DNA of 64,000 bases from an uncultured Verrucomicrobia subdivision 3 bacterium (GTDB lineage Bacteria > Verrucomicrobiota > Verrucomicrobiia > Limisphaerales > UBA11358). Location of the stretch: contig CAILMI010000054.1 in NCBI GenBank assembly GCA_903835255.1, forward strand, positions 1 to 64,000, given 5' to 3'. Position 1 is the first letter of the stretch. Every line of letters begins with the position of its first letter. The position numbers were made by a program, and so were the translations under genes. The notes beneath the pieces were generated by a model. That model was given only the letters and a program-made list of their open reading frames with translations. It made no database searches and was not told the origin of the DNA. Below are positions 1 to 64,000 of this stretch, one piece after another.

Positions 1-53
1 AATGAAGTTGCAAATCTGCCGCAAAAGATTCAGTTTCGACGGCGCTGGAACGG

Positions 54-782
54 TTGGTTTTTTATTCATCCCTGCCGTGTGGCAGGGCTAAACAAATTGT
101 TCCAGCACTTTTTTCAAAAATCCTGTGGGATGGCTGTGAAATTTTTTTGCTTTTAGGAATTATTTGTGGATGTAATAAATCACCAGATAAAGTTGAAAAG
201 ATCTCTACAGAATTAAAGGAATATCAAAAAAGTCTGACGGATAGAATAGCGGGTATTAAAAAATCTAACGGCGACCAACAGGCAGTACTCGCTGAAATTT
301 CGAAAATGCAGGTTGATTCCACTGTTTTTATTCAAAAAATTGGAGAGGCGGCAAAGGGTCTGACGCCGATAGAAATGGCTCGCCTAATGCCAGTAATGAA
401 TGAGTTTCAAATCGAATTAACACAAATTTTCCAGCAACTTGCTCAAATTCCTATTGCGGCAGGAAATATCACGCAACAAATTCCCAGCGTAGCGGGAGGT
501 TCCAATTTAACCAGTTCTGAAAGCTTTGAAAAAATCACTACTGAATTAAAAATTTTTCTTAATAGTTACAAAGAGAAAGTCGCTAGTATTAAAAAAGCCA
601 ATCTCGACGAACAGGCAAAGTATGCTCAACTTGTGAAGATTAAAACTGATTTAGAAGACCCACTTATGGAAAAAATAGAAGCATTGAAAGCAGGTCTTAA
701 CCCCCAAGACACTTTTCGTTTATTGCCGATAATAGACAATTGGTCAAAAGAAGTGGATGCTGTAACTGCTACATTAAATTAA
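54..782 (+). CDS. putative lipoprotein with an internal duplication
   Basis: No known family is recognised. The reading begins at a TTG and the true start is uncertain. A hydrophobic stretch at residues 30-38 ends in a lipobox-like I-C-G-C with the candidate lipidated Cys at residue 40, followed by Asn-Lys, so the mature protein is probably anchored to a membrane facing the periplasm. The mature part is helical and charged and contains two related halves: about residues 49-85 (STELKEYQKSL...IAGIKKSN) and about 161-197 (TTELKIFLNSY...VASIKKAN). This suggests an internal duplication, perhaps forming coiled coils. The gene is far more AT-rich than everything after 1.3 kb, which fits horizontal acquisition. 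A terminator-like hairpin follows the stop. Confidence 0.55.
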   Translation: MVFYSSLPCGRAKQIVPALFSKILWDGCEIFLLLGIICGCNKSPDKVEKISTELKEYQKSLTDRIAGIKKSNGDQQAVLAEISKMQVDSTVFIQKIGEAAKGLTPIEMARLMPVMNEFQIELTQIFQQLAQIPIAAGNITQQIPSVAGGSNLTSSESFEKITTELKIFLNSYKEKVASIKKANLDEQAKYAQLVKIKTDLEDPLMEKIEALKAGLNPQDTFRLLPIIDNWSKEVDAVTATLN

Positions 783-807
783 TTTAAAAATATTAATAAT
801 TACAATG

Positions 808-848
808 CCCGCATCATCATAATGGTGGCGCGGGTTTTGTCTTATTTT
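808..848 (+). terminator. probable intrinsic terminator of the lipoprotein gene
   Basis: CCCGC at 808-812 pairs with GCGGG at 830-834. An inner stem (CATC with GGTG-type pairing) extends the hairpin, and the run TTTTGTCTTATTTTT follows. It lies 26 bases after the stop of the lipoprotein gene. Confidence 0.5.
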
Positions 849-1235
849 TGCCTTTGGACTTCCTTAACAGAAGGGCAAGAATACCAATAAATTAAAAAAT
901 TAGTGAGGGAGACTACTTTACATCAAAGAGGTCGATGGGTGGCTTAATTTTACGCTTTGACCGCCTTACCCTCTTGGCAAATCAAGGTTGCTAAAATGGC
1001 TCAAGATAGCCCAGTTGCAGGCATCCGTGGGCGTCCTCGGAAGCGTTCCGTCCCATTACCAAGCTGGAATATTCCCGCGCCACGAGATTAAGCAACATCC
1101 AGAATATCACCACCATCCCCATCGGAAAACGCAGCTGAAATCACTCAACATTTTAGCACTTGGATGGAGGACTCGCTTGTTTTTAAAACACTTAAAACTC
1201 ACAAAATGATTGATTCTATTGGTCCAAGCGAAGGG
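849..1235. other. gene-poor AT-rich stretch next to tRNA-Glu
   Basis: No convincing gene is seen. The only coding-like item is a 31-codon frame at 996-1091 (+) containing IRGRPRKRSV. This could be a remnant of a DNA-binding or transposase-like protein, but it is too short to assign. Base composition stays below that of the downstream region until the tRNA. Confidence 0.4.
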
Positions 1236-1310
1236 TGGTAGCGCATACGGGAATCGAACCCGTCTTTCAGCCTTGAGAAGGCCACGTCCTAGCCGATAGA
1301 CGAATGCGCC
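1236..1310 (-). tRNA. tRNA-Glu (anticodon CTC)
   Basis: The reverse complement folds as a full cloverleaf. The acceptor stem is GGCGCAT with ATGCGCT (first pair G-U) and the anticodon loop is TTCTCAA, giving CTC. The T arm is ACGGG-TTCGATT-CCCGT, the discriminator is A and the CCA is encoded. It decodes GAG. Confidence 0.95.
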
Positions 1311-1442
1311 GCCAGAGCAGTCCACAGCTTACGGGGGCACCCCCTAGGATTCAAGCTCCAAGACAATCCATCCTGAAAATCCGCTCCGCCTTCCGCTGGC
1401 TTGCCAGCGATTTTTCCAAAATCCAGCGGACGCGGCGTCCGG

Positions 1443-2036
1443 CTAGGGCGTCGCGGCTTCCGCCCGGATGGCTGCCGCCATCTCGCGGCTCACCTTGAGC
1501 AGGGCGGCACTGTGCGCCGCCGCCAATCCCTCAAATCCAGCGCCCGGCGCAGGCTCGATGGCAAGAGTGCGCCCGGAAAGAGGTGCTGCCCCGCCCTGTC
1601 TTCCAATTCTCCACACCGCCTCGATGAGCACCGACCGGCCCGGCCCGGATTCAAACCGCTCGATGCCCACGGTGATCCGGTAATCGGGATGAAACGTTTC
1701 CAGCGTCGACGCCACCTGCGGCGTTCCCAGCAGCACCGCCAGATCGCCGGCAAGCACCCGGGCGATGCCCTCGCCCAGCGGTTCCGCCCAGCGATTGAAT
1801 TCATCAATGGCCACCCGGTTAGGCCCCATCCGCACAGTAAACTGGGGACGGTCCACCGTCGCTGGAATGGAGACCGGGCCGATCGCCACTGCATAGGGCG
1901 CTGCGTTGGGCGCCGCGACGGGTGCCTGGCCCTGCGCGGTGACAGTGAGCGTGTAGAACTGGGCGGGGGGCGATGCGCAACCGGCAGCAAGCGCCAGGAG
2001 GAACAAAATAAGAAAAAAAGAGACGGGATGTTTCAT
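1443..2036 (-). CDS. pqiC: PqiC-like outer-membrane lipoprotein (ABC-type transport auxiliary)
   Basis: The protein has 197 aa. Residues 1-20 form a lipoprotein signal peptide ending L-A-A-G-C with Cys20 as the lipidated residue. It is followed by SPPAQFYTL, the opening typical of the PqiC/YmbA auxiliary lipoprotein family (S-x-x-x-x-Y-x-L). In characterised Pqi systems, PqiC sits in the outer membrane and docks the MCE-protein tunnel PqiB so that lipids can pass between the two membranes. The start overlaps the pqiB stop by four bases (ATGA) and the gene is last in the operon. The assignment rests on family resemblance plus context. Confidence 0.85.
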   Translation of the reverse strand: MKHPVSFFLILFLLALAAGCASPPAQFYTLTVTAQGQAPVAAPNAAPYAVAIGPVSIPATVDRPQFTVRMGPNRVAIDEFNRWAEPLGEGIARVLAGDLAVLLGTPQVASTLETFHPDYRITVGIERFESGPGRSVLIEAVWRIGRQGGAAPLSGRTLAIEPAPGAGFEGLAAAHSAALLKVSREMAAAIRAEAATP

Positions 2037-3565
2037 GGTTTTGCCTGACTGGGTTTGCCGCGCAGGAGCGCCTCGGGATGCTGTTCCAAGTAGTCGGCCA
2101 GGATGCGCAGGGACCGCGCCGCGCCGCCGCCCTGCTGCAGCAAATGGTTCAAGCCGGCATTGAGGGGAGAATCCGACGCGATCAGGTTCCCGGCTTGGCC
2201 CAGCACCAGGTCGGCGTTGGTCAGGGTGCCCCTCACACTGCTCAGGGTCGTGTCCATGGAGGCAATCAGCCGGTTGGCACTCGCTTCGAGCGTCTCGATC
2301 TGGCTGGGCAGGGTCGGCAAACGCACCGGATTTTGCGACCAGTCCAGAGAAACCGGCGGCGCCTCAGGATGAAAATCCACGGCCACATAGAGCGACCCGC
2401 TGATCAGGCTGCCTGTCTTCAGCTGACCGCGCATTCCGCGCGCCACCAGGGCGTCTATCACCTGCTGGTGCGGGACACTATTGGACGAGGGCGGCGGCAG
2501 GTTCAAAAATCCCACTCCGTATCTCATGGGATCCACGCAAACCGTGACCGGGACGGTAAACTCCATGGAGCTGGCATCGATTTGGGGGCTGATTTTGGTG
2601 ACCTCGCCGATAGCGACTCCGCCCAATTCCACCGGGGCGCCCAGGGTGAGCCCGCGGACGGACTGCTTGAAGACGAGGACGAACTCGTGCGGATTGCAGG
2701 GGGGCGGGCGGAAAGCTTCGGCCCGGTTATTGAACAGATTGAAGGAAGCTTCCGTCGCGGCCGGGGGCCGGGGGGAATCCTCCTGCGGGGTCTCAAAGGC
2801 GATGCCGCCGGCCAGGACGGACAGGATCGACTCGGTCTGGACATGCAGGCCGCTGGCGGAAAGGGATAGATCAATTCCGCTGGCATGCCAGAACCGGGTG
2901 TCCGGAGTGACGTACTGGTCGTAGGGAGACTGGACAAAAACCTTCACATTCAGGAACTGTCCCGCCGGGTCCAGCGCGTAGGAAACAACTTGGCCGGCCT
3001 GCAATTGGCGGAAATAGATCGGCGTGCCCTCGGCCAGCGAGCCCAATTCCGGGGTCTTCAACAGGAACATCCGTCCGGGAACATCCCCCGTGAGCGGCGG
3101 CGAGGGGAGCGCGGTGAAGCTGCGGGCGCTTTCCCGGGATTCTCCCAGCTGCGCGCCGATGTAATAGCCCGAAATCAGGGTGCCCAGCCCGGACACAGTG
3201 AGCCCGGAGATGCGCGGCTTGACCACCCAGAACCGGGTGTCCTTCACCAGAAACTCCTTCGCCTTGGGGCTCATCCGCGCCGTGGCCACCACCTGCCGGT
3301 GATCGTCCGCGAGCTTGATGGCAGTGAGCTGCCCCACCTCCAGCCCGTTGTAGCGCACCTTGGTCTTGTTGGCCTCCAGCCCGTCTCCCGAGGCGAAGAC
3401 GATGGTGATTTCGGGGCCCTGATTCATAATCCGCGTGACGGCGATCCAGAGTCCCGCGACGGCGGCCACGATGGGAATGATCCAGACAAAAGAGAGATGA
3501 AGTCGCCGGGGAGGGACAATTTCGGCCTCGGGCACCGCCGGGAATGTGGGATCGCTGTCAGGCAT
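2033..3565 (-). CDS. pqiB: PqiB-like MCE-domain intermembrane transport protein
   Basis: The protein has 510 aa. There is one N-terminal membrane anchor at about residues 26-45 (LSFVWIIPIVAAVAGLWIAV). Three MCE/MlaD modules follow, recognisable by openings such as ITIVFASGDGLEANKTKVRYNGLEVGQ, GRMFLLKTPELGSLAEGTPIYFRQLQAGQV and FVLVFKQSVRGLTLGAPVELGGVAIGEV, each with the 'G-x-V-x-x-x-G-x-x-V/I-G' pattern. PqiB proteins stack MCE rings into a periplasmic tunnel for lipid traffic. The start overlaps the pqiA2 stop by eight bases and the stop overlaps pqiC by four, so the three are translated as one unit. Confidence 0.92.
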   Translation of the reverse strand: MPDSDPTFPAVPEAEIVPPRRLHLSFVWIIPIVAAVAGLWIAVTRIMNQGPEITIVFASGDGLEANKTKVRYNGLEVGQLTAIKLADDHRQVVATARMSPKAKEFLVKDTRFWVVKPRISGLTVSGLGTLISGYYIGAQLGESRESARSFTALPSPPLTGDVPGRMFLLKTPELGSLAEGTPIYFRQLQAGQVVSYALDPAGQFLNVKVFVQSPYDQYVTPDTRFWHASGIDLSLSASGLHVQTESILSVLAGGIAFETPQEDSPRPPAATEASFNLFNNRAEAFRPPPCNPHEFVLVFKQSVRGLTLGAPVELGGVAIGEVTKISPQIDASSMEFTVPVTVCVDPMRYGVGFLNLPPPSSNSVPHQQVIDALVARGMRGQLKTGSLISGSLYVAVDFHPEAPPVSLDWSQNPVRLPTLPSQIETLEASANRLIASMDTTLSSVRGTLTNADLVLGQAGNLIASDSPLNAGLNHLLQQGGGAARSLRILADYLEQHPEALLRGKPSQAKP

Positions 3566-4211
3566 GTTGGACTTTTCGTTGGGCTGGCTTCAAACCCGGG
3601 GCATCCCAAATCAGCCGCGGATCAAACGATTCGACCGCCAGCATAGTCAGCACCACAACCGCCGCAAAGAACAATAATCCCGGCCCGGGCTCCACGGACA
3701 TGAGCGGCTGCAGCTGGACCAGCGCCACGGTGAAGGTGTCCACAAACACGTCCACCATGGACCAGCGCCCGATGAGCTCGACCATTCGATAGAGCCGGAC
3801 GCGCTGGGCGCCGCTGGCGAGGGTTCCCCGCCGCACCGTGAAAACGAGGTAGAGCAGGGCCGCGATTTTCGCGCTCGGAATCATGACGCTGGCGAACAGC
3901 ACGATCAGCGAGAGCGGCCAGCCCGTGGGCGACCACAGCAGCACCACGCCCTGCAAAATAGTGTCCGACTCGCGGCTCCCCGCCGTCAGAGTGGTCATCA
4001 CCGGCAACAGATTGGCCGGAACATAACAGATCGCCGCCGCCGTCAGGTAGGCCAGCGTGCGCTCCACACTGGCAGGCTTGCGGAAGACCAGAGGCTCGTC
4101 GCAGCGGGGACAGCGTCCCTTCCGCGCGCCGGGGGCGGGACGTGATACCAGGCTGCAGACGGGGCAGCCCTGCAAGCCTAGGTCCATCGCCGTCGGGCTG
4201 GACGCGCTCAT
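3558..4211 (-). CDS. pqiA: PqiA-like integral membrane protein, second copy
   Basis: The protein has 217 aa. The N-terminus carries two C-x-x-C pairs (CPVC and CPRC) forming a likely zinc or rubredoxin-like knuckle. About four membrane segments follow, with the PqiA hallmark stretch YVPANLLPVMT. In E. coli one PqiA protein contains two such halves, but here they are separate genes. PqiA is the inner-membrane partner of the PqiB tunnel. The ATG at 4211 is chosen because it overlaps the upstream pqiA stop (ATGA) and directly precedes the conserved Cys region; the upstream frame lacks conserved-looking sequence. Confidence 0.88.
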   Translation of the reverse strand: MSASSPTAMDLGLQGCPVCSLVSRPAPGARKGRCPRCDEPLVFRKPASVERTLAYLTAAAICYVPANLLPVMTTLTAGSRESDTILQGVVLLWSPTGWPLSLIVLFASVMIPSAKIAALLYLVFTVRRGTLASGAQRVRLYRMVELIGRWSMVDVFVDTFTVALVQLQPLMSVEPGPGLLFFAAVVVLTMLAVESFDPRLIWDAPGLKPAQRKVQHA

Positions 4212-4948
4212 GGCAACGCCTCCCGTTCGCGCTGGGCGCGCGAATGGAGGCGCGAATGGAGGCGCACATTCTCCTCCGCCCACTCGATCCGCTCCCACAC
4301 CTCGCGGGGGTCCAAACAGGATTGCACTGCCGCCAGCAGCAGCACCAGGCCGAACAGGGCGAACAGCGCCACGCCGGGGAGGACCGTCGCGTAATCCGCA
4401 ATCTTGGTGAGCGCCACCAGCACCCCGAGCAGCATGACCTCGATCATGCTCCAGGTGCGGGTAAAGTGCAGCGGGCGGAGGCACGACCCGACCCAGAACG
4501 GCGGGCGTTCACGCCGGCACCCCAACAAAACCAGCAGCAAAAAACCAATTTGCAGACCCGGCGCAATGACCGCTGCGAAGAGCACCAGCAGCGCGACGAC
4601 CGGCTGCCCATCGAGCCAGAGCTGATGGGCGCCGCCCGCCACCGTGGTGAACGCCTCGCGCCCGGCGGCATGAAGCCCGAGCATGGGCAGCCCATTGGCG
4701 ATGAGATAGAGCGCCAGCGCGGCCAGCGTCAACGCCAGCGAACGGTTCAGCGAATCCGCCCGGGAACGCCCCAGCTCCCGGGCGCAGCGCGGACACCGCA
4801 CCGATGCCCCCGGCGGCACGGGAGAAATGCGCTGCAGGAGATCGCAGTGCGGACAGGCGATGAGGGAAGGGTCGGCCAGCGGCTGGTTGCAGTCCGGATG
4901 TTGATTTTTAAATTGCAATGGCACCTTTGAAAACCTTGCGGGCCACAT
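4208..4948 (-). CDS. pqiA: PqiA-like integral membrane protein, first copy
   Basis: This is the first gene of the pqi operon. It has CPHC and CPRC knuckles and the PqiA hallmark YLIANGLPMLG, followed by three or four hydrophobic segments. The start is uncertain: the ATG at 4948 gives 246 aa, while a GTG or TTG about 30 bases further in has an AAAGG-like ribosome site and may be the real one. The C-terminus repeats R-L-H-S, caused by a 12-base tandem duplication near 4240-4265. Together with the next gene it makes the two-half PqiA module. Confidence 0.82.
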   Translation of the reverse strand: MWPARFSKVPLQFKNQHPDCNQPLADPSLIACPHCDLLQRISPVPPGASVRCPRCARELGRSRADSLNRSLALTLAALALYLIANGLPMLGLHAAGREAFTTVAGGAHQLWLDGQPVVALLVLFAAVIAPGLQIGFLLLVLLGCRRERPPFWVGSCLRPLHFTRTWSMIEVMLLGVLVALTKIADYATVLPGVALFALFGLVLLLAAVQSCLDPREVWERIEWAEENVRLHSRLHSRAQREREALP

Positions 4949-5075
4949 TGCCCAGCCTCCCGAATAAAAGCAAACGGAGAAGCACCCCCCCCTGCCCGGC
5001 GCGTCTTTCCGGAAATTGAATCCTTCCATCCCCATCCACGACCGTACGGTGCGGGAGCAGCGGATGGATTTCTCC

Positions 5076-6968
5076 TTATTTCCCGGAGCGATTGACCCGG
5101 AGCACGGCTTCGAGGTACTTCCTCCCGTGTTTCTGGTCGGGTTCAAGATAAGTGCCCTGAGCCCAATCGTTCCAAGCGTTGACAAACACCAGGCGCTGCT
5201 CAAAGGGCTTGCCCTCCACCGAGCGAATCATCTCCTCGAGACCTTTGGCAAACCTCTCCGGGGTGGCATTGCGGACGACCACACCCTTTTTCCCCAAGTG
5301 CGGGGTGGTGTCCATGCCGGTGAATAGGCAAGGATGAAACGGATAGTCACGCTGGCGGCGGCGCATGTGTTTGCGGACGGCGGCGTAATCAAACACGTTC
5401 ACGCCCCCCCCACGGACCTTGGGCAACCCGCCGAGCTGCGGCTCAAAATCCAGGCTGGCATCGAGGCCGTGCAGACGCCAGTCGGTGTGTTTCCCCGAAT
5501 TGATCCCGATGAGATGGGGCGCGGGCAGTTTCTTTTTCTTGCAGGCGGCGCGGAGGGCGGCGGCAAAACGTTCCAGATCCGGCAAATCGTCCGGCCGGTT
5601 GATTGCAAAAACCGGATGACCGTCCACACGCAGGTAGCGCGGGTCCTGGAAGGCGCTGGCGAGCCACGCCGCATGCGCGCGGTCGTCAGCCGCGGAGTAG
5701 ATCTGTTTGACGGGAATGCCTTTCCGCCGGCCGGCCGGGAGGTCCGACCGGGTCTGGTTGGACCAGGCGAGACAAAAGGGGAAATCCGGATGGCCGGTCG
5801 CAAGGATTTCATTCACCGGCCGCTCGAACCGGCGGCGGCCGCCAGACCAATAATGCCAGTAGCAGAAGGCCTCGATGCCATGCTCGCGGGCGAGCGCCGC
5901 TTGCTGGGCGCGGGTTTCCGGCAGGCGCAGATCGTAGTAGCCCAGATCCGCCGGCAAGCGCGGCTGGTCATGCCCGGCAAAGAGAGGCTGGGACTTGGCC
6001 ACGACGGTCCACTCGGTCGCCCCCCGCCCCCCTGAGGCCTCGCCCTCCGGCGTGGGATGGAAATGAGGCAGATGAAAGGCGATGAGCCGGGCGCGGGGGG
6101 ATTTCAGGCGCCGGACGGACGCCGAAGGCATCGCCAGGCCGGCCCGCAGCTGGGATTGGGTCGCCAGCCCGTGCCGGTAATAAACCGGGCCGGCTTCCCG
6201 GATGAAAATCTCTTTTTGCGAGCGGGTCCAACTGTTCCAGGGCGAGCGGTTGTAATCCCGTTTTTTCGAGAAGCTGGAATGGAGGCGCTGGGTTTTTAAC
6301 AATTGAATGGGCCCGGCCTCCGGCGACAAGCCCAGGAACTGGTAGATCGAGGCGAAGGTCTCCTCCGGACGGCTCACCAAATGCTCTTGCCGCACCGTGA
6401 GGCAGCGGCCGGGGTTTGCGACGGAGAAATCCAGCACCTTGCCGGCGTACTCCCGCCAGGTCCGGCAGGCCTCGGTGAAATCCAGCCAGGGGATGTCCCA
6501 GCCGGCTTTTTTGAATTTTTCACGGACCGCCGGCTGCAGCGCGTCCTGGAAATGAATCATGGAGTGGACCGCGCGGCGGCCGTCGCGCAACAGATGGAGG
6601 AACTGGGCGTCCGGGAACATTTCTCCCAGCCGGTCCACCATCAGCGACTGCACCGGGGTGTGGTCGATCCACCGGCGGTCGCCGCTGCGGCTGGTGAACA
6701 GCGCATTCACGCCCAGCCCCAGGGCCGCCAGCAACTCCGTACGGGAAATCTTTTCCTGCTGGATCAAGCTGCCGTCGCCCAGCACCTCGGCAGTCTGGAA
6801 AAGCGCATTGAAATTTTTGTCGCCGCGCGCGCCGCCGAAGATTTCGGCCAGCACATAGCTCTCCCCCGAGGTCCAGAGCTGGCTGTGCTCGGCCAGCGCC
6901 CATGCCGCCACGGTGGTCCCGGAACGCGGGGCCCCCAGGATAAAAATCGGTTTTTTACAAAGTTTCAT
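5076..6968 (-). CDS. sulfotransferase fused to a WbsX-like (GT99-type) domain
   Basis: The protein has 630 aa from the ATG at 6968, which overlaps the upstream sulfotransferase stop (ATGA). Residues about 5-270 are a PAPS-dependent sulfotransferase: the 5'-phosphosulfate loop is IFILGAPRSGTT and the 3'-phosphate site is FLHLLRDGRRAVHS. Residues about 293-628 are a WbsX-type glycosyltransferase/GH99-like domain (LIAFHLPHFHP, ADLGYYDLRLPETR, FCYWHYWSGG). It is paralogous to the C-terminal domain of the 1453-aa protein in the same operon. Compared with that copy, two acidic motifs are altered: NEPW is NQTR (Q405) and WNEWAEG is WNDWAQG (D601, Q604). This domain may therefore bind rather than transfer sugars. 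The likely role is modification of a surface glycan. Confidence 0.8.
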   Translation of the reverse strand: MKLCKKPIFILGAPRSGTTVAAWALAEHSQLWTSGESYVLAEIFGGARGDKNFNALFQTAEVLGDGSLIQQEKISRTELLAALGLGVNALFTSRSGDRRWIDHTPVQSLMVDRLGEMFPDAQFLHLLRDGRRAVHSMIHFQDALQPAVREKFKKAGWDIPWLDFTEACRTWREYAGKVLDFSVANPGRCLTVRQEHLVSRPEETFASIYQFLGLSPEAGPIQLLKTQRLHSSFSKKRDYNRSPWNSWTRSQKEIFIREAGPVYYRHGLATQSQLRAGLAMPSASVRRLKSPRARLIAFHLPHFHPTPEGEASGGRGATEWTVVAKSQPLFAGHDQPRLPADLGYYDLRLPETRAQQAALAREHGIEAFCYWHYWSGGRRRFERPVNEILATGHPDFPFCLAWSNQTRSDLPAGRRKGIPVKQIYSAADDRAHAAWLASAFQDPRYLRVDGHPVFAINRPDDLPDLERFAAALRAACKKKKLPAPHLIGINSGKHTDWRLHGLDASLDFEPQLGGLPKVRGGGVNVFDYAAVRKHMRRRQRDYPFHPCLFTGMDTTPHLGKKGVVVRNATPERFAKGLEEMIRSVEGKPFEQRLVFVNAWNDWAQGTYLEPDQKHGRKYLEAVLRVNRSGK

Positions 6969-7870
6969 CGTTGAAGTTTCCGCGCAGCCCGCGGGGCGTT
7001 CTGCCGGACCCCCCGCGCAGGGGAGGTGCGGCCTTGGGCGCCTTCTTTCTTCGGGGACTTTTTGAGCTTCGCAGCCAGTGTGGGCGCGGTCTCGTAGCCA
7101 CAAGCGATCAGGTTTGCCCCAATCAATTTGAGGCTCCGGCATTGCTGATCCGCATCAAACACCTTGCTCCAATCGGATGCCGCCACGTTTGTAATATCGC
7201 GCGTGGGCAAGCTAAATGGAGTGCGCTTCTCCTGCTGGCTCTCACAAAACCGCGCCACGGAGTCGACCATGGGAATTTGCAGGAACTGAAATAGTTTCAC
7301 CGCCATGCCCAGGTCGTCGCGAATTAAATCTTCGTAACGCAGTTCAAAGTATTTTTCAGCAGCCTGCGTCTTACCGAAAGCCGTCCCGCGTTCGATATGG
7401 CCATTCCAGAGGTGATGCGCGGTCAAAAAATCCGCCCAAGGCTCACCATTAGAATGATGGCGGCGCGTTAAGGAAGCGACCACATCACGACCATCGCGGA
7501 TGATATGGATGAATTTCGCGCCGGGGAAAAGTTCAACAATGGTCTGGAGCGTGCCGACATTGGCTGTAGTCAAAGAGAGCGGATTTTTATCTCCCCAATA
7601 ACGCGCCTGCGGTTTCAATTTGGAATAGAAATTGCGGATGAGTTTCGGATAACTCACACGCAGGTGCTCCATAAACTCCTCACGATGAGTGACAAGAAAA
7701 TCATCCTTATTTGTAATCACTTTGAAGGACTGATGAAGCCAGCCGAAGAGCCGCGCTTCATGGCTGATGTAAACATCGGGGTGCTCATTAAGGATGCTAT
7801 GCAAATAAGTCGTGCCAGAGCGCGGAGCGCCGAAGATGATAATGGGATCCCGTGATTGTTTAAAGGCCAT
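6965..7870 (-). CDS. sulfotransferase family protein
   Basis: The protein has 301 aa. The PAPS-binding loop IIIFGAPRSGTTYLHSIL is at residues 10-27, and the 3'-phosphate region FIHIIRDGRDVVASL is near residue 120. These mark a Sulfotransfer_3-type enzyme that moves a sulfuryl group from PAPS to a carbohydrate or other acceptor. The C-terminal 35 residues are basic. The gene overlaps its neighbours on both sides (11 bases upstream, 4 downstream), so it belongs to the glycan operon. Its base composition is visibly lower in GC than its two neighbours, suggesting a separate origin. Confidence 0.85.
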   Translation of the reverse strand: MAFKQSRDPIIIFGAPRSGTTYLHSILNEHPDVYISHEARLFGWLHQSFKVITNKDDFLVTHREEFMEHLRVSYPKLIRNFYSKLKPQARYWGDKNPLSLTTANVGTLQTIVELFPGAKFIHIIRDGRDVVASLTRRHHSNGEPWADFLTAHHLWNGHIERGTAFGKTQAAEKYFELRYEDLIRDDLGMAVKLFQFLQIPMVDSVARFCESQQEKRTPFSLPTRDITNVAASDWSKVFDADQQCRSLKLIGANLIACGYETAPTLAAKLKKSPKKEGAQGRTSPARGVRQNAPRAARKLQR

Positions 7871-10800
7871 AGCGCACTTCTTTCCGATTCATTTTCAATC
7901 TAGCCGACGGTCGCAAATGGACCAATGCCCGCTTTGTGGCTTCGAGATAAGCCAGGCCGTTTTTCAAATCCGGCTCCAGATGGGCGCCCTCGGCCCACTC
8001 ATTCCAGGCGTTCAGGAACACCACCTGCTGGCTCGCCGGGCGAGACCGCGCGCGGAAAATAGCCTGGCGCAGCCACTGCTCATAGGCGGCGGGAGTGGAG
8101 TTGTGCATCACCCACGCCTCATTGCCCCGCCGGGCGGAATTGTCCCAGGCCGGGCAGACGGTCTCGTAACGCAGATAATTCACCGGGGCGGGATTGGCGA
8201 GGGCGGGCCAGGCTTTTTGATAATCAAACACCCGCAATTTGTTTTTACCAGGAATCCGGATCTGCGCGCCCGACTTCGCCAGGGTGGTGAACTGCGGCGC
8301 AAACAAGATCTTCGCATCAAACCCGACCTGGGTGGCGTCCCACCCCTCATCCCATCCGGTCTCCACAGAGAGCAGATAAATCCCCGGCAGCCCGCCGGCG
8401 ACCGCCTCCCGCCGCCACGTCGCCGTCGTGCGCGCGGGGTCCGGCAGGTCACGGCCCTGATAGACCACAAACACCGGCTTGCCCTCGATGCGGATGGCCC
8501 GGGGATCCTTCAACGCCGGCAGCAGCCAGCGGATGTGCTCCACGTCGTCCTCCGGCGAATACTGTTGCGGCTGCAAAACATGTTGTGCCCGGCCATCCCA
8601 GCGGCGCGACCACGGCTCATTCGCCCAACAGAGGCAAAACGGGAAATCCGGCTGGCCGCTCGCGAGGATTTCGTTGAACGGCCGCTCCAGCAGCCGCTTA
8701 CCGCCGAACCAGTAATGGTAATAGCAGAAGCCGTGAATGCCATGCGCGCGGGCGAGTTCCGCCTGTGCCGAGCGCGTCTCGGCCAGCCGCAAATCATAGA
8801 AGCCCAGGTCGGCGGGGATCTGGGGCTGATGATGGCCGGCAAATGCCGGCCGGGCGCGGCCGACGTTTTTCCACTCGGTGAAGCCCTCGCCCCACCACGC
8901 ATCGTTTTGAGGGATGGGATGGAACTGCGGCAGAAAAAAGGCGATGAGCCGCACATCGGAGAGATCCGCTGAAATCTTCTTAGCAACCCGGGGTGCCGAC
9001 TTTTTGCGCCGCAAATCAAAGATGCGGCAGACGCCCTCTGCTTCGCCCGGCAGCTCGACATAGCGCGCGCCCAAATAATCGGAAAACTGCGGGTGCTGTT
9101 CCAGCCACCGGAACTGGGTTTGAGGCAGCAGGAGAAATTTCCCCCCCCGCTGGCGCAGCGATTCCAGCTGGGCGATGGCCTCCGCACTGTCCTTGGGATC
9201 ACGGCCGGCATATCCCCCCCGCTTGTTCTGGGGAAAATGGCGCCCGGAGCACCCGGGCAGCTGCAGCAATGCCTCATCGCCCCCGCTGGCGACCAGAACG
9301 GTCGCTCCGTGCGGCAGGCGGTTCCCGGTAATACTGCGGATTCTACCGGCCAGCCGGACGTGTTGCAGTTTAACCAGTTTTTCAGCGGGAACCGACAGCG
9401 TCTCGGAAACCGCCCCGGCCGCCACTTTGGGCCGGGCCTTTTTCACATTGGCAATGACAGCGGCCAGCTGCCTTCCCGCCGCCTCAGGGCCATGAGTATC
9501 CAGTAAAAAATTTCGGCTCTGCGATGCCAGCTTCTCCCACAGCGGGTCGTCGGTGAGCAGCCGCGCAATGGCCTTGGCGAAGGCCTTGCCCTCATTCGCG
9601 ATCAGGACGTGTTCCCCATCGACCAGCCCAAATCCCTCCACGCCCACCGTCGTGGAAACGGCTGGCGTCCCGGTGACGATGGACTGGAGCAGTTTGCGTT
9701 TTGTGCCCGCGCCGAAGCGGAGCGGCACCACGGAAATCCGAGCATGTTCCAGATACGGCTGCACGCTCGGCACCCAGCCCACCATGCGCACCTGCGGCAA
9801 CCCGTCCGCGAGTTTGCGAAGCTCATCAGTCAGCCCCAGGCCCAAAATGTAAATCGGATGCCGCGCCGCGAGGGCCGGGCTGAGGTGCGGCAACACCTCT
9901 TCGCATAAAAATTTCAACGCCCCGATGTTCGGCTTGTGGTAGAACGATCCCATGAACACGACTCCCCGCCGTCCGGCGAGCGGCAGCGGAGCAGGAATGG
10001 CGCGCTCTATATCCGCCACCTGATGCGTGAGGCCGGGCTGCGAGGTGAAATCGTCCAACAACACCGCCTCCTTGCTTGAAACCGTCAACACGGCGTCGGC
10101 GCCGGCGTACACGTTCAACTCGCGCATCATGGACGAACCGTGACTGGCCTCCAATGCGCCCACCGTTTTTTGGTCGGCAGCCTCTTTAAAAACCCCGCGG
10201 GCGATGCGCAGAAAATGCAGATCCACCGAGTCCACAAGGATGCGGGTTTCCGGCGAAGCCCGGCGCATTGCCGGCATGAAAATTTCCGCCACCCCCCAAT
10301 AGGCGAGCAGCGCGATGTCAAACTGCATCGCCCCGAAAAACTCCTCGCATTTCAAATTCCCCGCCAAGAAGACCGCCACGCCCTTTTGTTGCAGATGGCG
10401 CGAATAACGCTCATGGTTCAGCCGTTCGGACGCCAGGAAGGTCACGCTCCAACCCTGCGCCAACAGCAGATCGATCAGATCCATGATGCGCTTGGAGCCG
10501 CTATCGCTGTCAAATTCGGGCGGGTAGAAGGACGCCACCAGCGCGCGGCGGCCGGAGGGCCAGGCCAAAGCGGCCTGCGCCGGGGCATCCGACCAACCGG
10601 GGCGTTTGGGCTGGGCTTTGAGCGCCCGGGCCCAGCGGGTCATGAATTTCTTCTGGTTGATAACTTGATAGCGCTTCATGCCGCGCTTCAGGTCCGTGCC
10701 GGCCGTGCCGCCCTCCCGGTGCACGACCGCGCTTTCAGGCTGGAAATAAACCTTGCGCCCGGCCTCCCGCACTTTGAAACAGTAATCCGTGTCCTCGTAG

Positions 10801-12221
10801 TAGCCCGGACGATACTCCGCGCCAAAGCCGCCCAACTCGTTGAAAAGAGCCCGGGGAGTGGCCAGCATCGCGCCCGAGCAATAATCCACTTCCCTTAAAA
10901 AATTAAATCCAGGATTTTGGAGATCCGCATGATCCCGCCCGTAATTCATGGCGGAACCGTCCCGAAAAACCACGCTGCCAGCTTCCTGGATCGTCCCGTC
11001 CGGATAAATCAATTTGCCACCAACCCCGCCCGCCTCCGGGTGATCCCGCAATACCCGCAGCAACGGCTCCAGCCAGCCCGGCAGCAGGGCCAGGTCATTG
11101 TTGAGGAACACCAGAACATCGCCCGACGCCTGCGCGGCGCCGTTATTGCACGAATCCACGAAGCCCCGGTTGACGGGGTTTCGGTAATAGTTTAAGCGCG
11201 GCTCGCGCCTGGCCCACTGCTTGAGCATCTGCGCGGAGCCATCGCTCGAGCAATCATCCACTGCAATCACCTGGCAGCGGATGCCCTGCGGAATCGTCTC
11301 AAACAACGAGCGCAGACAGGCGGAGGTCATCGCCTTTCCGTTGTAGCAGGGCACGATGATGGACACCGACGTGCTGATCCCTGGCGGGCTATCCGACTTC
11401 CACTTAAATGAAAGTTTTTGAGCGGCGTTATCCAAGCGCACCACGGCGGCAGTGGCGACGCGATCTGCCTCTTTCAGACCGATGCGGTGCGGCGAGGAGG
11501 TGATGACAATGTCGGCCGTGCCATCGAGATAAGGCAGCAGACCGAAGCGACTGGGAGGAAGCCAGATTGCGAGTTGCGGAAAATATTTTTTGACATCCCC
11601 GCCGGAATGCCAGTCGAGCACCACGGGATCGCGTTCGTAGCGGGCTTGAAACTGGGCCACGAGCCCGGCGAACTGCGCGGCCAGGCCAGGTCGGGCTGCG
11701 GCGGGCTTTTGGTTCAGGGCCCAGATCGAACCCGTGTCCCCGGCGTGGGCGATGCGGCGACAATTCTGCTCCAGATACCAGCGAAAGCCCGGGTAAAAAT
11801 CCAGCCACCAAAACGAGGTCTGAGGAATGATCAGAAACCCGGCGCCGGCGGCGCGCCCCGCGGCGAGCTGGGCGAGGGCCGCCAGGTCGCAGGCAGGATG
11901 ATAGAACAGGTAGTCGCCGGCCGCGTTGCTGGAGAAATGGCGCGCGGTGCGGCCGGGCAACATCAGCAAATCCGCATCGCCGCGCGAGATGACGAGCGCG
12001 ATGGCCCGGGCCGGAAGCCGTTTAACCGCCATCTTCCTCAGGCGGGGCACTAACTGTAGATAATGATTTTTTTGGGGCGGGAGGCCTTTTCCAGCCGCGT
12101 CCTTCACGGGACGGGAATGAAGTTTTTTGACGGGTGCCTGCTTTCGCCGAAGCGTGCCTTTTTTGTGTGCAACAACAGGGCTGCGCCTGGAGGAGGATCG
12201 CTTGTGTGGTTTTTGCTTCAC
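7860..12221 (-). CDS. 1453-aa multi-domain glycosyltransferase (GT2 + GT4 + WbsX-like) with a duplicated unassigned domain
   Basis: Domains in order: a basic N-terminus (1-60); an unassigned domain (about 68-172; LVISRGDADLLMLPG, FLIIPQTSFWWL); a GT2 glycosyltransferase (about 285-530; SIIVPCYNG, VDDCSSDGS, FLNNDLALLPGW, YYEDTDYCFKV); a GT4-like transferase (about 556-925; FMGSFYHKPNIGALKF, VPLRFGAGTKRKLLQ); a second copy of the unassigned domain (about 968-1072; LVASGGDEALLQLPG, FLLLPQTQFRWL); and a WbsX/GT99-type domain (about 1090-1440; FFLPQFHPIPQND, CWANEPW, NAWNEWAEG). No membrane segment or signal peptide is seen, so it is probably cytoplasmic. It starts the glycan operon and likely adds several sugars of one surface polysaccharide, which the two downstream sulfotransferases could sulfate. 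Confidence 0.85.
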   Translation of the reverse strand: MKQKPHKRSSSRRSPVVAHKKGTLRRKQAPVKKLHSRPVKDAAGKGLPPQKNHYLQLVPRLRKMAVKRLPARAIALVISRGDADLLMLPGRTARHFSSNAAGDYLFYHPACDLAALAQLAAGRAAGAGFLIIPQTSFWWLDFYPGFRWYLEQNCRRIAHAGDTGSIWALNQKPAAARPGLAAQFAGLVAQFQARYERDPVVLDWHSGGDVKKYFPQLAIWLPPSRFGLLPYLDGTADIVITSSPHRIGLKEADRVATAAVVRLDNAAQKLSFKWKSDSPPGISTSVSIIVPCYNGKAMTSACLRSLFETIPQGIRCQVIAVDDCSSDGSAQMLKQWARREPRLNYYRNPVNRGFVDSCNNGAAQASGDVLVFLNNDLALLPGWLEPLLRVLRDHPEAGGVGGKLIYPDGTIQEAGSVVFRDGSAMNYGRDHADLQNPGFNFLREVDYCSGAMLATPRALFNELGGFGAEYRPGYYEDTDYCFKVREAGRKVYFQPESAVVHREGGTAGTDLKRGMKRYQVINQKKFMTRWARALKAQPKRPGWSDAPAQAALAWPSGRRALVASFYPPEFDSDSGSKRIMDLIDLLLAQGWSVTFLASERLNHERYSRHLQQKGVAVFLAGNLKCEEFFGAMQFDIALLAYWGVAEIFMPAMRRASPETRILVDSVDLHFLRIARGVFKEAADQKTVGALEASHGSSMMRELNVYAGADAVLTVSSKEAVLLDDFTSQPGLTHQVADIERAIPAPLPLAGRRGVVFMGSFYHKPNIGALKFLCEEVLPHLSPALAARHPIYILGLGLTDELRKLADGLPQVRMVGWVPSVQPYLEHARISVVPLRFGAGTKRKLLQSIVTGTPAVSTTVGVEGFGLVDGEHVLIANEGKAFAKAIARLLTDDPLWEKLASQSRNFLLDTHGPEAAGRQLAAVIANVKKARPKVAAGAVSETLSVPAEKLVKLQHVRLAGRIRSITGNRLPHGATVLVASGGDEALLQLPGCSGRHFPQNKRGGYAGRDPKDSAEAIAQLESLRQRGGKFLLLPQTQFRWLEQHPQFSDYLGARYVELPGEAEGVCRIFDLRRKKSAPRVAKKISADLSDVRLIAFFLPQFHPIPQNDAWWGEGFTEWKNVGRARPAFAGHHQPQIPADLGFYDLRLAETRSAQAELARAHGIHGFCYYHYWFGGKRLLERPFNEILASGQPDFPFCLCWANEPWSRRWDGRAQHVLQPQQYSPEDDVEHIRWLLPALKDPRAIRIEGKPVFVVYQGRDLPDPARTTATWRREAVAGGLPGIYLLSVETGWDEGWDATQVGFDAKILFAPQFTTLAKSGAQIRIPGKNKLRVFDYQKAWPALANPAPVNYLRYETVCPAWDNSARRGNEAWVMHNSTPAAYEQWLRQAIFRARSRPASQQVVFLNAWNEWAEGAHLEPDLKNGLAYLEATKRALVHLRPSARLKMNRKEVRYGL

Positions 12222-12650
12222 AAAAATTTCTAAGAATGTAACAAGGTTTCAATCCTACTGCAACTATTCCTGAACTCCATTAAGCCCCATTGGGAGAAGG
12301 CACGCGGTCCCTTTTGTTTGGCCCGCCCGGCGCGGGCGGGGACAGCGCAGCGCAGCGTGCTACCCCAGCGATAATTGGCGAAACCCTGTTTCGGAATTTG
12401 GGTTGAATTGAGTGTGAAATCGCCAGCCGTCCAGAGGCAAAAGCCCGATTCAGGATATCAAACCAAAAAACGGGAAGCCACGGCTGAAAAAAACCCCGGA
12501 GAGTGACAAGATTAAATCCGAACGCGGTTGCCAATCACTGCCAAATACGGCCCTTTTCCTAAACTTTGAACACCATTGCATCGAGCTCAAAATTGCGGGC
12601 AGATAACCGATAAACCCTTTTTTAATGGGCTTTTTATTAAGTTTTTGAAG
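12222..12650. other. intergenic region upstream of the glycan operon
   Basis: No gene is supported; an 84-codon minus frame here has no protein-like features. A GC-rich perfect hairpin (CCCGCCCG with CGGGCGGG, loop GCG) lies at 12322-12340 beside a repetitive GCAGCGCAGCGCAGC tract, resembling the window's other dispersed repeats. The promoter of the glycan operon should lie near 12222-12300, but no clear -35/-10 pair was identified. Confidence 0.4.
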
Positions 12651-12725
<75 letters not shown>

Positions 12726-12872
12726 CACCGAAAACGGTCTTCTATTTTGCGGACAATTCCCGCGCTGTCAAATCCGAACCGCAGCTGCCAAGCCGAGGCA
12801 GAATCGGAACGCCCCAAAAAAACGGCGGCGATTGCTGGGACAGGAAGCCCTGCCGCAGACGAGGGGACTTGG

Positions 12873-12908
12873 AAAAAAAGCGGGGTCTGGTTTTACCCAG
12901 ACCCCGCT
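12873..12908 (-). terminator. strong intrinsic terminator of the RRM gene
   Basis: On the minus strand a near-perfect hairpin, AGCGGGGTCTGG-GTAAAA-CCAGACCCCGCT, is followed by a run of seven T. It lies about 20 bases after the stop of the RRM protein gene. Confidence 0.9.
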
Positions 12909-12928
12909 CTGAAAATAACCGCTAAAGA

Positions 12929-13264
12929 TTAATAGCGCTCACGACGACCGCCGCCGCCGCCACCGCCGCCGCCGTATTCACGACGACCGCCGCCGCCGCC
13001 GCCGGGGGCGCGTTCTTCACGGGGCTTAGCCACGTTGACGGTGAGGGCGCGACCATCCAACTGCGCGCCGTTCAGGGCGGCAATGGCTTTCTGCGCTTCT
13101 TCCGCCGTGCTCATGGTGATGAAACCGAAACCGCGGGGACGGCCGCTCATGCGGTCCATCATCAGGTTGGTTTCAGTGACCGTGCCGTGCGCCGCAAAGG
13201 CGTCCTGGAGGTCGTTTTCGGTGGTATTGAAGGAAAGATTTCCAACAAATAATTTATTGCTCAT
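12929..13264 (-). CDS. glycine-rich RRM RNA-binding protein
   Basis: The protein has 111 aa. A single RRM occupies residues 1-82, with RNP2 LFVGNLSF at residues 5-12 and RNP1 RGFGFITM near residues 44-51. A tail of Gly and Arg follows ([24 protein letters not shown]). This architecture matches the small bacterial glycine-rich RNA-binding proteins of cyanobacteria and the PVC group, thought to act as RNA chaperones and often cold-induced. It is monocistronic with a strong terminator. The neighbouring tRNA, TrhO-RluA and helicase genes also concern RNA. Confidence 0.93.
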
Positions 13265-13584
13265 TGATGTTTTACTGTCCGACTAACACTGCACTCACCA
13301 GACTGTTTCCGAACTTCGGATTTCAAATCATCACTGAACGGAGTTCACTTGAAGATTTACCATGCCATGGGACTGACAAGCTATCTAACAGCTGGGTCCA
13401 TATTAGACGGCGATGGCCCGATGGCAACATTTTTCTTTGGTTTTTATTGGCCGGCCTTTTACCCCCCTTTTATTTCCATTTTTCAACCCACTCCCCAACG
13501 CACCCCAAAAACCGGGCCGCCACCAAATTGCCGGACCTCATCTCCAGATGTGGCACTGGGAATCACAATCGCGCCCCTTCCCCT
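13265..13584. other. long leader or promoter region of the RRM gene
   Basis: About 320 bases lie between the RRM start and the end of the TrhO-RluA fusion. No gene is supported. It should hold the RRM promoter and a 5' leader, possibly structured as in cold-inducible RNA-binding protein genes, but no specific motif could be assigned. Confidence 0.3.
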
Positions 13585-15402
13585 TCAGCCCGGTCCGGGC
13601 GGACGGGCGCCCCTGAACGCGGCCCACGCCGGCGGCGGCGCCGTGAACTCGGCCGGCTGCCGGGTTAGCGGATGCACAAATTGAATTTTCCAGGCGTGCA
13701 GGCACAGAGGCGCATCGCCGACCGCCAGCGTCTGCGTGTCGCCGATTTTTTTCCCGGGCAGATAGACGGGATCCCCCGCCACGGGGAACCCCAGATGCCA
13801 GAGGTGAATCCGGATCTGATGGGTGCGTCCGGTCAGCGGCCGCGCCTCCAGCAGCGCTGTGCCATCGGCGTTCCGTTGCAGCACCCGGAATTGGGTGTGC
13901 GCCTTCAGGCCCGAATCCACATCCACCGTGCGCGACCCCAGCTCGCCGGACTCGGCGCTGATGGGAGCATCGCACTGGAACACCTCCTCCGGCGGCTGGC
14001 CTTGCACGCGGACCAGGTACTGTTTCTCGACCGTGCCGCGCGCGAACTGCGGCTGCAACCGCCCCGCGAAATGCTGGGTGCGGGTGACCAGCACAATCCC
14101 GGTGGTGTTGGCGTCCAGCCGGTGCGCCGGATACGGCCTTTGCGGATGGTAAACGAGCCCCAGGAGGTGCCGGAGCGTGTTGCGATAAAACCGCCCGCCC
14201 GCATGCATCGGCAGAGGGGCGGGTTTGTTAACCACAATCAGCGCCTCATCCTCGTGCAGAATTTCAATCCCGCCATTCACCTCCGGCTCGGTCACGTTGG
14301 GGAACAGATGCCGGTAGCGCTCTCCGGCGCGGACGGTATGCGTGGAGGCCATCGGCGCGCGCCCCGCGTCCACCACCAACCCGCGCCGGCATTCTTCTTC
14401 CCAGTAGGCGGAGGGCACCTGTTTCACCACCCGGCACAATGCCTCCAAAAGGGTCGCCCCGGCACAGTCCTGAGGGACGTTGATGGACTTGTAGTTCTCG
14501 CGCGGCTGGCTGCCCGGCAGGGGCGTGGTGGCGCGCCGGACGGCTTCGTGCCGCCGGGCGATGGTCAGCGCCATCTGTTCGGCCGGCGTCTTGAAACAAT
14601 ACGGGCAGGACTGGCCCGGCACATGGCGCGGGTCGCCCTGGTCGGCCTCATTCAGGGGTGTCTGGCACCGGAAACATTGGGTCGATTCCGTCTCCTGCAG
14701 GCTGGGGTCAAGACCCACACGCTGATCGAATACGAAACATTCCCCGTTGTAATGAGCCCCCCCGCACTCCTCGAAATATTTAAGGATGCCGCCGTCGAGC
14801 TGGAAAATATTTTTGAATCCCTCCCGCTCCATAAACGGCCCCGCCTTCTCGCACCGGATGCCCCCGGTGCAAAACATCACCAGGGGCTGATCCTTCATCT
14901 GGGACGGAAGCCTGCGAACCGCTTCGGGAAAATCCCGGAAATGATCCACCCCGATCGGCAGCGCATTCTGAAACGTGCCGAGCTTCACCTCATAATTATT
15001 GCGCGTGTCCAGCAATGTCACCGGCCGGCCTTCGTCAAGCCACCGCTTCAGCTCCTTCGCCGCCAGCTTGGGCGACGGGTGCCGGGCCGGGTCGATGCCC
15101 GGGACACCGAAGGCGATGATCTCCCGCTTGATTCGCACCAGCATCTTGTTGAATGGCTGATGTGCCGTCTCACTGATTTTCAGCGACAGATCCTCCAAGC
15201 CGGGCTGGCGGCGCAATTCCGCGAGCAGGCGATCAATGCCGGCCTGCACGCCGGCCACAAACAGATTGATGCCCTCCGCGCTAAGGAGAATCGTGCCCTT
15301 GAGCCCCCCCTGTTTGCAGAGGGATAACAAGCGCGCCCGCAGGGAACGCAATTCCGGCAGGGCGACGAATTTGTACGCGGCAATGTTAATGATGGGAGAC
15401 AT
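13585..15402 (-). CDS. fusion of TrhO-type rhodanese (tRNA U34 hydroxylase) and RluA-family pseudouridine synthase
   Basis: The protein has 605 aa from the ATG at 15402, chosen because MSPIINIAAYKFV matches the usual TrhO/YceA opening. Residues 1-275 are TrhO-like: an N-terminal ferredoxin-like fold, a rhodanese domain with catalytic-loop Cys178 (MFCTGGIRC), and a C-terminal Cys cluster (CFRC...CPYC at about 243-269). TrhO makes 5-hydroxyuridine at tRNA U34. Residues about 375-590 are an RluA-type pseudouridine synthase with the catalytic motif HRLD at 427-430 and the RTHQIRIHL motif. The linker at about 305-365 resembles an S4-like RNA-binding segment. The fusion would join two uridine-modifying activities in one polypeptide; the RNA target of the second half is unknown. 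Confidence 0.88.
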   Translation of the reverse strand: MSPIINIAAYKFVALPELRSLRARLLSLCKQGGLKGTILLSAEGINLFVAGVQAGIDRLLAELRRQPGLEDLSLKISETAHQPFNKMLVRIKREIIAFGVPGIDPARHPSPKLAAKELKRWLDEGRPVTLLDTRNNYEVKLGTFQNALPIGVDHFRDFPEAVRRLPSQMKDQPLVMFCTGGIRCEKAGPFMEREGFKNIFQLDGGILKYFEECGGAHYNGECFVFDQRVGLDPSLQETESTQCFRCQTPLNEADQGDPRHVPGQSCPYCFKTPAEQMALTIARRHEAVRRATTPLPGSQPRENYKSINVPQDCAGATLLEALCRVVKQVPSAYWEEECRRGLVVDAGRAPMASTHTVRAGERYRHLFPNVTEPEVNGGIEILHEDEALIVVNKPAPLPMHAGGRFYRNTLRHLLGLVYHPQRPYPAHRLDANTTGIVLVTRTQHFAGRLQPQFARGTVEKQYLVRVQGQPPEEVFQCDAPISAESGELGSRTVDVDSGLKAHTQFRVLQRNADGTALLEARPLTGRTHQIRIHLWHLGFPVAGDPVYLPGKKIGDTQTLAVGDAPLCLHAWKIQFVHPLTRQPAEFTAPPPAWAAFRGARPPGPG

Positions 15403-15648
15403 CAAAGCGGAAGGCAGAATACCAAACTCCCCGCCGGAAGCCAGCCTGTCGGGGAACGCGCCTGAATAAGCGGCAGGCAACGGAATCACGCCCCCCCGGG
15501 GGGGCGACCTCAGGAAGCGGCGCTGAAAACAGCGCGCTGTCTAAGCCATTTCAAGCGCGTGATCGGAGGAGAAATTGCCGCGGGCCTGCGGGGGCGACAG
15601 CACCCTCGGCGCAATGCTCAGGAGACGCGCGGCGGCTTCCCCGGCCGC

Positions 15649-17076
15649 TCAGCGCGGGCTGAAGCGCCGGCCGTAACTGGAAGGGCGGCTGGGGAAATGG
15701 CGTTCATTGCCCCCTTCGCGATTGCCGCTGACCGGTTGTTGCGGACGGCCGCCGCCGGATTGCGGGCGACTAGCGCCACCGTTTTGGGGCCGGCCATCTT
15801 GCGGCGGCCGCGGATGCGGATGCGAGGAGGCTTGGCGGGGACGCTGTTGACCGCCTGATTGACCGCGCTGCGGTCCACGCTGCTGGCCCCGGCCTTGTTG
15901 CGGATGGCGCGGGCGATCTTCCACCACATGCGGGACCACCTGGGCATAATTAAATCCCTCCGCCCGCTTCCGCACGATGCCGCGGCCAATGAACCGCTCC
16001 AGCGCGCGCAGCTCGCCATGATCCTCCGGGGTGACAAAACTGATGGCGTCGCCCACCGCCTGCGCGCGGCCCGTCCGGCCGATCCGATGGACATAATCCT
16101 CCACGTGCATCGGGAAATCATAGTTCACCACGTGCGAGATACCGTCCACGTCAATGCCCCGGGCGGCAATGTCCGTGGCCACCAACACGCTCACCACGCC
16201 GGACTTAAAATCCTTCAACGCCTTGAGCCGCTGATTTTGGGAGCGGTTGGAATGGAGGGTGGCCGTCTTGACCCCATTTTGTTCGAGCTGCCGCGCGAGC
16301 CGGTCGGCGGCGTGCTTCATGCGGGTGAAGACCAGCACCATGTCCATGGCGGGCTCCTTCAAAAGATGAACCAGCAGCGCGGTCTTCAGCGACTTCGGCA
16401 CTTCATACACCAGCTGGGTGACCGTCTCGGCGGGATTCGAGCGGCGGCCGATCTGCACCGTTTTCGGCGCGTGCTGAAACTCGTGCGTGAGGGTTTCAAT
16501 TTCCTTGGAAAGCGTGGCGGAGAAAAGCAGCGTCTGGCGCTTCGGCGGCAGCGATCGGACGATCTGGCGGATGGAAGGCAGGAAACCCATATCGAGCATC
16601 CGATCCGCCTCGTCAAGCACCAGGTACTGCAACTGGGAGAAGTCGGCGTAGCGGCGCTGCATCAGATCCATCAACCGGCCGGGGCAGGCGATGATGAGAT
16701 GCGTGCCGGCGCGCAGAGCATTGATCTGGGGATTTTCGCCGACGCCGCCGAACACGGTGGCGACGCGCAGCGGCAGATGTTTGCCGTAGGCTTTGACATT
16801 CTCCTCGATCTGCAGAACCAGCTCGCGCGTCGGCGCCAGCACCAGGGCGCAGGTGCCGCGCTGGCGCCCGTCGCCCACAACGGCAGCTAGCCGGGTGAGC
16901 ATTGGCAGGGTGAACGCCGCGGTTTTTCCCGTGCCCGTCTGGGCGATGCCGATGAGGTCGTGTCCGGCCAGGATCGGCGGGATGGCCGCCGCCTGGATGG
17001 GCGTGGGCTCGGTGTAACCGGCTTCCTTCACCGCCTGCAAAACTTTCGGGTCCAATCCCAGCGCGCTAAATGACAT
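15649..17076 (-). CDS. rhlE: DEAD-box RNA helicase, RhlE-like
   Basis: The protein has 475 aa. All core motifs are present: Q motif (GYTEPTPIQAAAIP), motif I AQTGTGKT, Ia PTRELVLQI, II DEAD, III SAT, V ATDIAARGID and VI HRIGRTGRA. The C-terminal 85 residues are low-complexity, rich in Q, R, G and P (QQGRGQQRGPQRGQSGGQQ). RhlE-type helicases unwind RNA duplexes in ribosome assembly or mRNA decay. The gene is monocistronic, and its promoter lies in the shared region up to 17270. Confidence 0.92.
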   Translation of the reverse strand: MSFSALGLDPKVLQAVKEAGYTEPTPIQAAAIPPILAGHDLIGIAQTGTGKTAAFTLPMLTRLAAVVGDGRQRGTCALVLAPTRELVLQIEENVKAYGKHLPLRVATVFGGVGENPQINALRAGTHLIIACPGRLMDLMQRRYADFSQLQYLVLDEADRMLDMGFLPSIRQIVRSLPPKRQTLLFSATLSKEIETLTHEFQHAPKTVQIGRRSNPAETVTQLVYEVPKSLKTALLVHLLKEPAMDMVLVFTRMKHAADRLARQLEQNGVKTATLHSNRSQNQRLKALKDFKSGVVSVLVATDIAARGIDVDGISHVVNYDFPMHVEDYVHRIGRTGRAQAVGDAISFVTPEDHGELRALERFIGRGIVRKRAEGFNYAQVVPHVVEDRPRHPQQGRGQQRGPQRGQSGGQQRPRQASSHPHPRPPQDGRPQNGGASRPQSGGGRPQQPVSGNREGGNERHFPSRPSSYGRRFSPR

Positions 17077-17176
17077 GGTTTCAATATGCGGGAAACGCCG
17101 GACAATAGCACGCTATTAAGTGCGTCAGCGCGGGCCGGCGCCAAAAACCGCGGATAAAAAATGATCATGTCCGCCA

Positions 17177-17205
17177 TTTACAAAAGGCGCGCGCTTACGC
17201 ATGAT
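17177..17205 (+). promoter_or_regulatory. candidate promoter of the lysine-rich mini-gene
   Basis: TTTACA at 17177-17182 (five of six matches to the -35 consensus) is followed, after 17 bases, by CATGAT at 17200-17205 (four of six to -10). Transcription would start about 60 bases before the mini-gene. No other pair of this quality was seen between 17077 and 17271. Confidence 0.35.
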
Positions 17206-17271
17206 GGATTCATCTCCGGGGAAACTAACCATCCCGAAGTGTAGCAAACTAAAAAAAAAACACATAATACT

Positions 17272-17343
17272 ATGGCCACTAAATCAAAAGCCAAGAAGCC
17301 CGCCAAGAAAGCCGCAAAGAAATCCGCTTCTAAGAAAAAGTAG
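17272..17343 (+). CDS. 23-aa lysine/alanine-rich histone-H1-like peptide
   Basis: The ATG at 17272 opens 23 codons ending in TAG. The peptide has 11 Lys, 6 Ala, 3 Ser, 1 Thr and 1 Pro (opening MATKSKAKKPAKK, ending SASKKK), the composition of histone H1 tails and chlamydial Hc1-type proteins. Positive charge and lack of hydrophobic residues suggest binding to DNA, RNA or ribosomes. No Shine-Dalgarno is visible; an A-rich leader precedes the ATG. A strong hairpin plus T-tract follows 14 bases after the stop, so the unit looks like a free-standing gene. Translation is unproven, and a leader peptide for the next gene is the main alternative. Confidence 0.55.
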   Translation: MATKSKAKKPAKKAAKKSASKKK

Positions 17344-17357
17344 TTCTCCCTCTAAAG

Positions 17358-17400
17358 CTGTCTCCTTTGACTCATACTCAGAGGAGACAGATTTTTTTTC
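17358..17400 (+). terminator. strong hairpin terminator between two small genes
   Basis: CTGTCTCCT (17358-17366) pairs perfectly with AGGAGACAG (17382-17390), with ATTTTTTTT immediately after. It ends only 14 bases before the next ATG (17414), so it may end the mini-gene transcript or act as an attenuator for the downstream gene. Confidence 0.88.
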
Positions 17401-17413
17401 CCCACACGCCGCC

Positions 17414-17659
17414 ATGAAACTCCGCCAAGGCCAGATCTGGAAACAGGGCAAGGAATATATCCGCATCGTTAAGCTGGAGCGGCTGGCGGTGAGCTACAAG
17501 TCCATGCTGAGCCTCACCACCCGCGAAGGCACCCTCCATCAGACGAGTAAAAAAGATTTCTGCCGGCTGCTCAAGCAGGCCAAACTTCTCTCCGCCGGCA
17601 AAGCCCCGCCGGCAACCCCCGCCCCATCCGACCCGACGACGCCCCTGCCCGCAGCCTGA
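17414..17659 (+). CDS. small basic conserved-looking protein
   Basis: The protein has 81 aa from the ATG at 17414. The first 65 residues (KLRQGQIWKQGKEYIRIVKLERLAV...) read as a compact beta-rich domain: an alternating hydrophobic pattern, then the TSKKDFCRLLKQAKLL helix. The tail is Pro/Ala-rich. No named family is recognised. The start is chosen at the Met that begins the ordered domain; sequence upstream in this frame is the shifted mini-gene and the terminator. It lies just before pyruvate carboxylase on the same strand with a 97-base gap. Confidence 0.7.
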   Translation: MKLRQGQIWKQGKEYIRIVKLERLAVSYKSMLSLTTREGTLHQTSKKDFCRLLKQAKLLSAGKAPPATPAPSDPTTPLPAA

Positions 17660-17756
17660 GTTCCTGCGAAGCCCCCGCCCCGCCCGCGTTCCCCCGCCAT
17701 TTTCCCGTCGGCTATTCTTTCCTTTAGCCGCAGAATCCATTATAGAAAGGCTCGGC

Positions 17757-20700
17757 ATGAGCCACTTAACCAACAAACATCAGCAATCTCCCATGGCCGC
17801 CCCGAACCCCATCCGCCCCTTCCGCAAACTGCTCGCCGCCAACCGCAGCGAGATCGCCATCCGCATCTTCCGCGCGGGAACGGAATTAAACCTGCGCACC
17901 GTCGCCATCTACGCCCAGGCCGACCGCTTCTGCCTGCACCGCTTCAAGGCGGATGAGGCCTACCTGATCGGCGAGGACAAAGGACCGGTGGCCGCCTATC
18001 TCGACATCGACAGCATCGTCGCCGTCGCCAAAGAAAAAGGCGTGGACGCGATTCATCCGGGCTACGGGTTTCTGTCCGAGAACGCCCAGTTTGCCCGCGC
18101 CTGCGCCCAGGCCGGCATCACCTTCGTCGGGCCCCGGCCGGAACTTCTGGAAATGATGGGCGACAAAACCGCCGCCCGCGCGCTCGCTCAAAAAATCAAC
18201 GTTCCCGTCCTGCCCGGGAATGCCGAGGCCATCACCGACCGCGACGAGGCGATGAAGGCCGCGCGCGGAATCGGCTTCCCGCTCATCATCAAGGCTGCAT
18301 TCGGCGGCGGCGGCCGCGGGATGCGCGTGGTCCAAAAGGCGGCCGACCTTTCCAACCTGCTCGACGAGGCGCAGTCCGAGGCGGAACGCGCCTTCGGCAA
18401 TCCGGCCGTCTTCCTCGAAAAATACATCCCCAACGCCAAGCACATCGAGGTCCAGATCCTCGGCGACCAGCACGGCAACGTGATTCATCTCCACGAACGC
18501 GACTGCTCGGTCCAGCGCCGCCATCAGAAGGTCATCGAGGTCGCCCCCAGCTTCGGCCTGCCGCCAGAGGTCGTACGCGAATTATGTGATGCCGCCGCGC
18601 GCATGGCGCGGGAGATCCGCTACGACAACGCCGGCACCATCGAATTCCTCTACGACCTTGACCGGCACGAATGGTTCTTCATCGAGATGAACCCGCGCAT
18701 CCAAGTCGAGCACACCGTCACCGAGGTCATCACCGGCCTCGATCTGGTGCGGGCGCAGATCCTGATTGCGCAGGGCCACTCGCTGCACGGGCCCGTGGTG
18801 GGGATGCCGCCCCAGGCGGAGATTCCCCGCAACGGCTACGCCATTCAATGCCGCGTGACGACCGAGGATCCGGAAAACAAGTTCATGCCGGACTACGGCA
18901 AGATTCTGGCCTACCGCTCTCCGGGCGGCTTCGGCATCCGGCTGGACGGCGGCATGGGCTACGGCGGCGCCGTCATCACCCCCTTCTACGACTCGCTGCT
19001 GGTCAAGCTCATCGCCAGCGCCCACAACTACCCCGACGCCCTGCAGCGCACCCACCGCGCTCTGTCGGAATTCCGAATTCGGGGCGTGAAGACAAACATC
19101 CCCTTCCTGGAAAACGTCATCCAGCATGAGCGGTTCCGGACCGGCCAGGCGACCACGACGCTGATTGACACCTCGCCCGAACTGTTGCGGTTCAAGGCAC
19201 GGCGCGACCGCGCGACCAAGCTGCTCAACTTTTTGGGCAACGTCACCGTCAACGGCAACCCCCACGCCAAAGGCTTCAAGCCGGTCAAACCGCTGATCCC
19301 TGCCGCGCCCGTGCCCTTCGACCTCAAGCTCGCGCCGCCGCCCGGCACCCGTGACCGCCTGCTCGAACTCGGGCCGAAACACTTTGCCGACTGGGTCCGC
19401 AAACAAAAGCGGCTGCTCGTCACGGATACCACCCTGCGCGATGCCCATCAGTCGCTCATGGCCACCCGCGTGCGCAGTTACGATATGCTGGCCGTGGCGG
19501 AGGCGCTCGCCCGACGCTCGCCCGGACTGTTCTCGCTGGAGATGTGGGGCGGCGCCACCTTCGACACCGCGATGCGCTTCCTCAACGAGGACCCCTGGGA
19601 ACGGCTGCGCCAGCTGCGCGCCCGGATCCCCAACATCTGCTTCCAGATGCTTTTCCGCGGCTCCAACGCGGTGGGCTATTCCAACTACCCGGAAAATGTC
19701 GTGGCCGGCTTCATCAAGCACGCCGCCGCATCGGGCATGGACATCTTCCGCATCTTCGACTCGCTCAACTACACGCCCAACCTGCGCGTGGCGATGGAGG
19801 CCGTGCAGGACACGCACGCGGTCTGCGAAGCCGCCCTCTGCTACACCGGGGACATCCTCGACCCGAACCGCGCCAAATATTCCCTCAAGTATTACGTCAA
19901 GCTCGCCAAGGAACTTGAAAAAATGGGCGCGCACATGATCGCCATCAAGGACATGGCCGGCCTCTGCCGCCCGCTCGCCGCCCGCACCCTGGTCAAGGCC
20001 CTGCGCGAGGAGATCGGACTCCCCATCCATTTTCACACGCACGACACGGCGGGCACCCAGTCGGCCGCCATCCTTCAGGCCAGCGAGGCCGGGGTGGACG
20101 TGGTGGATCTGGCGCTTGCCAGCATGAGCGGCAGCACCAGCCAGCCCAACCTCAACAGCATCGTCGCCGCCCTGCAACATTCCCCGCGCGATACCGGCCT
20201 GGACCTGGAATCGCTGAACGCCTTCGCCGATTACTGGGAAAAGGTGCGCGAATATTATCACCCGTTTGACACCGCCCCTAAGACCGGGAGCGCCGAGGTG
20301 TATCTGCACGAGATGCCCGGCGGCCAGTACACCAACCTCAAGGAACAGGCCGCCAGCATGGGCGTCGCCCACCGCTGGCAGGAAATCGCCCACGCCTATG
20401 CCGAAGTCAACCAGCTCTTCGGCGATATCGTAAAAGTCACGCCCAGCAGCAAGGTTGTCGGCGATATGGCCCTGTTCCTTTTCAGCCGCGGCATCAAGCC
20501 CGCCGATGTGGTCAATCTCGAACCCGGCACCCAGGGGTTTCCTGAGTCGGTGGTGGACATGCTCAGCGGCGGCCTGGGCTGGCCGGCCGGCGGGTGGCCG
20601 GAAGACGTGCAGCGCGTGGTCCTCGGACCCAAACGCGCCGCCCAGGCGCGAAAAGATTATAAGAAAGGCGTCATCCCCGGAGCCGTCGCCACGCCGGCCA

Positions 20701-21284
20701 ACCTGGATAAGATCCGCCGGGACCTCTCCGAAACCCTCAAACGCGAGGCCACCGACGATGACCTCTATTCGTACCTGATGTATCCGCAGGTCTTCACCGA
20801 ATTCGCCCGGCACGCCCGCGAGTTCAGCGACGTCGGCGTGCTGCCCACCCACGCGTTTTTCTACGGCCTCCGCCTCGGGGAGGAAATCAACGTCGCCATC
20901 GAGGAGGGCAAGTCGCTCATCATCCGGCTGGTCAACATCAGCGAGCCGGACAAGGACGCCCGTCGCGCTGTGACCTTCGAGCTGAATGGCCGGACCCGCG
21001 AAGCCTTCATCGCCGACAAAAAAATCACGCCGGTCACCAAGACCCGCCCGAAAGTCGATGTCACCGATCCCTTGCAAATCGGCGCGCCCATTCCGGGGCT
21101 CATCGTCTCCATCGCCGTCAGCGTCGGACACAAGGTCGCCAAGGGTGACAAGCTGCTGGTGATGGAAGCCATGAAGATGCAGACCGCCGTCTTCGCTCCC
21201 GCCGACGGCGTCGTGGATGCCCTGAATGCCTCAGTGGGCGATGCGGTGGAAAGCAAAGACCTGCTGATTAAACTGCGGGCATGA
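17757..21284 (+). CDS. pyc: pyruvate carboxylase, single-chain
   Basis: The protein has 1175 aa and is full length for the family. The biotin carboxylase domain is at about 18-470 (GGGGRGMRV ATP loop, EMNPRIQVEHTVTE). The carboxyltransferase domain is at about 545-820 (TDTTLRDAHQSLMATR, with metal-ligand HTHDTAG). A PYC/OADA region follows, then a C-terminal biotin carrier domain with the biotinyl Lys in VMEAMKMQ. It converts pyruvate, bicarbonate and ATP to oxaloacetate, refilling the citric-acid cycle. The ATG at 17757 is chosen because GAAAGG lies about eight bases upstream; the Met 12 codons further in has no such site. Confidence 0.98.
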   Translation: MSHLTNKHQQSPMAAPNPIRPFRKLLAANRSEIAIRIFRAGTELNLRTVAIYAQADRFCLHRFKADEAYLIGEDKGPVAAYLDIDSIVAVAKEKGVDAIHPGYGFLSENAQFARACAQAGITFVGPRPELLEMMGDKTAARALAQKINVPVLPGNAEAITDRDEAMKAARGIGFPLIIKAAFGGGGRGMRVVQKAADLSNLLDEAQSEAERAFGNPAVFLEKYIPNAKHIEVQILGDQHGNVIHLHERDCSVQRRHQKVIEVAPSFGLPPEVVRELCDAAARMAREIRYDNAGTIEFLYDLDRHEWFFIEMNPRIQVEHTVTEVITGLDLVRAQILIAQGHSLHGPVVGMPPQAEIPRNGYAIQCRVTTEDPENKFMPDYGKILAYRSPGGFGIRLDGGMGYGGAVITPFYDSLLVKLIASAHNYPDALQRTHRALSEFRIRGVKTNIPFLENVIQHERFRTGQATTTLIDTSPELLRFKARRDRATKLLNFLGNVTVNGNPHAKGFKPVKPLIPAAPVPFDLKLAPPPGTRDRLLELGPKHFADWVRKQKRLLVTDTTLRDAHQSLMATRVRSYDMLAVAEALARRSPGLFSLEMWGGATFDTAMRFLNEDPWERLRQLRARIPNICFQMLFRGSNAVGYSNYPENVVAGFIKHAAASGMDIFRIFDSLNYTPNLRVAMEAVQDTHAVCEAALCYTGDILDPNRAKYSLKYYVKLAKELEKMGAHMIAIKDMAGLCRPLAARTLVKALREEIGLPIHFHTHDTAGTQSAAILQASEAGVDVVDLALASMSGSTSQPNLNSIVAALQHSPRDTGLDLESLNAFADYWEKVREYYHPFDTAPKTGSAEVYLHEMPGGQYTNLKEQAASMGVAHRWQEIAHAYAEVNQLFGDIVKVTPSSKVVGDMALFLFSRGIKPADVVNLEPGTQGFPESVVDMLSGGLGWPAGGWPEDVQRVVLGPKRAAQARKDYKKGVIPGAVATPANLDKIRRDLSETLKREATDDDLYSYLMYPQVFTEFARHAREFSDVGVLPTHAFFYGLRLGEEINVAIEEGKSLIIRLVNISEPDKDARRAVTFELNGRTREAFIADKKITPVTKTRPKVDVTDPLQIGAPIPGLIVSIAVSVGHKVAKGDKLLVMEAMKMQTAVFAPADGVVDALNASVGDAVESKDLLIKLRA

Positions 21285-21305
21285 CGGAAGATCCGCGCAT
21301 CCCCC

Positions 21306-22082
21306 ATGTTACCCATTGAAATCATTGGGTTGCTGGCTGCCGGTGCCGCGGCAGGCGCGGTCAACGCCGTGGCGGGTGGCGGAACCCTGATCACCTTTCC
21401 CACCCTGCTGTTTTTCGGCGTTCCTTCGGTGGTGGCCAATGCCACCAGCACCATTGCCCTCGTGTTCGGCACCACCGGCAGCGTGTTCGGTTACCGGCAC
21501 CATATTAAAGCCGTCGCCCCATGGCTTCGCCGACTGTTGCCGGTCAGCCTGCTGGGCGGGGGGATTGGCAGCGCACTGCTCACCCACACCAGCGACCGGA
21601 CTTTTTCAAAACTAGTCCCGTTCCTCATCCTCTTTGCCACCGTGCTGTTTCTGGCGCAGGGGATTTTCCGCCGGTTTGCGGGGGCGCACCTGGATGAAGG
21701 ACAGACCCCGACCCGCCGGCGGATTGCAATCGCGATTTTTTTTCAATTCCTGGTCGCCATTTACGGCGGCTATTTCGGGGCCGGCATCGGCATCCTCATG
21801 CTCGCCTCCCTCGGATTCATCGGCCTGCACAATATCCATGAAATGAACACGCTCAAAACCATTCTGGGATCACTGCTCAACCTGGTCGCCGCCGCGTGGT
21901 TTGCCTGCGCCGGACTGGTGGATGCGCCCCGCGCCGGAATCCTGGCCGCCGGCGCGCTGGCCGGATATTATCTGGGATCCCATTTTTCCCAGCGCCTGCC
22001 GCAGCCCCGCATCCGCCAGGGCATCACCCTCATCGGCTTCCTCCTCTCCGCCGTCACCTTCTACCGCGAATTCCTCCGCTGA
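21306..22082 (+). CDS. TauE/SafE-family membrane permease
   Basis: The protein has 258 aa with about seven to eight membrane segments. The family hallmark near the N-terminus is AGAVNAVAGGGTLITFPTLLFFGVP, repeated in degenerate form in the second half (IYGGYFGAGIGILMLASLGF). Members move sulfite, sulfoacetate or other sulfur and carbon anions across the inner membrane; the substrate cannot be read from sequence. It starts 21 bases after pyruvate carboxylase and may be co-transcribed with it. Confidence 0.88.
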   Translation: MLPIEIIGLLAAGAAAGAVNAVAGGGTLITFPTLLFFGVPSVVANATSTIALVFGTTGSVFGYRHHIKAVAPWLRRLLPVSLLGGGIGSALLTHTSDRTFSKLVPFLILFATVLFLAQGIFRRFAGAHLDEGQTPTRRRIAIAIFFQFLVAIYGGYFGAGIGILMLASLGFIGLHNIHEMNTLKTILGSLLNLVAAAWFACAGLVDAPRAGILAAGALAGYYLGSHFSQRLPQPRIRQGITLIGFLLSAVTFYREFLR

Positions 22083-22147
22083 TTCCCGGACCCAATGCGG
22101 GCGGAAATGAAGCTGACGGCGCCCTGCCCTCCGGATAGTCTGACGGC

Positions 22148-22888
22148 TTGCAACGCGCGCTAAAAAGTCATTACCGCGTGCTGGGGCTGGACCGCCGCTG
22201 CACGCTGGAGCAAATCCGCAACGCCTATCGGTTGCTGGCCAAGCAGCATCACCCCGACGTGAACCACGGCTCACGCGAAGCCGTGGCGCGGACGCAGGAG
22301 CTCAATGCCGCCTACGAAACTCTGGGAGACCCCGATCGCCGCCGCGCGTACGACCGCGAACTGGACGCGACCCCGCCGCCGGCCACGCCCGGACGGGGCA
22401 CGACCCTTCAGCGCAACCTGACCCAGGATGTGAACTTGCGCCTGGAGGATTTCCTGCGGGGAACGACCCGGGAAGTGCGCGTCCACGACCCTGCCAACCC
22501 GGACGGCTCTGAACTCTACGACCTGATTGTGCCGCCGGGAACCGCGCCGGGCACCCGGTTTCGGCTGGCACGGACCGGTTTTTTTTCGGGGGGCCACGTG
22601 CAAGTGCGCGTGAAGGCGATGGCCGGATTTCCCTTCACGGTGCGCGGATCGGATGTGCGTTGCGATCTGCGCATCCAGCCTGCCCGCGCGCAGCAAGGCG
22701 GCGTGGAAATGGTTCAGAGCCTCAACGGCGGCCGGTTGCGCGTGACCATCCCCCGCGGCGCCGGACGGGGCGAGCTCGTGCGCCTGACTGGCGAAGGCCT
22801 GCCCAAGCCGCGCGGCGGGCGCGGCGACCTGCTCGTGCGCCTCACCTACCGCGTGGAGGTCCGCGTGTCGCGTCCCCCCGGACGCTAA
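22148..22888 (+). CDS. J-domain co-chaperone without zinc finger (CbpA/DnaJ-like)
   Basis: The protein has 246 aa, starting at TTG. A J domain covers residues 6-70 with the HPD triad in KQHHPDVN, which stimulates DnaK ATPase. The Gly/Phe region is replaced by a short Pro/Thr/Gly linker. The Cys-rich domain is absent, and a DnaJ_C-type peptide-binding region follows (about 90-240; IVPPGTAPGTRFRLA, VTIPRGAGRGELVRLTGEGLP). This type II architecture resembles CbpA. The canonical dnaJ lies 0.7 kb downstream on the same strand, with a repeat-rich stretch between. Confidence 0.88.
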   Translation: MQRALKSHYRVLGLDRRCTLEQIRNAYRLLAKQHHPDVNHGSREAVARTQELNAAYETLGDPDRRRAYDRELDATPPPATPGRGTTLQRNLTQDVNLRLEDFLRGTTREVRVHDPANPDGSELYDLIVPPGTAPGTRFRLARTGFFSGGHVQVRVKAMAGFPFTVRGSDVRCDLRIQPARAQQGGVEMVQSLNGGRLRVTIPRGAGRGELVRLTGEGLPKPRGGRGDLLVRLTYRVEVRVSRPPGR

Positions 22889-23060
22889 GGTCTGGATTTG
22901 GTGACGTCGCCACGATTTATGAAAAGGGTCTAGGATTCGGGCTTACCCAAAAATACTCATCTGGTCTGGATTGGATCACCCAAGCGGGAAGCAACGGGAC
23001 CGGCTTGAATCTCCGCACCCCAGCTTCTATAGCCGTTAAAATTAACCTTGGGACATCGGC

Positions 23061-23180
23061 GGAAAGGGCGGGCTATCCTCTGCCCGCCGCCGTTGCCAAT
23101 CCACGCGTGCGGATTGACCGCGATGGCGCGCACGAAGTGACGCGCCCTACCTGTCCCAAAGTTGCTAAGAACTGCTCTAA
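23061..23180 (-). repeat. dispersed repeat family 1, copy B
   Basis: Read on the minus strand, it starts AGAGCAGTTCTTAGCAACTT and ends in a GCGGGC-AGAGGATA-GCCCGC hairpin. It shares these blocks with copies at 33899-33983, 51770-51876 and 52021-52114. An internal element GGTAGGGCGCGTCACTTCG...GCGCGCC forms a second hairpin. Confidence 0.85.
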
Positions 23181-23214
23181 AACGATGACTTCAAACACAG
23201 CTTCGCTCGGGCGA

Positions 23215-23260
23215 CTCAATTCCACTTTTTGTTGCATATGCAACAAAAAGGTGAATTGAG
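23215..23260. repeat. 46-base near-perfect palindrome
   Basis: The sequence is symmetric about 23237/23238. The central 26 bases (CTTTTTGTTGCAT and its complement) are perfect and the arms extend to CTCAATT/AATTGAG with two mismatches. It can form a very long hairpin in either RNA strand, lies between two J-domain genes, and is AT-rich unlike its surroundings. Confidence 0.9.
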
Positions 23261-23283
23261 TTTTTAAGGGGGAAAGTTCTCAA

Positions 23284-23568
23284 TTATGCGGCGGCGTAGC
23301 GCTGCACGGCCAATTTGAGCGTAGGCCTGCCGACCGCCCGACTCCACGCCGCCAACGCAGTGAGGCGAAGAACAGGGGGGATATCAAAAAAGCGCCCCCT
23401 CACCGTCCCTGCCTCTATTTCATGGCGGAGAGAAGAAGTCAGCGGACCTCCGATACCCAGCGCCGGTTGAGCCGGCTCCGGTCTCGACCACGGCTTGAAA
23501 GGCATCGTTCCGGCTGAGATTTCCAAATGACGTCGCCGGCATCCAATAAACCTTGCCATTTTTCCCAT
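23284..23568 (-). CDS. hypothetical 94-aa reading frame, doubtful
   Basis: An open frame on the minus strand between the palindrome and dnaJ. The sequence (GPLTSSLRHEIEAG, RLTALAAWSRAVGRP) has no recognised motif. It is listed because nothing else explains this 300-base gap, but it lies in a repeat-rich region and could be a non-coding or decayed element. The palindrome just past its stop could serve as its terminator. Confidence 0.25.
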   Translation of the reverse strand: MGKMARFIGCRRRHLEISAGTMPFKPWSRPEPAQPALGIGGPLTSSLRHEIEAGTVRGRFFDIPPVLRLTALAAWSRAVGRPTLKLAVQRYAAA

Positions 23569-23609
23569 TTTCCCTAGTGTTTGCGACTACTTTTAAAGAA
23601 TAGAAAGAA

Positions 23610-24740
23610 ATGGCAAAACGCGATTATTACGAAATCCTCGAAGTCGGACGGGACGTCTCTTTTGAAGAAATCAAAAAAGCCTACCGCAAACTGGCGGTGA
23701 AATATCATCCGGACAAAAACCCGGGCGACCACACCGCAGAGGAAAAATTCAAGGAGCTCAGCGAGGCGTATGAGGCGCTGAGCGACCCTGAGAAGCGCGC
23801 CGCCTATGACCAGCACGGCCATGCGGCCTTCGATCCCCGCGCCCGGGCGCGCGCCGGCGGCTTCCATGATCCCTTCGACATCTTCCGCGAGGTCTTCAGC
23901 GGCGGGGGCGGCGGGAGCATCTTTGAGAATCTTTTCGGCGGCGGACAGGCAGATCCCTCCCAACCCCGGCGCGGCGAAGACCTGCGCTTCGACTTGGAGA
24001 TTTCCCTGGAGGAGGCTGCGCTCGGCTGTGACAAGGAGATCTCCGTCACTAAATCCGACAAGTGCGAGGTCTGTGACGGCGCGGGTCGGGAACGCGGCTC
24101 CAGCCTCAAGCACTGCGCGACCTGCGGCGGGCGGGGACAGGTCCTGATGTCGCGGGGGATTTTCAGCATTGCGCAGACGTGCCCGAACTGCAAGGGCGCG
24201 GGGCAGATCGTGGAGAAACCGTGTAAAGCCTGCCAGGGCGAAGGCAAGCGCCCGCGCAGCTCCAAGATCAAACTCCGCATTCCGCCGGGCGTGGACGCGG
24301 GCTCGCGACTGCGTTCGTCCCAAAACGGCGAGGCGGGATTTCGCGGCGGTCCGCCCGGCGACCTCTATGTGGTGCTGCACGTCAAGGCCCACGACATTTT
24401 CCAGCGCGAAGCCGACGATCTGCTCTGCGAGGTCCCCGTAAGTTTCTTTCAGGCCACGCTGGGGGCAGAGATTGAAGTCCCGACGCTGCAGGGCAAGGCG
24501 GCCCTCAAGGTCCCTGCCGGCACCCAGCCCGGCACGGTGTTCCGCGTCAAAGGCAAGGGCGTCAAAATTCTTCAGGGGCACGGGCACGGTGATCTGCATG
24601 TGCGGGTACAAGTGGAGGTGCCGTCGCGGCTCAACCATGAACAAAAAGCCAAGCTGCAGGAATTCGCCGCGCTATGCGACGGCAAGGAAATGCCCTTATC
24701 TCAGGGGTTTTTCGAGAAGGCAAAAAAGTTTTTTAAATAA
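23610..24740 (+). CDS. dnaJ: chaperone protein DnaJ
   Basis: The protein has 376 aa with canonical type I order. The J domain is at residues 1-70 with HPD in KYHPDKNPG, followed by a Gly/Phe-rich stretch ([15 protein letters not shown]). Four C-x-x-C-x-G-x-G zinc motifs follow ([32 protein letters not shown]), then two beta-barrel substrate-binding domains. It delivers unfolded clients to DnaK and stimulates its ATPase. No dnaK or grpE is nearby. rsmE follows 50 bases downstream, an association also seen in other bacteria. Confidence 0.97.
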
Positions 24741-24790
24741 TCAGGGATAGACCCTCCCGGCTCGCCCGGCGCCATCCCACCTCCCCTCTC

Positions 24791-25537
24791 ATGCATCGCT
24801 TTTATCTTCCGCCCGAACGCTGCGCGGGAAAGGCGCTGCGCCTGGAGGGGCGCGAGGCGCATCACGCGCTGCACGTCCTCCGCTTGAAACCCGGCGACCC
24901 CGTCACGGTGCTCGACGGCGCGGGCCAGGTATATGACTGCGCGGTGGAGAACTCCGGGCGCGACGTCGTGGCGCTGTCGGTGAGGCAGACGGAATCCACT
25001 CCTCCTCCGCCCTGCGCCCTCACGCTGATCCAAGCCGTACCGAAGGGGAAGCTTTTCGAGGACATCCTCCAGAAGTCCGTGGAACTGGGCGTGCGGCGGG
25101 TGGTGCCGATTCTTTCGGAGCGCGCGGTGGCCCAGTTCGACGGCGCGGCGGCGGAGAAAAAGCGCGACAAATGGCAGCAGGTGGCTATCGAAGCCATCAA
25201 GCAATGCGGCGCGGCGTGGCTGCCCCGGGTGGAAGCCCCGGCAACGCCCGGGGCCTTCATCACCCGCGAGGAAAAATTCGATCTTCTGCTGGTGGGCTCA
25301 CTCCAACGGGAACGCCGCCATCCCCGCGAGGTGTGGCGCGCGTTTGAAACGGCGCACGGGCGCCGCCCTCAAAGCGTGGGCGTCTGGATCGGGCCGGAGG
25401 GCGATTTCACTCCTGCCGAATTGGAAGCCATCATGACGGCGGGCGCACAACCGATTTCTCTGGGACCCCTGGTGCTGCGGGTGGAGACGGCGGCGATTTA
25501 TTGCCTCTCTTTTTTGAACTACGAATTGACCGCTTGA
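24791..25537 (+). CDS. rsmE: 16S rRNA m3U1498 methyltransferase RsmE
   Basis: The protein has 248 aa. The N-terminal PUA-like RNA-binding part (HRFYLPPERCAGKALRLEGREAHHALHVLR) is followed by a SPOUT methyltransferase. The trefoil-knot motifs are WIGPEGDFTPAELEAI and LGPLVLRVETAAIYCL, the SAM-binding signature of RsmE. It methylates U1498 in helix 44 of 16S rRNA. The gene follows dnaJ by 50 bases on the same strand and is probably in the same transcript. It ends against the convergent accD gene. Confidence 0.96.
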   Translation: MHRFYLPPERCAGKALRLEGREAHHALHVLRLKPGDPVTVLDGAGQVYDCAVENSGRDVVALSVRQTESTPPPPCALTLIQAVPKGKLFEDILQKSVELGVRRVVPILSERAVAQFDGAAAEKKRDKWQQVAIEAIKQCGAAWLPRVEAPATPGAFITREEKFDLLLVGSLQRERRHPREVWRAFETAHGRRPQSVGVWIGPEGDFTPAELEAIMTAGAQPISLGPLVLRVETAAIYCLSFLNYELTA

Positions 25538-25565
25538 ACCGGAGGCCTCAGCTGCCACTCCCGCA

Positions 25566-25601
25566 GCGGCCGGACTTCACTGTGCGGCCGCCGCTTTTTT
25601 T
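25566..25601 (+). terminator. possible terminator of dnaJ-rsmE, overlapping the accD end
   Basis: GCGGCCG (25566-25572) pairs with CGGCCGC (25585-25591), followed after CGC by a run of seven T. The accD stop (minus strand) lies inside the hairpin. Confidence 0.45.
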
Positions 25602-26527
25602 CCGGCGGTGAAAAATTCCAGATAGGCGATCAGTTGCGCCTTCATTGCCTGGCGCGAAACGATGGCGTCAATCAATCCGTGGTCGAGCAGGAATTCGGCC
25701 GTCTGAAAGCCCGGCGGCAGCTCCGCTTGGGTGGTGTCCTTGATGACGCGCGGCCCGGCAAAGCCAATCATCGCCCCCGGCTCGGCCAGAATCAGGTCGC
25801 CCAGCGTCGCATAACTGGCCATCACCCCCGCCGTGGTGGGATGAGTCAGGATGCTCAGGTAGGGCAGCCCGCGCTGGGCGTGATATGCCAGCGCGGCGCT
25901 GGTCTTAGCCATCTGCATCAGGCTGAACATCCCCTCATACATCCGCGCGCCGCCGCTGGCCGAAATGATAATGACCGGCAGCCCCTTCTCCGTTCCGCGC
26001 TCAATCAGGCGCGTCAGCTTTTCGCCGACCACGGAGCCCATCGAGCCGCCCAAAAAATTGAAATCCATTACGCCCAGCGCGACGCGCTGATCCCCGATCC
26101 GGCAGAGGCCGGTGACGACGGCATCCTTGAGCGGGGTGTTTTTCCGGTAGGCTTCCAGCTTGGAAGCATAGGTGGAGGCTCCCTTAAAATGCAGCACGTC
26201 CACACTGGACATGGCGGCATCCATCTCCTCGAAGGTGCAAGTCTCCACCAGCGAATGGATGCGCTCCCGGGAGCCGATGGGGAAATGATGGTTGCACTTC
26301 ATGCAGACCTTCAGGTTTTCATCCAGCTCCTTGTCAAACAGCATCGTCTCGCAAGTCGGGCATTTGGTCCAAAGCCCCTCGGGCATCTCGCGCTTCTTGG
26401 TCCTGGATTTGCCCGAGCCGAGCTTGGGCTTTTTGGTGAAGGCCGGCGCGTTGCCGGTCGGCGGCGTCAACGCCGGCTCGACGGTTTCCAACCCCAGGGT
26501 CTTTTTGGTGAAAGTGGTCGTATCCAT
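25577..26527 (-). CDS. accD: acetyl-CoA carboxylase carboxyltransferase subunit beta
   Basis: The protein has 316 aa from the ATG at 26527. A four-Cys zinc ribbon (CPTC...CMKC) precedes the crotonase-fold carboxyltransferase domain, with typical AccD stretches such as VMDFNFLGGSMGSVVGEK, SASGGARMYEG and HPTTAGVMASYATLGD. With AccA it transfers carboxyl from carboxybiotin to acetyl-CoA, the first step of fatty-acid synthesis. The upstream extension of the frame lies in the comF region and lacks AccD-like sequence. comF lies directly upstream on the same strand with a 22-base gap. Confidence 0.97.
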   Translation of the reverse strand: MDTTTFTKKTLGLETVEPALTPPTGNAPAFTKKPKLGSGKSRTKKREMPEGLWTKCPTCETMLFDKELDENLKVCMKCNHHFPIGSRERIHSLVETCTFEEMDAAMSSVDVLHFKGASTYASKLEAYRKNTPLKDAVVTGLCRIGDQRVALGVMDFNFLGGSMGSVVGEKLTRLIERGTEKGLPVIIISASGGARMYEGMFSLMQMAKTSAALAYHAQRGLPYLSILTHPTTAGVMASYATLGDLILAEPGAMIGFAGPRVIKDTTQAELPPGFQTAEFLLDHGLIDAIVSRQAMKAQLIAYLEFFTAGKKAAAAQ

Positions 26528-26549
26528 GCCTGCCCCGAGCATAGTGAAT

Positions 26550-27293
26550 TCAAAGCCCGCGTGCAACTGTCCAGACACACACCTCGCCCGCGCCCGCCGC
26601 CCGCAAGGCCCGCGCACAGGCACTGGTGGTCGCCCCGGTCGTGAACACGTCGTCCACCAGCACCAGCCGTTCCCCGCTCAAAGTCACCCCGGGACGGAGC
26701 GCAAAGGCCCCGCGCATGTTGGCCGCCCGCTGCGGCCGAGTCAGCCGGGTCTGGGTCGCTGTCGCCGCCACCCGCCGGATCAGCCCCGGATGAAGTGGGA
26801 TCCCGCTGGCCGCGCTCAAATGCCGGGCGAGGATTTCCGCCTGGTTGAATTCCCGATCCCGCTGTTTCAGGGGGTGCAGCGGCACGGGCACGAGGTAATG
26901 CCAGCCCTGCCCCCGCAGCACCGGCACCGCCGCGCGCGACAGCAGGGCGCCTAAAAAGGGACCAAACCACAAGGCGCGTTGGTATTTGAAACGGTGAATG
27001 GCCTCCAGCACCCGGGTCTTCGCGACCACGGCGCTGCGGGCGGAGCTGAAGGCCAGCTCCAGATCGCAACAGTTGGAACACTCAAAGGCGGCGCTCAGGT
27101 GGCCGGGATACGGCAGGCCGCAGCGCTCACACCACGGCGGCCGGATGAAGCGGACCTCCGCCCGGCAGCGGGCGCCCACGAAGCCGTCCCCGGCCGCGGC
27201 GCGCTCCGCCAGGCAGAGCTGGCAGACTTCCGGATAGAAAAAACCCAGACCGGTGTTCAGCCAGACTTGGAGCGATGCCGCCAGCGGTGACAT
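26550..27293 (-). CDS. comF: ComF-family phosphoribosyltransferase-like protein
   Basis: The protein has 247 aa from the ATG at 27293. The N-terminus has a cluster of Cys pairs (CQLC, CERC, CSNCC) forming a zinc-binding module. The C-terminus is a type I phosphoribosyltransferase fold with the PRPP loop LVLVDDVFTTGATTSACARAL. ComF proteins are needed for DNA uptake in transformable bacteria and are widespread in others. The gene lies 22 bases before accD on the same strand and is divergent from the kinase gene. Confidence 0.9.
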   Translation of the reverse strand: MSPLAASLQVWLNTGLGFFYPEVCQLCLAERAAAGDGFVGARCRAEVRFIRPPWCERCGLPYPGHLSAAFECSNCCDLELAFSSARSAVVAKTRVLEAIHRFKYQRALWFGPFLGALLSRAAVPVLRGQGWHYLVPVPLHPLKQRDREFNQAEILARHLSAASGIPLHPGLIRRVAATATQTRLTRPQRAANMRGAFALRPGVTLSGERLVLVDDVFTTGATTSACARALRAAGAGEVCVWTVARGL

Positions 27294-27413
27294 GCTGTGA
27301 CCCTCGTTTTCTTTCCCGGCCAATGCAAACCGATCCGGGCGAATTCACCCGACCGCGTCAACCGGCATGTTTTTATTCGCAACCGCGTCTGGAAAGGGGT
27401 ATCAAGGGGCGTC

Positions 27414-28268
27414 ATGGCAAGGGCATTAAACAGGGAGGCAGGAACCGGGGCGGCGCAGAAGCCGTTCGCTGGCAAGTTTTATCTTCAGGAGCTCCTGAAC
27501 TCCGGCGGCATGTCGGAAATCTGGCTGGTGACCGATTCGCGCGGAAAGCCCTACGCCCTGCGCACCTTAAAAAAAGAGCTGCGGTTCAATTTTTCAGCCC
27601 GACGCCAGTTTGTGCGCGGCTGCGAAACCCTGGCCAAACTGAACGAAAGCGAGTTCATCGTCGGCTATATCGAACACGGCAAGGCGGACGGGACACATTA
27701 CCTGCTGATGGACTACATCGAGGCGGCGAATCTCAAGGAGCTGTTCGCCACCCAGGATCCCCTTCTGACGGAAAATGTCGCTCAAATCCTTCTGGATATG
27801 GCGGCCGGACTCCTGCACGTCCATGAAAGCGGCTTCGTCCATCTGGATTTCAAGCCGGAAAACATCCTCGTCACGCGCAACGGGAGCGTGCGGCTGATCG
27901 ATTTCGACACCGCCATCCCCATCCCCGAAAAGCCCGTCAAACAGTCTAAGAACCCCGGCACCCCCGGTTACATGGCCCCGGAACAGCTCCAGCGCGAACC
28001 CCTGGACGGCCGGGTGGATATTTTCGCCTATGGCGTTTCGGCCTACGAGATCCTCACCCACCAGAAGCCGTTTCCGGGCGAGAACCCGGCAGAAATCCTC
28101 GCAGCGCAAAAGAACCCGGCCGGGCCGGTTCCGCTGCGGGAGCATAATCCCAGCCTCCCGATTGCCCTCGAAAAAGTTGTCCTCAAATGCCTCGCCCGCG
28201 ACCCCGACCGCCGCTATCCCTTCATGAGCGTGCTGGTCAACGACCTCCAGAAAGCACTCTACGTCTGA
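27414..28268 (+). CDS. serine/threonine protein kinase-like protein with altered catalytic motifs
   Basis: The protein has 284 aa from the ATG at 27414 (MARALNREAG). A single eukaryotic-type kinase domain fills the protein. The glycine loop is LLNSGGMSEIWLV. The beta-3 motif reads YALRTL, so the usual ATP-anchoring Lys is Arg. The catalytic loop is HLDFKPEN (Asp and Asn kept, the HRD Arg missing), the metal-binding loop is DFD instead of DFG, and the APE motif is kept (APEQL). No membrane segment or extra domain is seen. It may be a weak or non-canonical kinase or a regulatory pseudokinase. It is divergent from comF. Confidence 0.85.
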   Translation: MARALNREAGTGAAQKPFAGKFYLQELLNSGGMSEIWLVTDSRGKPYALRTLKKELRFNFSARRQFVRGCETLAKLNESEFIVGYIEHGKADGTHYLLMDYIEAANLKELFATQDPLLTENVAQILLDMAAGLLHVHESGFVHLDFKPENILVTRNGSVRLIDFDTAIPIPEKPVKQSKNPGTPGYMAPEQLQREPLDGRVDIFAYGVSAYEILTHQKPFPGENPAEILAAQKNPAGPVPLREHNPSLPIALEKVVLKCLARDPDRRYPFMSVLVNDLQKALYV

Positions 28269-28291
28269 GCCCTCTCTCTGCTGGATTCGGG

Positions 28292-30850
28292 CTACGGCTT
28301 GACGACGGAAACCACGAACGCGTCCGGCTTCAGATATTTCTGCGCGACGGCTTTAACCTGTTCGAGCGTGACGGATTCAAACTTGGCGTCGTCCAGTTCC
28401 GTTCGCTGATAGCCCAGACCGTAAAGCTCGTCGAGCGCGGTCTGCACCGCGAGGCCGCCGAGATCTTGGCGGGCGATCTTCTTGGCGCCGATGATTTTGG
28501 CCTTGGCCCGCTGAAGCTCTTCGGCGGTCAATCCCTCGGTGCGCAGCAGCTCCGCTTCCTTCAAAAACTCCTGTTCCACCTGGCTGACCTGAGTCGGTTC
28601 CGTGCCGGCATAGAAGGCAAAGTAGCCGGGGACCAGTCCGGGGAAATGCTGGGCGCCGACGTAATACGCCAAGCCCAGCTTCTCGCGCACCCGCAGGAAC
28701 AGGCGCGACCCGAGATCGCTGCACGCCTCCTGCAACAAATCGAGCGCGTAACGGTCGGCATCGTGCAGGGTGGTGGCGGCGAAACCCAGGACGATGACAG
28801 CCTGCTTTTTGTCGCGGCTCTCCTCAACGCGCTGGGGCAAAGGCAGCGGGGCGATGGCACCTGAAATCCGGCCCGGAAGGGCACTCGCTCCCTCGATTTT
28901 CTGCCAGCTTGCAAACGCTTTTTCAACGGCCGCTTTGACGTCCGCCGCCTTCACATCGCCAAAAACAGCCAGCACGCAATTGTTGGGCACCACCCGCTTT
29001 TGATGGAACGACCTCAAATCCGCCGCCTGCAACCGGCTGACGCTTTCCTCTGTGCCCAGCGGGTCGAGCCCGTAGGTGGCGCCGCCAAACAGGGCGCGCC
29101 GCATCGCATGGCTCGCGCTTTTAAGGAGATTATCCCTCTGCGAATGAATGCTGGCAATCTGGACCTCGCGCTCGCGCTCCAGCGGCCCCGCCGGAAAGGT
29201 CGGATGCAGCAGGACATCGGCGACTAGCCCCAGGCCGATGGCAAAATCGTCGCTCAACACCTCCGCGTTCACGCCAAAGCTGTTATGGCCGCCGTAGCTG
29301 TCCAGGCTGCCGCCCACGGATTCAATCTCCGTCGCAATGGCTTCTGCATCCCGGGTCTTGGTGCCTTTGAGCAGCATCCGGGCGAACAATTGGGTGAGGC
29401 CATTGTCGGCGGGGGTTTCCGCCAGCACGCCGCCCTGAAAAGCGGCGCGGAACTCCACGAACGGCAGCCGATGATTCTCCTTCACCAGCAGGCGCAGGCC
29501 GTTGGACAGCTCAAATTTCTGGATGGGCAAATCGTGACTGAGTTCGACCGCGGTGGAAATTTTCGGGGTCGTGCCGTTGGGCAGCAACGCGTACAGCGTC
29601 CGATTTTCCGCCGTCAGATAATGGCGCGCCACGCGCTGGACATCGGCGGGAGTCACCCGGCGGACGGCGGCGAGATAGCGTTCGGAAAAGGTGAGATTGT
29701 TCGCCGCCAGCCAGTTGCCGCCCAGATCGCTCGCCTGCCCCTCCATCGTCTTGCGCGAAGACAGCGTGGCGGAGACGAACTGTTTCACGGCCTTTTGCAC
29801 CTCCCCCTCAGTGACGGAGAGAGACTGAATTTTCTCAAGTTCAGCCAGCATCGCGTCGCGGGCGGGGGAAAACTGGTCAGCATCCACCATGGCGCTCATG
29901 CCGAACAGACCCGTGCTGCCCGGATTGTAGGTCCATGCATCGGCGTGATGCACGACTCCTTGGCGTTCCCGCACCTGCTGGTACAGGCGCGAACTGCGTC
30001 CGCTGCCAAGCAGCACGGCGAGCACGTCCAAGACGGGCACGTCCACGTGGCTCAGCTCGGGGATGTGCCAGGCAAAATGCAGATGCCCGAGTTCAATGGG
30101 GGCTTCCTCGATGGTTTCGCGCGGGGCGGTCTGCTTCGGCTCCTGCAGCAGGAGGGAGGGCGGCAGGGCGCGCGCCTTGGAGGACGCATAGGCGGCCTTG
30201 ATTTGCGCGACCACCTCGTCCCGATTCACGTCGCCGGCGACAACATAGAAGACGTTGTTCGGCGCGTATTTCTCATGGTAATAGGCGCGGATATCCTCCG
30301 GCTTGAGCTCGTTGAAAATGTCCAGATACCCGATGATGGTGAACCGATACGGGCTGCGGGTGTAGGCGGTTTCAAACAGCCGGCGACCGGAGCGGCGGCC
30401 GGGATCATCCTGGCCCATGTCCATTTCACGGCGGATCACATCCAGCTCCTTGGCCAGATCCTCCGGCGGCAGCGACGCGTGCTGCATGATATCACACAAA
30501 ATATCGACCGCCGTGACCGCCCCGGTATTCGGGACATCGATGTGATAAACCGTGCGGTCGAAGCTAGTGTAGGCGTTCATGTAGCCGCCCGCCTCCTGGA
30601 CCTCCTGGTCGATCCGGCTGCCGGGGCGGGTGGTGGTGCCTTTGAACAGCATGTGCTCGAGCACATGGGAGAGGCCGGCCCCGAGCCACTTGCCCTCATG
30701 AATGCTGCCCGCCATCGCCCACGCCTGAGCCGAAACAACCGGCGCGCTGTGGTCCTCGCGCACAATGATGACCAGGCCGTTATCGAGCGTGGTCAGGGTG
30801 ACGCCCGGGGGGAGCGCCGGGGATTCGCCGTTCAGAATGGATTTACTCAT
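28292..30850 (-). CDS. M16-family zinc peptidase, two-module single chain
   Basis: The protein has 852 aa. The N-terminal M16 module carries the inverted zinc motif H-V-L-E-H at residues 62-66 (LSHVLEHMLFKGT) and a downstream Glu-rich helix (ELDVIRREMDMGQDD). The second module, from about residue 440, repeats the fold but has LTQLFARMLLKGT where HxxEH would be, so it is structural. In two-chain relatives (processing peptidase and PqqL-type pairs) these are separate active and inactive subunits. The likely role is peptide degradation. No signal peptide is seen. Confidence 0.92.
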   Translation of the reverse strand: MSKSILNGESPALPPGVTLTTLDNGLVIIVREDHSAPVVSAQAWAMAGSIHEGKWLGAGLSHVLEHMLFKGTTTRPGSRIDQEVQEAGGYMNAYTSFDRTVYHIDVPNTGAVTAVDILCDIMQHASLPPEDLAKELDVIRREMDMGQDDPGRRSGRRLFETAYTRSPYRFTIIGYLDIFNELKPEDIRAYYHEKYAPNNVFYVVAGDVNRDEVVAQIKAAYASSKARALPPSLLLQEPKQTAPRETIEEAPIELGHLHFAWHIPELSHVDVPVLDVLAVLLGSGRSSRLYQQVRERQGVVHHADAWTYNPGSTGLFGMSAMVDADQFSPARDAMLAELEKIQSLSVTEGEVQKAVKQFVSATLSSRKTMEGQASDLGGNWLAANNLTFSERYLAAVRRVTPADVQRVARHYLTAENRTLYALLPNGTTPKISTAVELSHDLPIQKFELSNGLRLLVKENHRLPFVEFRAAFQGGVLAETPADNGLTQLFARMLLKGTKTRDAEAIATEIESVGGSLDSYGGHNSFGVNAEVLSDDFAIGLGLVADVLLHPTFPAGPLEREREVQIASIHSQRDNLLKSASHAMRRALFGGATYGLDPLGTEESVSRLQAADLRSFHQKRVVPNNCVLAVFGDVKAADVKAAVEKAFASWQKIEGASALPGRISGAIAPLPLPQRVEESRDKKQAVIVLGFAATTLHDADRYALDLLQEACSDLGSRLFLRVREKLGLAYYVGAQHFPGLVPGYFAFYAGTEPTQVSQVEQEFLKEAELLRTEGLTAEELQRAKAKIIGAKKIARQDLGGLAVQTALDELYGLGYQRTELDDAKFESVTLEQVKAVAQKYLKPDAFVVSVVKP

Positions 30851-30929
30851 TTCAAATGATTGTCAGGCGGACACCCTACACGAAAACCACCCCGGAAACG
30901 AGGGGGAATTGTTCCAGCAGATCTCCGAC

Positions 30930-31418
30930 TCATGCACGGGTCGCCGGCGGGGAGGCCGGGGCCTTGCGCACGGCGTTGAAATTCCCCTGCTCACAGCAGG
31001 CCACGAACCCCTCCGTGACACTTTTCAACCCCTCCCAGCGCGCGCGGATCTGCCGGGCTTCGGCAGGCGTCACTTGATTGTCAGCCGCCGCGGTCGCGGT
31101 CACCGCAAGGAGATCGGCGAATTCCTGCACGATCCGATTCGTCGCGGGCATCAGCAGGTCGGGATGCGGGGCGTTCTTGGGGTTATGGATAAAGAAGCCC
31201 CCCGCCCGCTCGCAAATCCACTGGACCAGCCGGGGATCGCCGGTGCTCTGGATGAGCGCCTCGATGCGGTCGAGCGGATTGCCCGTACCGCTGCCGGCGG
31301 CGTGATCCGGCACCTCAGCCCATTTGTAGATCATCGAAGCCGAGAGATTGAGATCGGCAGCCACTTTCTTGGGGGCGACTTTTTCAAACACGGCCCGCAG
31401 CAGCTCATACGAATGCAT
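30930..31418 (-). CDS. phage regulatory CII-like family protein
   Basis: The protein has 162 aa. The N-terminus holds a helix-turn-helix (APKKVAADLNLSASMIYKWAE), followed by an alpha-helical domain (DRIEALIQSTGDPRLVQWICERAGGFFI) characteristic of the CII/CP76-like family, best known from phage regulators but also found as stand-alone chromosomal genes. It probably binds DNA as an oligomer. No phage genes surround it. The start is at the conserved MHSYELL opening. Targets are unknown. Confidence 0.72.
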   Translation of the reverse strand: MHSYELLRAVFEKVAPKKVAADLNLSASMIYKWAEVPDHAAGSGTGNPLDRIEALIQSTGDPRLVQWICERAGGFFIHNPKNAPHPDLLMPATNRIVQEFADLLAVTATAAADNQVTPAEARQIRARWEGLKSVTEGFVACCEQGNFNAVRKAPASPPATRA

Positions 31419-31637
31419 CGGAGAACGATGGGCAAGCCCCTAAAAGTTGGCAAGCGCGGTTTTTCAACGCCCCAGACTAATCCTGCCGGATCCGGCGCGG
31501 TTTAAAAAGCACGGATCGCCCAAGGGAACGTCAAAGCCCCGGTAACATTTAATATGAGTCAACTCGGGACGCAAAAATCAAACATCTTCGTGATTGAATC
31601 TGCGGGCCAACTGGATAGAATAGCGGTTCAAATGGTT

Positions 31638-31715
31638 CGGGGCGTAGCGTAGTCCGGCTAGCGCGCTTGCTTGGGGTGCAAGAGGTCGGGAGTTCAAATC
31701 TCCCCGCCCCGACCA
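31638..31715 (+). tRNA. tRNA-Pro (anticodon GGG)
   Basis: Acceptor CGGGGCG pairs with CGCCCCG. The anticodon stem CTTGC-GCAAG encloses loop TTGGGGT, giving GGG. The T arm is GGGAG-TTCAAAT-CTCCC, the discriminator is A and the CCA is encoded. It decodes CCC/CCU. Confidence 0.95.
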
Positions 31716-31946
31716 TTTTTCAAGGAATTTTAAGTCTTTAAATTTTTCCGCTGAATCCAGTCCTGCGGATGAACAACGACTCCAAAATCCAGAGCCCCCA
31801 GAGCCCTTAAAGAAATCAAAAGCAATACCGGCGCTGTCTATATTCCCCCACATCAAAAGCGGTTCCACTTATTTCTTAGTGGACTGTCCGGCTTCTACTG
31901 AGCTCAGGTAGCTTAGGAGGCCCTCACGCACCAAACCAACTGCCCG

Positions 31947-31976
31947 AGGGAATTTTTAATTCCCTAACTCTTTTTC
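31947..31976 (+). terminator. hairpin terminator upstream of the HDAC-fold gene
   Basis: AGGGAATT (31947-31954) and AATTCCCT (31958-31965) form a perfect stem with a three-base loop, followed by AACTCTTTTT. It lies about 230 bases after tRNA-Pro and may end that transcript. The stretch from 31716 to 31946 shows no gene. Confidence 0.6.
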
Positions 31977-31999
31977 CCTTATCTGCCATTGCACATCAT

Positions 32000-32029
32000 T
32001 TGACAGTTCAGGCTCGACAGGGTTACTCT
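32000..32029 (+). promoter_or_regulatory. candidate promoter of the HDAC-fold gene
   Basis: A perfect -35 box TTGACA at 32000-32005 is followed after 18 bases by TACTCT (32024-32029). The start codon is at 32038, so transcription would begin within a few bases of the ATG, implying a leaderless or nearly leaderless mRNA. Confidence 0.4.
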
Positions 32030-32037
32030 TAAAGCCA

Positions 32038-32958
32038 ATGCCTCCCCACGCACTCTATTACAGCGACCGCTTCGTCCTGTCTCAGGACCGCTTCGATACC
32101 ACTCGCAAGGCGGCTTGGATGGCGGAGGCGCTGGCCCGGAAGCCGATTCCCGGCGTCCGCCTGCTCTCCCCCCCATCCGCCACCTGGCAGGATGCCCGGC
32201 GCGTTCATTCTGAGACCTATCTGCAAACCCTCAAAACAGGCCAGCCCGCCTCTGCCGCCCAGGCCTCCCGCATCGCCTGGGACCCCGGCGTGCTGCCCAT
32301 GGCCCTGAGCGCCTGCGGCGGCATGATCGCCGCCGGGAAAGCCGCCCGGAAGGACGGTGTGGCGGGCTGTCTCGCCAGCGGCTTTCATCACGCCAAACGG
32401 GACCAGGGCGACGGCTTTTGCACGCTGAACGGACTGGCCATCGCCGCCCATGCCCTGGCCGAGGGCCACCGCGAGCACATTTTGATTCTGGATCTGGACG
32501 CCCATTGCGGGGGCGGAACGCACACGCTGATTGAAGACCACCCGCGGATCTGGCAGATCGACGTCAGCGTCGCACCCTACGACGATTATTGGCCAGGCAA
32601 ACGCGCCATCAAAGAAATAGTGACGCATGCCCAAAACTACATGAAAGAGCTCTGGCACTGCCTTCGGGAAGCCGAAAATGAATGGCCGCCATTTGCCCTG
32701 TGTCTCTACAACGCCGGCATGGATATCCACCAGGATTGCAAGATCGGCGGGCTGGCCGGCATGGACGATTTCCTCATCCTGCTGCGCGAAGAGATGGTGT
32801 TCCAATGGTGCCGCGCGCGGGGAATCCCCATCGCCTACACCCTGGCCGGGGGCTATACCGGAGGCAAAATGACCCGCAAACGGCTGATGGATTTGCACCG
32901 GCTGACGGTGAGTTGCGCCGGGGCAATGGCGCGCGCCCCCCTCTCTGCCAGCCAGTAA
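32038..32958 (+). CDS. histone-deacetylase-fold enzyme (acetylpolyamine or acetyl-lysine deacetylase-like)
   Basis: The protein has 306 aa, full length for bacterial class II-like members. Visible active-site pieces are the His pair SGFHHAKRDQGDGFCTLNG, the metal motif DLDAHCGGGTHTL (usually D-x-D-x-H-x-G-x-GT), NAGMDIHQD for the third metal ligand, and the late glycine motif LAGGYTGG. The family removes acetyl groups from polyamines, lysine side chains or small molecules using zinc. The natural substrate cannot be inferred. It appears to have its own promoter. Confidence 0.92.
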   Translation: MPPHALYYSDRFVLSQDRFDTTRKAAWMAEALARKPIPGVRLLSPPSATWQDARRVHSETYLQTLKTGQPASAAQASRIAWDPGVLPMALSACGGMIAAGKAARKDGVAGCLASGFHHAKRDQGDGFCTLNGLAIAAHALAEGHREHILILDLDAHCGGGTHTLIEDHPRIWQIDVSVAPYDDYWPGKRAIKEIVTHAQNYMKELWHCLREAENEWPPFALCLYNAGMDIHQDCKIGGLAGMDDFLILLREEMVFQWCRARGIPIAYTLAGGYTGGKMTRKRLMDLHRLTVSCAGAMARAPLSASQ

Positions 32959-33065
32959 CCCTTCCCATACCGATGCGGAAGCGGGCTCTTCAGGCATGGG
33001 ACGAATCATTAATTATTTTTGGCTGGGACAGCCTTTGTCCCACCCCCTGCCCTACAGTGGCTGGC

Positions 33066-33263
33066 ATGAAACGATTTAATCCTTTTGTGCAACGCACGAT
33101 CCTGCGGTTTGGCGGGGCCCAGCTCGTCCAACTAAAAAACGGCCGGCACCGCCTGGTCGGCGGCTCCGGGGAGGACCGGACCACCGCTTTGGAATGGGTA
33201 TCGCTCTTCGCCCATGAGATCATACTCTCGCGAGCCCGGCACCCAAATCGGACCGGCCACTGA
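33066..33263 (+). CDS. small conserved-looking 65-aa protein
   Basis: The ATG at 33066 gives 65 aa (opening MKRFNPFVQRTILRFG, then LVQLKNGRHRLVGG and ALEWVSLFAHEI). The regular pattern of hydrophobic residues and the G-S-G-E-D-R turn read as a folded protein rather than a shadow frame, and no competing gene covers it. Similar short proteins may occur in related genomes, but no family name is recognised. It ends 13 bases before the receiver-domain gene on the same strand. Confidence 0.55.
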   Translation: MKRFNPFVQRTILRFGGAQLVQLKNGRHRLVGGSGEDRTTALEWVSLFAHEIILSRARHPNRTGH

Positions 33264-33276
33264 AAAACGGATAACG

Positions 33277-33843
33277 ATGAACGACCATTTCGACCTGACG
33301 CCAAGGCAGACGGAACCCGCTGACACAGGGGAAACAAAGACATCCGCTCCATTCAACGCCCCCGCGCTGGATCCGTTTTCGAACGTTCACAAAATCAGCC
33401 GCCCAGTGAAGGTCATCCTAGTGAATGACGACCGCGGAACCCTCGAATTGCTGGAAACATACCTCTCCTACTGTTTTAAAAACGCCACCCTATACTCGTT
33501 TACCAGCGGCGATGTGGCGTGGGAAGTCTTGCAGCATACGGACCCCGACCTGCTGATTACCGACATGTATCGCCCCAAGGATGTGGTGGACGGATGGGCC
33601 TTGATTCCGCTCCTGACCGAAAAAAAAGTAAAATACCCGGTGCTGGTTGTTTCCGCCTGTTCGGTTTTCTGCCCGGAAAACGCGCCGGAATATTTCCGCG
33701 CAAAATCAGAGGACTATTTTAAACTGCTGGCACAGGCGCATCGCGCTATCCAGATCAGCGCCCTGGAGATTCTCACCCCATTTTTCGAATTCGAGCTGGT
33801 GATATCCGGCTATTTCAAAGACGGCGAAGCAAAGACCCCATGA
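33277..33843 (+). CDS. response-regulator receiver-domain protein
   Basis: The protein has 188 aa from the ATG at 33277 (MNDHFDLTP). After a 45-residue flexible N-terminus comes a receiver fold: acidic pair in VILVNDDRGTLELLE, phospho-acceptor Asp in DLLITDMYRP, and VVSA as the switch Ser/Thr strand. The last conserved Lys is not obvious (RAKSEDYF is the nearest). There is no DNA-binding output domain; the C-terminal helices (AHRAIQISALEIL) are unassigned. No histidine kinase is adjacent, so it may act as an orphan or stand-alone receiver. Confidence 0.75.
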   Translation: MNDHFDLTPRQTEPADTGETKTSAPFNAPALDPFSNVHKISRPVKVILVNDDRGTLELLETYLSYCFKNATLYSFTSGDVAWEVLQHTDPDLLITDMYRPKDVVDGWALIPLLTEKKVKYPVLVVSACSVFCPENAPEYFRAKSEDYFKLLAQAHRAIQISALEILTPFFEFELVISGYFKDGEAKTP

Positions 33844-33898
33844 AGCTGTTCGCGAAAGCCCTCAATAGATCAACCCCATGGGATCCTCCTCTCCGACG

Positions 33899-33983
33899 AG
33901 AGCAGTTCTTCGCAACTGTGGGACAGGTGGGGCGCTCCGTGTGCGCCGTCGTGGCCAGCCCGCACGCGTGGATTGGCAGCGGC
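33899..33983 (+). repeat. dispersed repeat family 1, copy A (shortened)
   Basis: It begins AGAGCAGTTCTTCGCAACTG and keeps the middle block CGCACGCGTGGATTGGCA shared with copy B. It lacks the terminal GCGGGCAGAGG hairpin. Confidence 0.8.
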
Positions 33984-34212
33984 CCAATTCAACAAGACAC
34001 CCATCACTGCGCAAACTCTTTCAGAACTCAATCCCACGGCAGTGCACTAGGATTTCCTCATAGTTTAGTGATCCCATTGGAGGGGGATAAAAATAGCGTC
34101 GGGTTCGTTTTGTGAGCGGGGTTCCTTCCATGACCGCATGAACTCGGCTCAGGTCTTGCCCCTGGGCGTCCTGGGCGCCTTGGCGGTTCATTCGGACTGC
34201 AGGGTTCCGGCT

Positions 34213-34314
34213 CAGGGCGCTCACGAATGCATCGGACGCGTTGGGCTGGCGCGAGGTTTTTTTCACCGGGCGGGACGCACCGGTTCCACCGCTGGCAGGG
34301 AGGCCCGCCGCCAC
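34213..34314 (-). repeat. dispersed repeat family 2, copy 1, abutting a stop codon
   Basis: Shared with 37346-37461: CGAATGCATCGG, GCGTTGGGC, TTTTT-CACCGGGCGGGA-GC, CGG-TCCAC. On the minus strand it begins directly after the stop of the triple-fusion gene and can form GC-rich hairpins. The rest of the 33984-34212 gap shows no gene. Confidence 0.75.
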
Positions 34315-36489
34315 TCAATAAGGCAGCGGGAATCTCGCAGTCAGTTCACGCACGCGGGTGCGGACTTTGTGAGCGGCATCCACATTTTTGATATCCATCA
34401 GGACCTCGGCGATCATATCGGCGATGGCTGCCATCTCCGCCTCCCTCATTCCCCGCGTCGTGCAGGCAGGTGTCCCGAGCCGGATGCCGCTGGCCTGGAA
34501 CGGCGAGCGCGTCTCGAACGGGATGGTGTTCTTGTTGACGGTGATGCCCGCCTCGTCGAGCGCAATCTGGCTGTCCTTGCCGGTAATGTCCTTCGCTCCC
34601 ACGTCCACCAGCATCAGATGGTTGTCCGTGCCGCCGCTGATCAGCCGGTAGCCGTTGCGCTTCATGCCGTCGGCGAGCGCCGCCGCATTTTTCACAACCT
34701 GCTGCTGGTAGGCCTTGAAGGTCGGCTGCAGCGCCTCGTGGAAGCAAACCGCCTTGCCGGCGATGACGTGCTCCAGCGGTCCGCCCTGGATGCCGGGGAA
34801 CATGTTGGAATCGATCTCCTTCGCGTATTTCTCGCGGCACAGGATCAGGCCGCCGCGCGGTCCGCGCAGCGTCTTGTGGGTCGTGGTGGTCACGAAATCC
34901 GCATGCTCCACTGGGCTCGGATGGATCCCCGCTGCGACCAAGCCGGCAATGTGCGCGATGTCGGCGAGCAGATACGCGCCCACTTCGCGGGCGATCTCGC
35001 CCATGCGCTTGAAATCGATGGTCCGCGGATAGGCGCTCGCGCCCACGGTGATCATCTTTGGCTTATGCTCGCGGGCCATGGCCGCCAGCTGTTCGTAGTC
35101 AATCCGGCCGTTTTCCCTGCCGACGCCGTAGTGGACGATTTCAAAAAACTTGCCGGAGAAATTGGCTTTGTTGCCGTGGGTGAGATGACCGCCATGGCTC
35201 AAATCCATGGTCAGCATCTTATCGCCGGGCTTGAGGACCGCAAAATAGACGGCCATGTTGGCCCCGGACCCGGAATGCGGCTGGACGTTGGCATGCTCCG
35301 CGCCGAACAGTTTTTTTGCGCGGTCAATCGCCAGCTGCTCGATGGTGTCAACGTATTCGCACCCGCCGTACCAGCGCTTTTTAGGGTAGCCTTCGGCGTA
35401 TTTGTTGGTGAGCACCGAGCCCTGCGCCTCCATGATGGCAGGGCTGGTGAAGTTTTCCGAGGCAATCAGCTCAATGTTTTCCTGCTGGCGCTGACGTTCC
35501 TGTTCGATGACGGCGGCGACCTCCGAATCCACATTTTTCAGGCGCAGATTCGCCGGGGCAAACTTCGCATCCATTTTTAGCACGCGGCGCTCATGGCGCC
35601 CGCCTTCAAACTTGGCGCGGATGAAAGCGTCCAGAATCTTCTTGGCGGCGTCCAGGGTCGTCCTTTTGCCGCTCAGGCAAAGGACGTTCACGTCGTTGTG
35701 CTGGCGCATGAGCGTCGCAGTTTCAGCGTCCTCCGCCACGCCCGCCCGGACGCCGGCGACCTTGTTGGCGGTGATGCAGATGCCCACGCCGCTGGTGCAG
35801 ACCAACAGGCCAAGATCCGCGCGGCCGTCGCCCACCGCCTGCGCGGCCGGCAGGGCGAAATCCGGATAATCATCCGCCGGGTCCTGGGTTTTGGCACCGC
35901 AGTCCAGCACGGTCAGCCCGCGCTGCAGCAGCAGCTGTTTCAGCGCCTCCTTCAATTCAAAGCCGCCATGGTCGGCGCCCAGCGCAAAGTTGACGGACGC
36001 CGCCGGTGCGGAAAGCGTTCCGGATAAAAAGTTATTTTGTTCCATAAATTTTAAGAGTGCTGCGATGCCCTGCTCAATCTGGTCCCGGCATTCCACGTAC
36101 GTTTCATACGGGCTGCCGATGGGGTCGCTGATGTCTTTTTCATAAGGCTCCAGCGTCTCATCAAACTCGCGCAGCAAAAATGTTTTTTCCGACGCCGCCG
36201 GATACAGCATGGTCACCGTGTCGGTATGACCGTGGGTCATCCCCAGGATCAGATCCGCCGAGCGCACCAGCTCCGCCGTGAGCATGCGGCTGCGCTGGGC
36301 CGAAATATCCACGCCCAATTCCTGCATCGCCCGCGCGGAATGCGGCGTCGGCGGCTGGCCGTTCATGGCCCCGATGCCCGCGGAGAGCACCCGGAACTCG
36401 CCGCGTCCCTGGACGACCCGACGGAACAGGGCCTCAGCCATGGGGCTGCGACAGACGTTGCCGGTGCAAATGAATAAGATGGTTTTCAT
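34315..36489 (-). CDS. triple fusion: LMW protein-tyrosine phosphatase, ribose-5-phosphate isomerase B, serine hydroxymethyltransferase
   Basis: The protein has 724 aa in one uninterrupted frame. Residues 1-155 are a low-molecular-weight phosphatase: P-loop [10 protein letters not shown] with Cys8 and Arg14, acid Asp in SDPIGSPYE. Residues about 163-300 are Rpi[33 protein letters not shown]. Residues about 303-724 are serine hydroxymethyltransferase: [13 protein letters not shown] Lys539 in [14 protein letters not shown], and the full C-terminal domain. All catalytic residues appear intact. RpiB interconverts ribose-5-P and ribulose-5-P; GlyA makes glycine and methylene-THF from serine. Both feed purine synthesis, and purD lies two genes upstream on the same strand. 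An internal ATG at 35574 could also start GlyA alone. Confidence 0.93.
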
Positions 36490-36540
36490 CCTGCGCAAAG
36501 AATTAAGGTGATTTGTGATTGGCCAGCCGTCAATCCGAAA

Positions 36541-37248
36541 TCAACGGGCGGGCGGGCGGAGGGAGTCCAGCGCCTTGATCCAATCCACCGCCCGCGCCAG
36601 AACCGGGTCCTGAATCACGGGTTTTTGCGGCTCAGCCGGGCGCGGCGGCAAGGGCTCCGCCTCCTCATCACCGTCCTTGATTTTTGCCCGCACTAGGTCC
36701 GCCTCGCTGGTGTGATCGATGAACGGCGCAAAATCGTTTGTGACGGGTCCGGAAAGGGCCAGGCTCTGAACCGGGGCCGCGTAGGGATTTTTGAGAAAAA
36801 CCCGCTCCGCCTCCTCACCCACCGCCACGGCGATGTCCGGCTGGATGCCCGCCGCCGCACCGCCGAACACCAATCCCGCCCGCGCCGCGCGCAGCGTCGC
36901 CGCCAGCGCCGCCGCCGCCCCCTGCGTCCGACCGTTCACCAGAATAGCTAGCGGCAGTTTTTTCCCCGCAAACACGGCCGCCGTCCCCGGGACCGCCGCT
37001 GGATCCCCGCCCTCCACAAACCTCAAGTCCAAAATAGTGCCCAGAATCCTGTTGGTGGCGGCAAAGGCGGCCCGGGCCGTGGCGATTTCAGCCGCCACCC
37101 CGTTTTCCACGGAGCCGATGCGCAAATACATCACGCCGTCTTCCAGCAGGGTCGGCACGAGGCGCGCGCTGCCGGCGGCGTCCGACCGCTGCCCTCCACC
37201 CGTCACCAGCAGGACGGCAAAAAGACAAAGTTTGTAAAAGCGGCTCAT
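36541..37248 (-). CDS. exported S41-like protein lacking catalytic residues
   Basis: The protein has 235 aa from the ATG at 37248, with a signal peptide (FYKLCLFAVLLVTGGGQRSDA). The core resembles the C-terminal-processing peptidase fold: GTILDLRFVEGGDPA for the usual LILDLRxNxGG strand and LAILVNGRTQGAAAALAATLRAA for LVNxxTASAAE. The nucleophile Ser position reads Gly and the downstream Lys region (GGAAAG) has no Lys. It is therefore likely a binding or scaffold protein, if the family call is right. The tail (residues about 190-235) is charged and Pro-rich. It lies between the triple fusion and purD on the same strand. Confidence 0.55.
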   Translation of the reverse strand: MSRFYKLCLFAVLLVTGGGQRSDAAGSARLVPTLLEDGVMYLRIGSVENGVAAEIATARAAFAATNRILGTILDLRFVEGGDPAAVPGTAAVFAGKKLPLAILVNGRTQGAAAALAATLRAARAGLVFGGAAAGIQPDIAVAVGEEAERVFLKNPYAAPVQSLALSGPVTNDFAPFIDHTSEADLVRAKIKDGDEEAEPLPPRPAEPQKPVIQDPVLARAVDWIKALDSLRPPAR

Positions 37249-37345
37249 CACACTGGACAATAAAATGCGGAGTGCCGTTCCAAAAGTAAAGAGGCTTGAA
37301 CGCGGCCGAAAGTCGGGCCGGTTCTTTCCGGGGCGCGCGCAATTT

Positions 37346-37461
37346 CAGAGCGCGCGAATGCATCGGGGGCGTTGGGCGCCGCGGGGCCGTTGGATTGGCT
37401 CGCGATTTTTCCACCGGGCGGGAGGCGCCGGCTCCACTCCGGGAGCGGACGCCTGCCGCTA
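37346..37461 (-). repeat. dispersed repeat family 2, copy 2, overlapping the purD stop
   Basis: Homologous to 34213-34314. On the minus strand it begins at the purD stop (TAG followed by CGGCAGGCG) and forms a hairpin AGGCG...GCTCC with GGAGC...CGCCT. A U-rich stretch (GGAAAAATCG) is not a classical terminator tail. Confidence 0.75.
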
Positions 37462-38748
37462 CAACGCCTTGGCCCCAATATCGCGACGGAACTGCGCGTC
37501 CTCAAAATGGATTGTTTCCACAGCCGCATAGGCGGCCGCCTGCGCCGCACGCAGATCCTTGCCCAGCGCCGTCACACCCAGCACGCGGCCGCCATTTGTC
37601 ACGATGTGGCCGCCCTTCAAGGCCGTGCCGGCATGGAACACTTTCGTGTGGGACAACGCATTCGCGGCATCGAGCCCGGATATGATTTTTCCTTTGGGAT
37701 AATTGCCCGGATAACCGCCGCTGGCCATCACCACGCACACGCTGGCTTCCGGCCTCCATTCCAATTCAATTTTATCCAGCGTCCCGTCCACGCTCGCGGC
37801 GAGCAGCTCGATCAGGTCGTTTTTCAGCCGCGTCAGATAGACCTGCGTCTCGGGATCGCCAAAGCGGGCGTTGAACTCCAGAATCTTCGGACCGCTCTGG
37901 GTCAGCATCACCCCCGGATAAAGGATGCCGCGATAATCAATCCCCTCCGCCACGCACCCCCGCATGAACGGTTCCAGCACCTGGCGCGCGGTGTCAGCAA
38001 GCTGCGCGTCGGTCAGGAACGGCGTGGGCGAATAGGTGCCCATGCCGCCGGTGTTCAGCCCCCGATCGCCGTCGAGAGCGCGCTTGTGATCCTGCGAGGT
38101 CGGGAAAATCTTCGCCGTCCGTCCGTCGCACAAGGCATGCATCGAGACCTCGACCCCTTCCAGGAATTCCTGGATGACCACCCGGGCGCCCGCCGCGCCG
38201 AAGGCTTTGCCGACCATGATTTCATCCACCGCCTTCTCGGCCTCGGCCAGATTGCTGCAAATCAAAACCCCCTTGCCCAGCGCGAGGCCGTCCGCCTTCA
38301 CCACGCACTTGCCGCCCAGCGTGGCGCAAAAGGCCTTTGCCGGCCCCGCCTCTGAGAACGTGCCCGCCGACGCTGTCGGTATGCCATATTTCTCCATGAA
38401 TTTCTGGGAGAAAACCTTGGAGGATTCGAATTGCGCCGCCTTCTGATTAACGCCCCAGATTTTCAGCCCCTGCCGCTGGAACAAATCCACGATGCCGAGC
38501 GCGAGCGGATTATCCGGCCCGACCACGGTGAGATCGATTTTCTTGTCCTGCGCAAAGGCCAGCAGCCCGGGCAAATCCTCGGCGGCAATCGGGACGCATT
38601 CGACGGGCTTCCCGGTTTTCGCCGCCGCCTCTTGGGCGATTCCGGCATTGCCGGGCGCGCACCACAGCTGCGTGAGGTGCGCGGATTGCGTGAGTTTCCA
38701 GACCAAAGCGTGCTCGCGGCCGCCCGAACCAATGACAAGAAGTTTCAT
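37459..38748 (-). CDS. purD: phosphoribosylamine-glycine ligase
   Basis: The protein has 429 aa, full length. The N-terminus is MKLLVIGSGGREHALVWKL. The ATP-grasp core shows KADGLALGKGVLI and HALCDGRT. The late motif LEFNARFGDPETQVYL is diagnostic for GARS. It joins 5-phosphoribosylamine with glycine, the second step of purine synthesis. Glycine comes from the GlyA part of the triple fusion encoded downstream on the same strand, so the two may be coordinated. The upstream gap to 38913 shows no gene. Confidence 0.97.
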   Translation of the reverse strand: MKLLVIGSGGREHALVWKLTQSAHLTQLWCAPGNAGIAQEAAAKTGKPVECVPIAAEDLPGLLAFAQDKKIDLTVVGPDNPLALGIVDLFQRQGLKIWGVNQKAAQFESSKVFSQKFMEKYGIPTASAGTFSEAGPAKAFCATLGGKCVVKADGLALGKGVLICSNLAEAEKAVDEIMVGKAFGAAGARVVIQEFLEGVEVSMHALCDGRTAKIFPTSQDHKRALDGDRGLNTGGMGTYSPTPFLTDAQLADTARQVLEPFMRGCVAEGIDYRGILYPGVMLTQSGPKILEFNARFGDPETQVYLTRLKNDLIELLAASVDGTLDKIELEWRPEASVCVVMASGGYPGNYPKGKIISGLDAANALSHTKVFHAGTALKGGHIVTNGGRVLGVTALGKDLRAAQAAAYAAVETIHFEDAQFRRDIGAKAL

Positions 38749-38913
38749 GAATCGGCCTCCAGATTACGCGGATAAAAAGACAAAAACAATCAGCGAGAAT
38801 GCCCCCCCGCAATGCCCTGTCCCCTCATCCGCCAAACCGGGAGCGGGCGGGGCGGCACCGGGCCAGTCCCTTTTTAGCAATCACCGCCCGCCATAACCAA
38901 CCCGCACCTAGGC

Positions 38914-40119
38914 TCACAGAGCCAGCTTACCCGTGCCGGCCCATTGCTTCACCAGCGCATCCACCGCGTCCACCGGGTCGAGGGTGTAGGGATACGGCAG
39001 ATGGTTCAGATCGGCCCATGAAAAATCCGCCGGCGGATTAAAGCGGAGCCCCCCCCGGGCGACATTGGATTTGAAATTGTTTTCCTGCTCGAACCTCTCA
39101 TCCGCCTGAGTCGCCGCGCGGGGCGGCCGGGGGTTTTCATTGTTGCTGCCGACAATGCAGAGGATCCCAGCATGATCGCGCGCGACGCTGTCCTTGGCAT
39201 GGGAAAACGAGGTGGCAATCAGCGTGTCGCGATAGCAGCAGTTTTCAACCAGGTTGACGCATTTGGTCACGGAGACGGTGGCGTATTGCGCGCCCTCAAT
39301 AAGGTTGTTCCAGCAGTGGATATTGCCCAGCCGGGCGCGCGGCGCACGGTCGTCAATATTTTGAAACCAATTATGGTGCAGGGAAACATTCAGGCGCCCG
39401 CCGTCCCGCTGAAAATTCGATGCGCTGGACGAGTGGCCGATCAGCATGGATTTCTTGTGCGGCCCGCGCTCGTCGCCGGCAAAGCGGCACCAGGAAACCG
39501 TGACGCAATCCGAGCCGTGGACGATGTCGCACTGGCCGTCGTACGCCTTTCCAAAATCGCAATGATCCACCCAGATGTGATGGCTGGAAGCCTTGCCGGC
39601 GCTGGTGATGCGGACATAATCCCATCCGAGCTGGTCATATTTTCCAGTGGGGTCCAACTCCCACAAGTCGCGGAAACGCAGGTTTCGGAGGATGACGTTC
39701 CAGGCGCCGTGAATTTCAATCGTGCCCCGGCGAAGGGTGGCCCCGCTGCCGGCAGAGTAAATCGTGGTGTTCGGCCGCACAGTGACGACCCCGACGTTCT
39801 TGAGTACCGCCCCGCCTTTCTGGTTGGCGAGCTCGCCCAGATCAATATCCGCCGCAACCTGAATGACACGCGGCGTGGCATCGCGAAGCTTCTTGTCCCG
39901 GATATCAAGCCTTTCGGCCGCGGACTGGAATTCCATGGCCGTGCGGACGATGACCGGCGCATTGGTCCCGCCGCCCGTGGTGCCGGAAAGCCCGCCAGCG
40001 GCGACCGTGGCAAAGCCGCGGAGGGAAAAATCCGGCGGGGAGGATGCAGGGGCGGCCTGGGCAAAGGCGACAGGCGAGACCAGAAGGCCGGCGACCCCGA
40101 GAATAATTTTCAAATTCAT
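38914..40119 (-). CDS. pectate lyase, PL1 family, secreted
   Basis: The protein has 401 aa from the ATG at 40119, chosen because it opens a standard signal peptide (NLKIILGVAGLLVSPVAFAQA). The parallel beta-helix core shows the PL1 signatures WVDHCDFGKAYDGQCDIVHGSD (calcium-site acids) and HHNWFQNIDDRAPRARLG, the R-x-P-x-x-R catalytic stretch. It cleaves polygalacturonate by beta-elimination. It lies 32 bases downstream of the GH35 gene in the same direction, pointing to a pectin side-chain and backbone unit. A start at 40155 overlapping GH35 is possible but would push the signal peptide inward. Confidence 0.93.
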   Translation of the reverse strand: MNLKIILGVAGLLVSPVAFAQAAPASSPPDFSLRGFATVAAGGLSGTTGGGTNAPVIVRTAMEFQSAAERLDIRDKKLRDATPRVIQVAADIDLGELANQKGGAVLKNVGVVTVRPNTTIYSAGSGATLRRGTIEIHGAWNVILRNLRFRDLWELDPTGKYDQLGWDYVRITSAGKASSHHIWVDHCDFGKAYDGQCDIVHGSDCVTVSWCRFAGDERGPHKKSMLIGHSSSASNFQRDGGRLNVSLHHNWFQNIDDRAPRARLGNIHCWNNLIEGAQYATVSVTKCVNLVENCCYRDTLIATSFSHAKDSVARDHAGILCIVGSNNENPRPPRAATQADERFEQENNFKSNVARGGLRFNPPADFSWADLNHLPYPYTLDPVDAVDALVKQWAGTGKLAL

Positions 40120-40151
40120 GATGCCCCTGATGACCGGCGCCCGGCAAAAAA

Positions 40152-42419
40152 TCAATTCCCGGATTTCAATGCGGGCGCGCGGCGATGAACGATTTCCACC
40201 GACAGCAATTGGGCCAGACTTTCGGCATTGCCGAAATCTGGACGCGCTTTCGGCTCGAGGAAAATCGGCGCCTCTTTACGCAGCGGCAGGATTTCCAGCC
40301 GCAGATCGCCGGTCAAAATTTCGGGCGCGTAGCGAAGCAATCCCAAGTCAAACTCGCGGCCGGCGTAGAAATTGTCGGCGATCAGCCTGCCGTTGAGCGT
40401 CAGCCGGGCCACGTCGCCGACGTAGCGGATGCGGAGCAGCGGATTCTGTTTTAAATCCAGTTTCGCCGGCAGTTTGATTTTCCAGGCCGCCGCATTGGTG
40501 AAGTCCGGATCCGCCGGCGCGAGGGCGATGTGCGACTTGCCGCTGCTCAGCGGAATCTCCCGCGCCGGTCCGGCAGGCCGGAGCGGTTCCGCAGCGAGGC
40601 GGGTGGTCGAAATAGCTTGCGGCGGTTCCAGAGTAATTTTGCCGCCCGCCGATTTGCAGAGCATCAGTGATTCCGCCTCGCTCAACAACACGACTTGAAT
40701 TGTTTTGCCATGGGTGGTTTTGATATTGCCAAATGATTTTGAACTTGGCTGGACGTTTTCAAATCGCCGAACCCTGTCCCCCTTCTTACCGGATTCAAAG
40801 ACAAATTCAGCCGGCACCCCCGGTGTCTCGGCGAAGAAAATCGTGCGCACATTGCCGCTATCCATTTTGCAGATGGGCTGGGCGGTTGCGTAAATTAATT
40901 TCACGCCGCCGAGGTCGAGATTAAAAGGCCAGAAGAAAAATGCGTCTGCCGGAATCGTCACCGGCTTCTCTGGAAAAACAGATTCGCCGCCCGGCAGGTT
41001 GAGCTTGAACTGCACGTTGGTTTTGGCGGACAGCGGCTGGAGGCGCTGGTAGTTGTTCACGAACAGATAGCCGCTGCTGCCATCGGAGCGGACCGCCCAG
41101 CGCAGCGTGTCCAGATCCGTTTTGTGGGTCGGACGACTGTCGGGCAGGGTTGCCGGCATCTGTGCCAGCGGCGCGCCGAAGTCGTGCAGGAACAGATGGA
41201 GCCGGCGCAGCCAGTAATAGTGCGGATTGATCTGGCCGAATTCGCCGAGCGGCGCGTTGAAGTCGTAGCTTTTCACCGGCAAATCATTGGGATAGCCGGT
41301 GGCCTGCGACTCCTGCAGGGTGGAGAGGCGGCCCTCGGGATTCTGGCCGCCGTGATACATGTAATATCCCAGCAGACTGCTGCCGGATCCGAGCTGCGTC
41401 AGCACCACGGCTTCCACATCCCGGGGGTCATAGCAGATGCGGCGGTGATAGGAAGCCGGCATGCCGCCGCCAATTTCGCAGGTCAGATGCGGGTACTTTT
41501 CCGTGCCGGCCGTGTCGCCCTCCCGATCTTGCTTCAGCGTGTCATTGCCGATGCCGGCATCGGTGCGCGTGATCTTAAACGTGAAATTCTCCCAGCTGTC
41601 GCCCTCCATCGCCTGGATGCCGCGCGTCCAGAACCCGTCCGGGTAGGCGCCGTAAAAGGGTAGCAGCTCTCCCAAGGGCGCGGGCGTTTTCAAGGCCGGC
41701 CAGCCGGTCTTGATATAGAGCGGCACATCCAGACCGGAGTCCCGGGCGAGCTTTTTCAGAGCCATGAGATATGCCGGCGCCCCCCCGAATTCATTGTCCA
41801 CCTGGACGCCGATGACCGGCCCGCCGTCTTTCCAGAGATGCCCCTCCAACTGCCGGGCAATCTGTCCATAGAGAACTGCGGTGGCCGCCATGAAATTCGT
41901 GTCCGTCGATCGCAGCTTCCAATCCTTGTGCGCCTGCACCCAGTCGGGAAAGCCGCCCTGCCGGACTTCGCCATGGCACCACGGGCCGCAGCGGACGACG
42001 ACCTTCAAGCCCAGATCGCCGCACAGACCGACAAATTTCCCCAGATCACGCGGGCCCGACCAGTCCCATTGCCCCTCGATTTCTTCGTGGTGAATCCAAA
42101 AAACGTAGGTGGACACGATGTCCACGCCCCCGGCTTTCATCTGGAGCAGCTCCTGGCGCCATTCGGACTGGGGACAACGGGCATAGTGGAATTCGCCCAT
42201 CACCGGAAACACCGCCTGTCCGTCGAACAGAAGACTCCGGCTGTTCACCGAGATTTCATGGCCGGCCGGATTCCGGGAGGTGCCGAGCTTGAAATAGCCA
42301 TCCTCTGCGGGCGAGGGGGACGGGATGGTGGCCGTGAGCGGTTCGGCGCGGACCGCGCTGGCCAAGGCCAGACCCGCGGCCAGGAGGACGGACGACAGCT
42401 GCGGAAAAGGACGGTTCAT
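40152..42419 (-). CDS. beta-galactosidase, GH35 family, secreted
   Basis: The protein has 755 aa. A signal peptide occupies residues 1-25 (SSVLLAAGLALASAVRA). The TIM barrel shows the GH35 features: HYARCPQSEWRQELLQMKAGGVDIVSTYVFWIHHE, CGPWCHGEVRQGGFPDW, acid/base region VIGVQVDNEFGG and nucleophile region HLTCEIGGGM. Beta-sandwich domains follow (about 480-750). GH35 enzymes remove terminal beta-galactose, for example from pectic galactan or arabinogalactan. It is the first gene of a pair with the PL1 lyase. Confidence 0.93.
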   Translation of the reverse strand: MNRPFPQLSSVLLAAGLALASAVRAEPLTATIPSPSPAEDGYFKLGTSRNPAGHEISVNSRSLLFDGQAVFPVMGEFHYARCPQSEWRQELLQMKAGGVDIVSTYVFWIHHEEIEGQWDWSGPRDLGKFVGLCGDLGLKVVVRCGPWCHGEVRQGGFPDWVQAHKDWKLRSTDTNFMAATAVLYGQIARQLEGHLWKDGGPVIGVQVDNEFGGAPAYLMALKKLARDSGLDVPLYIKTGWPALKTPAPLGELLPFYGAYPDGFWTRGIQAMEGDSWENFTFKITRTDAGIGNDTLKQDREGDTAGTEKYPHLTCEIGGGMPASYHRRICYDPRDVEAVVLTQLGSGSSLLGYYMYHGGQNPEGRLSTLQESQATGYPNDLPVKSYDFNAPLGEFGQINPHYYWLRRLHLFLHDFGAPLAQMPATLPDSRPTHKTDLDTLRWAVRSDGSSGYLFVNNYQRLQPLSAKTNVQFKLNLPGGESVFPEKPVTIPADAFFFWPFNLDLGGVKLIYATAQPICKMDSGNVRTIFFAETPGVPAEFVFESGKKGDRVRRFENVQPSSKSFGNIKTTHGKTIQVVLLSEAESLMLCKSAGGKITLEPPQAISTTRLAAEPLRPAGPAREIPLSSGKSHIALAPADPDFTNAAAWKIKLPAKLDLKQNPLLRIRYVGDVARLTLNGRLIADNFYAGREFDLGLLRYAPEILTGDLRLEILPLRKEAPIFLEPKARPDFGNAESLAQLLSVEIVHRRAPALKSGN

Positions 42420-42616
42420 TGGCCACAGCTTAAGCGGAGGCTATGAATTGGAAATTAAAAAAACGCCTTACTCAAAGAGTCGAGGGACGGAGACGGTGGG
42501 GACGCGGTCCCCGGGTCCAGGGTTCGTCGCTGAATAGTACATGGTATAAACCTCACGAACGGTTTCCTGTCATTCCCGCGTTGAATCGAAGGCGCCAATC
42601 GAGCACATTCTGGGCT

Positions 42617-43342
42617 GTGAAAATCTCCATCATCGTTCCCGCGTTCAATGAGGAGCGCCTGCTCGGCCAGTCCCTGGCCCACATCACGGCGGCGGCGGCG
42701 GCTTTCACCCGGCGCCACTGGGAGATGGAATTGATCGTGTGCGACAACAACTCCACCGACCGCACGGCGGAAATTGCCCGGGCGGCGGGGGCCCAGGTCG
42801 TGTTCGAACCCATCAATCAGATCGCGCGCGCCCGCAACTGCGGCGCGCAGTCGGCCACCGGCAACTGGCTGCTGTTTGTGGATGCGGATTCCCATCCCAG
42901 CGCGGAACTCATGGACGACGTCGCCGTGCAGATCCTGTCCGGCCGTTGTCTGGCGGGCGGCGCGACCCTCCGGCTGGACCACCGCGACCGGGCAGCGAAC
43001 CTCATCACCTGGATTTGGAACTGCGCCAGCCGGATGCGCCGGATGATGGCCGGCTCATTTATTTTCTGCGAGGCGGAGGCTTTCCGGAAAATCGGCGGAT
43101 TCAGCAATACCCTGTTCGCGGCCGAGGAACTGGAACTGACCCAGCGGCTGCGAAAACACGCGAAGAAGACCGGCCAGCGCCTGGTCATCCTGCATCGGCA
43201 CCCGCTCCTCACCTCCGCCCGCAAAATCCACCTGTACACCAAGCGCGAACATCTCAAGTTTCTGGCCGGCGTGATTTTCAGCGGGGGGCGCGCCCTGACC
43301 CGGCGCGATGCCGCGCATTTGTGGTACGACGGGCGGCGCTGA
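42617..43342 (+). CDS. family 2 glycosyltransferase
   Basis: The protein has 241 aa from the GTG at 42617. It begins at once with the GT2 fold: VKISIIVPAFNEERLLGQSL, CDNNSTDRTAEIARAAGA and LFVDADSHPSAELM (DxD-like DAD). GGFSNTLFAAEELELTQRL follows. No membrane segments are obvious. The sugar donor and acceptor are unknown. Upstream sequence in the same frame has no glycosyltransferase features, which supports the GTG start. It is divergent from the GH35 gene. Confidence 0.88.
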   Translation: MKISIIVPAFNEERLLGQSLAHITAAAAAFTRRHWEMELIVCDNNSTDRTAEIARAAGAQVVFEPINQIARARNCGAQSATGNWLLFVDADSHPSAELMDDVAVQILSGRCLAGGATLRLDHRDRAANLITWIWNCASRMRRMMAGSFIFCEAEAFRKIGGFSNTLFAAEELELTQRLRKHAKKTGQRLVILHRHPLLTSARKIHLYTKREHLKFLAGVIFSGGRALTRRDAAHLWYDGRR

Positions 43343-43416
43343 GCCGGAGCGATGCATGGGGAAAAAGACGGATTGAAACTTTCGGACCGGACCGGTTTTA
43401 GTTAGTATGCATTCCT

Positions 43417-44688
43417 ATGGCAGAATTTTCGTACAAAGCGCGCCGGCGCAGCGGTGAGATGGTCGAGGGCGTCCTGGAGGTGGCTGACCGTCCGGCGGCC
43501 CTGGCGCAGATCACGCGGCTCGGGCTTTTCCCCGTCTCGGTGGAAACGGCCAAGGCGGGCGCGGCGGGCGGGGCAAGGAGTCCGGGGCAGAAGACGGATT
43601 TCATGTCGCTGCTGCCGCCGGGCCTGCGCGCGCAGCTGCAGCAAAAACGCAAACCCAGCCTGCAGGAGCTGGCGACCTTCACGCAGCAGCTGGCGAACCT
43701 GCTTCAATCGGGGATGCCGCTGACGGTGGCGCTGAACAGCATGACGCATTTGGAAACGCGGGGGATTCCCGCCGAGGTGTGCCGGGGGCTGAAGCAGGAG
43801 GTCTCCGAGGGGCGCGGGCTTTCGGATGCGATGGCCAAGCAGCCGCAGATTTTCACGGATCTGTACGTCAACATGGTGCGGGCGGGCGAATCGAGCGGCT
43901 CGCTGGTGGCCGTGCTGCGCCGCATGGCTTCGCATTTCGAACAGTTCGCCGAGGTGCAGGCCAAATTCAAATCCGCGCTGATCTACCCCGCGATGGTCAT
44001 CTTCGTGGGCGCGGGCATCGTCGCCTTTTTCATGTTCTTTATGATGCCGCGGTTCATGGAGATCTTCAACGGGTTCGGCGTGGAGCTGCCCCTGCCGACG
44101 CGGATACTCATGGGATCAAGCACCTTTTTAATCCACTTCTGGTGGCTTATCGGCCTGGTCAGCATTGTATCGGTCATTCTGTTCAAGCGCTATCAGGCCA
44201 CGGAAGAGGGCGCGCGCCAGATTGATGCCTGGAAGATGAAAGCTCCCGTGGTTGGCAAGGTGGTAAAACTGAATTTGTTCGGGCAGTTTGCGCGCACGCT
44301 GGGCACGCTGCTGCAAAACGGGGTGCCGGTCTTGATGGCGCTCCGGATTACCGAACAGGTCCTGCCCAACCGCCTGCTCAAGGAGGCCATCGCCAAAACG
44401 CGCACGGCGGTGACGGATGGCAAGACGCTCGCGCAACCCATGGCGCAGAGCAAGGTTTTCCCCCAGCTCATGGTGGACCTCGTGCGCATCGGAGAGGAGA
44501 CGGGCGACGTGCCCGGCTCGCTGAACAATCTCGCCGACACGTATGAAAGCGAGCTGGCCATCGGACTCCGGGTGATGACGCAGCTCATCGAGCCGATCAT
44601 GATCATGGTCATGGCGGTCATCGTGGGCTTTCTGCTCATCAGCATCCTGCTGCCGCTGTTCCAATTGATTTCGCAGATTCACGCCTGA
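43417..44688 (+). CDS. gspF: type II secretion inner-membrane platform protein GspF
   Basis: The protein has 423 aa. The N-terminus AEFSYKARRRSGEMVEGVLE is typical of GspF/PilC. Two T2SSF domains follow (about 85-205 and 288-410), each opening F-x-x-Q-L-A-x-L/T-L-x-x-G-V/M-P (FTQQLANLLQSGMP and FARTLGTLLQNGVP), with three membrane helices. GspF anchors the cytoplasmic ATPase to the pseudopilus platform. It heads a block with four pseudopilin-type genes; GspD, E, G, L and M are not in this window. A PilC role in type IV pili is possible, but the GspK neighbour favours secretion. Confidence 0.92.
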   Translation: MAEFSYKARRRSGEMVEGVLEVADRPAALAQITRLGLFPVSVETAKAGAAGGARSPGQKTDFMSLLPPGLRAQLQQKRKPSLQELATFTQQLANLLQSGMPLTVALNSMTHLETRGIPAEVCRGLKQEVSEGRGLSDAMAKQPQIFTDLYVNMVRAGESSGSLVAVLRRMASHFEQFAEVQAKFKSALIYPAMVIFVGAGIVAFFMFFMMPRFMEIFNGFGVELPLPTRILMGSSTFLIHFWWLIGLVSIVSVILFKRYQATEEGARQIDAWKMKAPVVGKVVKLNLFGQFARTLGTLLQNGVPVLMALRITEQVLPNRLLKEAIAKTRTAVTDGKTLAQPMAQSKVFPQLMVDLVRIGEETGDVPGSLNNLADTYESELAIGLRVMTQLIEPIMIMVMAVIVGFLLISILLPLFQLISQIHA

Positions 44689-44696
44689 GGCGCCCG

Positions 44697-45173
44697 ATGA
44701 AAACGGCCCCCGCCCCCACCTCCCCTCAGCTCCCCCGCGCGTTCACGCTGGTGGAGCTGATGGTGGTGGTGGCCATCCTGGGCCTCATGGCTGCCATGGG
44801 CCTGCCCTCGATGCTGCGAATGATTCAGAAGGACGGAATGCGCAAGGCGGTGAGCGACGTGACCGAACTGCTGGGCGATGCGCGCGCGGATGCGATTCTC
44901 AAGGGTCAGACGGCGGAAGTCTCGTTTCATCCGGCGGACAACCAAGTGGACTCCTCCCTCGGCAAATCGGTGACCCTTCCCGAAGGCGTTGCCATGGAAG
45001 GCATCGGCATCAACCTGATGGATTTCTCGGAAGCGGAGGTATCGCACGTCCGGTTCTTTCCAAACGGCACCTGCGACGAACTGACCCTGGTGCTGCACTC
45101 CGGCGAGGACTGGCGAAAAATCACACTGGAATTTTCCACCGCCCTGGCGGACGCGGAACCGCTCAAAAAATGA
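44697..45173 (+). CDS. gspH: type II secretion minor pseudopilin GspH
   Basis: The protein has 158 aa. A leader ends in a prepilin-peptidase site before the hydrophobic helix (RAFTLVELMVVVAILGLMAAMGLPS) with Glu at +5. The C-terminal domain is a small beta fold (LLGDARADAILKGQTAEVSFHP) consistent with GspH. It begins eight bases after gspF and overlaps gspI by four bases. It is expected in the tip or shaft of the pseudopilus. Confidence 0.85.
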   Translation: MKTAPAPTSPQLPRAFTLVELMVVVAILGLMAAMGLPSMLRMIQKDGMRKAVSDVTELLGDARADAILKGQTAEVSFHPADNQVDSSLGKSVTLPEGVAMEGIGINLMDFSEAEVSHVRFFPNGTCDELTLVLHSGEDWRKITLEFSTALADAEPLKK

Positions 45174-45589
45174 AACTCCCGACGCCATTCCAGGCACGGC
45201 AGCAGCGGGCGTTCTCCCTGCTGGAAGTGATGATTGCCATCGGCATTTTCTTCATGTCCGTGTTCGTGATCCTGTCGCTCGTGTCCAGCTCGCTGCAGAA
45301 TGCGCGCCGGCTGCAGCGCCCCATGGTGGACGCCGCCATGATCGCCTCGGAGCTGTCCCTGACCAATCAGCTCGTGGAGGCGGATCAGTCCGGGGATTTC
45401 GGCAAGCTCTACGAGGGGTACCACTGGACGGCCAGCGTGGTGGAAGTGCAGACGAACAAGCTGTTTCAGGTGAACTACGTGGTGCGCCGCGATGACAGCA
45501 AGGAAATCATGCAGACCATGAGCGTCCTATTTTTCCGGCCCCAATCCCCGGCGGGCAGCCTCGATGGCGGCATGGGGGGAAAACGATGA
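45170..45589 (+). CDS. gspI: type II secretion minor pseudopilin GspI
   Basis: The protein has 139 aa. The prepilin motif is RAFSLLEVMIAIGIFFMSVFVILSLV with the +5 Glu. The short globular part (LQNARRLQRPMVDAAMIASELSL) resembles GspI/PulI. Four-base overlaps with gspH and gspJ indicate coupled translation. In known systems GspI, J and K form the tip complex that primes the pseudopilus. Confidence 0.85.
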   Translation: MKLPTPFQARQQRAFSLLEVMIAIGIFFMSVFVILSLVSSSLQNARRLQRPMVDAAMIASELSLTNQLVEADQSGDFGKLYEGYHWTASVVEVQTNKLFQVNYVVRRDDSKEIMQTMSVLFFRPQSPAGSLDGGMGGKR

Positions 45590-46491
45590 AGCCCCCCTAC
45601 CCGGCCGGACAAAAAAGTCGACGGGCCTTCACCTTGATCGAGGTGATGGTCGCCGCCGCCATTTTCGGACTACTGGTAACGGCGATCTATTCGACGTGGA
45701 TTCTCATCATCAAATCGTCGCAAGTCGGACAGGTGGCGGCGGCTCAGGTGCAGCGCGAACGCATCGCCATCCGCACCATTGAAGACTCGCTCACCTGTAT
45801 CCAGTCGTTTCAAGCCTCCATGCAATACTACACATTCCTCGTGGAAAACGGTGCGGCGGCGCAATTGAGCTTCGTGGCGCGGGTGCCTGATGTGTTTCCC
45901 CGCAATGGGCGGTTCGGCGATTTCAATCTGCGGCGGCTCACCTTCGCCCTGGAAAACCGAACGGATACAGAACGGGATCTGGTGCTGCGTCAAAACCCGA
46001 TTCTGATGGACGTGGACCCGGACGAACAGGTCGTTCCCTTGGTGCTAGCGCGCAATGTGCAGGACTTCATCGTGGAATGCTGGGACACGAACACTCAGGA
46101 TTGGGTGGACACTTGGGTGGACACCAATTCCCTCCCTCCAATGGTGCGCGTCACCCTGGCGCTCGGCAGCAATCTGACCACGAAAAGTTCCACCGGGCCG
46201 TCCCTGGCCATCGCCCGCCAAATCGCCATACCTTCTGGCACCCTGCCCACCGCCATCCAAGGCGGACAGGGCAGCGCCGTCGGCAATTCCCGAGGGGGCG
46301 TGAACCTCGGAGTTCCCGGAGGCGGCGGGGGACGCAACACCGGAGCGGCCCCGGGCGGAGGCAACCCGGGCGGCGGAGGACGCAATCGAGGCGGCTCCGG
46401 CGGCGGTTTTGGGGGACAGGGCGGACAGGGTGGACCCGGTGGGCCCGGCGGTTTTGGGGGCGGACGGGGCGGACGAGGAGGGGCACCATGA
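45586..46491 (+). CDS. gspJ: type II secretion minor pseudopilin GspJ with a glycine-rich tail
   Basis: The protein has 301 aa. The prepilin motif is RAFTLIEVMVAAAIFGLLVTAIYSTW with the +5 Glu, followed by a typical GspJ domain to about residue 225 (VQRERIAIRTIEDSLTCIQSF, VARVPDVFP). The last 65-75 residues are an unusual low-complexity tail of Gly with Arg, Pro, Asn and Gln (FGGQGGQGGPGGPGGF). GspJ normally ends near residue 200-230, so this tail is extra and would extend from the tip complex. Four-base overlaps join it to gspI and gspK. Confidence 0.85.
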   Translation: MKPPYPAGQKSRRAFTLIEVMVAAAIFGLLVTAIYSTWILIIKSSQVGQVAAAQVQRERIAIRTIEDSLTCIQSFQASMQYYTFLVENGAAAQLSFVARVPDVFPRNGRFGDFNLRRLTFALENRTDTERDLVLRQNPILMDVDPDEQVVPLVLARNVQDFIVECWDTNTQDWVDTWVDTNSLPPMVRVTLALGSNLTTKSSTGPSLAIARQIAIPSGTLPTAIQGGQGSAVGNSRGGVNLGVPGGGGGRNTGAAPGGGNPGGGGRNRGGSGGGFGGQGGQGGPGGPGGFGGGRGGRGGAP

Positions 46492-47561
46492 AGATGCAGC
46501 ATCGCTCCTCTGCCTGCGGCATGGCGCTCATCATGGTGATGATTGCGGTCGCGGTATTTTCAGCCCTGGCGGCGGCCCTGGCGTTTTCGATGAAGGTTGA
46601 GACCAAGCTGGCGCGCAACGCCGATGACGAGCAGCAGCTGCTCTGGCTGGGCCGATCCGGCGTGGAATTGGCCCGCTGGGTTTTATCGCAGCATCCAGTC
46701 AGCGAACGCTACGACTCGCTCAACCAGATCTGGGCGGGCGGGCCGGGCGGGCCGGGCGAGACCAACAGCGCCCTTTCCGGGGTCCCCCTGGATAATTTTC
46801 CAGTCGGCGAAGGCTCGGTCTCCATCAAGATCATCGACCTCGATCGCAAGATGAATGTGAACACCGCGAATGCCTTGGAGCTGCAGCAGGTGCTGACGGC
46901 GATGGGCGTGGATGCGAACGACATCTCGGTCGTGTCCGATTCCATTCTCGACTGGCGGGACACCGACGATGCGCAGCATGTGGCCGGGGCGGAGAGTGAT
47001 TATTACCAGGGCCTGAATCCGCCCTATTACGCCAAGAACGCGCCGCTGGACAGCCTGTCCGAGCTGCTCTTTGTCAAAGGCGTGACTCCGGAAATGTATT
47101 GGGGCGGCAGCGCCACCAATCACCAGCCGGGCACGTTTCAAAAACCCAAGCTCGGCTTCGGCACCGCGCCGGGGGCGATCCCGGACTACCCCTTTGGTTT
47201 AAAGGATATTTTCACCCCGTTTTCTTCCGGCCTCATCAACGTCAACACCGCCGATGCCAACGTGCTGCAAACCATCCCCGGCATGGACGCCCTCCAGGCG
47301 GAAGGCATCCTCAAATACCGGGCCGGACCGGATGGCGTGGAAGCCACGGAGGACGACACCCCCTACCGCAACGTCGCCCAACTGGCTGCCGCCGGCCTGA
47401 CCCCCCAGACCGTCCAGCAGCTCAACCGTTACTGCACCGTCAACAGCAGCACCTTTGAGGTGCACGTCACCGCCAAGATCAGTGATTCCTCCCGCGAATA
47501 CATCGCCATCCTCTACCGCAATGGGGCAAATATCCAGACGGTGAGCTTCTGGTGGAAATAA
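46488..47561 (+). CDS. gspK: type II secretion minor pseudopilin GspK
   Basis: The protein has 357 aa from the ATG at 46488, which overlaps the gspJ stop (ATGA). The hydrophobic N-terminus CGMALIMVMIAVAVFSALAAALAF follows a short leader and, as usual for GspK, lacks the +5 Glu. Two SAM-like helix-hairpin-helix regions follow (MNVNTANALELQQVL...ANDISVVSDSILDWRDTDD and INVNTADANVLQTIPGMDALQAEGIL). GspK caps the pseudopilus tip. The longer open frame upstream overlaps the Gly-rich part of gspJ and is not used. Confidence 0.9.
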   Translation: MKMQHRSSACGMALIMVMIAVAVFSALAAALAFSMKVETKLARNADDEQQLLWLGRSGVELARWVLSQHPVSERYDSLNQIWAGGPGGPGETNSALSGVPLDNFPVGEGSVSIKIIDLDRKMNVNTANALELQQVLTAMGVDANDISVVSDSILDWRDTDDAQHVAGAESDYYQGLNPPYYAKNAPLDSLSELLFVKGVTPEMYWGGSATNHQPGTFQKPKLGFGTAPGAIPDYPFGLKDIFTPFSSGLINVNTADANVLQTIPGMDALQAEGILKYRAGPDGVEATEDDTPYRNVAQLAAAGLTPQTVQQLNRYCTVNSSTFEVHVTAKISDSSREYIAILYRNGANIQTVSFWWK

Positions 47562-47569
47562 TCCCGGCA

Positions 47570-48023
47570 CCCCTCTCCCCAACCCCGCTCAAGCTTTCGC
47601 GGGGTGAGGGGAGGACCTGCGGTAAAGCCGGGCCTACTTCGTTCGGGGGGCCTCAAGGGGTTTATTTCAAACTCGATTCGGGAGTGGAGCTGGAAATGAA
47701 GCGGCGCGGTTCGGCTGCTACTCCCTCTCTTCCATGAAATGGAGGAGAGGGCTGGGGAGAGGAGGCGCTTGGGGACTTTCTTGGGTTCCCCGCTCAAGCT
47801 TTCGGGGCGAGGGGGGAGGACCTGCGGTAGAGCCTCGCCTGCTTCGTTCGGCGGCCTCAAGGGGTTTATTTCAAACTCGATTCTGGAGTGGAGCTGGAAA
47901 TGAAGCGGCGCGGTTCGACTGCTACTCCCTCTCTTCCATGAAATGGAGGAGAGGGCGGGGAGAGGAGGCCCGGCTTTATCCGTTCGAAGGGCCGCAAGAG
48001 CCGGGCCCACTTCGGAGTTCGGG
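47570..48023. repeat. dispersed repeat family 3, tandem pair
   Basis: Two copies in direct orientation with a period of 205 bases: GCTCAAGCTTTCG occurs at 47587 and 47792. The copies share GAGGACCTGCGGTA, GGGGTTTATTTCAAACTCGAT, GGAGTGGAGCTGGAAATGAA and a CTCTCTTCCATGAAATGGAGGAGAG hairpin region. A third, more diverged copy lies at 60468-60696. The block fills the gap after gspK and contains no supported gene. Confidence 0.92.
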
Positions 48024-48077
48024 CTAAACCATCTATTTGAGACTGGCGCAGGAGGCGAGCGAGCTCCGGAAAAGAGG

Positions 48078-49322
48078 TCAGTTCAGCTGCCGCTTCAGAT
48101 ACGCATTCAAGGCGTCCAGGAGGTGTGGGTCCAGCGTGACCTTGTGTCCGCGCGGCTCGCGGTCCATCAGGAAAAGCTCGTCGCTGCCCAATTCAGCAAG
48201 GCGTTTCCGCAGCACGGTCATCTGGTGCAAGGCGTCGGGCGATTCGGAGCAGTTGATGGTGAGAAACAGCGGCAGGGTGGCATGGGTCAGATAATCCAGC
48301 GCGCCATGACGGCGCCAGATCTCCAGGCTGTTAGTGCGGGCACCCCAGACCTTCTCGTAACGCGGGATCATAGGGTCCTCCGGCAGCAGGTCCAGATAAG
48401 TGAATCGCCCGGACATGACCACCGCTCCTTGGACGGCGCTACTGACGCCGGGATTTTCGCCGCCTCCCTCAAACTCCTTCAAGCCCTCGGTGGTGACGAG
48501 CATCAGCGCCATGCCGCTGCCGCGAGAGAAACCGACCGGGACAATCTTTCCGTTCAGCCCGAGCTTCGCACCTTCGGCGCGCAGGGTGCGGACGGCGGCC
48601 TTGATTTTCAGGGCGCACTGGGGCATCGCATCCAAGCCCTTGTAAGGCGGGGCCACGGGATGATCTGCCATGGCCACGGCAAACCCCTCCGAGGCCTCGG
48701 CGTCCAGAATCGTGTCGCTGCAAATCGAAAGCGAGCTGTTGCCCATGCGGTTCACGTTGTCGCAGGAAAACTCAATGAGCGCCCCGACCGGCTTCCGGGG
48801 CTGTGACGGATAAAGAATGTCCAGCGCGAGCGGGCGGTTGGTGTCACTGTCATAAACCACATTGCGTTTGAGGCGGCAGCCTTCGGGGACAATATAGAGG
48901 TGCGCGGCATCCACCGGATAAGCCGCGAGGAGTTTTCCGGCGCGGACATCGTCGCGGAGCTTTCCCAAATCGCGATTGAGGAAGGGCACGCGGGCCTCGC
49001 TCTGGTGGCCGTAATCCAGAGTGACGACCAAATAATTCTGGGCACGGAAATCAGCGAGGATGCTCTCGTCGCTCTCCGTGCCGACGCGCGGCGCGGCCAG
49101 GTTTTTTAAATAGAGGACCACGGGCATCGCGCCGGAGGGGCGCCCCGCGACCGGCTCCAGCACTTTCAATTCCATCACCCTGCCAGTGACCAGGCTTTGC
49201 CAGGGTTCCACTGCAGCCTGCAACGGCGATGCGGTGGCAAGCACAGCCAGGGCCGCGCCCACCGCCCGCCACAGCAAAGCGCCCGCCGTCTTCGTCTTTT
49301 TCGGAACTGTCATCAGAGGCAT
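48078..49322 (-). CDS. exported alpha/beta-hydrolase-fold protein
   Basis: The protein has 414 aa. A signal peptide (ALLWRAVGAALAVLATASPLQA) is at about residues 14-36. The fold is supported by VVLYLKNLAAP, LVVTLDYGHQSEA and the nucleophile elbow PVGFSRGSGMALM (G-x-S-x-G). The catalytic His candidate is in EPRGHKVTLDPHLLDAL, with an Asp expected near CSESPDALHQ. It could be an esterase for acetyl or feruloyl groups on polysaccharides, given the neighbouring GH95 gene nine bases upstream in the same direction, but no substrate motif is visible. Confidence 0.7.
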   Translation of the reverse strand: MPLMTVPKKTKTAGALLWRAVGAALAVLATASPLQAAVEPWQSLVTGRVMELKVLEPVAGRPSGAMPVVLYLKNLAAPRVGTESDESILADFRAQNYLVVTLDYGHQSEARVPFLNRDLGKLRDDVRAGKLLAAYPVDAAHLYIVPEGCRLKRNVVYDSDTNRPLALDILYPSQPRKPVGALIEFSCDNVNRMGNSSLSICSDTILDAEASEGFAVAMADHPVAPPYKGLDAMPQCALKIKAAVRTLRAEGAKLGLNGKIVPVGFSRGSGMALMLVTTEGLKEFEGGGENPGVSSAVQGAVVMSGRFTYLDLLPEDPMIPRYEKVWGARTNSLEIWRRHGALDYLTHATLPLFLTINCSESPDALHQMTVLRKRLAELGSDELFLMDREPRGHKVTLDPHLLDALNAYLKRQLN

Positions 49323-49331
49323 AAGATGAAA

Positions 49332-51650
49332 TCAATGTGTCAGGGCGACTGGCCGCAACTGGCCATCCAACACGACGCAGTCTCCGGGCTTTGCCGTCAG
49401 CAGGGCCTCATGGCCGCCGCAGCGGACCCGGCACGGGATGCCCAGTTTCGAGCGGATGACGGCTTTCGTCAACACGCCGTCCGCCCATGCCAGATCCACC
49501 TCAAACCCGCCCCGCGCGCACAGGCCCGTCACCGAACCCGAAGGCCAGGCCTGAGGCAGGGCCGGCAACAAATCCAGGCAGCGAACCCCCGGCTTCTGAC
49601 CGCCGCCTTCGGTCCACTGGCTTTGCAACAACATCTCGGCGATGCCCGCGCAGCCGCCAAAATTGCCGTCGATTTGAAACGGCCCGCAGAGGTCAAACAG
49701 ATTGGGCAGCGTGCGTTTTTGCAGCAGGCCGCTCAACTGGCGGAAGGCAAAATCCCCGTCGCCCACGCGCGCCCAGAGCGGGATGCGCCAGGCATAGCTC
49801 CAGCCAGTGCTGCCGTCGCCGCGCCATTTCAACAGGACTTTGGCCGCGGCAAACAGGTTGGTTTGGGCCGGCGAGATTTCCGCCCCGGGATACAAGGCGA
49901 ACAAGGGAGAGAGATGGCGATGGTTATTGCCCGGCACATCCACGTCTTCCAGCCATTCCTGAAGCTGGCCGTACCGGCCAATCTGATCCGGAGCGACCTG
50001 GCGCCGGACTTGGCCGAGCTGCGCCGCAAATTTCCGGTCGCTTTTCAACAGGGCCGCGCTTTCAAGGGTGGCATCCATCAAGGCGCGGATGATTTGATGG
50101 TCCATGGTCGGGCCGACACAGAGCGTGCCTTGCTCCGGCGAAAACGACGGGGAGGTGACGAGCCAGCCGGTCTTCGGATCCTTTACCAAGTAATCCATGA
50201 AGAACAACGACGCCTGTTGCAGGACCGGATAGGCGCGCGCCAGGAACCGCCGGTCGCCGGTGAACAGGTAATGCTCCCACAGATGATAACACAGCCACGC
50301 CCCGCCCGTGGGCCAGATGCCATCGATATTGTTGATGGGCGCCGTGCCCCGCCAGAGGTCGGTGTTGTGGTGGGCGACCCAGCCGCGGCATTGATACTGT
50401 TCCTTGGCCGTGCGGGCGCCGCTGATAGCAAGATCGTTAATCAGGTCGAACAACGGCTGGGCGCACTCGCTTAAATTGCACAGCTCGGCTGGCCAGTAGT
50501 TCATCTCGCAATTGATGTTGAGCGTCCACTTGCTTTCCCAGGGCGGAGCGAGGAGCTCGTTCCAGATGCCCTGCAGATTCGCCGGCTGACTGCCCGGCCG
50601 GCTGCTGGCGATGAGCAGATAACGGCCATATTGAAAATACAAGGATGCCAGACCGGGATCCGTATCCAGACCGGCGGTGCGAACATGGCTCAGCCGCTCA
50701 TCCGTAGGCACCTCCGGCCCGGGGGCGGACCCCAGGTCCAGAGACACGCGCCGGAACAGGCCTTGATAATCGGTCAAATGCGCGGCTTTTACCGCGTCAA
50801 AACTGCGTTTTCGAAGGCTGGCCAGATGATCAACGCAAATCCGGTCGGGCCGGGCGCTCATGTCCTGAAAATTTTTGAAGCTGGTGGCCGCCACCAGATA
50901 GAGCGTGGCGGCCGTGGCGTTGCTCACCACCAAGGTATTCTGATTGGCCGAGAGAGTTCCCCCCTCACACACCACCCGCACCCGCGATTCAAACTCCAAA
51001 CCACCCGCCTCCACCTGTCCGGTCAACACCAGCGTGCCCTCCACGACCCGCGTCCGGGAGTTGGTATGAGGACTGTCCATCGTGAGCGTGAAACTAATTT
51101 GCCCGGGCTGATCCGCCGTCATTCGAATGACGATGGCGCGATCCGGATAGCTGGCGAAGGCCTCACGCCGGAAAGTCACGCTGCCCAAGCGATAACTCAC
51201 GCTGGCCAGGGCTGAATCCAAGTCCAAGTCGCGGCGATACTCCGCCACCTCTCCCGAGCCGGGAAAATGAAGACGCAGGTCGCCGAACGGCTGATAGGCT
51301 TTTTGGCGGACCGGGTCGCTCAAAAAACCCGGCCGGGCCAGCGCCACCGCATTGGTGGTCTCGCCCGCGGCCAGCAGTCGGCGAATCCCGGCAAGCTGAT
51401 CGCCAGCGCCGGCGCGCACGTAATCATGCGGCTGCCCTTTCCAGAGGGTGTCCTCGTTGAACTGGATCCGCTCGTCGAAAACCCCGCCGAAAACCATCGC
51501 CCCCATCCGGCCGTTGCCAATCGGCAGGGCCTCCGTCCACTTTTCCGCCGGCCGCGCATACCAGAGACGCGCCGCCGGCCGCGCGTCGGCGGCGGAAAGG
51601 GTCACGGCTAAGATCCAACAGGAGGCGAAAACGGCGAGGGTGCGGGACAT
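49332..51650 (-). CDS. GH95 alpha-L-fucosidase-type glycoside hydrolase, secreted
   Basis: The protein has 772 aa from the ATG at 51650, chosen because it begins a signal peptide (RTLAVFASCWILAVTLSAADA). GH95 hallmarks run through the chain: LWYARPAEKWTEALPIGNGRMGAMVFGG and NEDTLWKGQPHDY; NLQGIWNELLAPPWESKWTLNINCEMNYWPAELCNLSE; GWSYAWRIPLWARVGDGDFAF; QIDGNFGGCAGIAEMLLQS. The family hydrolyses alpha-1,2-fucosyl and, in some members, alpha-galactosyl linkages in plant xyloglucan, pectin or host glycans. It forms a two-gene unit with the downstream hydrolase. Confidence 0.95.
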   Translation of the reverse strand: MSRTLAVFASCWILAVTLSAADARPAARLWYARPAEKWTEALPIGNGRMGAMVFGGVFDERIQFNEDTLWKGQPHDYVRAGAGDQLAGIRRLLAAGETTNAVALARPGFLSDPVRQKAYQPFGDLRLHFPGSGEVAEYRRDLDLDSALASVSYRLGSVTFRREAFASYPDRAIVIRMTADQPGQISFTLTMDSPHTNSRTRVVEGTLVLTGQVEAGGLEFESRVRVVCEGGTLSANQNTLVVSNATAATLYLVAATSFKNFQDMSARPDRICVDHLASLRKRSFDAVKAAHLTDYQGLFRRVSLDLGSAPGPEVPTDERLSHVRTAGLDTDPGLASLYFQYGRYLLIASSRPGSQPANLQGIWNELLAPPWESKWTLNINCEMNYWPAELCNLSECAQPLFDLINDLAISGARTAKEQYQCRGWVAHHNTDLWRGTAPINNIDGIWPTGGAWLCYHLWEHYLFTGDRRFLARAYPVLQQASLFFMDYLVKDPKTGWLVTSPSFSPEQGTLCVGPTMDHQIIRALMDATLESAALLKSDRKFAAQLGQVRRQVAPDQIGRYGQLQEWLEDVDVPGNNHRHLSPLFALYPGAEISPAQTNLFAAAKVLLKWRGDGSTGWSYAWRIPLWARVGDGDFAFRQLSGLLQKRTLPNLFDLCGPFQIDGNFGGCAGIAEMLLQSQWTEGGGQKPGVRCLDLLPALPQAWPSGSVTGLCARGGFEVDLAWADGVLTKAVIRSKLGIPCRVRCGGHEALLTAKPGDCVVLDGQLRPVALTH

Positions 51651-51769
51651 GATGGAAACATCATCACCGGAGAGCCCTGCCGCATCCAAGTTTTTTGTCG
51701 GTGATTTACTGCCATTAAGTTTGAGAAAAATGATGGAGGACCCACCGGGGGCAGCATCAAAAGGGGACT

Positions 51770-51876
51770 ATAGCAGTTCTTGGCAACTTTGTGACCGGTG
51801 GGGCGCGCCGTCCCCGATCAATAGAAAACGTGGGTTGGCAACCGTGGCGGGCAGAGGACTGCCCGCCCTACCCGCG
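51770..51876 (+). repeat. dispersed repeat family 1, copy C
   Basis: It has ATAGCAGTTCTTGGCAACTT and a shortened middle, then GGGTTGGCAACCGTGGCGGG and the AGAGGACTGCCCGCCCTACC end. The middle hairpin found in copies B and D is missing. Confidence 0.85.
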
Positions 51877-52020
51877 GACTTTTTTGCGCAAGCGGATCGC
51901 TTTGTTATTACCCCGGCTTCAGTACCAAGAGCAGACCGGATACATTCGGGTGGATGAAGAATGCCTGGATCCGGATTGATCAACCCAAGGACCAGCCGCC
52001 GCCCTCGCTGGATCGCGGTT

Positions 52021-52114
52021 AGGTAGGGCGCGTCACTCCGTGCGCGCCGTCCCGGGGCTAAGGTGACGCGGGTTGGCAACCGTGGCGGGCAGAGGACTGC
52101 CCGCCCTACCCGCC
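52021..52114 (+). repeat. dispersed repeat family 1, copy D, with terminal inverted repeats
   Basis: GGTAGGGCG at 52022-52030 and its exact complement CGCCCTACC at 52102-52110 bound an 89-base element that contains two inner hairpins (GGCGCG...CGCGCC and GCGGGC...GCCCGC). It sits 160 bases from copy C; no gene lies in the whole 51651-52204 gap. Confidence 0.88.
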
Positions 52115-52204
52115 GATGGGCCAAGGTTCAGTTGCAATGCTATAATTTCCAGGTGCTGGACATTTTAAGTTGGCGGCGACGAGGAATTCTGGTTTCCTTT
52201 TCAG

Positions 52205-52813
52205 ATGAAATTTACTTTGAAATCATTTCTTACGGGGGGATTGCTGATGATTTTCCTAAGCGGCGCCGCCCTGGCAGACACAAAAATCGGCACGGTGGAT
52301 TTGCGGAAGCTTTTTGATAATTATTGGAAAACCAAGGCGGCACAGGCCGCCATTCAGGAGCGCGCCGCCCAACTGGACAAGGACGACAAGGCCATGAAGG
52401 ACGACCTGAAAAAAGGCAGCGATGATTATCAGAAGCTCCTGTCACAAATCAATGACCCGGTCATTTCCAATGAGGAACGCGACCGCCGGAAGCTGACCGC
52501 CGAAGAAAAGCTGAAGCAGTTGCAGGGCTCCAAGACCGCCATTGAGCAGTTTGAACGCCAGGCGCAGAGCACCCTGGGCGAACAGCGCCAGCGGATGCGC
52601 GACAACATTCTGGGAGAAATCAAAACGGCCGTGAACGCCAAAGCCAAGCTCGAGAACTTTGCCCTGGTGCTGGATTCCGCCGCCGAGACGGTCAACGGCA
52701 CACTGGCCGTGGTTTATAACAACGGCCAAAACGACATCACCGAAACTATTTTGTCCCAGCTCAACGCCGGCACCCCCATCGACGTGACCAAGCCCGCTCC
52801 ATCCGCTCCGTAA
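52205..52813 (+). CDS. skp: OmpH/Skp-family periplasmic chaperone
   Basis: The protein has 202 aa. A signal peptide covers residues 1-24 (GLLMIFLSGAALADT). The mature part opens KIGTVDLRKLFDNYWKTKAAQ, the usual Skp/OmpH start, and continues into long charged coiled-coil helices (residues about 50-145). A return to the small body domain follows (FALVLDSAAETVNGTLAVVYNN, DITETILSQLNAG). Skp trimers hold unfolded outer-membrane proteins in their helical cavity. No bamA or lpxD is adjacent, unlike in many genomes. Confidence 0.9.
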   Translation: MKFTLKSFLTGGLLMIFLSGAALADTKIGTVDLRKLFDNYWKTKAAQAAIQERAAQLDKDDKAMKDDLKKGSDDYQKLLSQINDPVISNEERDRRKLTAEEKLKQLQGSKTAIEQFERQAQSTLGEQRQRMRDNILGEIKTAVNAKAKLENFALVLDSAAETVNGTLAVVYNNGQNDITETILSQLNAGTPIDVTKPAPSAP

Positions 52814-52856
52814 CCAAGCGGGCCAGCGCCGCCGGAGAATCCGACCCGGAACACCG

Positions 52857-53690
52857 TCAGGCTCGGCGCAGCATTTCGTTGTAGGCAGCGGCAATCTGAT
52901 CCACCCGCGGCGAGCGAGGAACCGGCGCGCCATCCAACAAAACGACGGGCACGATGCCGAAGACGCTTTGGGTGACGAAAATCCCGCGGGCATGACGCAA
53001 TTCCCCGGGCTGGATAGCGCGCTGGCTCGTGCGCAGCCCCAGACCCTGGCAGATCTCCAGGACGAGGGCGCGCGTGATACCCGGCAGCACCCCCTGATCC
53101 GTCGGCACGGTGCCTACCTGGTCGTCGTCGATCCAGAAGAGATTGCCGCTGGCCGCCTCGGCCACCTCCCCTTTGGTATTGAGGAGCAACGCCTCATCCG
53201 CGCCCTTTTCCGCCGCCTCGACGCGCGCCATCACGTTCACAATCCGGCTGCTGGTCTTGAACGGCGCCAGGGGGTCAGCTGCGGGGATCCGAAACGATGA
53301 GGTGATCAGGCTCCATTCCACCGGCGGCTCCAGCGGCGGGGTGGGATGCAAGGTCATCACGGTGGTCGGCTGCCCAGCTGGACCGGGCGTGTAGCCACGC
53401 CCACCGGGCCCGCGCGTCAGCGTCACCCGCAACACCGCCTCAGTCAGTTGATTCTGCGCGATGAGTTCGCCGGCGAACTGCTCCATCTGCGCGGGCGTGA
53501 AGGGCGGCTGAATTTTGAGGAAGGCGGCCCCGCGCGTCAGGCGCTCGAGATGCTGGGCCATACGGAAAGGTCGGCCGTTCACAATCCGGATGGTCTCGAA
53601 CAGCCCGTCGCCATACATGAACCCGCGGTCGTTCACAGGGACCAACGCCCCGGCTTCAGGGACAAAGTGGCCGTTGAGAAAAACGATCAT
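52857..53690 (-). CDS. pabC: class IV aminotransferase, probably 4-amino-4-deoxychorismate lyase
   Basis: The protein has 277 aa from the ATG at 53690. Fold-IV PLP features are FLNGHFVPEAGALVPVNDRGFMYGDGLFETIR, the PLP Lys in PFKTSSRIVNVMARVEA, and the Glu region GEVAEAASGNLFWIDDDQV. Branched-chain aminotransferases share the fold, but the neighbouring pabB favours the lyase that makes 4-aminobenzoate for folate. It follows pabB by 72 bases on the same strand. Confidence 0.82.
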   Translation of the reverse strand: MIVFLNGHFVPEAGALVPVNDRGFMYGDGLFETIRIVNGRPFRMAQHLERLTRGAAFLKIQPPFTPAQMEQFAGELIAQNQLTEAVLRVTLTRGPGGRGYTPGPAGQPTTVMTLHPTPPLEPPVEWSLITSSFRIPAADPLAPFKTSSRIVNVMARVEAAEKGADEALLLNTKGEVAEAASGNLFWIDDDQVGTVPTDQGVLPGITRALVLEICQGLGLRTSQRAIQPGELRHARGIFVTQSVFGIVPVVLLDGAPVPRSPRVDQIAAAYNEMLRRA

Positions 53691-53762
53691 GATGTGACCT
53701 TGCGAATGCCTTTTCAATTACCTGAAGCGCGGCAGGTCCGCGAGCAGAAAATGGCCACCCCA

Positions 53763-55316
53763 TCACCGAACCGCGCACGGCGGATTCGGGGCGTCCAGGG
53801 CCGCCAGAAAGCCGCGCGCCTTGGCCATCGTTTCGTCATACTCCGCGCCCGGATCCGAGTCGGCGACGATCCCGGCGCCGGCATGGAAATGGGCGACGCC
53901 GTCCCGGCAAACCGCCGTGCGGATGGCGATACTCAGCTGGCTTTCGCGGTTGAAGCCGAGGTAGCCCAGCGCCCCGCAATACGGTCCGCGGGCGACCGGT
54001 TCCAGTTCATCGATGATTTCCATCGCCCGGAATTTGGGTGCGCCGGTGATGCTGCCGCCCGGGAAACAGGCGGCGAATGCAGCAAAATGGGTGACCCCTG
54101 CCCGCAAGCGGCCTTCCACCGTGGAAACGAGATGCTGCACCTGCGCAAATTTTTCCAGCCGGGCCAGGTCCGGCACCTGCACACTGCCGAATTCGCAGAC
54201 CTTGCCCAGATCGTTGCGCAGCAGATCGGTGATCATCACCAGTTCAGCGAGCTCCTTGGGGCTGGTCTGCAACTCGTAAGCCAGCTGGGCATCGCGGGTG
54301 GGATCGGCATCCCGCGGGCGCGTGCCTTTGATCGGGCGGGTGATGATTTGCGATCCGCTCAGACGCAGGAACTGCTCCGGCGAGGAGGAGGCGAGTTCAA
54401 AATCGCCGCAGTCCAGGAAGGCTGAGAAGGGCGCGGGCGAAACGGCGCTCAGCCTTTCAAACAGGTCCCAGCCCGACCCAGGGCACGGAGCGGTCAGGCG
54501 CTGGGACAGGTTCACCTGATAAATGTCCCCGGCCCGGATATAACGCTGCGCGCGCTCGACCGCGGCGAGAAAACCGGCGCGGGTGAAATTGGAGGAGAGC
54601 CCCCCCTCACCCGGACTGACTCGGGGTGCGCGAAGAAAATGGGGGGGAGAATTGGGTTCCCGCATCCCGGCCAAATCGGGGCCGTCTGGATTCGCCAGAT
54701 GCGGGGGGGGACACTGCCCCCCTCTTTCCGAATGGAAAAAAGGCGGACCCGAGGATGCCTCGGCGGGGTCAGCGAGCCGGGCGAGCCAGAATTCGCTCTG
54801 GCGTTGCGCGCGCGCCTCGCTGCGCGAACCGTCGGCGCTCAGGCCGGTGGAGACCACGCCCACCTTGCCGAGGTGATGATCAAAGACCACGAGGCTGTCG
54901 TAAAAGCCGACATGGCAGTCAGGCAGGTCCAGATCATTGACGGCGCGGCGCGGAAGCTTGGGCTCGGTGAAGTTTTTCAGATCATAACCCCAGTAGCCGA
55001 ACACGCCGCCCAGCGGAAAGGGGAGATCAATCTCATCGAGCAACTCAAAGCGCGCCGTGAGCGCATCCAGAATGTGCCAGGGGTTTCCGAACTGGGTCTG
55101 GGGTCCGGGATCCCCCGTCCCGGGCCTGCCAATCTCGCAGCGCGATCCGCAGGAGCGGAAGGTGAGGAACGGTCTTGCGGCAACGAAGGAATAGCGCGCG
55201 GGGGAGGAATCCAACGCACTGCTGCGGAGCAGGACCAGGCCGGGCTCGCCGCGCAACAGCCCGACCAGCGATTCGGGCGTGTGCGAGGTCGGGGCGGACT
55301 GGATCAGTGGGCGCAT
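53763..55316 (-). CDS. pabB: aminodeoxychorismate synthase component I
   Basis: The protein has 517 aa from the ATG at 55316. The N-terminal domain opens SLVGLLRGEPGLVLLRSS. The chorismate-binding domain shows RAGDIYQVNLSQRL, FELASSSPEQFLRL, PIKGTRPRDADPTRD, ELAELVMITDLLRNDLGKVC and FPGGSITGAPKFRAMEII. The last motif (P-K/I-x-x-A after GSITGAPK) matches PabB rather than TrpE. It aminates chorismate toward 4-aminobenzoate. Between the two domains lies an about 50-residue, Pro/Gly/His-rich insert (about residues 205-255) coded by hairpin-rich, low-complexity DNA at about 54595-54770. The protein is longer than usual because of it. Confidence 0.93.
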   Translation of the reverse strand: MRPLIQSAPTSHTPESLVGLLRGEPGLVLLRSSALDSSPARYSFVAARPFLTFRSCGSRCEIGRPGTGDPGPQTQFGNPWHILDALTARFELLDEIDLPFPLGGVFGYWGYDLKNFTEPKLPRRAVNDLDLPDCHVGFYDSLVVFDHHLGKVGVVSTGLSADGSRSEARAQRQSEFWLARLADPAEASSGPPFFHSERGGQCPPPHLANPDGPDLAGMREPNSPPHFLRAPRVSPGEGGLSSNFTRAGFLAAVERAQRYIRAGDIYQVNLSQRLTAPCPGSGWDLFERLSAVSPAPFSAFLDCGDFELASSSPEQFLRLSGSQIITRPIKGTRPRDADPTRDAQLAYELQTSPKELAELVMITDLLRNDLGKVCEFGSVQVPDLARLEKFAQVQHLVSTVEGRLRAGVTHFAAFAACFPGGSITGAPKFRAMEIIDELEPVARGPYCGALGYLGFNRESQLSIAIRTAVCRDGVAHFHAGAGIVADSDPGAEYDETMAKARGFLAALDAPNPPCAVR

Positions 55317-55320
55317 GCAG

Positions 55321-55998
55321 TTACGCGAACGCCTTGGGCATGACGGCGGGCGAGCCCACGCGGCGCTCGTAGTCGAGGATGATTTCAATGACTTCGTCCA
55401 CATCGTCGGTCATTTTGAAAAGATCCAGATCGCCAGGGCTGATGAACTGATCTTTTTCGAGGCGGGTTTTCATCCAGGCAATCAGCCCTTTCCAGTGATC
55501 GCGCCCAAACAGGATGAGGGGGAACTGAGGAATGCGCTGGGTCTGCACTAGGGTCAGGACCTCAAAAAACTCATCGAGCGTTCCGAAGCCGCCGGGCATG
55601 AACACAAAGCCGAGGCTGTACTTGACGAAGCCGACCTTGCGCGCAAAGAAATAATGGTAGTGGATGGGGAGGTTGGCGTAGGTGTTGCCTTTTTGTTCAT
55701 TTGGCAATTCGATGTTGAGGCCCACGGATTTGCCGCCGTTCTGCATCGCGCCCTTGTTGGCCGCTTCCATGATGCCCGGGCCGCCGCCAGTAATGACGGC
55801 GAGCCGGTGCTTGGCCAGCCCCTTGGCAATGGCGTAGGCGGCGCGATAATTCCTGTTGCCCGAGGGGGTGCGCGCCGAGCCGAAGATCGTCACGGCCGGG
55901 CGGACTTGGGAGAGGGTCTCGAAGGAATCCACGAACTCCGCCATGATACGGAAAATGCGCCAGGGATCCTCGCGGACGAAGGCAGTGGTGTCGCTCAT
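55321..55998 (-). CDS. LOG-family (lysine decarboxylase-like) nucleotide phosphoribohydrolase
   Basis: The protein has 225 aa from the ATG at 55998. The Rossmann-like core carries VTIFGSARTP, AVITGGGPGIMEAANKGA and the diagnostic PGGFGTLDEFFEVLT (PGGxGTxxE), with Arg and Lys nearby. LOG proteins cleave the ribose-5-phosphate bond of AMP or cytokinin monophosphates; many bacterial copies are annotated only as 'Rossmann fold nucleotide-binding'. It lies four bases before pabB on the same strand and is probably co-transcribed. Confidence 0.92.
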   Translation of the reverse strand: MSDTTAFVREDPWRIFRIMAEFVDSFETLSQVRPAVTIFGSARTPSGNRNYRAAYAIAKGLAKHRLAVITGGGPGIMEAANKGAMQNGGKSVGLNIELPNEQKGNTYANLPIHYHYFFARKVGFVKYSLGFVFMPGGFGTLDEFFEVLTLVQTQRIPQFPLILFGRDHWKGLIAWMKTRLEKDQFISPGDLDLFKMTDDVDEVIEIILDYERRVGSPAVMPKAFA

Positions 55999-56308
55999 GG
56001 CCGGAACATAATCCCGCCAGCGGAGAGTGACAAGGCGGGAAAAAAATGCCGGAACTCCATGAGAATGTCCCCATGACCACTCGATAAGAATGCCCCTTTT
56101 TGGGCTGGGTTGCGGCGGCGCAAGCAGGCGCATCGGCAATGGCGGAAACGCAAGCCAGCCGGCATCCCTTGAACGAGGCAAGCTGCCATGGGCGCCCTGG
56201 AATCACCCCGCGCCAGCGCATCCAGACCCGTATGAAAATATATTTGAACACTTAGCGGGCGGCGTGGTCTCATAAGCGTTAGGTTTCATGTGTTTGGGTT
56301 TGGGTTAA

Positions 56309-56345
56309 AGAGTCTGGCTATTGGGTTGGCCAGGCTCTTTTTCTT
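56309..56345 (+). terminator. strong orphan terminator on the plus strand
   Basis: AGAGTCTGGC (56309-56318) pairs with GCCAGGCTCT (56329-56338), with one G-T pair, followed by TTTTCTT. No established plus-strand gene ends here, so it implies an unannotated short transcript in about 56000-56308. Confidence 0.8.
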
Positions 56346-56609
56346 ACCGGAAACGCCTCGGAGGGAGAAAACGGCCTGAAAAAACTACCCTTGCCTGGTG
56401 CACGGCATTTTCGGGGCTCATTATTAGCATTTAAAGGAGAGGAATGCTTCCCCATGGGAGAGGGTGTCCCATTTACCATTCCCACCCTAAATCGTCCGCG
56501 AAACGCCCGCCTTGGCGGCGGCATCCAAATCCTTCAGCTCATTCGTGCGATTGGTGAAAGGAAGTGCCATACCCGAAATCCTTGGACCAAACATTATGCG
56601 TTTCAAACA

Positions 56610-56906
56610 TCATGTGTGCCGTGCATCATTCATTTGCAATGCGATCGGGGATAAAGTTGAACCCGTCACAGGCTCGGTCGCGCCGCCGCGTCCCAACTGC
56701 TCCACGGCACTCCCGGACCCCGCCTCCGGAGCACTGAGATTGATTACGATATTGATCGGGGTAAGGCTGAGGCTGCTGAGGATGTCCACCCCATGGGCAC
56801 CAAGGCCCTGCTCTGTTGCTGCAGCGTCCAGCCCCAATGACCGCTGGCTAAGTGAGCGAAATCTATTATCAGTCGTACTGACCGTGATTCTCCCAGGAGC
56901 GCTCAA
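56610..56906 (-). CDS. hypothetical 98-aa frame, doubtful or remnant
   Basis: The frame reads plausibly as part of a protein (GRITVSTTDNRFRSLSQRSLGLDAAATEQG, then a Ser/Leu/Ile-rich stretch), but it has no recognised motif, no clear ribosome site and a weak start. It may be a decayed fragment of a larger surface protein. Confidence 0.3.
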   Translation of the reverse strand: MSAPGRITVSTTDNRFRSLSQRSLGLDAAATEQGLGAHGVDILSSLSLTPINIVINLSAPEAGSGSAVEQLGRGGATEPVTGSTLSPIALQMNDARHT

Positions 56907-57160
56907 ATGACCTGCCTGACAACGAAGTTGCTGAATGATCTCAAAACGGCTTTACCATCGGCATAGAAACCGGCAATAACATCGGCAATTAAGACCCATA
57001 AAAGAGCCAGCACGGGCCTTCCGAATCTTCACGTCGAACACACCGGAATGACAGAGCTCATCGGCGCTCGCGTGTCGCCGCCTGTCGGAAAAATCCCGCC
57101 CTGCTCCGAGGGCGCAACCCCGGGGACAGTCCAACAGCGCTGCTCCCAACCATTCGAGAA

Positions 57161-60232
<3,072 letters not shown>

Positions 60233-60467
60233 GACTTTGTTTGAAAATAGAGGGGAAACGCTACGCGAGGATGCCTCAGGCGTCAAAACGAATCGGCCGC
60301 AACAAACCGCCACAAGAAGCGCTTCCGAGCCAAGGGAAGCGGGTTATTGGGGGGACATGAGTCGTTCCCGCCGGAACTTGTTCATCCGCTGGCTGGAAGG
60401 GATGCCGTTAAACCCAAATTCCAAAACAGAGGCTCGCCCATCCTAGCAGGGACAGCGCCGAAAAAAA

Positions 60468-60696
60468 CGCCCCCCCGCTCAAGCTTTCGCAGGGCGAGGG
60501 GGAGAACCTGAGCTTGGCCCGCCTCATTCGGCGGGTGAACGTTTTAATTTAAATCTCCATTCTGAAATAAAGATGGGGATGCAACGGCAAGGCGTCGCTG
60601 CCTTCACTCCCTCTCTTTCATGAAAATGGAGGAGAGGGCTGGGGAGAGGCGGTGCTGGGGTTCGAAGGGCTGCGAGAAGCTGGCCCAGTTCGGCGA
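60468..60696 (+). repeat. dispersed repeat family 3, third copy
   Basis: It shares CGCTCAAGCTTTCGC, TCTCTTTCATGAAAATGGAG, GAGAGGGCTGGGGAGAGG and TTCGAAGGGC-GCGAGA with the tandem pair at 47570-48023. It fills the gap between secA and the cold-shock gene, where no other gene is seen. Confidence 0.85.
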
Positions 60697-60903
60697 ACCA
60701 GAAACCTGTCAAGCGGCAGGGAATCAAACAGGTTGGACCGGGCAGGGATTCCACCCTTGACTTCCGGACGGTGTTTTCCCAACTCTTCAGGGGAACAGGG
60801 GTAAGTCTGATTTCAGAAACGGACACTTCCCACGGCTCCCTCCCAAGTGGAGCAAGGAGGGTCGTCTTCAGAAACAGTCCGCCCCAAGAAACAAGGAGTC
60901 ATT

Positions 60904-61113
60904 ATGGCCAGCGGGAAAATCAAGTGGTTCGACAACAAGAAAGGGTTCGGCTTCATCTCCCAGAGTTCCGGGCAGGATGTTTTCGTGCATCACACCTCCA
61001 TCGCCGGACAGGGATTCAAAACCTTGAACGAGGGGGACGCCGTCTCCTTCGAGATTGTGACCGGCGAAAAGGGGTTGAAAGCCGAAAACGTCCAGCTCGC
61101 CCCGGCTCCGTAG
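60904..61113 (+). CDS. cold-shock-domain protein
   Basis: The protein has 69 aa from the ATG at 60904, five bases after a strong ribosome site AAGGAG (60893-60898). The OB fold has RNP1 KGFGFI (residues 13-18) and RNP2 VFVHH, and aligns over its full length with the CspA family. These proteins melt RNA secondary structure, often at low temperature. The leader upstream of the ribosome site is about 100-150 bases and may be structured, as for other csp genes. It has no operon partner. Confidence 0.95.
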
Positions 61114-61195
61114 CGCCGGCGCCCCAGAGGTTCGGTTTAGTCCGCCGCGCGCATTTTCATTCGCCAGCGGCAATCTGGGACGTTACCCTTGCGCC

Positions 61196-62392
61196 ATGCC
61201 GAATCCCGACGCCGGTCGCGTCACCAGCCTTTACGTTCACGTCCCGTTCTGCGCACAGAAATGCGTGTATTGCGCGTTCTATTCCGAAGCCTCCAGCGGC
61301 GAACTGGTGAATCGCTACACCGCCGCCCTGGTCCGCGAACTCGAACTCGTCCACCATGATCTCCGGCCTCAAACCGTTTTTTTTGGCGGCGGCACCCCGT
61401 CGCTGCTGAACCTGCGCCAGTGGGAATCCGTACTGCGGGCCATGGAAAAGCTGAACCTGCTCGGCGCGGACGAGTTCACGGTGGAATGTAACCCCGCCAC
61501 GGTCTCCACCGACAAGGCCAAGCTCTTCCGCGACTTCGGCATCAACCGCATTTCCATGGGCGTGCAATCGCTCGACGCGTCGCTGCTCGACCGGCTGGGC
61601 CGCATCCACTCGCGCGAGATGGTCTTCAAATCCTTCGACACCCTGCGCCGCGCCGGCTTCGAAAACATCAATCTTGATCTGATGTTCGCGATTCCCAGCC
61701 AAACGATGGAGATCTGGCGGGCGACGCTGAATGAGGCGATGGCGATGCAGAGCGAACACCTCTCCAGCTATGAGGTGATCTACGAGGACGACACGCCGCT
61801 CTATGAGCAGCTCAAGGCGGGTGAATTTTCCGTGGACGAAGACCTTGCCTGCGAGATGTATGAGGAACTGATCGCGCGCGCATTGAATGGCGGTTTCCAC
61901 CAGTACGAAATCGCTAACTTCGCCCGCCATTCGGGCCCATCAGCCCCGAACTCAGAATCCCAGCCTCTAATCCAGCCCCTCATCCCGTCCCATGCCTGTA
62001 AGCACAATGTGAACTACTGGCGCGGCGGCTCCTACCACGGGCTCGGGCCCAGCGCCACCGGGTACGTGCGCGGGGTGCGCACAAAGAACTGGTCCAACAC
62101 GCAGCTCTACTGCGACCAGCTGGAAAAAGGCCGGCGCGCCATCGAATCCAGTGAGGAGCTGACCCCGCTGCGGCGCGCCGGGGAAATCGCGGCGTTCGGC
62201 CTGAGAATGAATGCGGGATGGCCCTTCGAGGCTTTCCAGCGCACGACCGGTTTTGATCTTCGGAAAGAGTGGGCCTCCGAGATGGATCAACTCGCTGAGC
62301 GCGGCTGGGCCGCAAAGGCGGCCGATCGGTTTCATCTGACCCACCAGGGCCTGCGCTTCGCCGATGCGGCGGCGGAGCTGTTCCTGCGCTGA
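61196..62392 (+). CDS. hemW: HemW-like radical SAM protein
   Basis: The protein has 398 aa. The radical SAM cluster is CAQKCVYCAF (C-x3-C-x2-C) near residues 18-27, after SLYVHVPF, the family opening. TVFFGGGTPSLL, FTVECNPATV and RISMGVQSLDASLLDRLGR follow. The C-terminal HemN-like domain shows HNVNYWRGGSYHGLGPSATGY. HemW proteins bind heme and may insert it into enzymes; many are misnamed coproporphyrinogen oxidase. It stands alone on the plus strand, convergent with the histidine kinase. Confidence 0.92.
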   Translation: MPNPDAGRVTSLYVHVPFCAQKCVYCAFYSEASSGELVNRYTAALVRELELVHHDLRPQTVFFGGGTPSLLNLRQWESVLRAMEKLNLLGADEFTVECNPATVSTDKAKLFRDFGINRISMGVQSLDASLLDRLGRIHSREMVFKSFDTLRRAGFENINLDLMFAIPSQTMEIWRATLNEAMAMQSEHLSSYEVIYEDDTPLYEQLKAGEFSVDEDLACEMYEELIARALNGGFHQYEIANFARHSGPSAPNSESQPLIQPLIPSHACKHNVNYWRGGSYHGLGPSATGYVRGVRTKNWSNTQLYCDQLEKGRRAIESSEELTPLRRAGEIAAFGLRMNAGWPFEAFQRTTGFDLRKEWASEMDQLAERGWAAKAADRFHLTHQGLRFADAAAELFLR

Positions 62393-62398
62393 CCGGCA

Positions 62399-63937
62399 TC
62401 ACGCCATCGCCGGCAATTGAACGGTGAAGGTCGTTCCCGCCCCCTCCGCGCTCGCCACCTCAATCGTGCCGCCGTGCGCTTCAACAATGGCTTTGGCAAT
62501 CGCCAGCCCGAGGCCGGTATTGCCCGCACCGGTGCGCGACGCGTCCGCCCGGTAAAACCGTCCGAACACGCGCGGTAAATCTTTGGCGGCAATCCCCTGC
62601 CCCGTGTCCGCCACGGCCAGCACCGCGAGGCCGTTTTCTAATTTCAAGCTCACGCGCACGTCGCCTTCGGTCTGGTTGTATTGAATCGCGTTGGTCAACA
62701 GATTCGTGACGACTTGCGCGAGCCGCTCAGGATCGCCGGCGATCTCCAGCGACTCGACTTCAACGGAAATTTTCACGCCACGTTCGTCCGCCAGCGGCTG
62801 AACCAGCCCGGCACAATCGCCGACGGTCTTGGCCAGATCAAAGCGCAGACGTTTCAAAACTTCCTGGCCGGCATCGAAACGGGCGAGGGCCAGCAGCGAC
62901 TCGATCAAGGTCCGCATGCGCTGGGCGGCGCGCTGGCACGCTTCGACGGTCTGCCGGTAACTCGCGGCCTCGCGCTCACGGGCGAGTGACGTCTGGGTTT
63001 GCGTAAGGATGACCGCGACCGGGGTGCGGAGCTCGTGCGCCGCATCGGCGGCGAACTGCCGCTGCTGGGCAAAGGCGCTCTCCAGCCGGGCGAAGGTGGC
63101 ATTTAGAACGGTGGCAAGCTGGCCCAGCTCACTCTCCGTGCCGGCCAGAGGGATGCGCTGGGACAGATCGCCGGCGGCAATCCTCACTGCCGCCGCGCTG
63201 ATGCCGGAGAGGGGCCGGAGCGAACGCGAGACCAGCCATCCGCCCACCGCCAGACCGACCAGCAGAATCAAGCCGCCCACCGCCGCCAGACTCAGGGCTG
63301 TGCGGCGCAGCTCCCTCAATTCCGGCGCCGCGGAGCAACCCACCCGGATTTCTTCCCCAGATGGCAGCAGCTCGCAGATCTCCCGGAGGTTTCCGGACAC
63401 CTGCACCCGGGGCGGGCTGGCATCCGGCGGCGACAGGGGTTTCGGCGACGGGTCAATTGTTTGAGCATCCCCGCGCTGGGGCATTTTTAAAAGACTGGGC
63501 GCATCGATGGACCCAGCGATTTCCCGGCCGTCGCGGGATCGAATCGAATAGTAATAGCCGTTTGGATCAGCACCCCCAAAGAGGTGGGCGGCCTCCGGCG
63601 GCAGGGAAAAATGAAAGGGCGGCCGAGGCATTTGTCCGGGCGAATTCCTTGATGGAAACGAACCGTCCAAAAGCTCTTCCGGCGGGGGCTCCTCCCGATT
63701 TTGACGGCGCGGCGACTGGCCGGATAGCGGACGGACGGCATTGGGCCCGCGCGGCGACTGACGCCTCAACGCCGCCGACAGCACCACCACCCGCTGGTGC
63801 AACTCATCATTCAACCGGCGGAATTGCCGGTTCTTTTCCAGCTCGTACGCAGTGAACCCAAACCCCGACAGCACCAGCACCAGGATGAGGCCATACCAGA
63901 GTTGCAGCCGCCATTTAATGGATTTGAAAATCTTCAT
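62399..63937 (-). CDS. sensor histidine kinase, HAMP-containing
   Basis: The protein has 512 aa. TM1 is at about residues 11-31 (LQLWYGLILVLVLSGFGFTAYEL) and TM2 near residue 215-240 (LSLAAVGGLILLVGLAVGGWLV), enclosing a periplasmic sensor of about 180 residues rich in Pro and charged residues. HAMP follows (RPLSGISAAAVRIAAGDLSQRI), then the H box FAADAAHELRTPVAV, the N box (VVTNLLTNAIQYN), and the G boxes DTGQGIAAKD and GNTGLGLAIAKAIV. It overlaps the upstream response-regulator gene by four bases (ATGA). The signal is unknown; the CusS/heavy-metal type is possible but not shown. Confidence 0.93.
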   Translation of the reverse strand: MKIFKSIKWRLQLWYGLILVLVLSGFGFTAYELEKNRQFRRLNDELHQRVVVLSAALRRQSPRGPNAVRPLSGQSPRRQNREEPPPEELLDGSFPSRNSPGQMPRPPFHFSLPPEAAHLFGGADPNGYYYSIRSRDGREIAGSIDAPSLLKMPQRGDAQTIDPSPKPLSPPDASPPRVQVSGNLREICELLPSGEEIRVGCSAAPELRELRRTALSLAAVGGLILLVGLAVGGWLVSRSLRPLSGISAAAVRIAAGDLSQRIPLAGTESELGQLATVLNATFARLESAFAQQRQFAADAAHELRTPVAVILTQTQTSLAREREAASYRQTVEACQRAAQRMRTLIESLLALARFDAGQEVLKRLRFDLAKTVGDCAGLVQPLADERGVKISVEVESLEIAGDPERLAQVVTNLLTNAIQYNQTEGDVRVSLKLENGLAVLAVADTGQGIAAKDLPRVFGRFYRADASRTGAGNTGLGLAIAKAIVEAHGGTIEVASAEGAGTTFTVQLPAMA

Positions 63938-64000
63938 TCAATGCAATAGCCGTGGCCGCGGCGGGTGACGATGAATTCCGCCCCGAGCTTTTTGCGGATA
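63934..64000 (-). CDS. 3' end of an OmpR-family response regulator (partial)
   Basis: Only the last 21 codons are in the window, reading IRKKLGAEFIVTRRGHGYCIE and stop. This matches the winged-helix end of OmpR/PhoB regulators, where the hairpin usually reads I-x-T-V-R-G-x-G-Y-x-x. The stop overlaps the histidine-kinase start (ATGA), so the pair is a two-component operon. The receiver domain lies beyond the window end. Confidence 0.9.
   Translation of the reverse strand, partial: IRKKLGAEFIVTRRGHGYCIE

Follow-up and report, generated by a model that had tools for sequence, protein, structure and literature searches.

Among the closest described counterparts of the peptide reported here are Hc1 and Hc2 of the Chlamydiae, which belong to the same PVC superphylum, and BpH1 of Bordetella; all of them are positive, low in sequence complexity, and rich in Lys, Ala, and Pro. 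Studies have shown that the Lys-rich C-terminus of Hc1 is its DNA-binding part, that Hc1 also has a conserved N-terminal dimerisation domain, and that Hc2 is 165-237 aa long with pentamer repeats (PMC2848022). In contrast, the family studied here is a bare tail of 20-36 aa. Similarly, AlgP and PhaF of Pseudomonas have a KPAA-type composition, and AlgP-type KPAA peptides bind DNA in vitro (PMC9239181). In AlgP and PhaF, a 154-aa repeat region is fused to a predicted helical domain, whereas the peptide described here is free, short, and made from its own transcript.

Among stand-alone proteins that are short and very basic, bTHX and Sra are ribosome-associated. The present family resembles them in all three traits, but its profile had no sequence match to any PDB chain. 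At the RNA level, titles cited in a review indicate that 5' stem-loops stabilise bacterial mRNAs (PMC3997798). The stem-loops of ompA and papA are comparable to the present case in that a hairpin is predicted near the 5' end of the transcript; they differ in that here conservation extends from the stem pairing to the loop sequence and the hairpin is linked to a single gene family.

In this study, we analysed a Lys-rich mini-gene in a 64,000-nucleotide stretch of verrucomicrobial DNA, which is referred to as the window. Searches of Pfam, NCBIfam, Rfam, and PDB (by sequence) gave no significant match for the Lys-rich peptide or for its paralogue, which carries the motif MGDKSPK, and no relevant paper was found in the literature searched on Lys-rich small proteins in Verrucomicrobia or on this motif. 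Together, the two peptides make up a small-protein family that is new but of a general kind already known, and the RNA motif in their leaders is likewise undescribed.

The Lys-Rich Frame and Its Conservation

The open reading frame MATKSKAKKPAKKAAKKSASKKK (17272-17343, + strand) runs from ATG to TAG and encodes 23 aa, comprising 11 Lys, 6 Ala, and 1 Pro among others, with no acidic (D/E) and no aromatic residues and with the N-terminus MATKSKAKK. The count of 11 Lys and six Ala given by an earlier reading of the sequence alone (hereafter the sequence-only reading) agreed with the translation. Within the 64 kb window, no other ORF between 18 and 60 aa long reaches 40% Lys, and no further Lys-rich peptide of the same type was found in the window's own genome. 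The sequence-only reading had called the peptide histone-like. The K/A/P-rich composition free of acidic residues bears this out, but no H1-like Pfam model was matched: Hc1 and HC2 stayed below the cut-off, the best HC2 value was E 0.18 in one of 15 members, and the window peptide itself gave no match.

A tally of 49 same-genus genomes was made by hand from leader matches and ORF reads. The Lys-rich frame was present in 28 of them; 24 genomes had both this gene and the paralogous 41-aa gene, 4 had the Lys-rich gene only (including the window's genome), 9 had the 41-aa gene only, and 12 gave no leader match, either because the gene is dispensable, because the search missed it, or because it was lost through incomplete assembly. 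The orthologues are 20-36 aa long, mostly start with MATK, MAKK, or MAAK, and end with KKK. The Lys-rich copies that were read all lie within the window's genus. One relative (G009) carries two differing Lys-rich copies (L198, G009:C35; L038, G009:C36) and no MGDKSPK gene; the contamination listed for this assembly is 7%, so two strains may be mixed.

In 16 pairs of equal length, pN was 0.063 and pS was 0.497 (ratio 0.126), although the pairs are non-independent and the ORF is short. The closest pair had 4 synonymous and 0 non-synonymous differences. Counted over eight pairs, codon positions 1, 2, and 3 had 17, 10, and 45 substitutions, respectively, at 201 sites each, which places 45 of 72 at the third position. 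The pairs share branches, so both pN/pS and the position counts are descriptive. A coding frame is by far the best reading because the changes are biased to the third position and the length changes are in frame, and the comparison of relatives places the frame under purifying selection. The sequence-only reading had proposed looking for codon conservation upstream of the 81-aa gene, and such conservation was found: changes are mostly at third positions and the frame is kept. It had also named, as the outcome that would speak against a gene, relatives that keep the hairpin and lose the frame; in the relatives, both were kept.

Promoter and 5' Leader

The predicted promoter (17177-17205, + strand) consists of the -35 element TTTACA (17177-17182), a 17-nt spacer, and the -10-like element CATGAT (17200-17205). 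It had already been proposed from the window alone; our scan recovered it, and its -35 and -10 positions were conserved across 19 leaders. The 19 aligned upstream regions share a conserved -35, a conserved CATGATG, and then a hairpin of the form C..CGGRGAAAC....AUNCCG..G, which ends approximately 30 nt 5' of the start codon. This 5' leader hairpin (17214-17239, + strand) has the consensus CNNCGGRGAAACN(4-5)AUNCCGNNG by covariation and RNAalifold. Transcription probably starts a few bases past the -10 element, which would put the hairpin nearly at the 5' end of the transcript.

Four of the 7 pairs of the leader hairpin showed double-sided compensatory change, with 13 such cells; none of 500 shuffles scored as high, and every slid register was worse. 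The loop residues GAAAC and AU were almost invariant in the 19 leaders. The window's own hairpin is imperfect, with a C.A mismatch (17216/17237), and is absent from the minimum free energy (MFE) fold of the full transcript, so its formation in the window's genome is uncertain. Between the hairpin and the start codon lies an A-rich, unstructured leader (17240-17271, + strand), where a word search in 65 copies found no Shine-Dalgarno-like GGAG, GAGG, AGGA, or AAGG in bases -16 to -4 (0/65).

A covariance model of promoter and leader, R1, was built from the 19 sequences, including the window copy. It matched 52 of 97 relatives, often with two matches 1-5 kb apart. The match to the window reached 79.3 bits (E 4e-13), and since this copy was among the training sequences, it is the second copies recovered by the model that give independent support. 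The window's own genome contains one R1 match below E 0.01. Rfam 15 gave no match over the unit at gathering or permissive thresholds, and the leader RNA motif is undescribed and absent from Rfam.

Two other ideas about the leader were dropped. A motif search for mimicry of rRNA found no site within rRNA and only GGAGAAAC just past the 16S 3' end, probably by chance; in L207, the sequence after the 16S rRNA 3' end is TAAGGAGAAACC, which is like the leader motif GGAGAAAC, again probably by chance. Pairing of the leader GGAGA with UCUCC of the 3' hairpin was an idea formed by eye and is broken in some relatives.

3' Hairpin and Termination

After the stop codon, the window unit carries a 3' hairpin of the CUGUCUCYCCUGA type, CTGTCTCCTTTGA...TCAGAGGAGACAG (17358-17390, + strand), which was supported by folding and covariation. 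It has 13 pairs including G-U and a folding energy of -20.6 kcal/mol (z -4.2, 0/200 shuffles as good); the perfect 9-bp hairpin described by the sequence-only reading is the core of this 13-pair stem. In 27 aligned copies, compensatory double changes occurred at 10 of the 13 pairs, and 96.3% of cells were paired vs 36-50% in slid registers. Of 65 copies, 62 keep at least 9 pairs. The idea of a genome-wide repeat was rejected, as the window's genome has the arm pattern at a single place.

Right after the hairpin comes ATTTTTTTT, with eight T; the scan placed the T-tract at 17391-17399 (+ strand). On these features, the hairpin and T-tract together read as an intrinsic terminator in the window's genome. 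As a general trait, however, the pairing of hairpin and T-tract did not hold, since only 23 of 65 copies have five or more T among the 10 bases past the stem, and many relatives are without a T-tract. The 3' hairpin is therefore more constant than a terminator reading alone needs, and termination in every relative is not certain.

The comparison supports the claim that the frame is transcribed as a separate unit, between a promoter and a hairpin of terminator type. In the copies compared, conservation covers the promoter, both hairpins, and the frame together, as one unit of approximately 190 nt. Frame and both hairpins are kept jointly in relatives, not by chance, which is strong comparative evidence that the 23-codon frame is a stand-alone small-protein gene. 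Every element named in the sequence-only reading was present where it had been placed; that reading had overlooked the leader hairpin at 17214-17239, its T-tract is not general, and a 41-aa paralogue exists besides.

Neighbouring Genes

The 81-aa gene (17414-17659, + strand) belongs to an undescribed small family and usually lies directly downstream of a K-rich or MGDKSPK gene. DNA and protein searches in the same genus and order found it in 39 of 59 genomes, many with a short Lys-rich ORF upstream. Provided that the terminator works, this gene lies outside the mini-gene transcript. The family, with the pattern KLxQGQVWK..RIVRLERLEVEYK...SKKDFCRLLK, had no Pfam, NCBIfam, or PDB sequence match. 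It is predicted to be small and mostly beta, with good confidence over the first 60 residues (mean pLDDT 79.9), and the best structural matches were not significant (TnsB, E 0.11). On the other side, a divergent gene for a RhlE-type DEAD-box RNA helicase (15649-17076, - strand) served as a synteny marker; the helicase gene and the 81-aa gene are frequent neighbours in relatives.

The 41-aa Paralogue and the History of the Family

The second match of R1 precedes a 41-aa frame, MGDKSPK(A/S)(N/T)QKKSGQK...KSAAGKKK, which shares the leader and is followed by a 3' hairpin of like kind; the comparison shows that the Lys-rich and 41-aa genes have both elements in common. In most genomes having both genes, they lie 1-5 kb apart. 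The window peptide (MATKSKAKK) lacks the N-terminal MGDKSPK motif and was filed as a paralogue of the MGDKSPK unit. The MGDKSPK gene itself was not found in the window's own genome, which has kept only the Lys-rich copy.

Within the order, 114 of 217 genomes, belonging to 49 of 93 genera, encode the MGDKSPK protein; in a sample taken across the phylum, 10 of 289 genomes do. Named records include Limisphaerales, Akkermansiaceae, Opitutaceae, and others, and a recognisable leader hairpin precedes several Opitutaceae-type copies. A few matches bear titles of other phyla and may be mis-binned. By these searches, the 41-aa gene is the wider form, and it is frequent in an order of Verrucomicrobiota from soil and water. 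We believe that the simplest history is one in which the 41-aa gene is older and the Lys-rich gene is a duplicate that arose at genus level, retained the expression signals, and was reduced in its product to a K/A/P polycation.

Some single loci are worth recording. In G012 and G033 (L031, L045), the MGDKSPK protein is 38 aa long with a K/A/P-rich second half, and the sequence of the 3' hairpin is unrelated; this form looks intermediate between the 41-aa and the Lys-rich gene. In G016, the 41-aa unit lies between a DnaJ-like gene and a gene starting MEKNRLEAFSDGV. The counterpart of the DnaJ-like gene in the window is at 22148-22888, and the MGDKSPK unit is absent from the site after it in both the window and G001. 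The stretch after it in the window (22889-23609) had no significant similarity to the MGDKSPK unit of G016, and the site in G001 is cleanly empty; the G016 and G001 loci compared are L194 at approximately 1506 (- strand) and L199 at approximately 6230-7000. Further downstream in G001 is a promoter stretch that resembles the leader but is followed by no ORF, possibly a relic.

Proposed Function

We believe that the mini-gene is a conserved, genus-level duplicate of the 41-aa gene, whose stable mRNA yields a disordered, nucleic-acid-binding polycation in large amounts, and we give this reading a probability of about 0.6. With hairpins predicted at both transcript ends, the most economical reading is a short, stable mRNA that serves an abundant product. 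The near-5'-terminal hairpin and the 3' hairpin would shield the short mRNA from decay, and the protected mRNA would allow the peptide to be made in quantity. With no acidic and no aromatic residues, the peptide should be disordered. The KPAA and Hc1 analogues suggest that it would bind nucleic acid through its charge, and the partner may be rRNA, mRNA, or the nucleoid. The peptide would then act as a diffuse condensing or chaperoning factor, not as an enzyme or a tRNA sensor. Judged by composition, the most likely product is a plentiful, disordered polycation with affinity for nucleic acid; an H1-like function is plausible, as is the coating of nucleic acid or binding to ribosomes that the sequence-only reading had suggested.

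Ribosomal proteins repress their own mRNAs, and the unit might likewise be an autoregulated or dual-function RNA, in which the basic peptide itself, or some other protein that binds RNA, would attach to the leader hairpin, possibly to the 3' hairpin as well, and so repress the mRNA. The leader hairpin is recognisable before MGDKSPK genes in other families of the class, its near-invariant loop GAAAC and AU exceeds what mRNA protection alone needs, and both paralogues retain it despite diverged coding parts. However, the motif has no Rfam match and no similar site within rRNA, and the window's own copy has a stem mismatch; we regard this explanation as possible, with the odds clearly against it. 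The same low standing is given to the bolder picture of a free-standing 20-36 aa "histone tail", derived by duplication from the 41-aa protein and made from a dedicated short mRNA, with the peptide binding the leader hairpin for feedback.

Another explanation, which we hold to be doubtful, is a ribosome-associated small basic protein like bTHX or Sra and not a coat of nucleoid or RNA. The size, the charge, the C-terminal KKK, the inferred strong expression, the conserved N-terminal motif of the 41-aa form, and the adjoining RNA helicase gene all fit such a role. Against it, the family profile matches no PDB chain, ribosomal chains included, and the distribution is patchy even inside the genus.

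The sequence-only reading had also offered a leader peptide that senses lysyl-tRNA. In such an attenuator, ribosomes would stall at Lys codons when lysyl-tRNA is scarce, the 3' hairpin would fail to form, and transcription would enter the 81-aa gene. The eleven Lys codons, a hairpin 14 nt past the stop codon, and a conserved downstream gene speak for this idea, but we disfavour it as improbable. No conserved alternative antiterminator was seen; the whole-transcript fold of the window has a long-range pairing, but the segment past the stop codon that takes part in it has a different look in relatives. The 41-aa paralogue, under the same leader and hairpin, has fewer Lys and a fixed non-Lys MGDKSPK motif and precedes different genes. 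Moreover, the frame length ranges from 20 to 42 codons, the T-tract is absent in several relatives, and the 81-aa gene is no recognisable lysine gene (no Pfam or NCBIfam match), and other neighbours occur in relatives. Finally, a chance ORF within an A-rich stretch between the promoter and terminator of a non-coding RNA, which the very short, A-rich, low-complexity sequence might suggest, is very hard to reconcile with conservation by codon and in-frame length changes across same-genus genomes.

Genes so short are usually overlooked, and low-complexity ones are mostly dismissed; in this study, comparison strongly supports the reality of one such gene and ties it to a small-protein family of about half of the sampled genomes in a verrucomicrobial order. 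The occurrence of the 41-aa form in Opitutaceae records means that cultivated relatives should permit direct tests. If the feedback reading is true, the unit would be a nucleic-acid condenser reduced to a minimum, one that regulates itself and lacks any folded domain. A product that does coat nucleic acid would amount to a minimal H1-type tail found in nature, and the role of a polycation in the bacterial cell could be studied with it in a simple setting.
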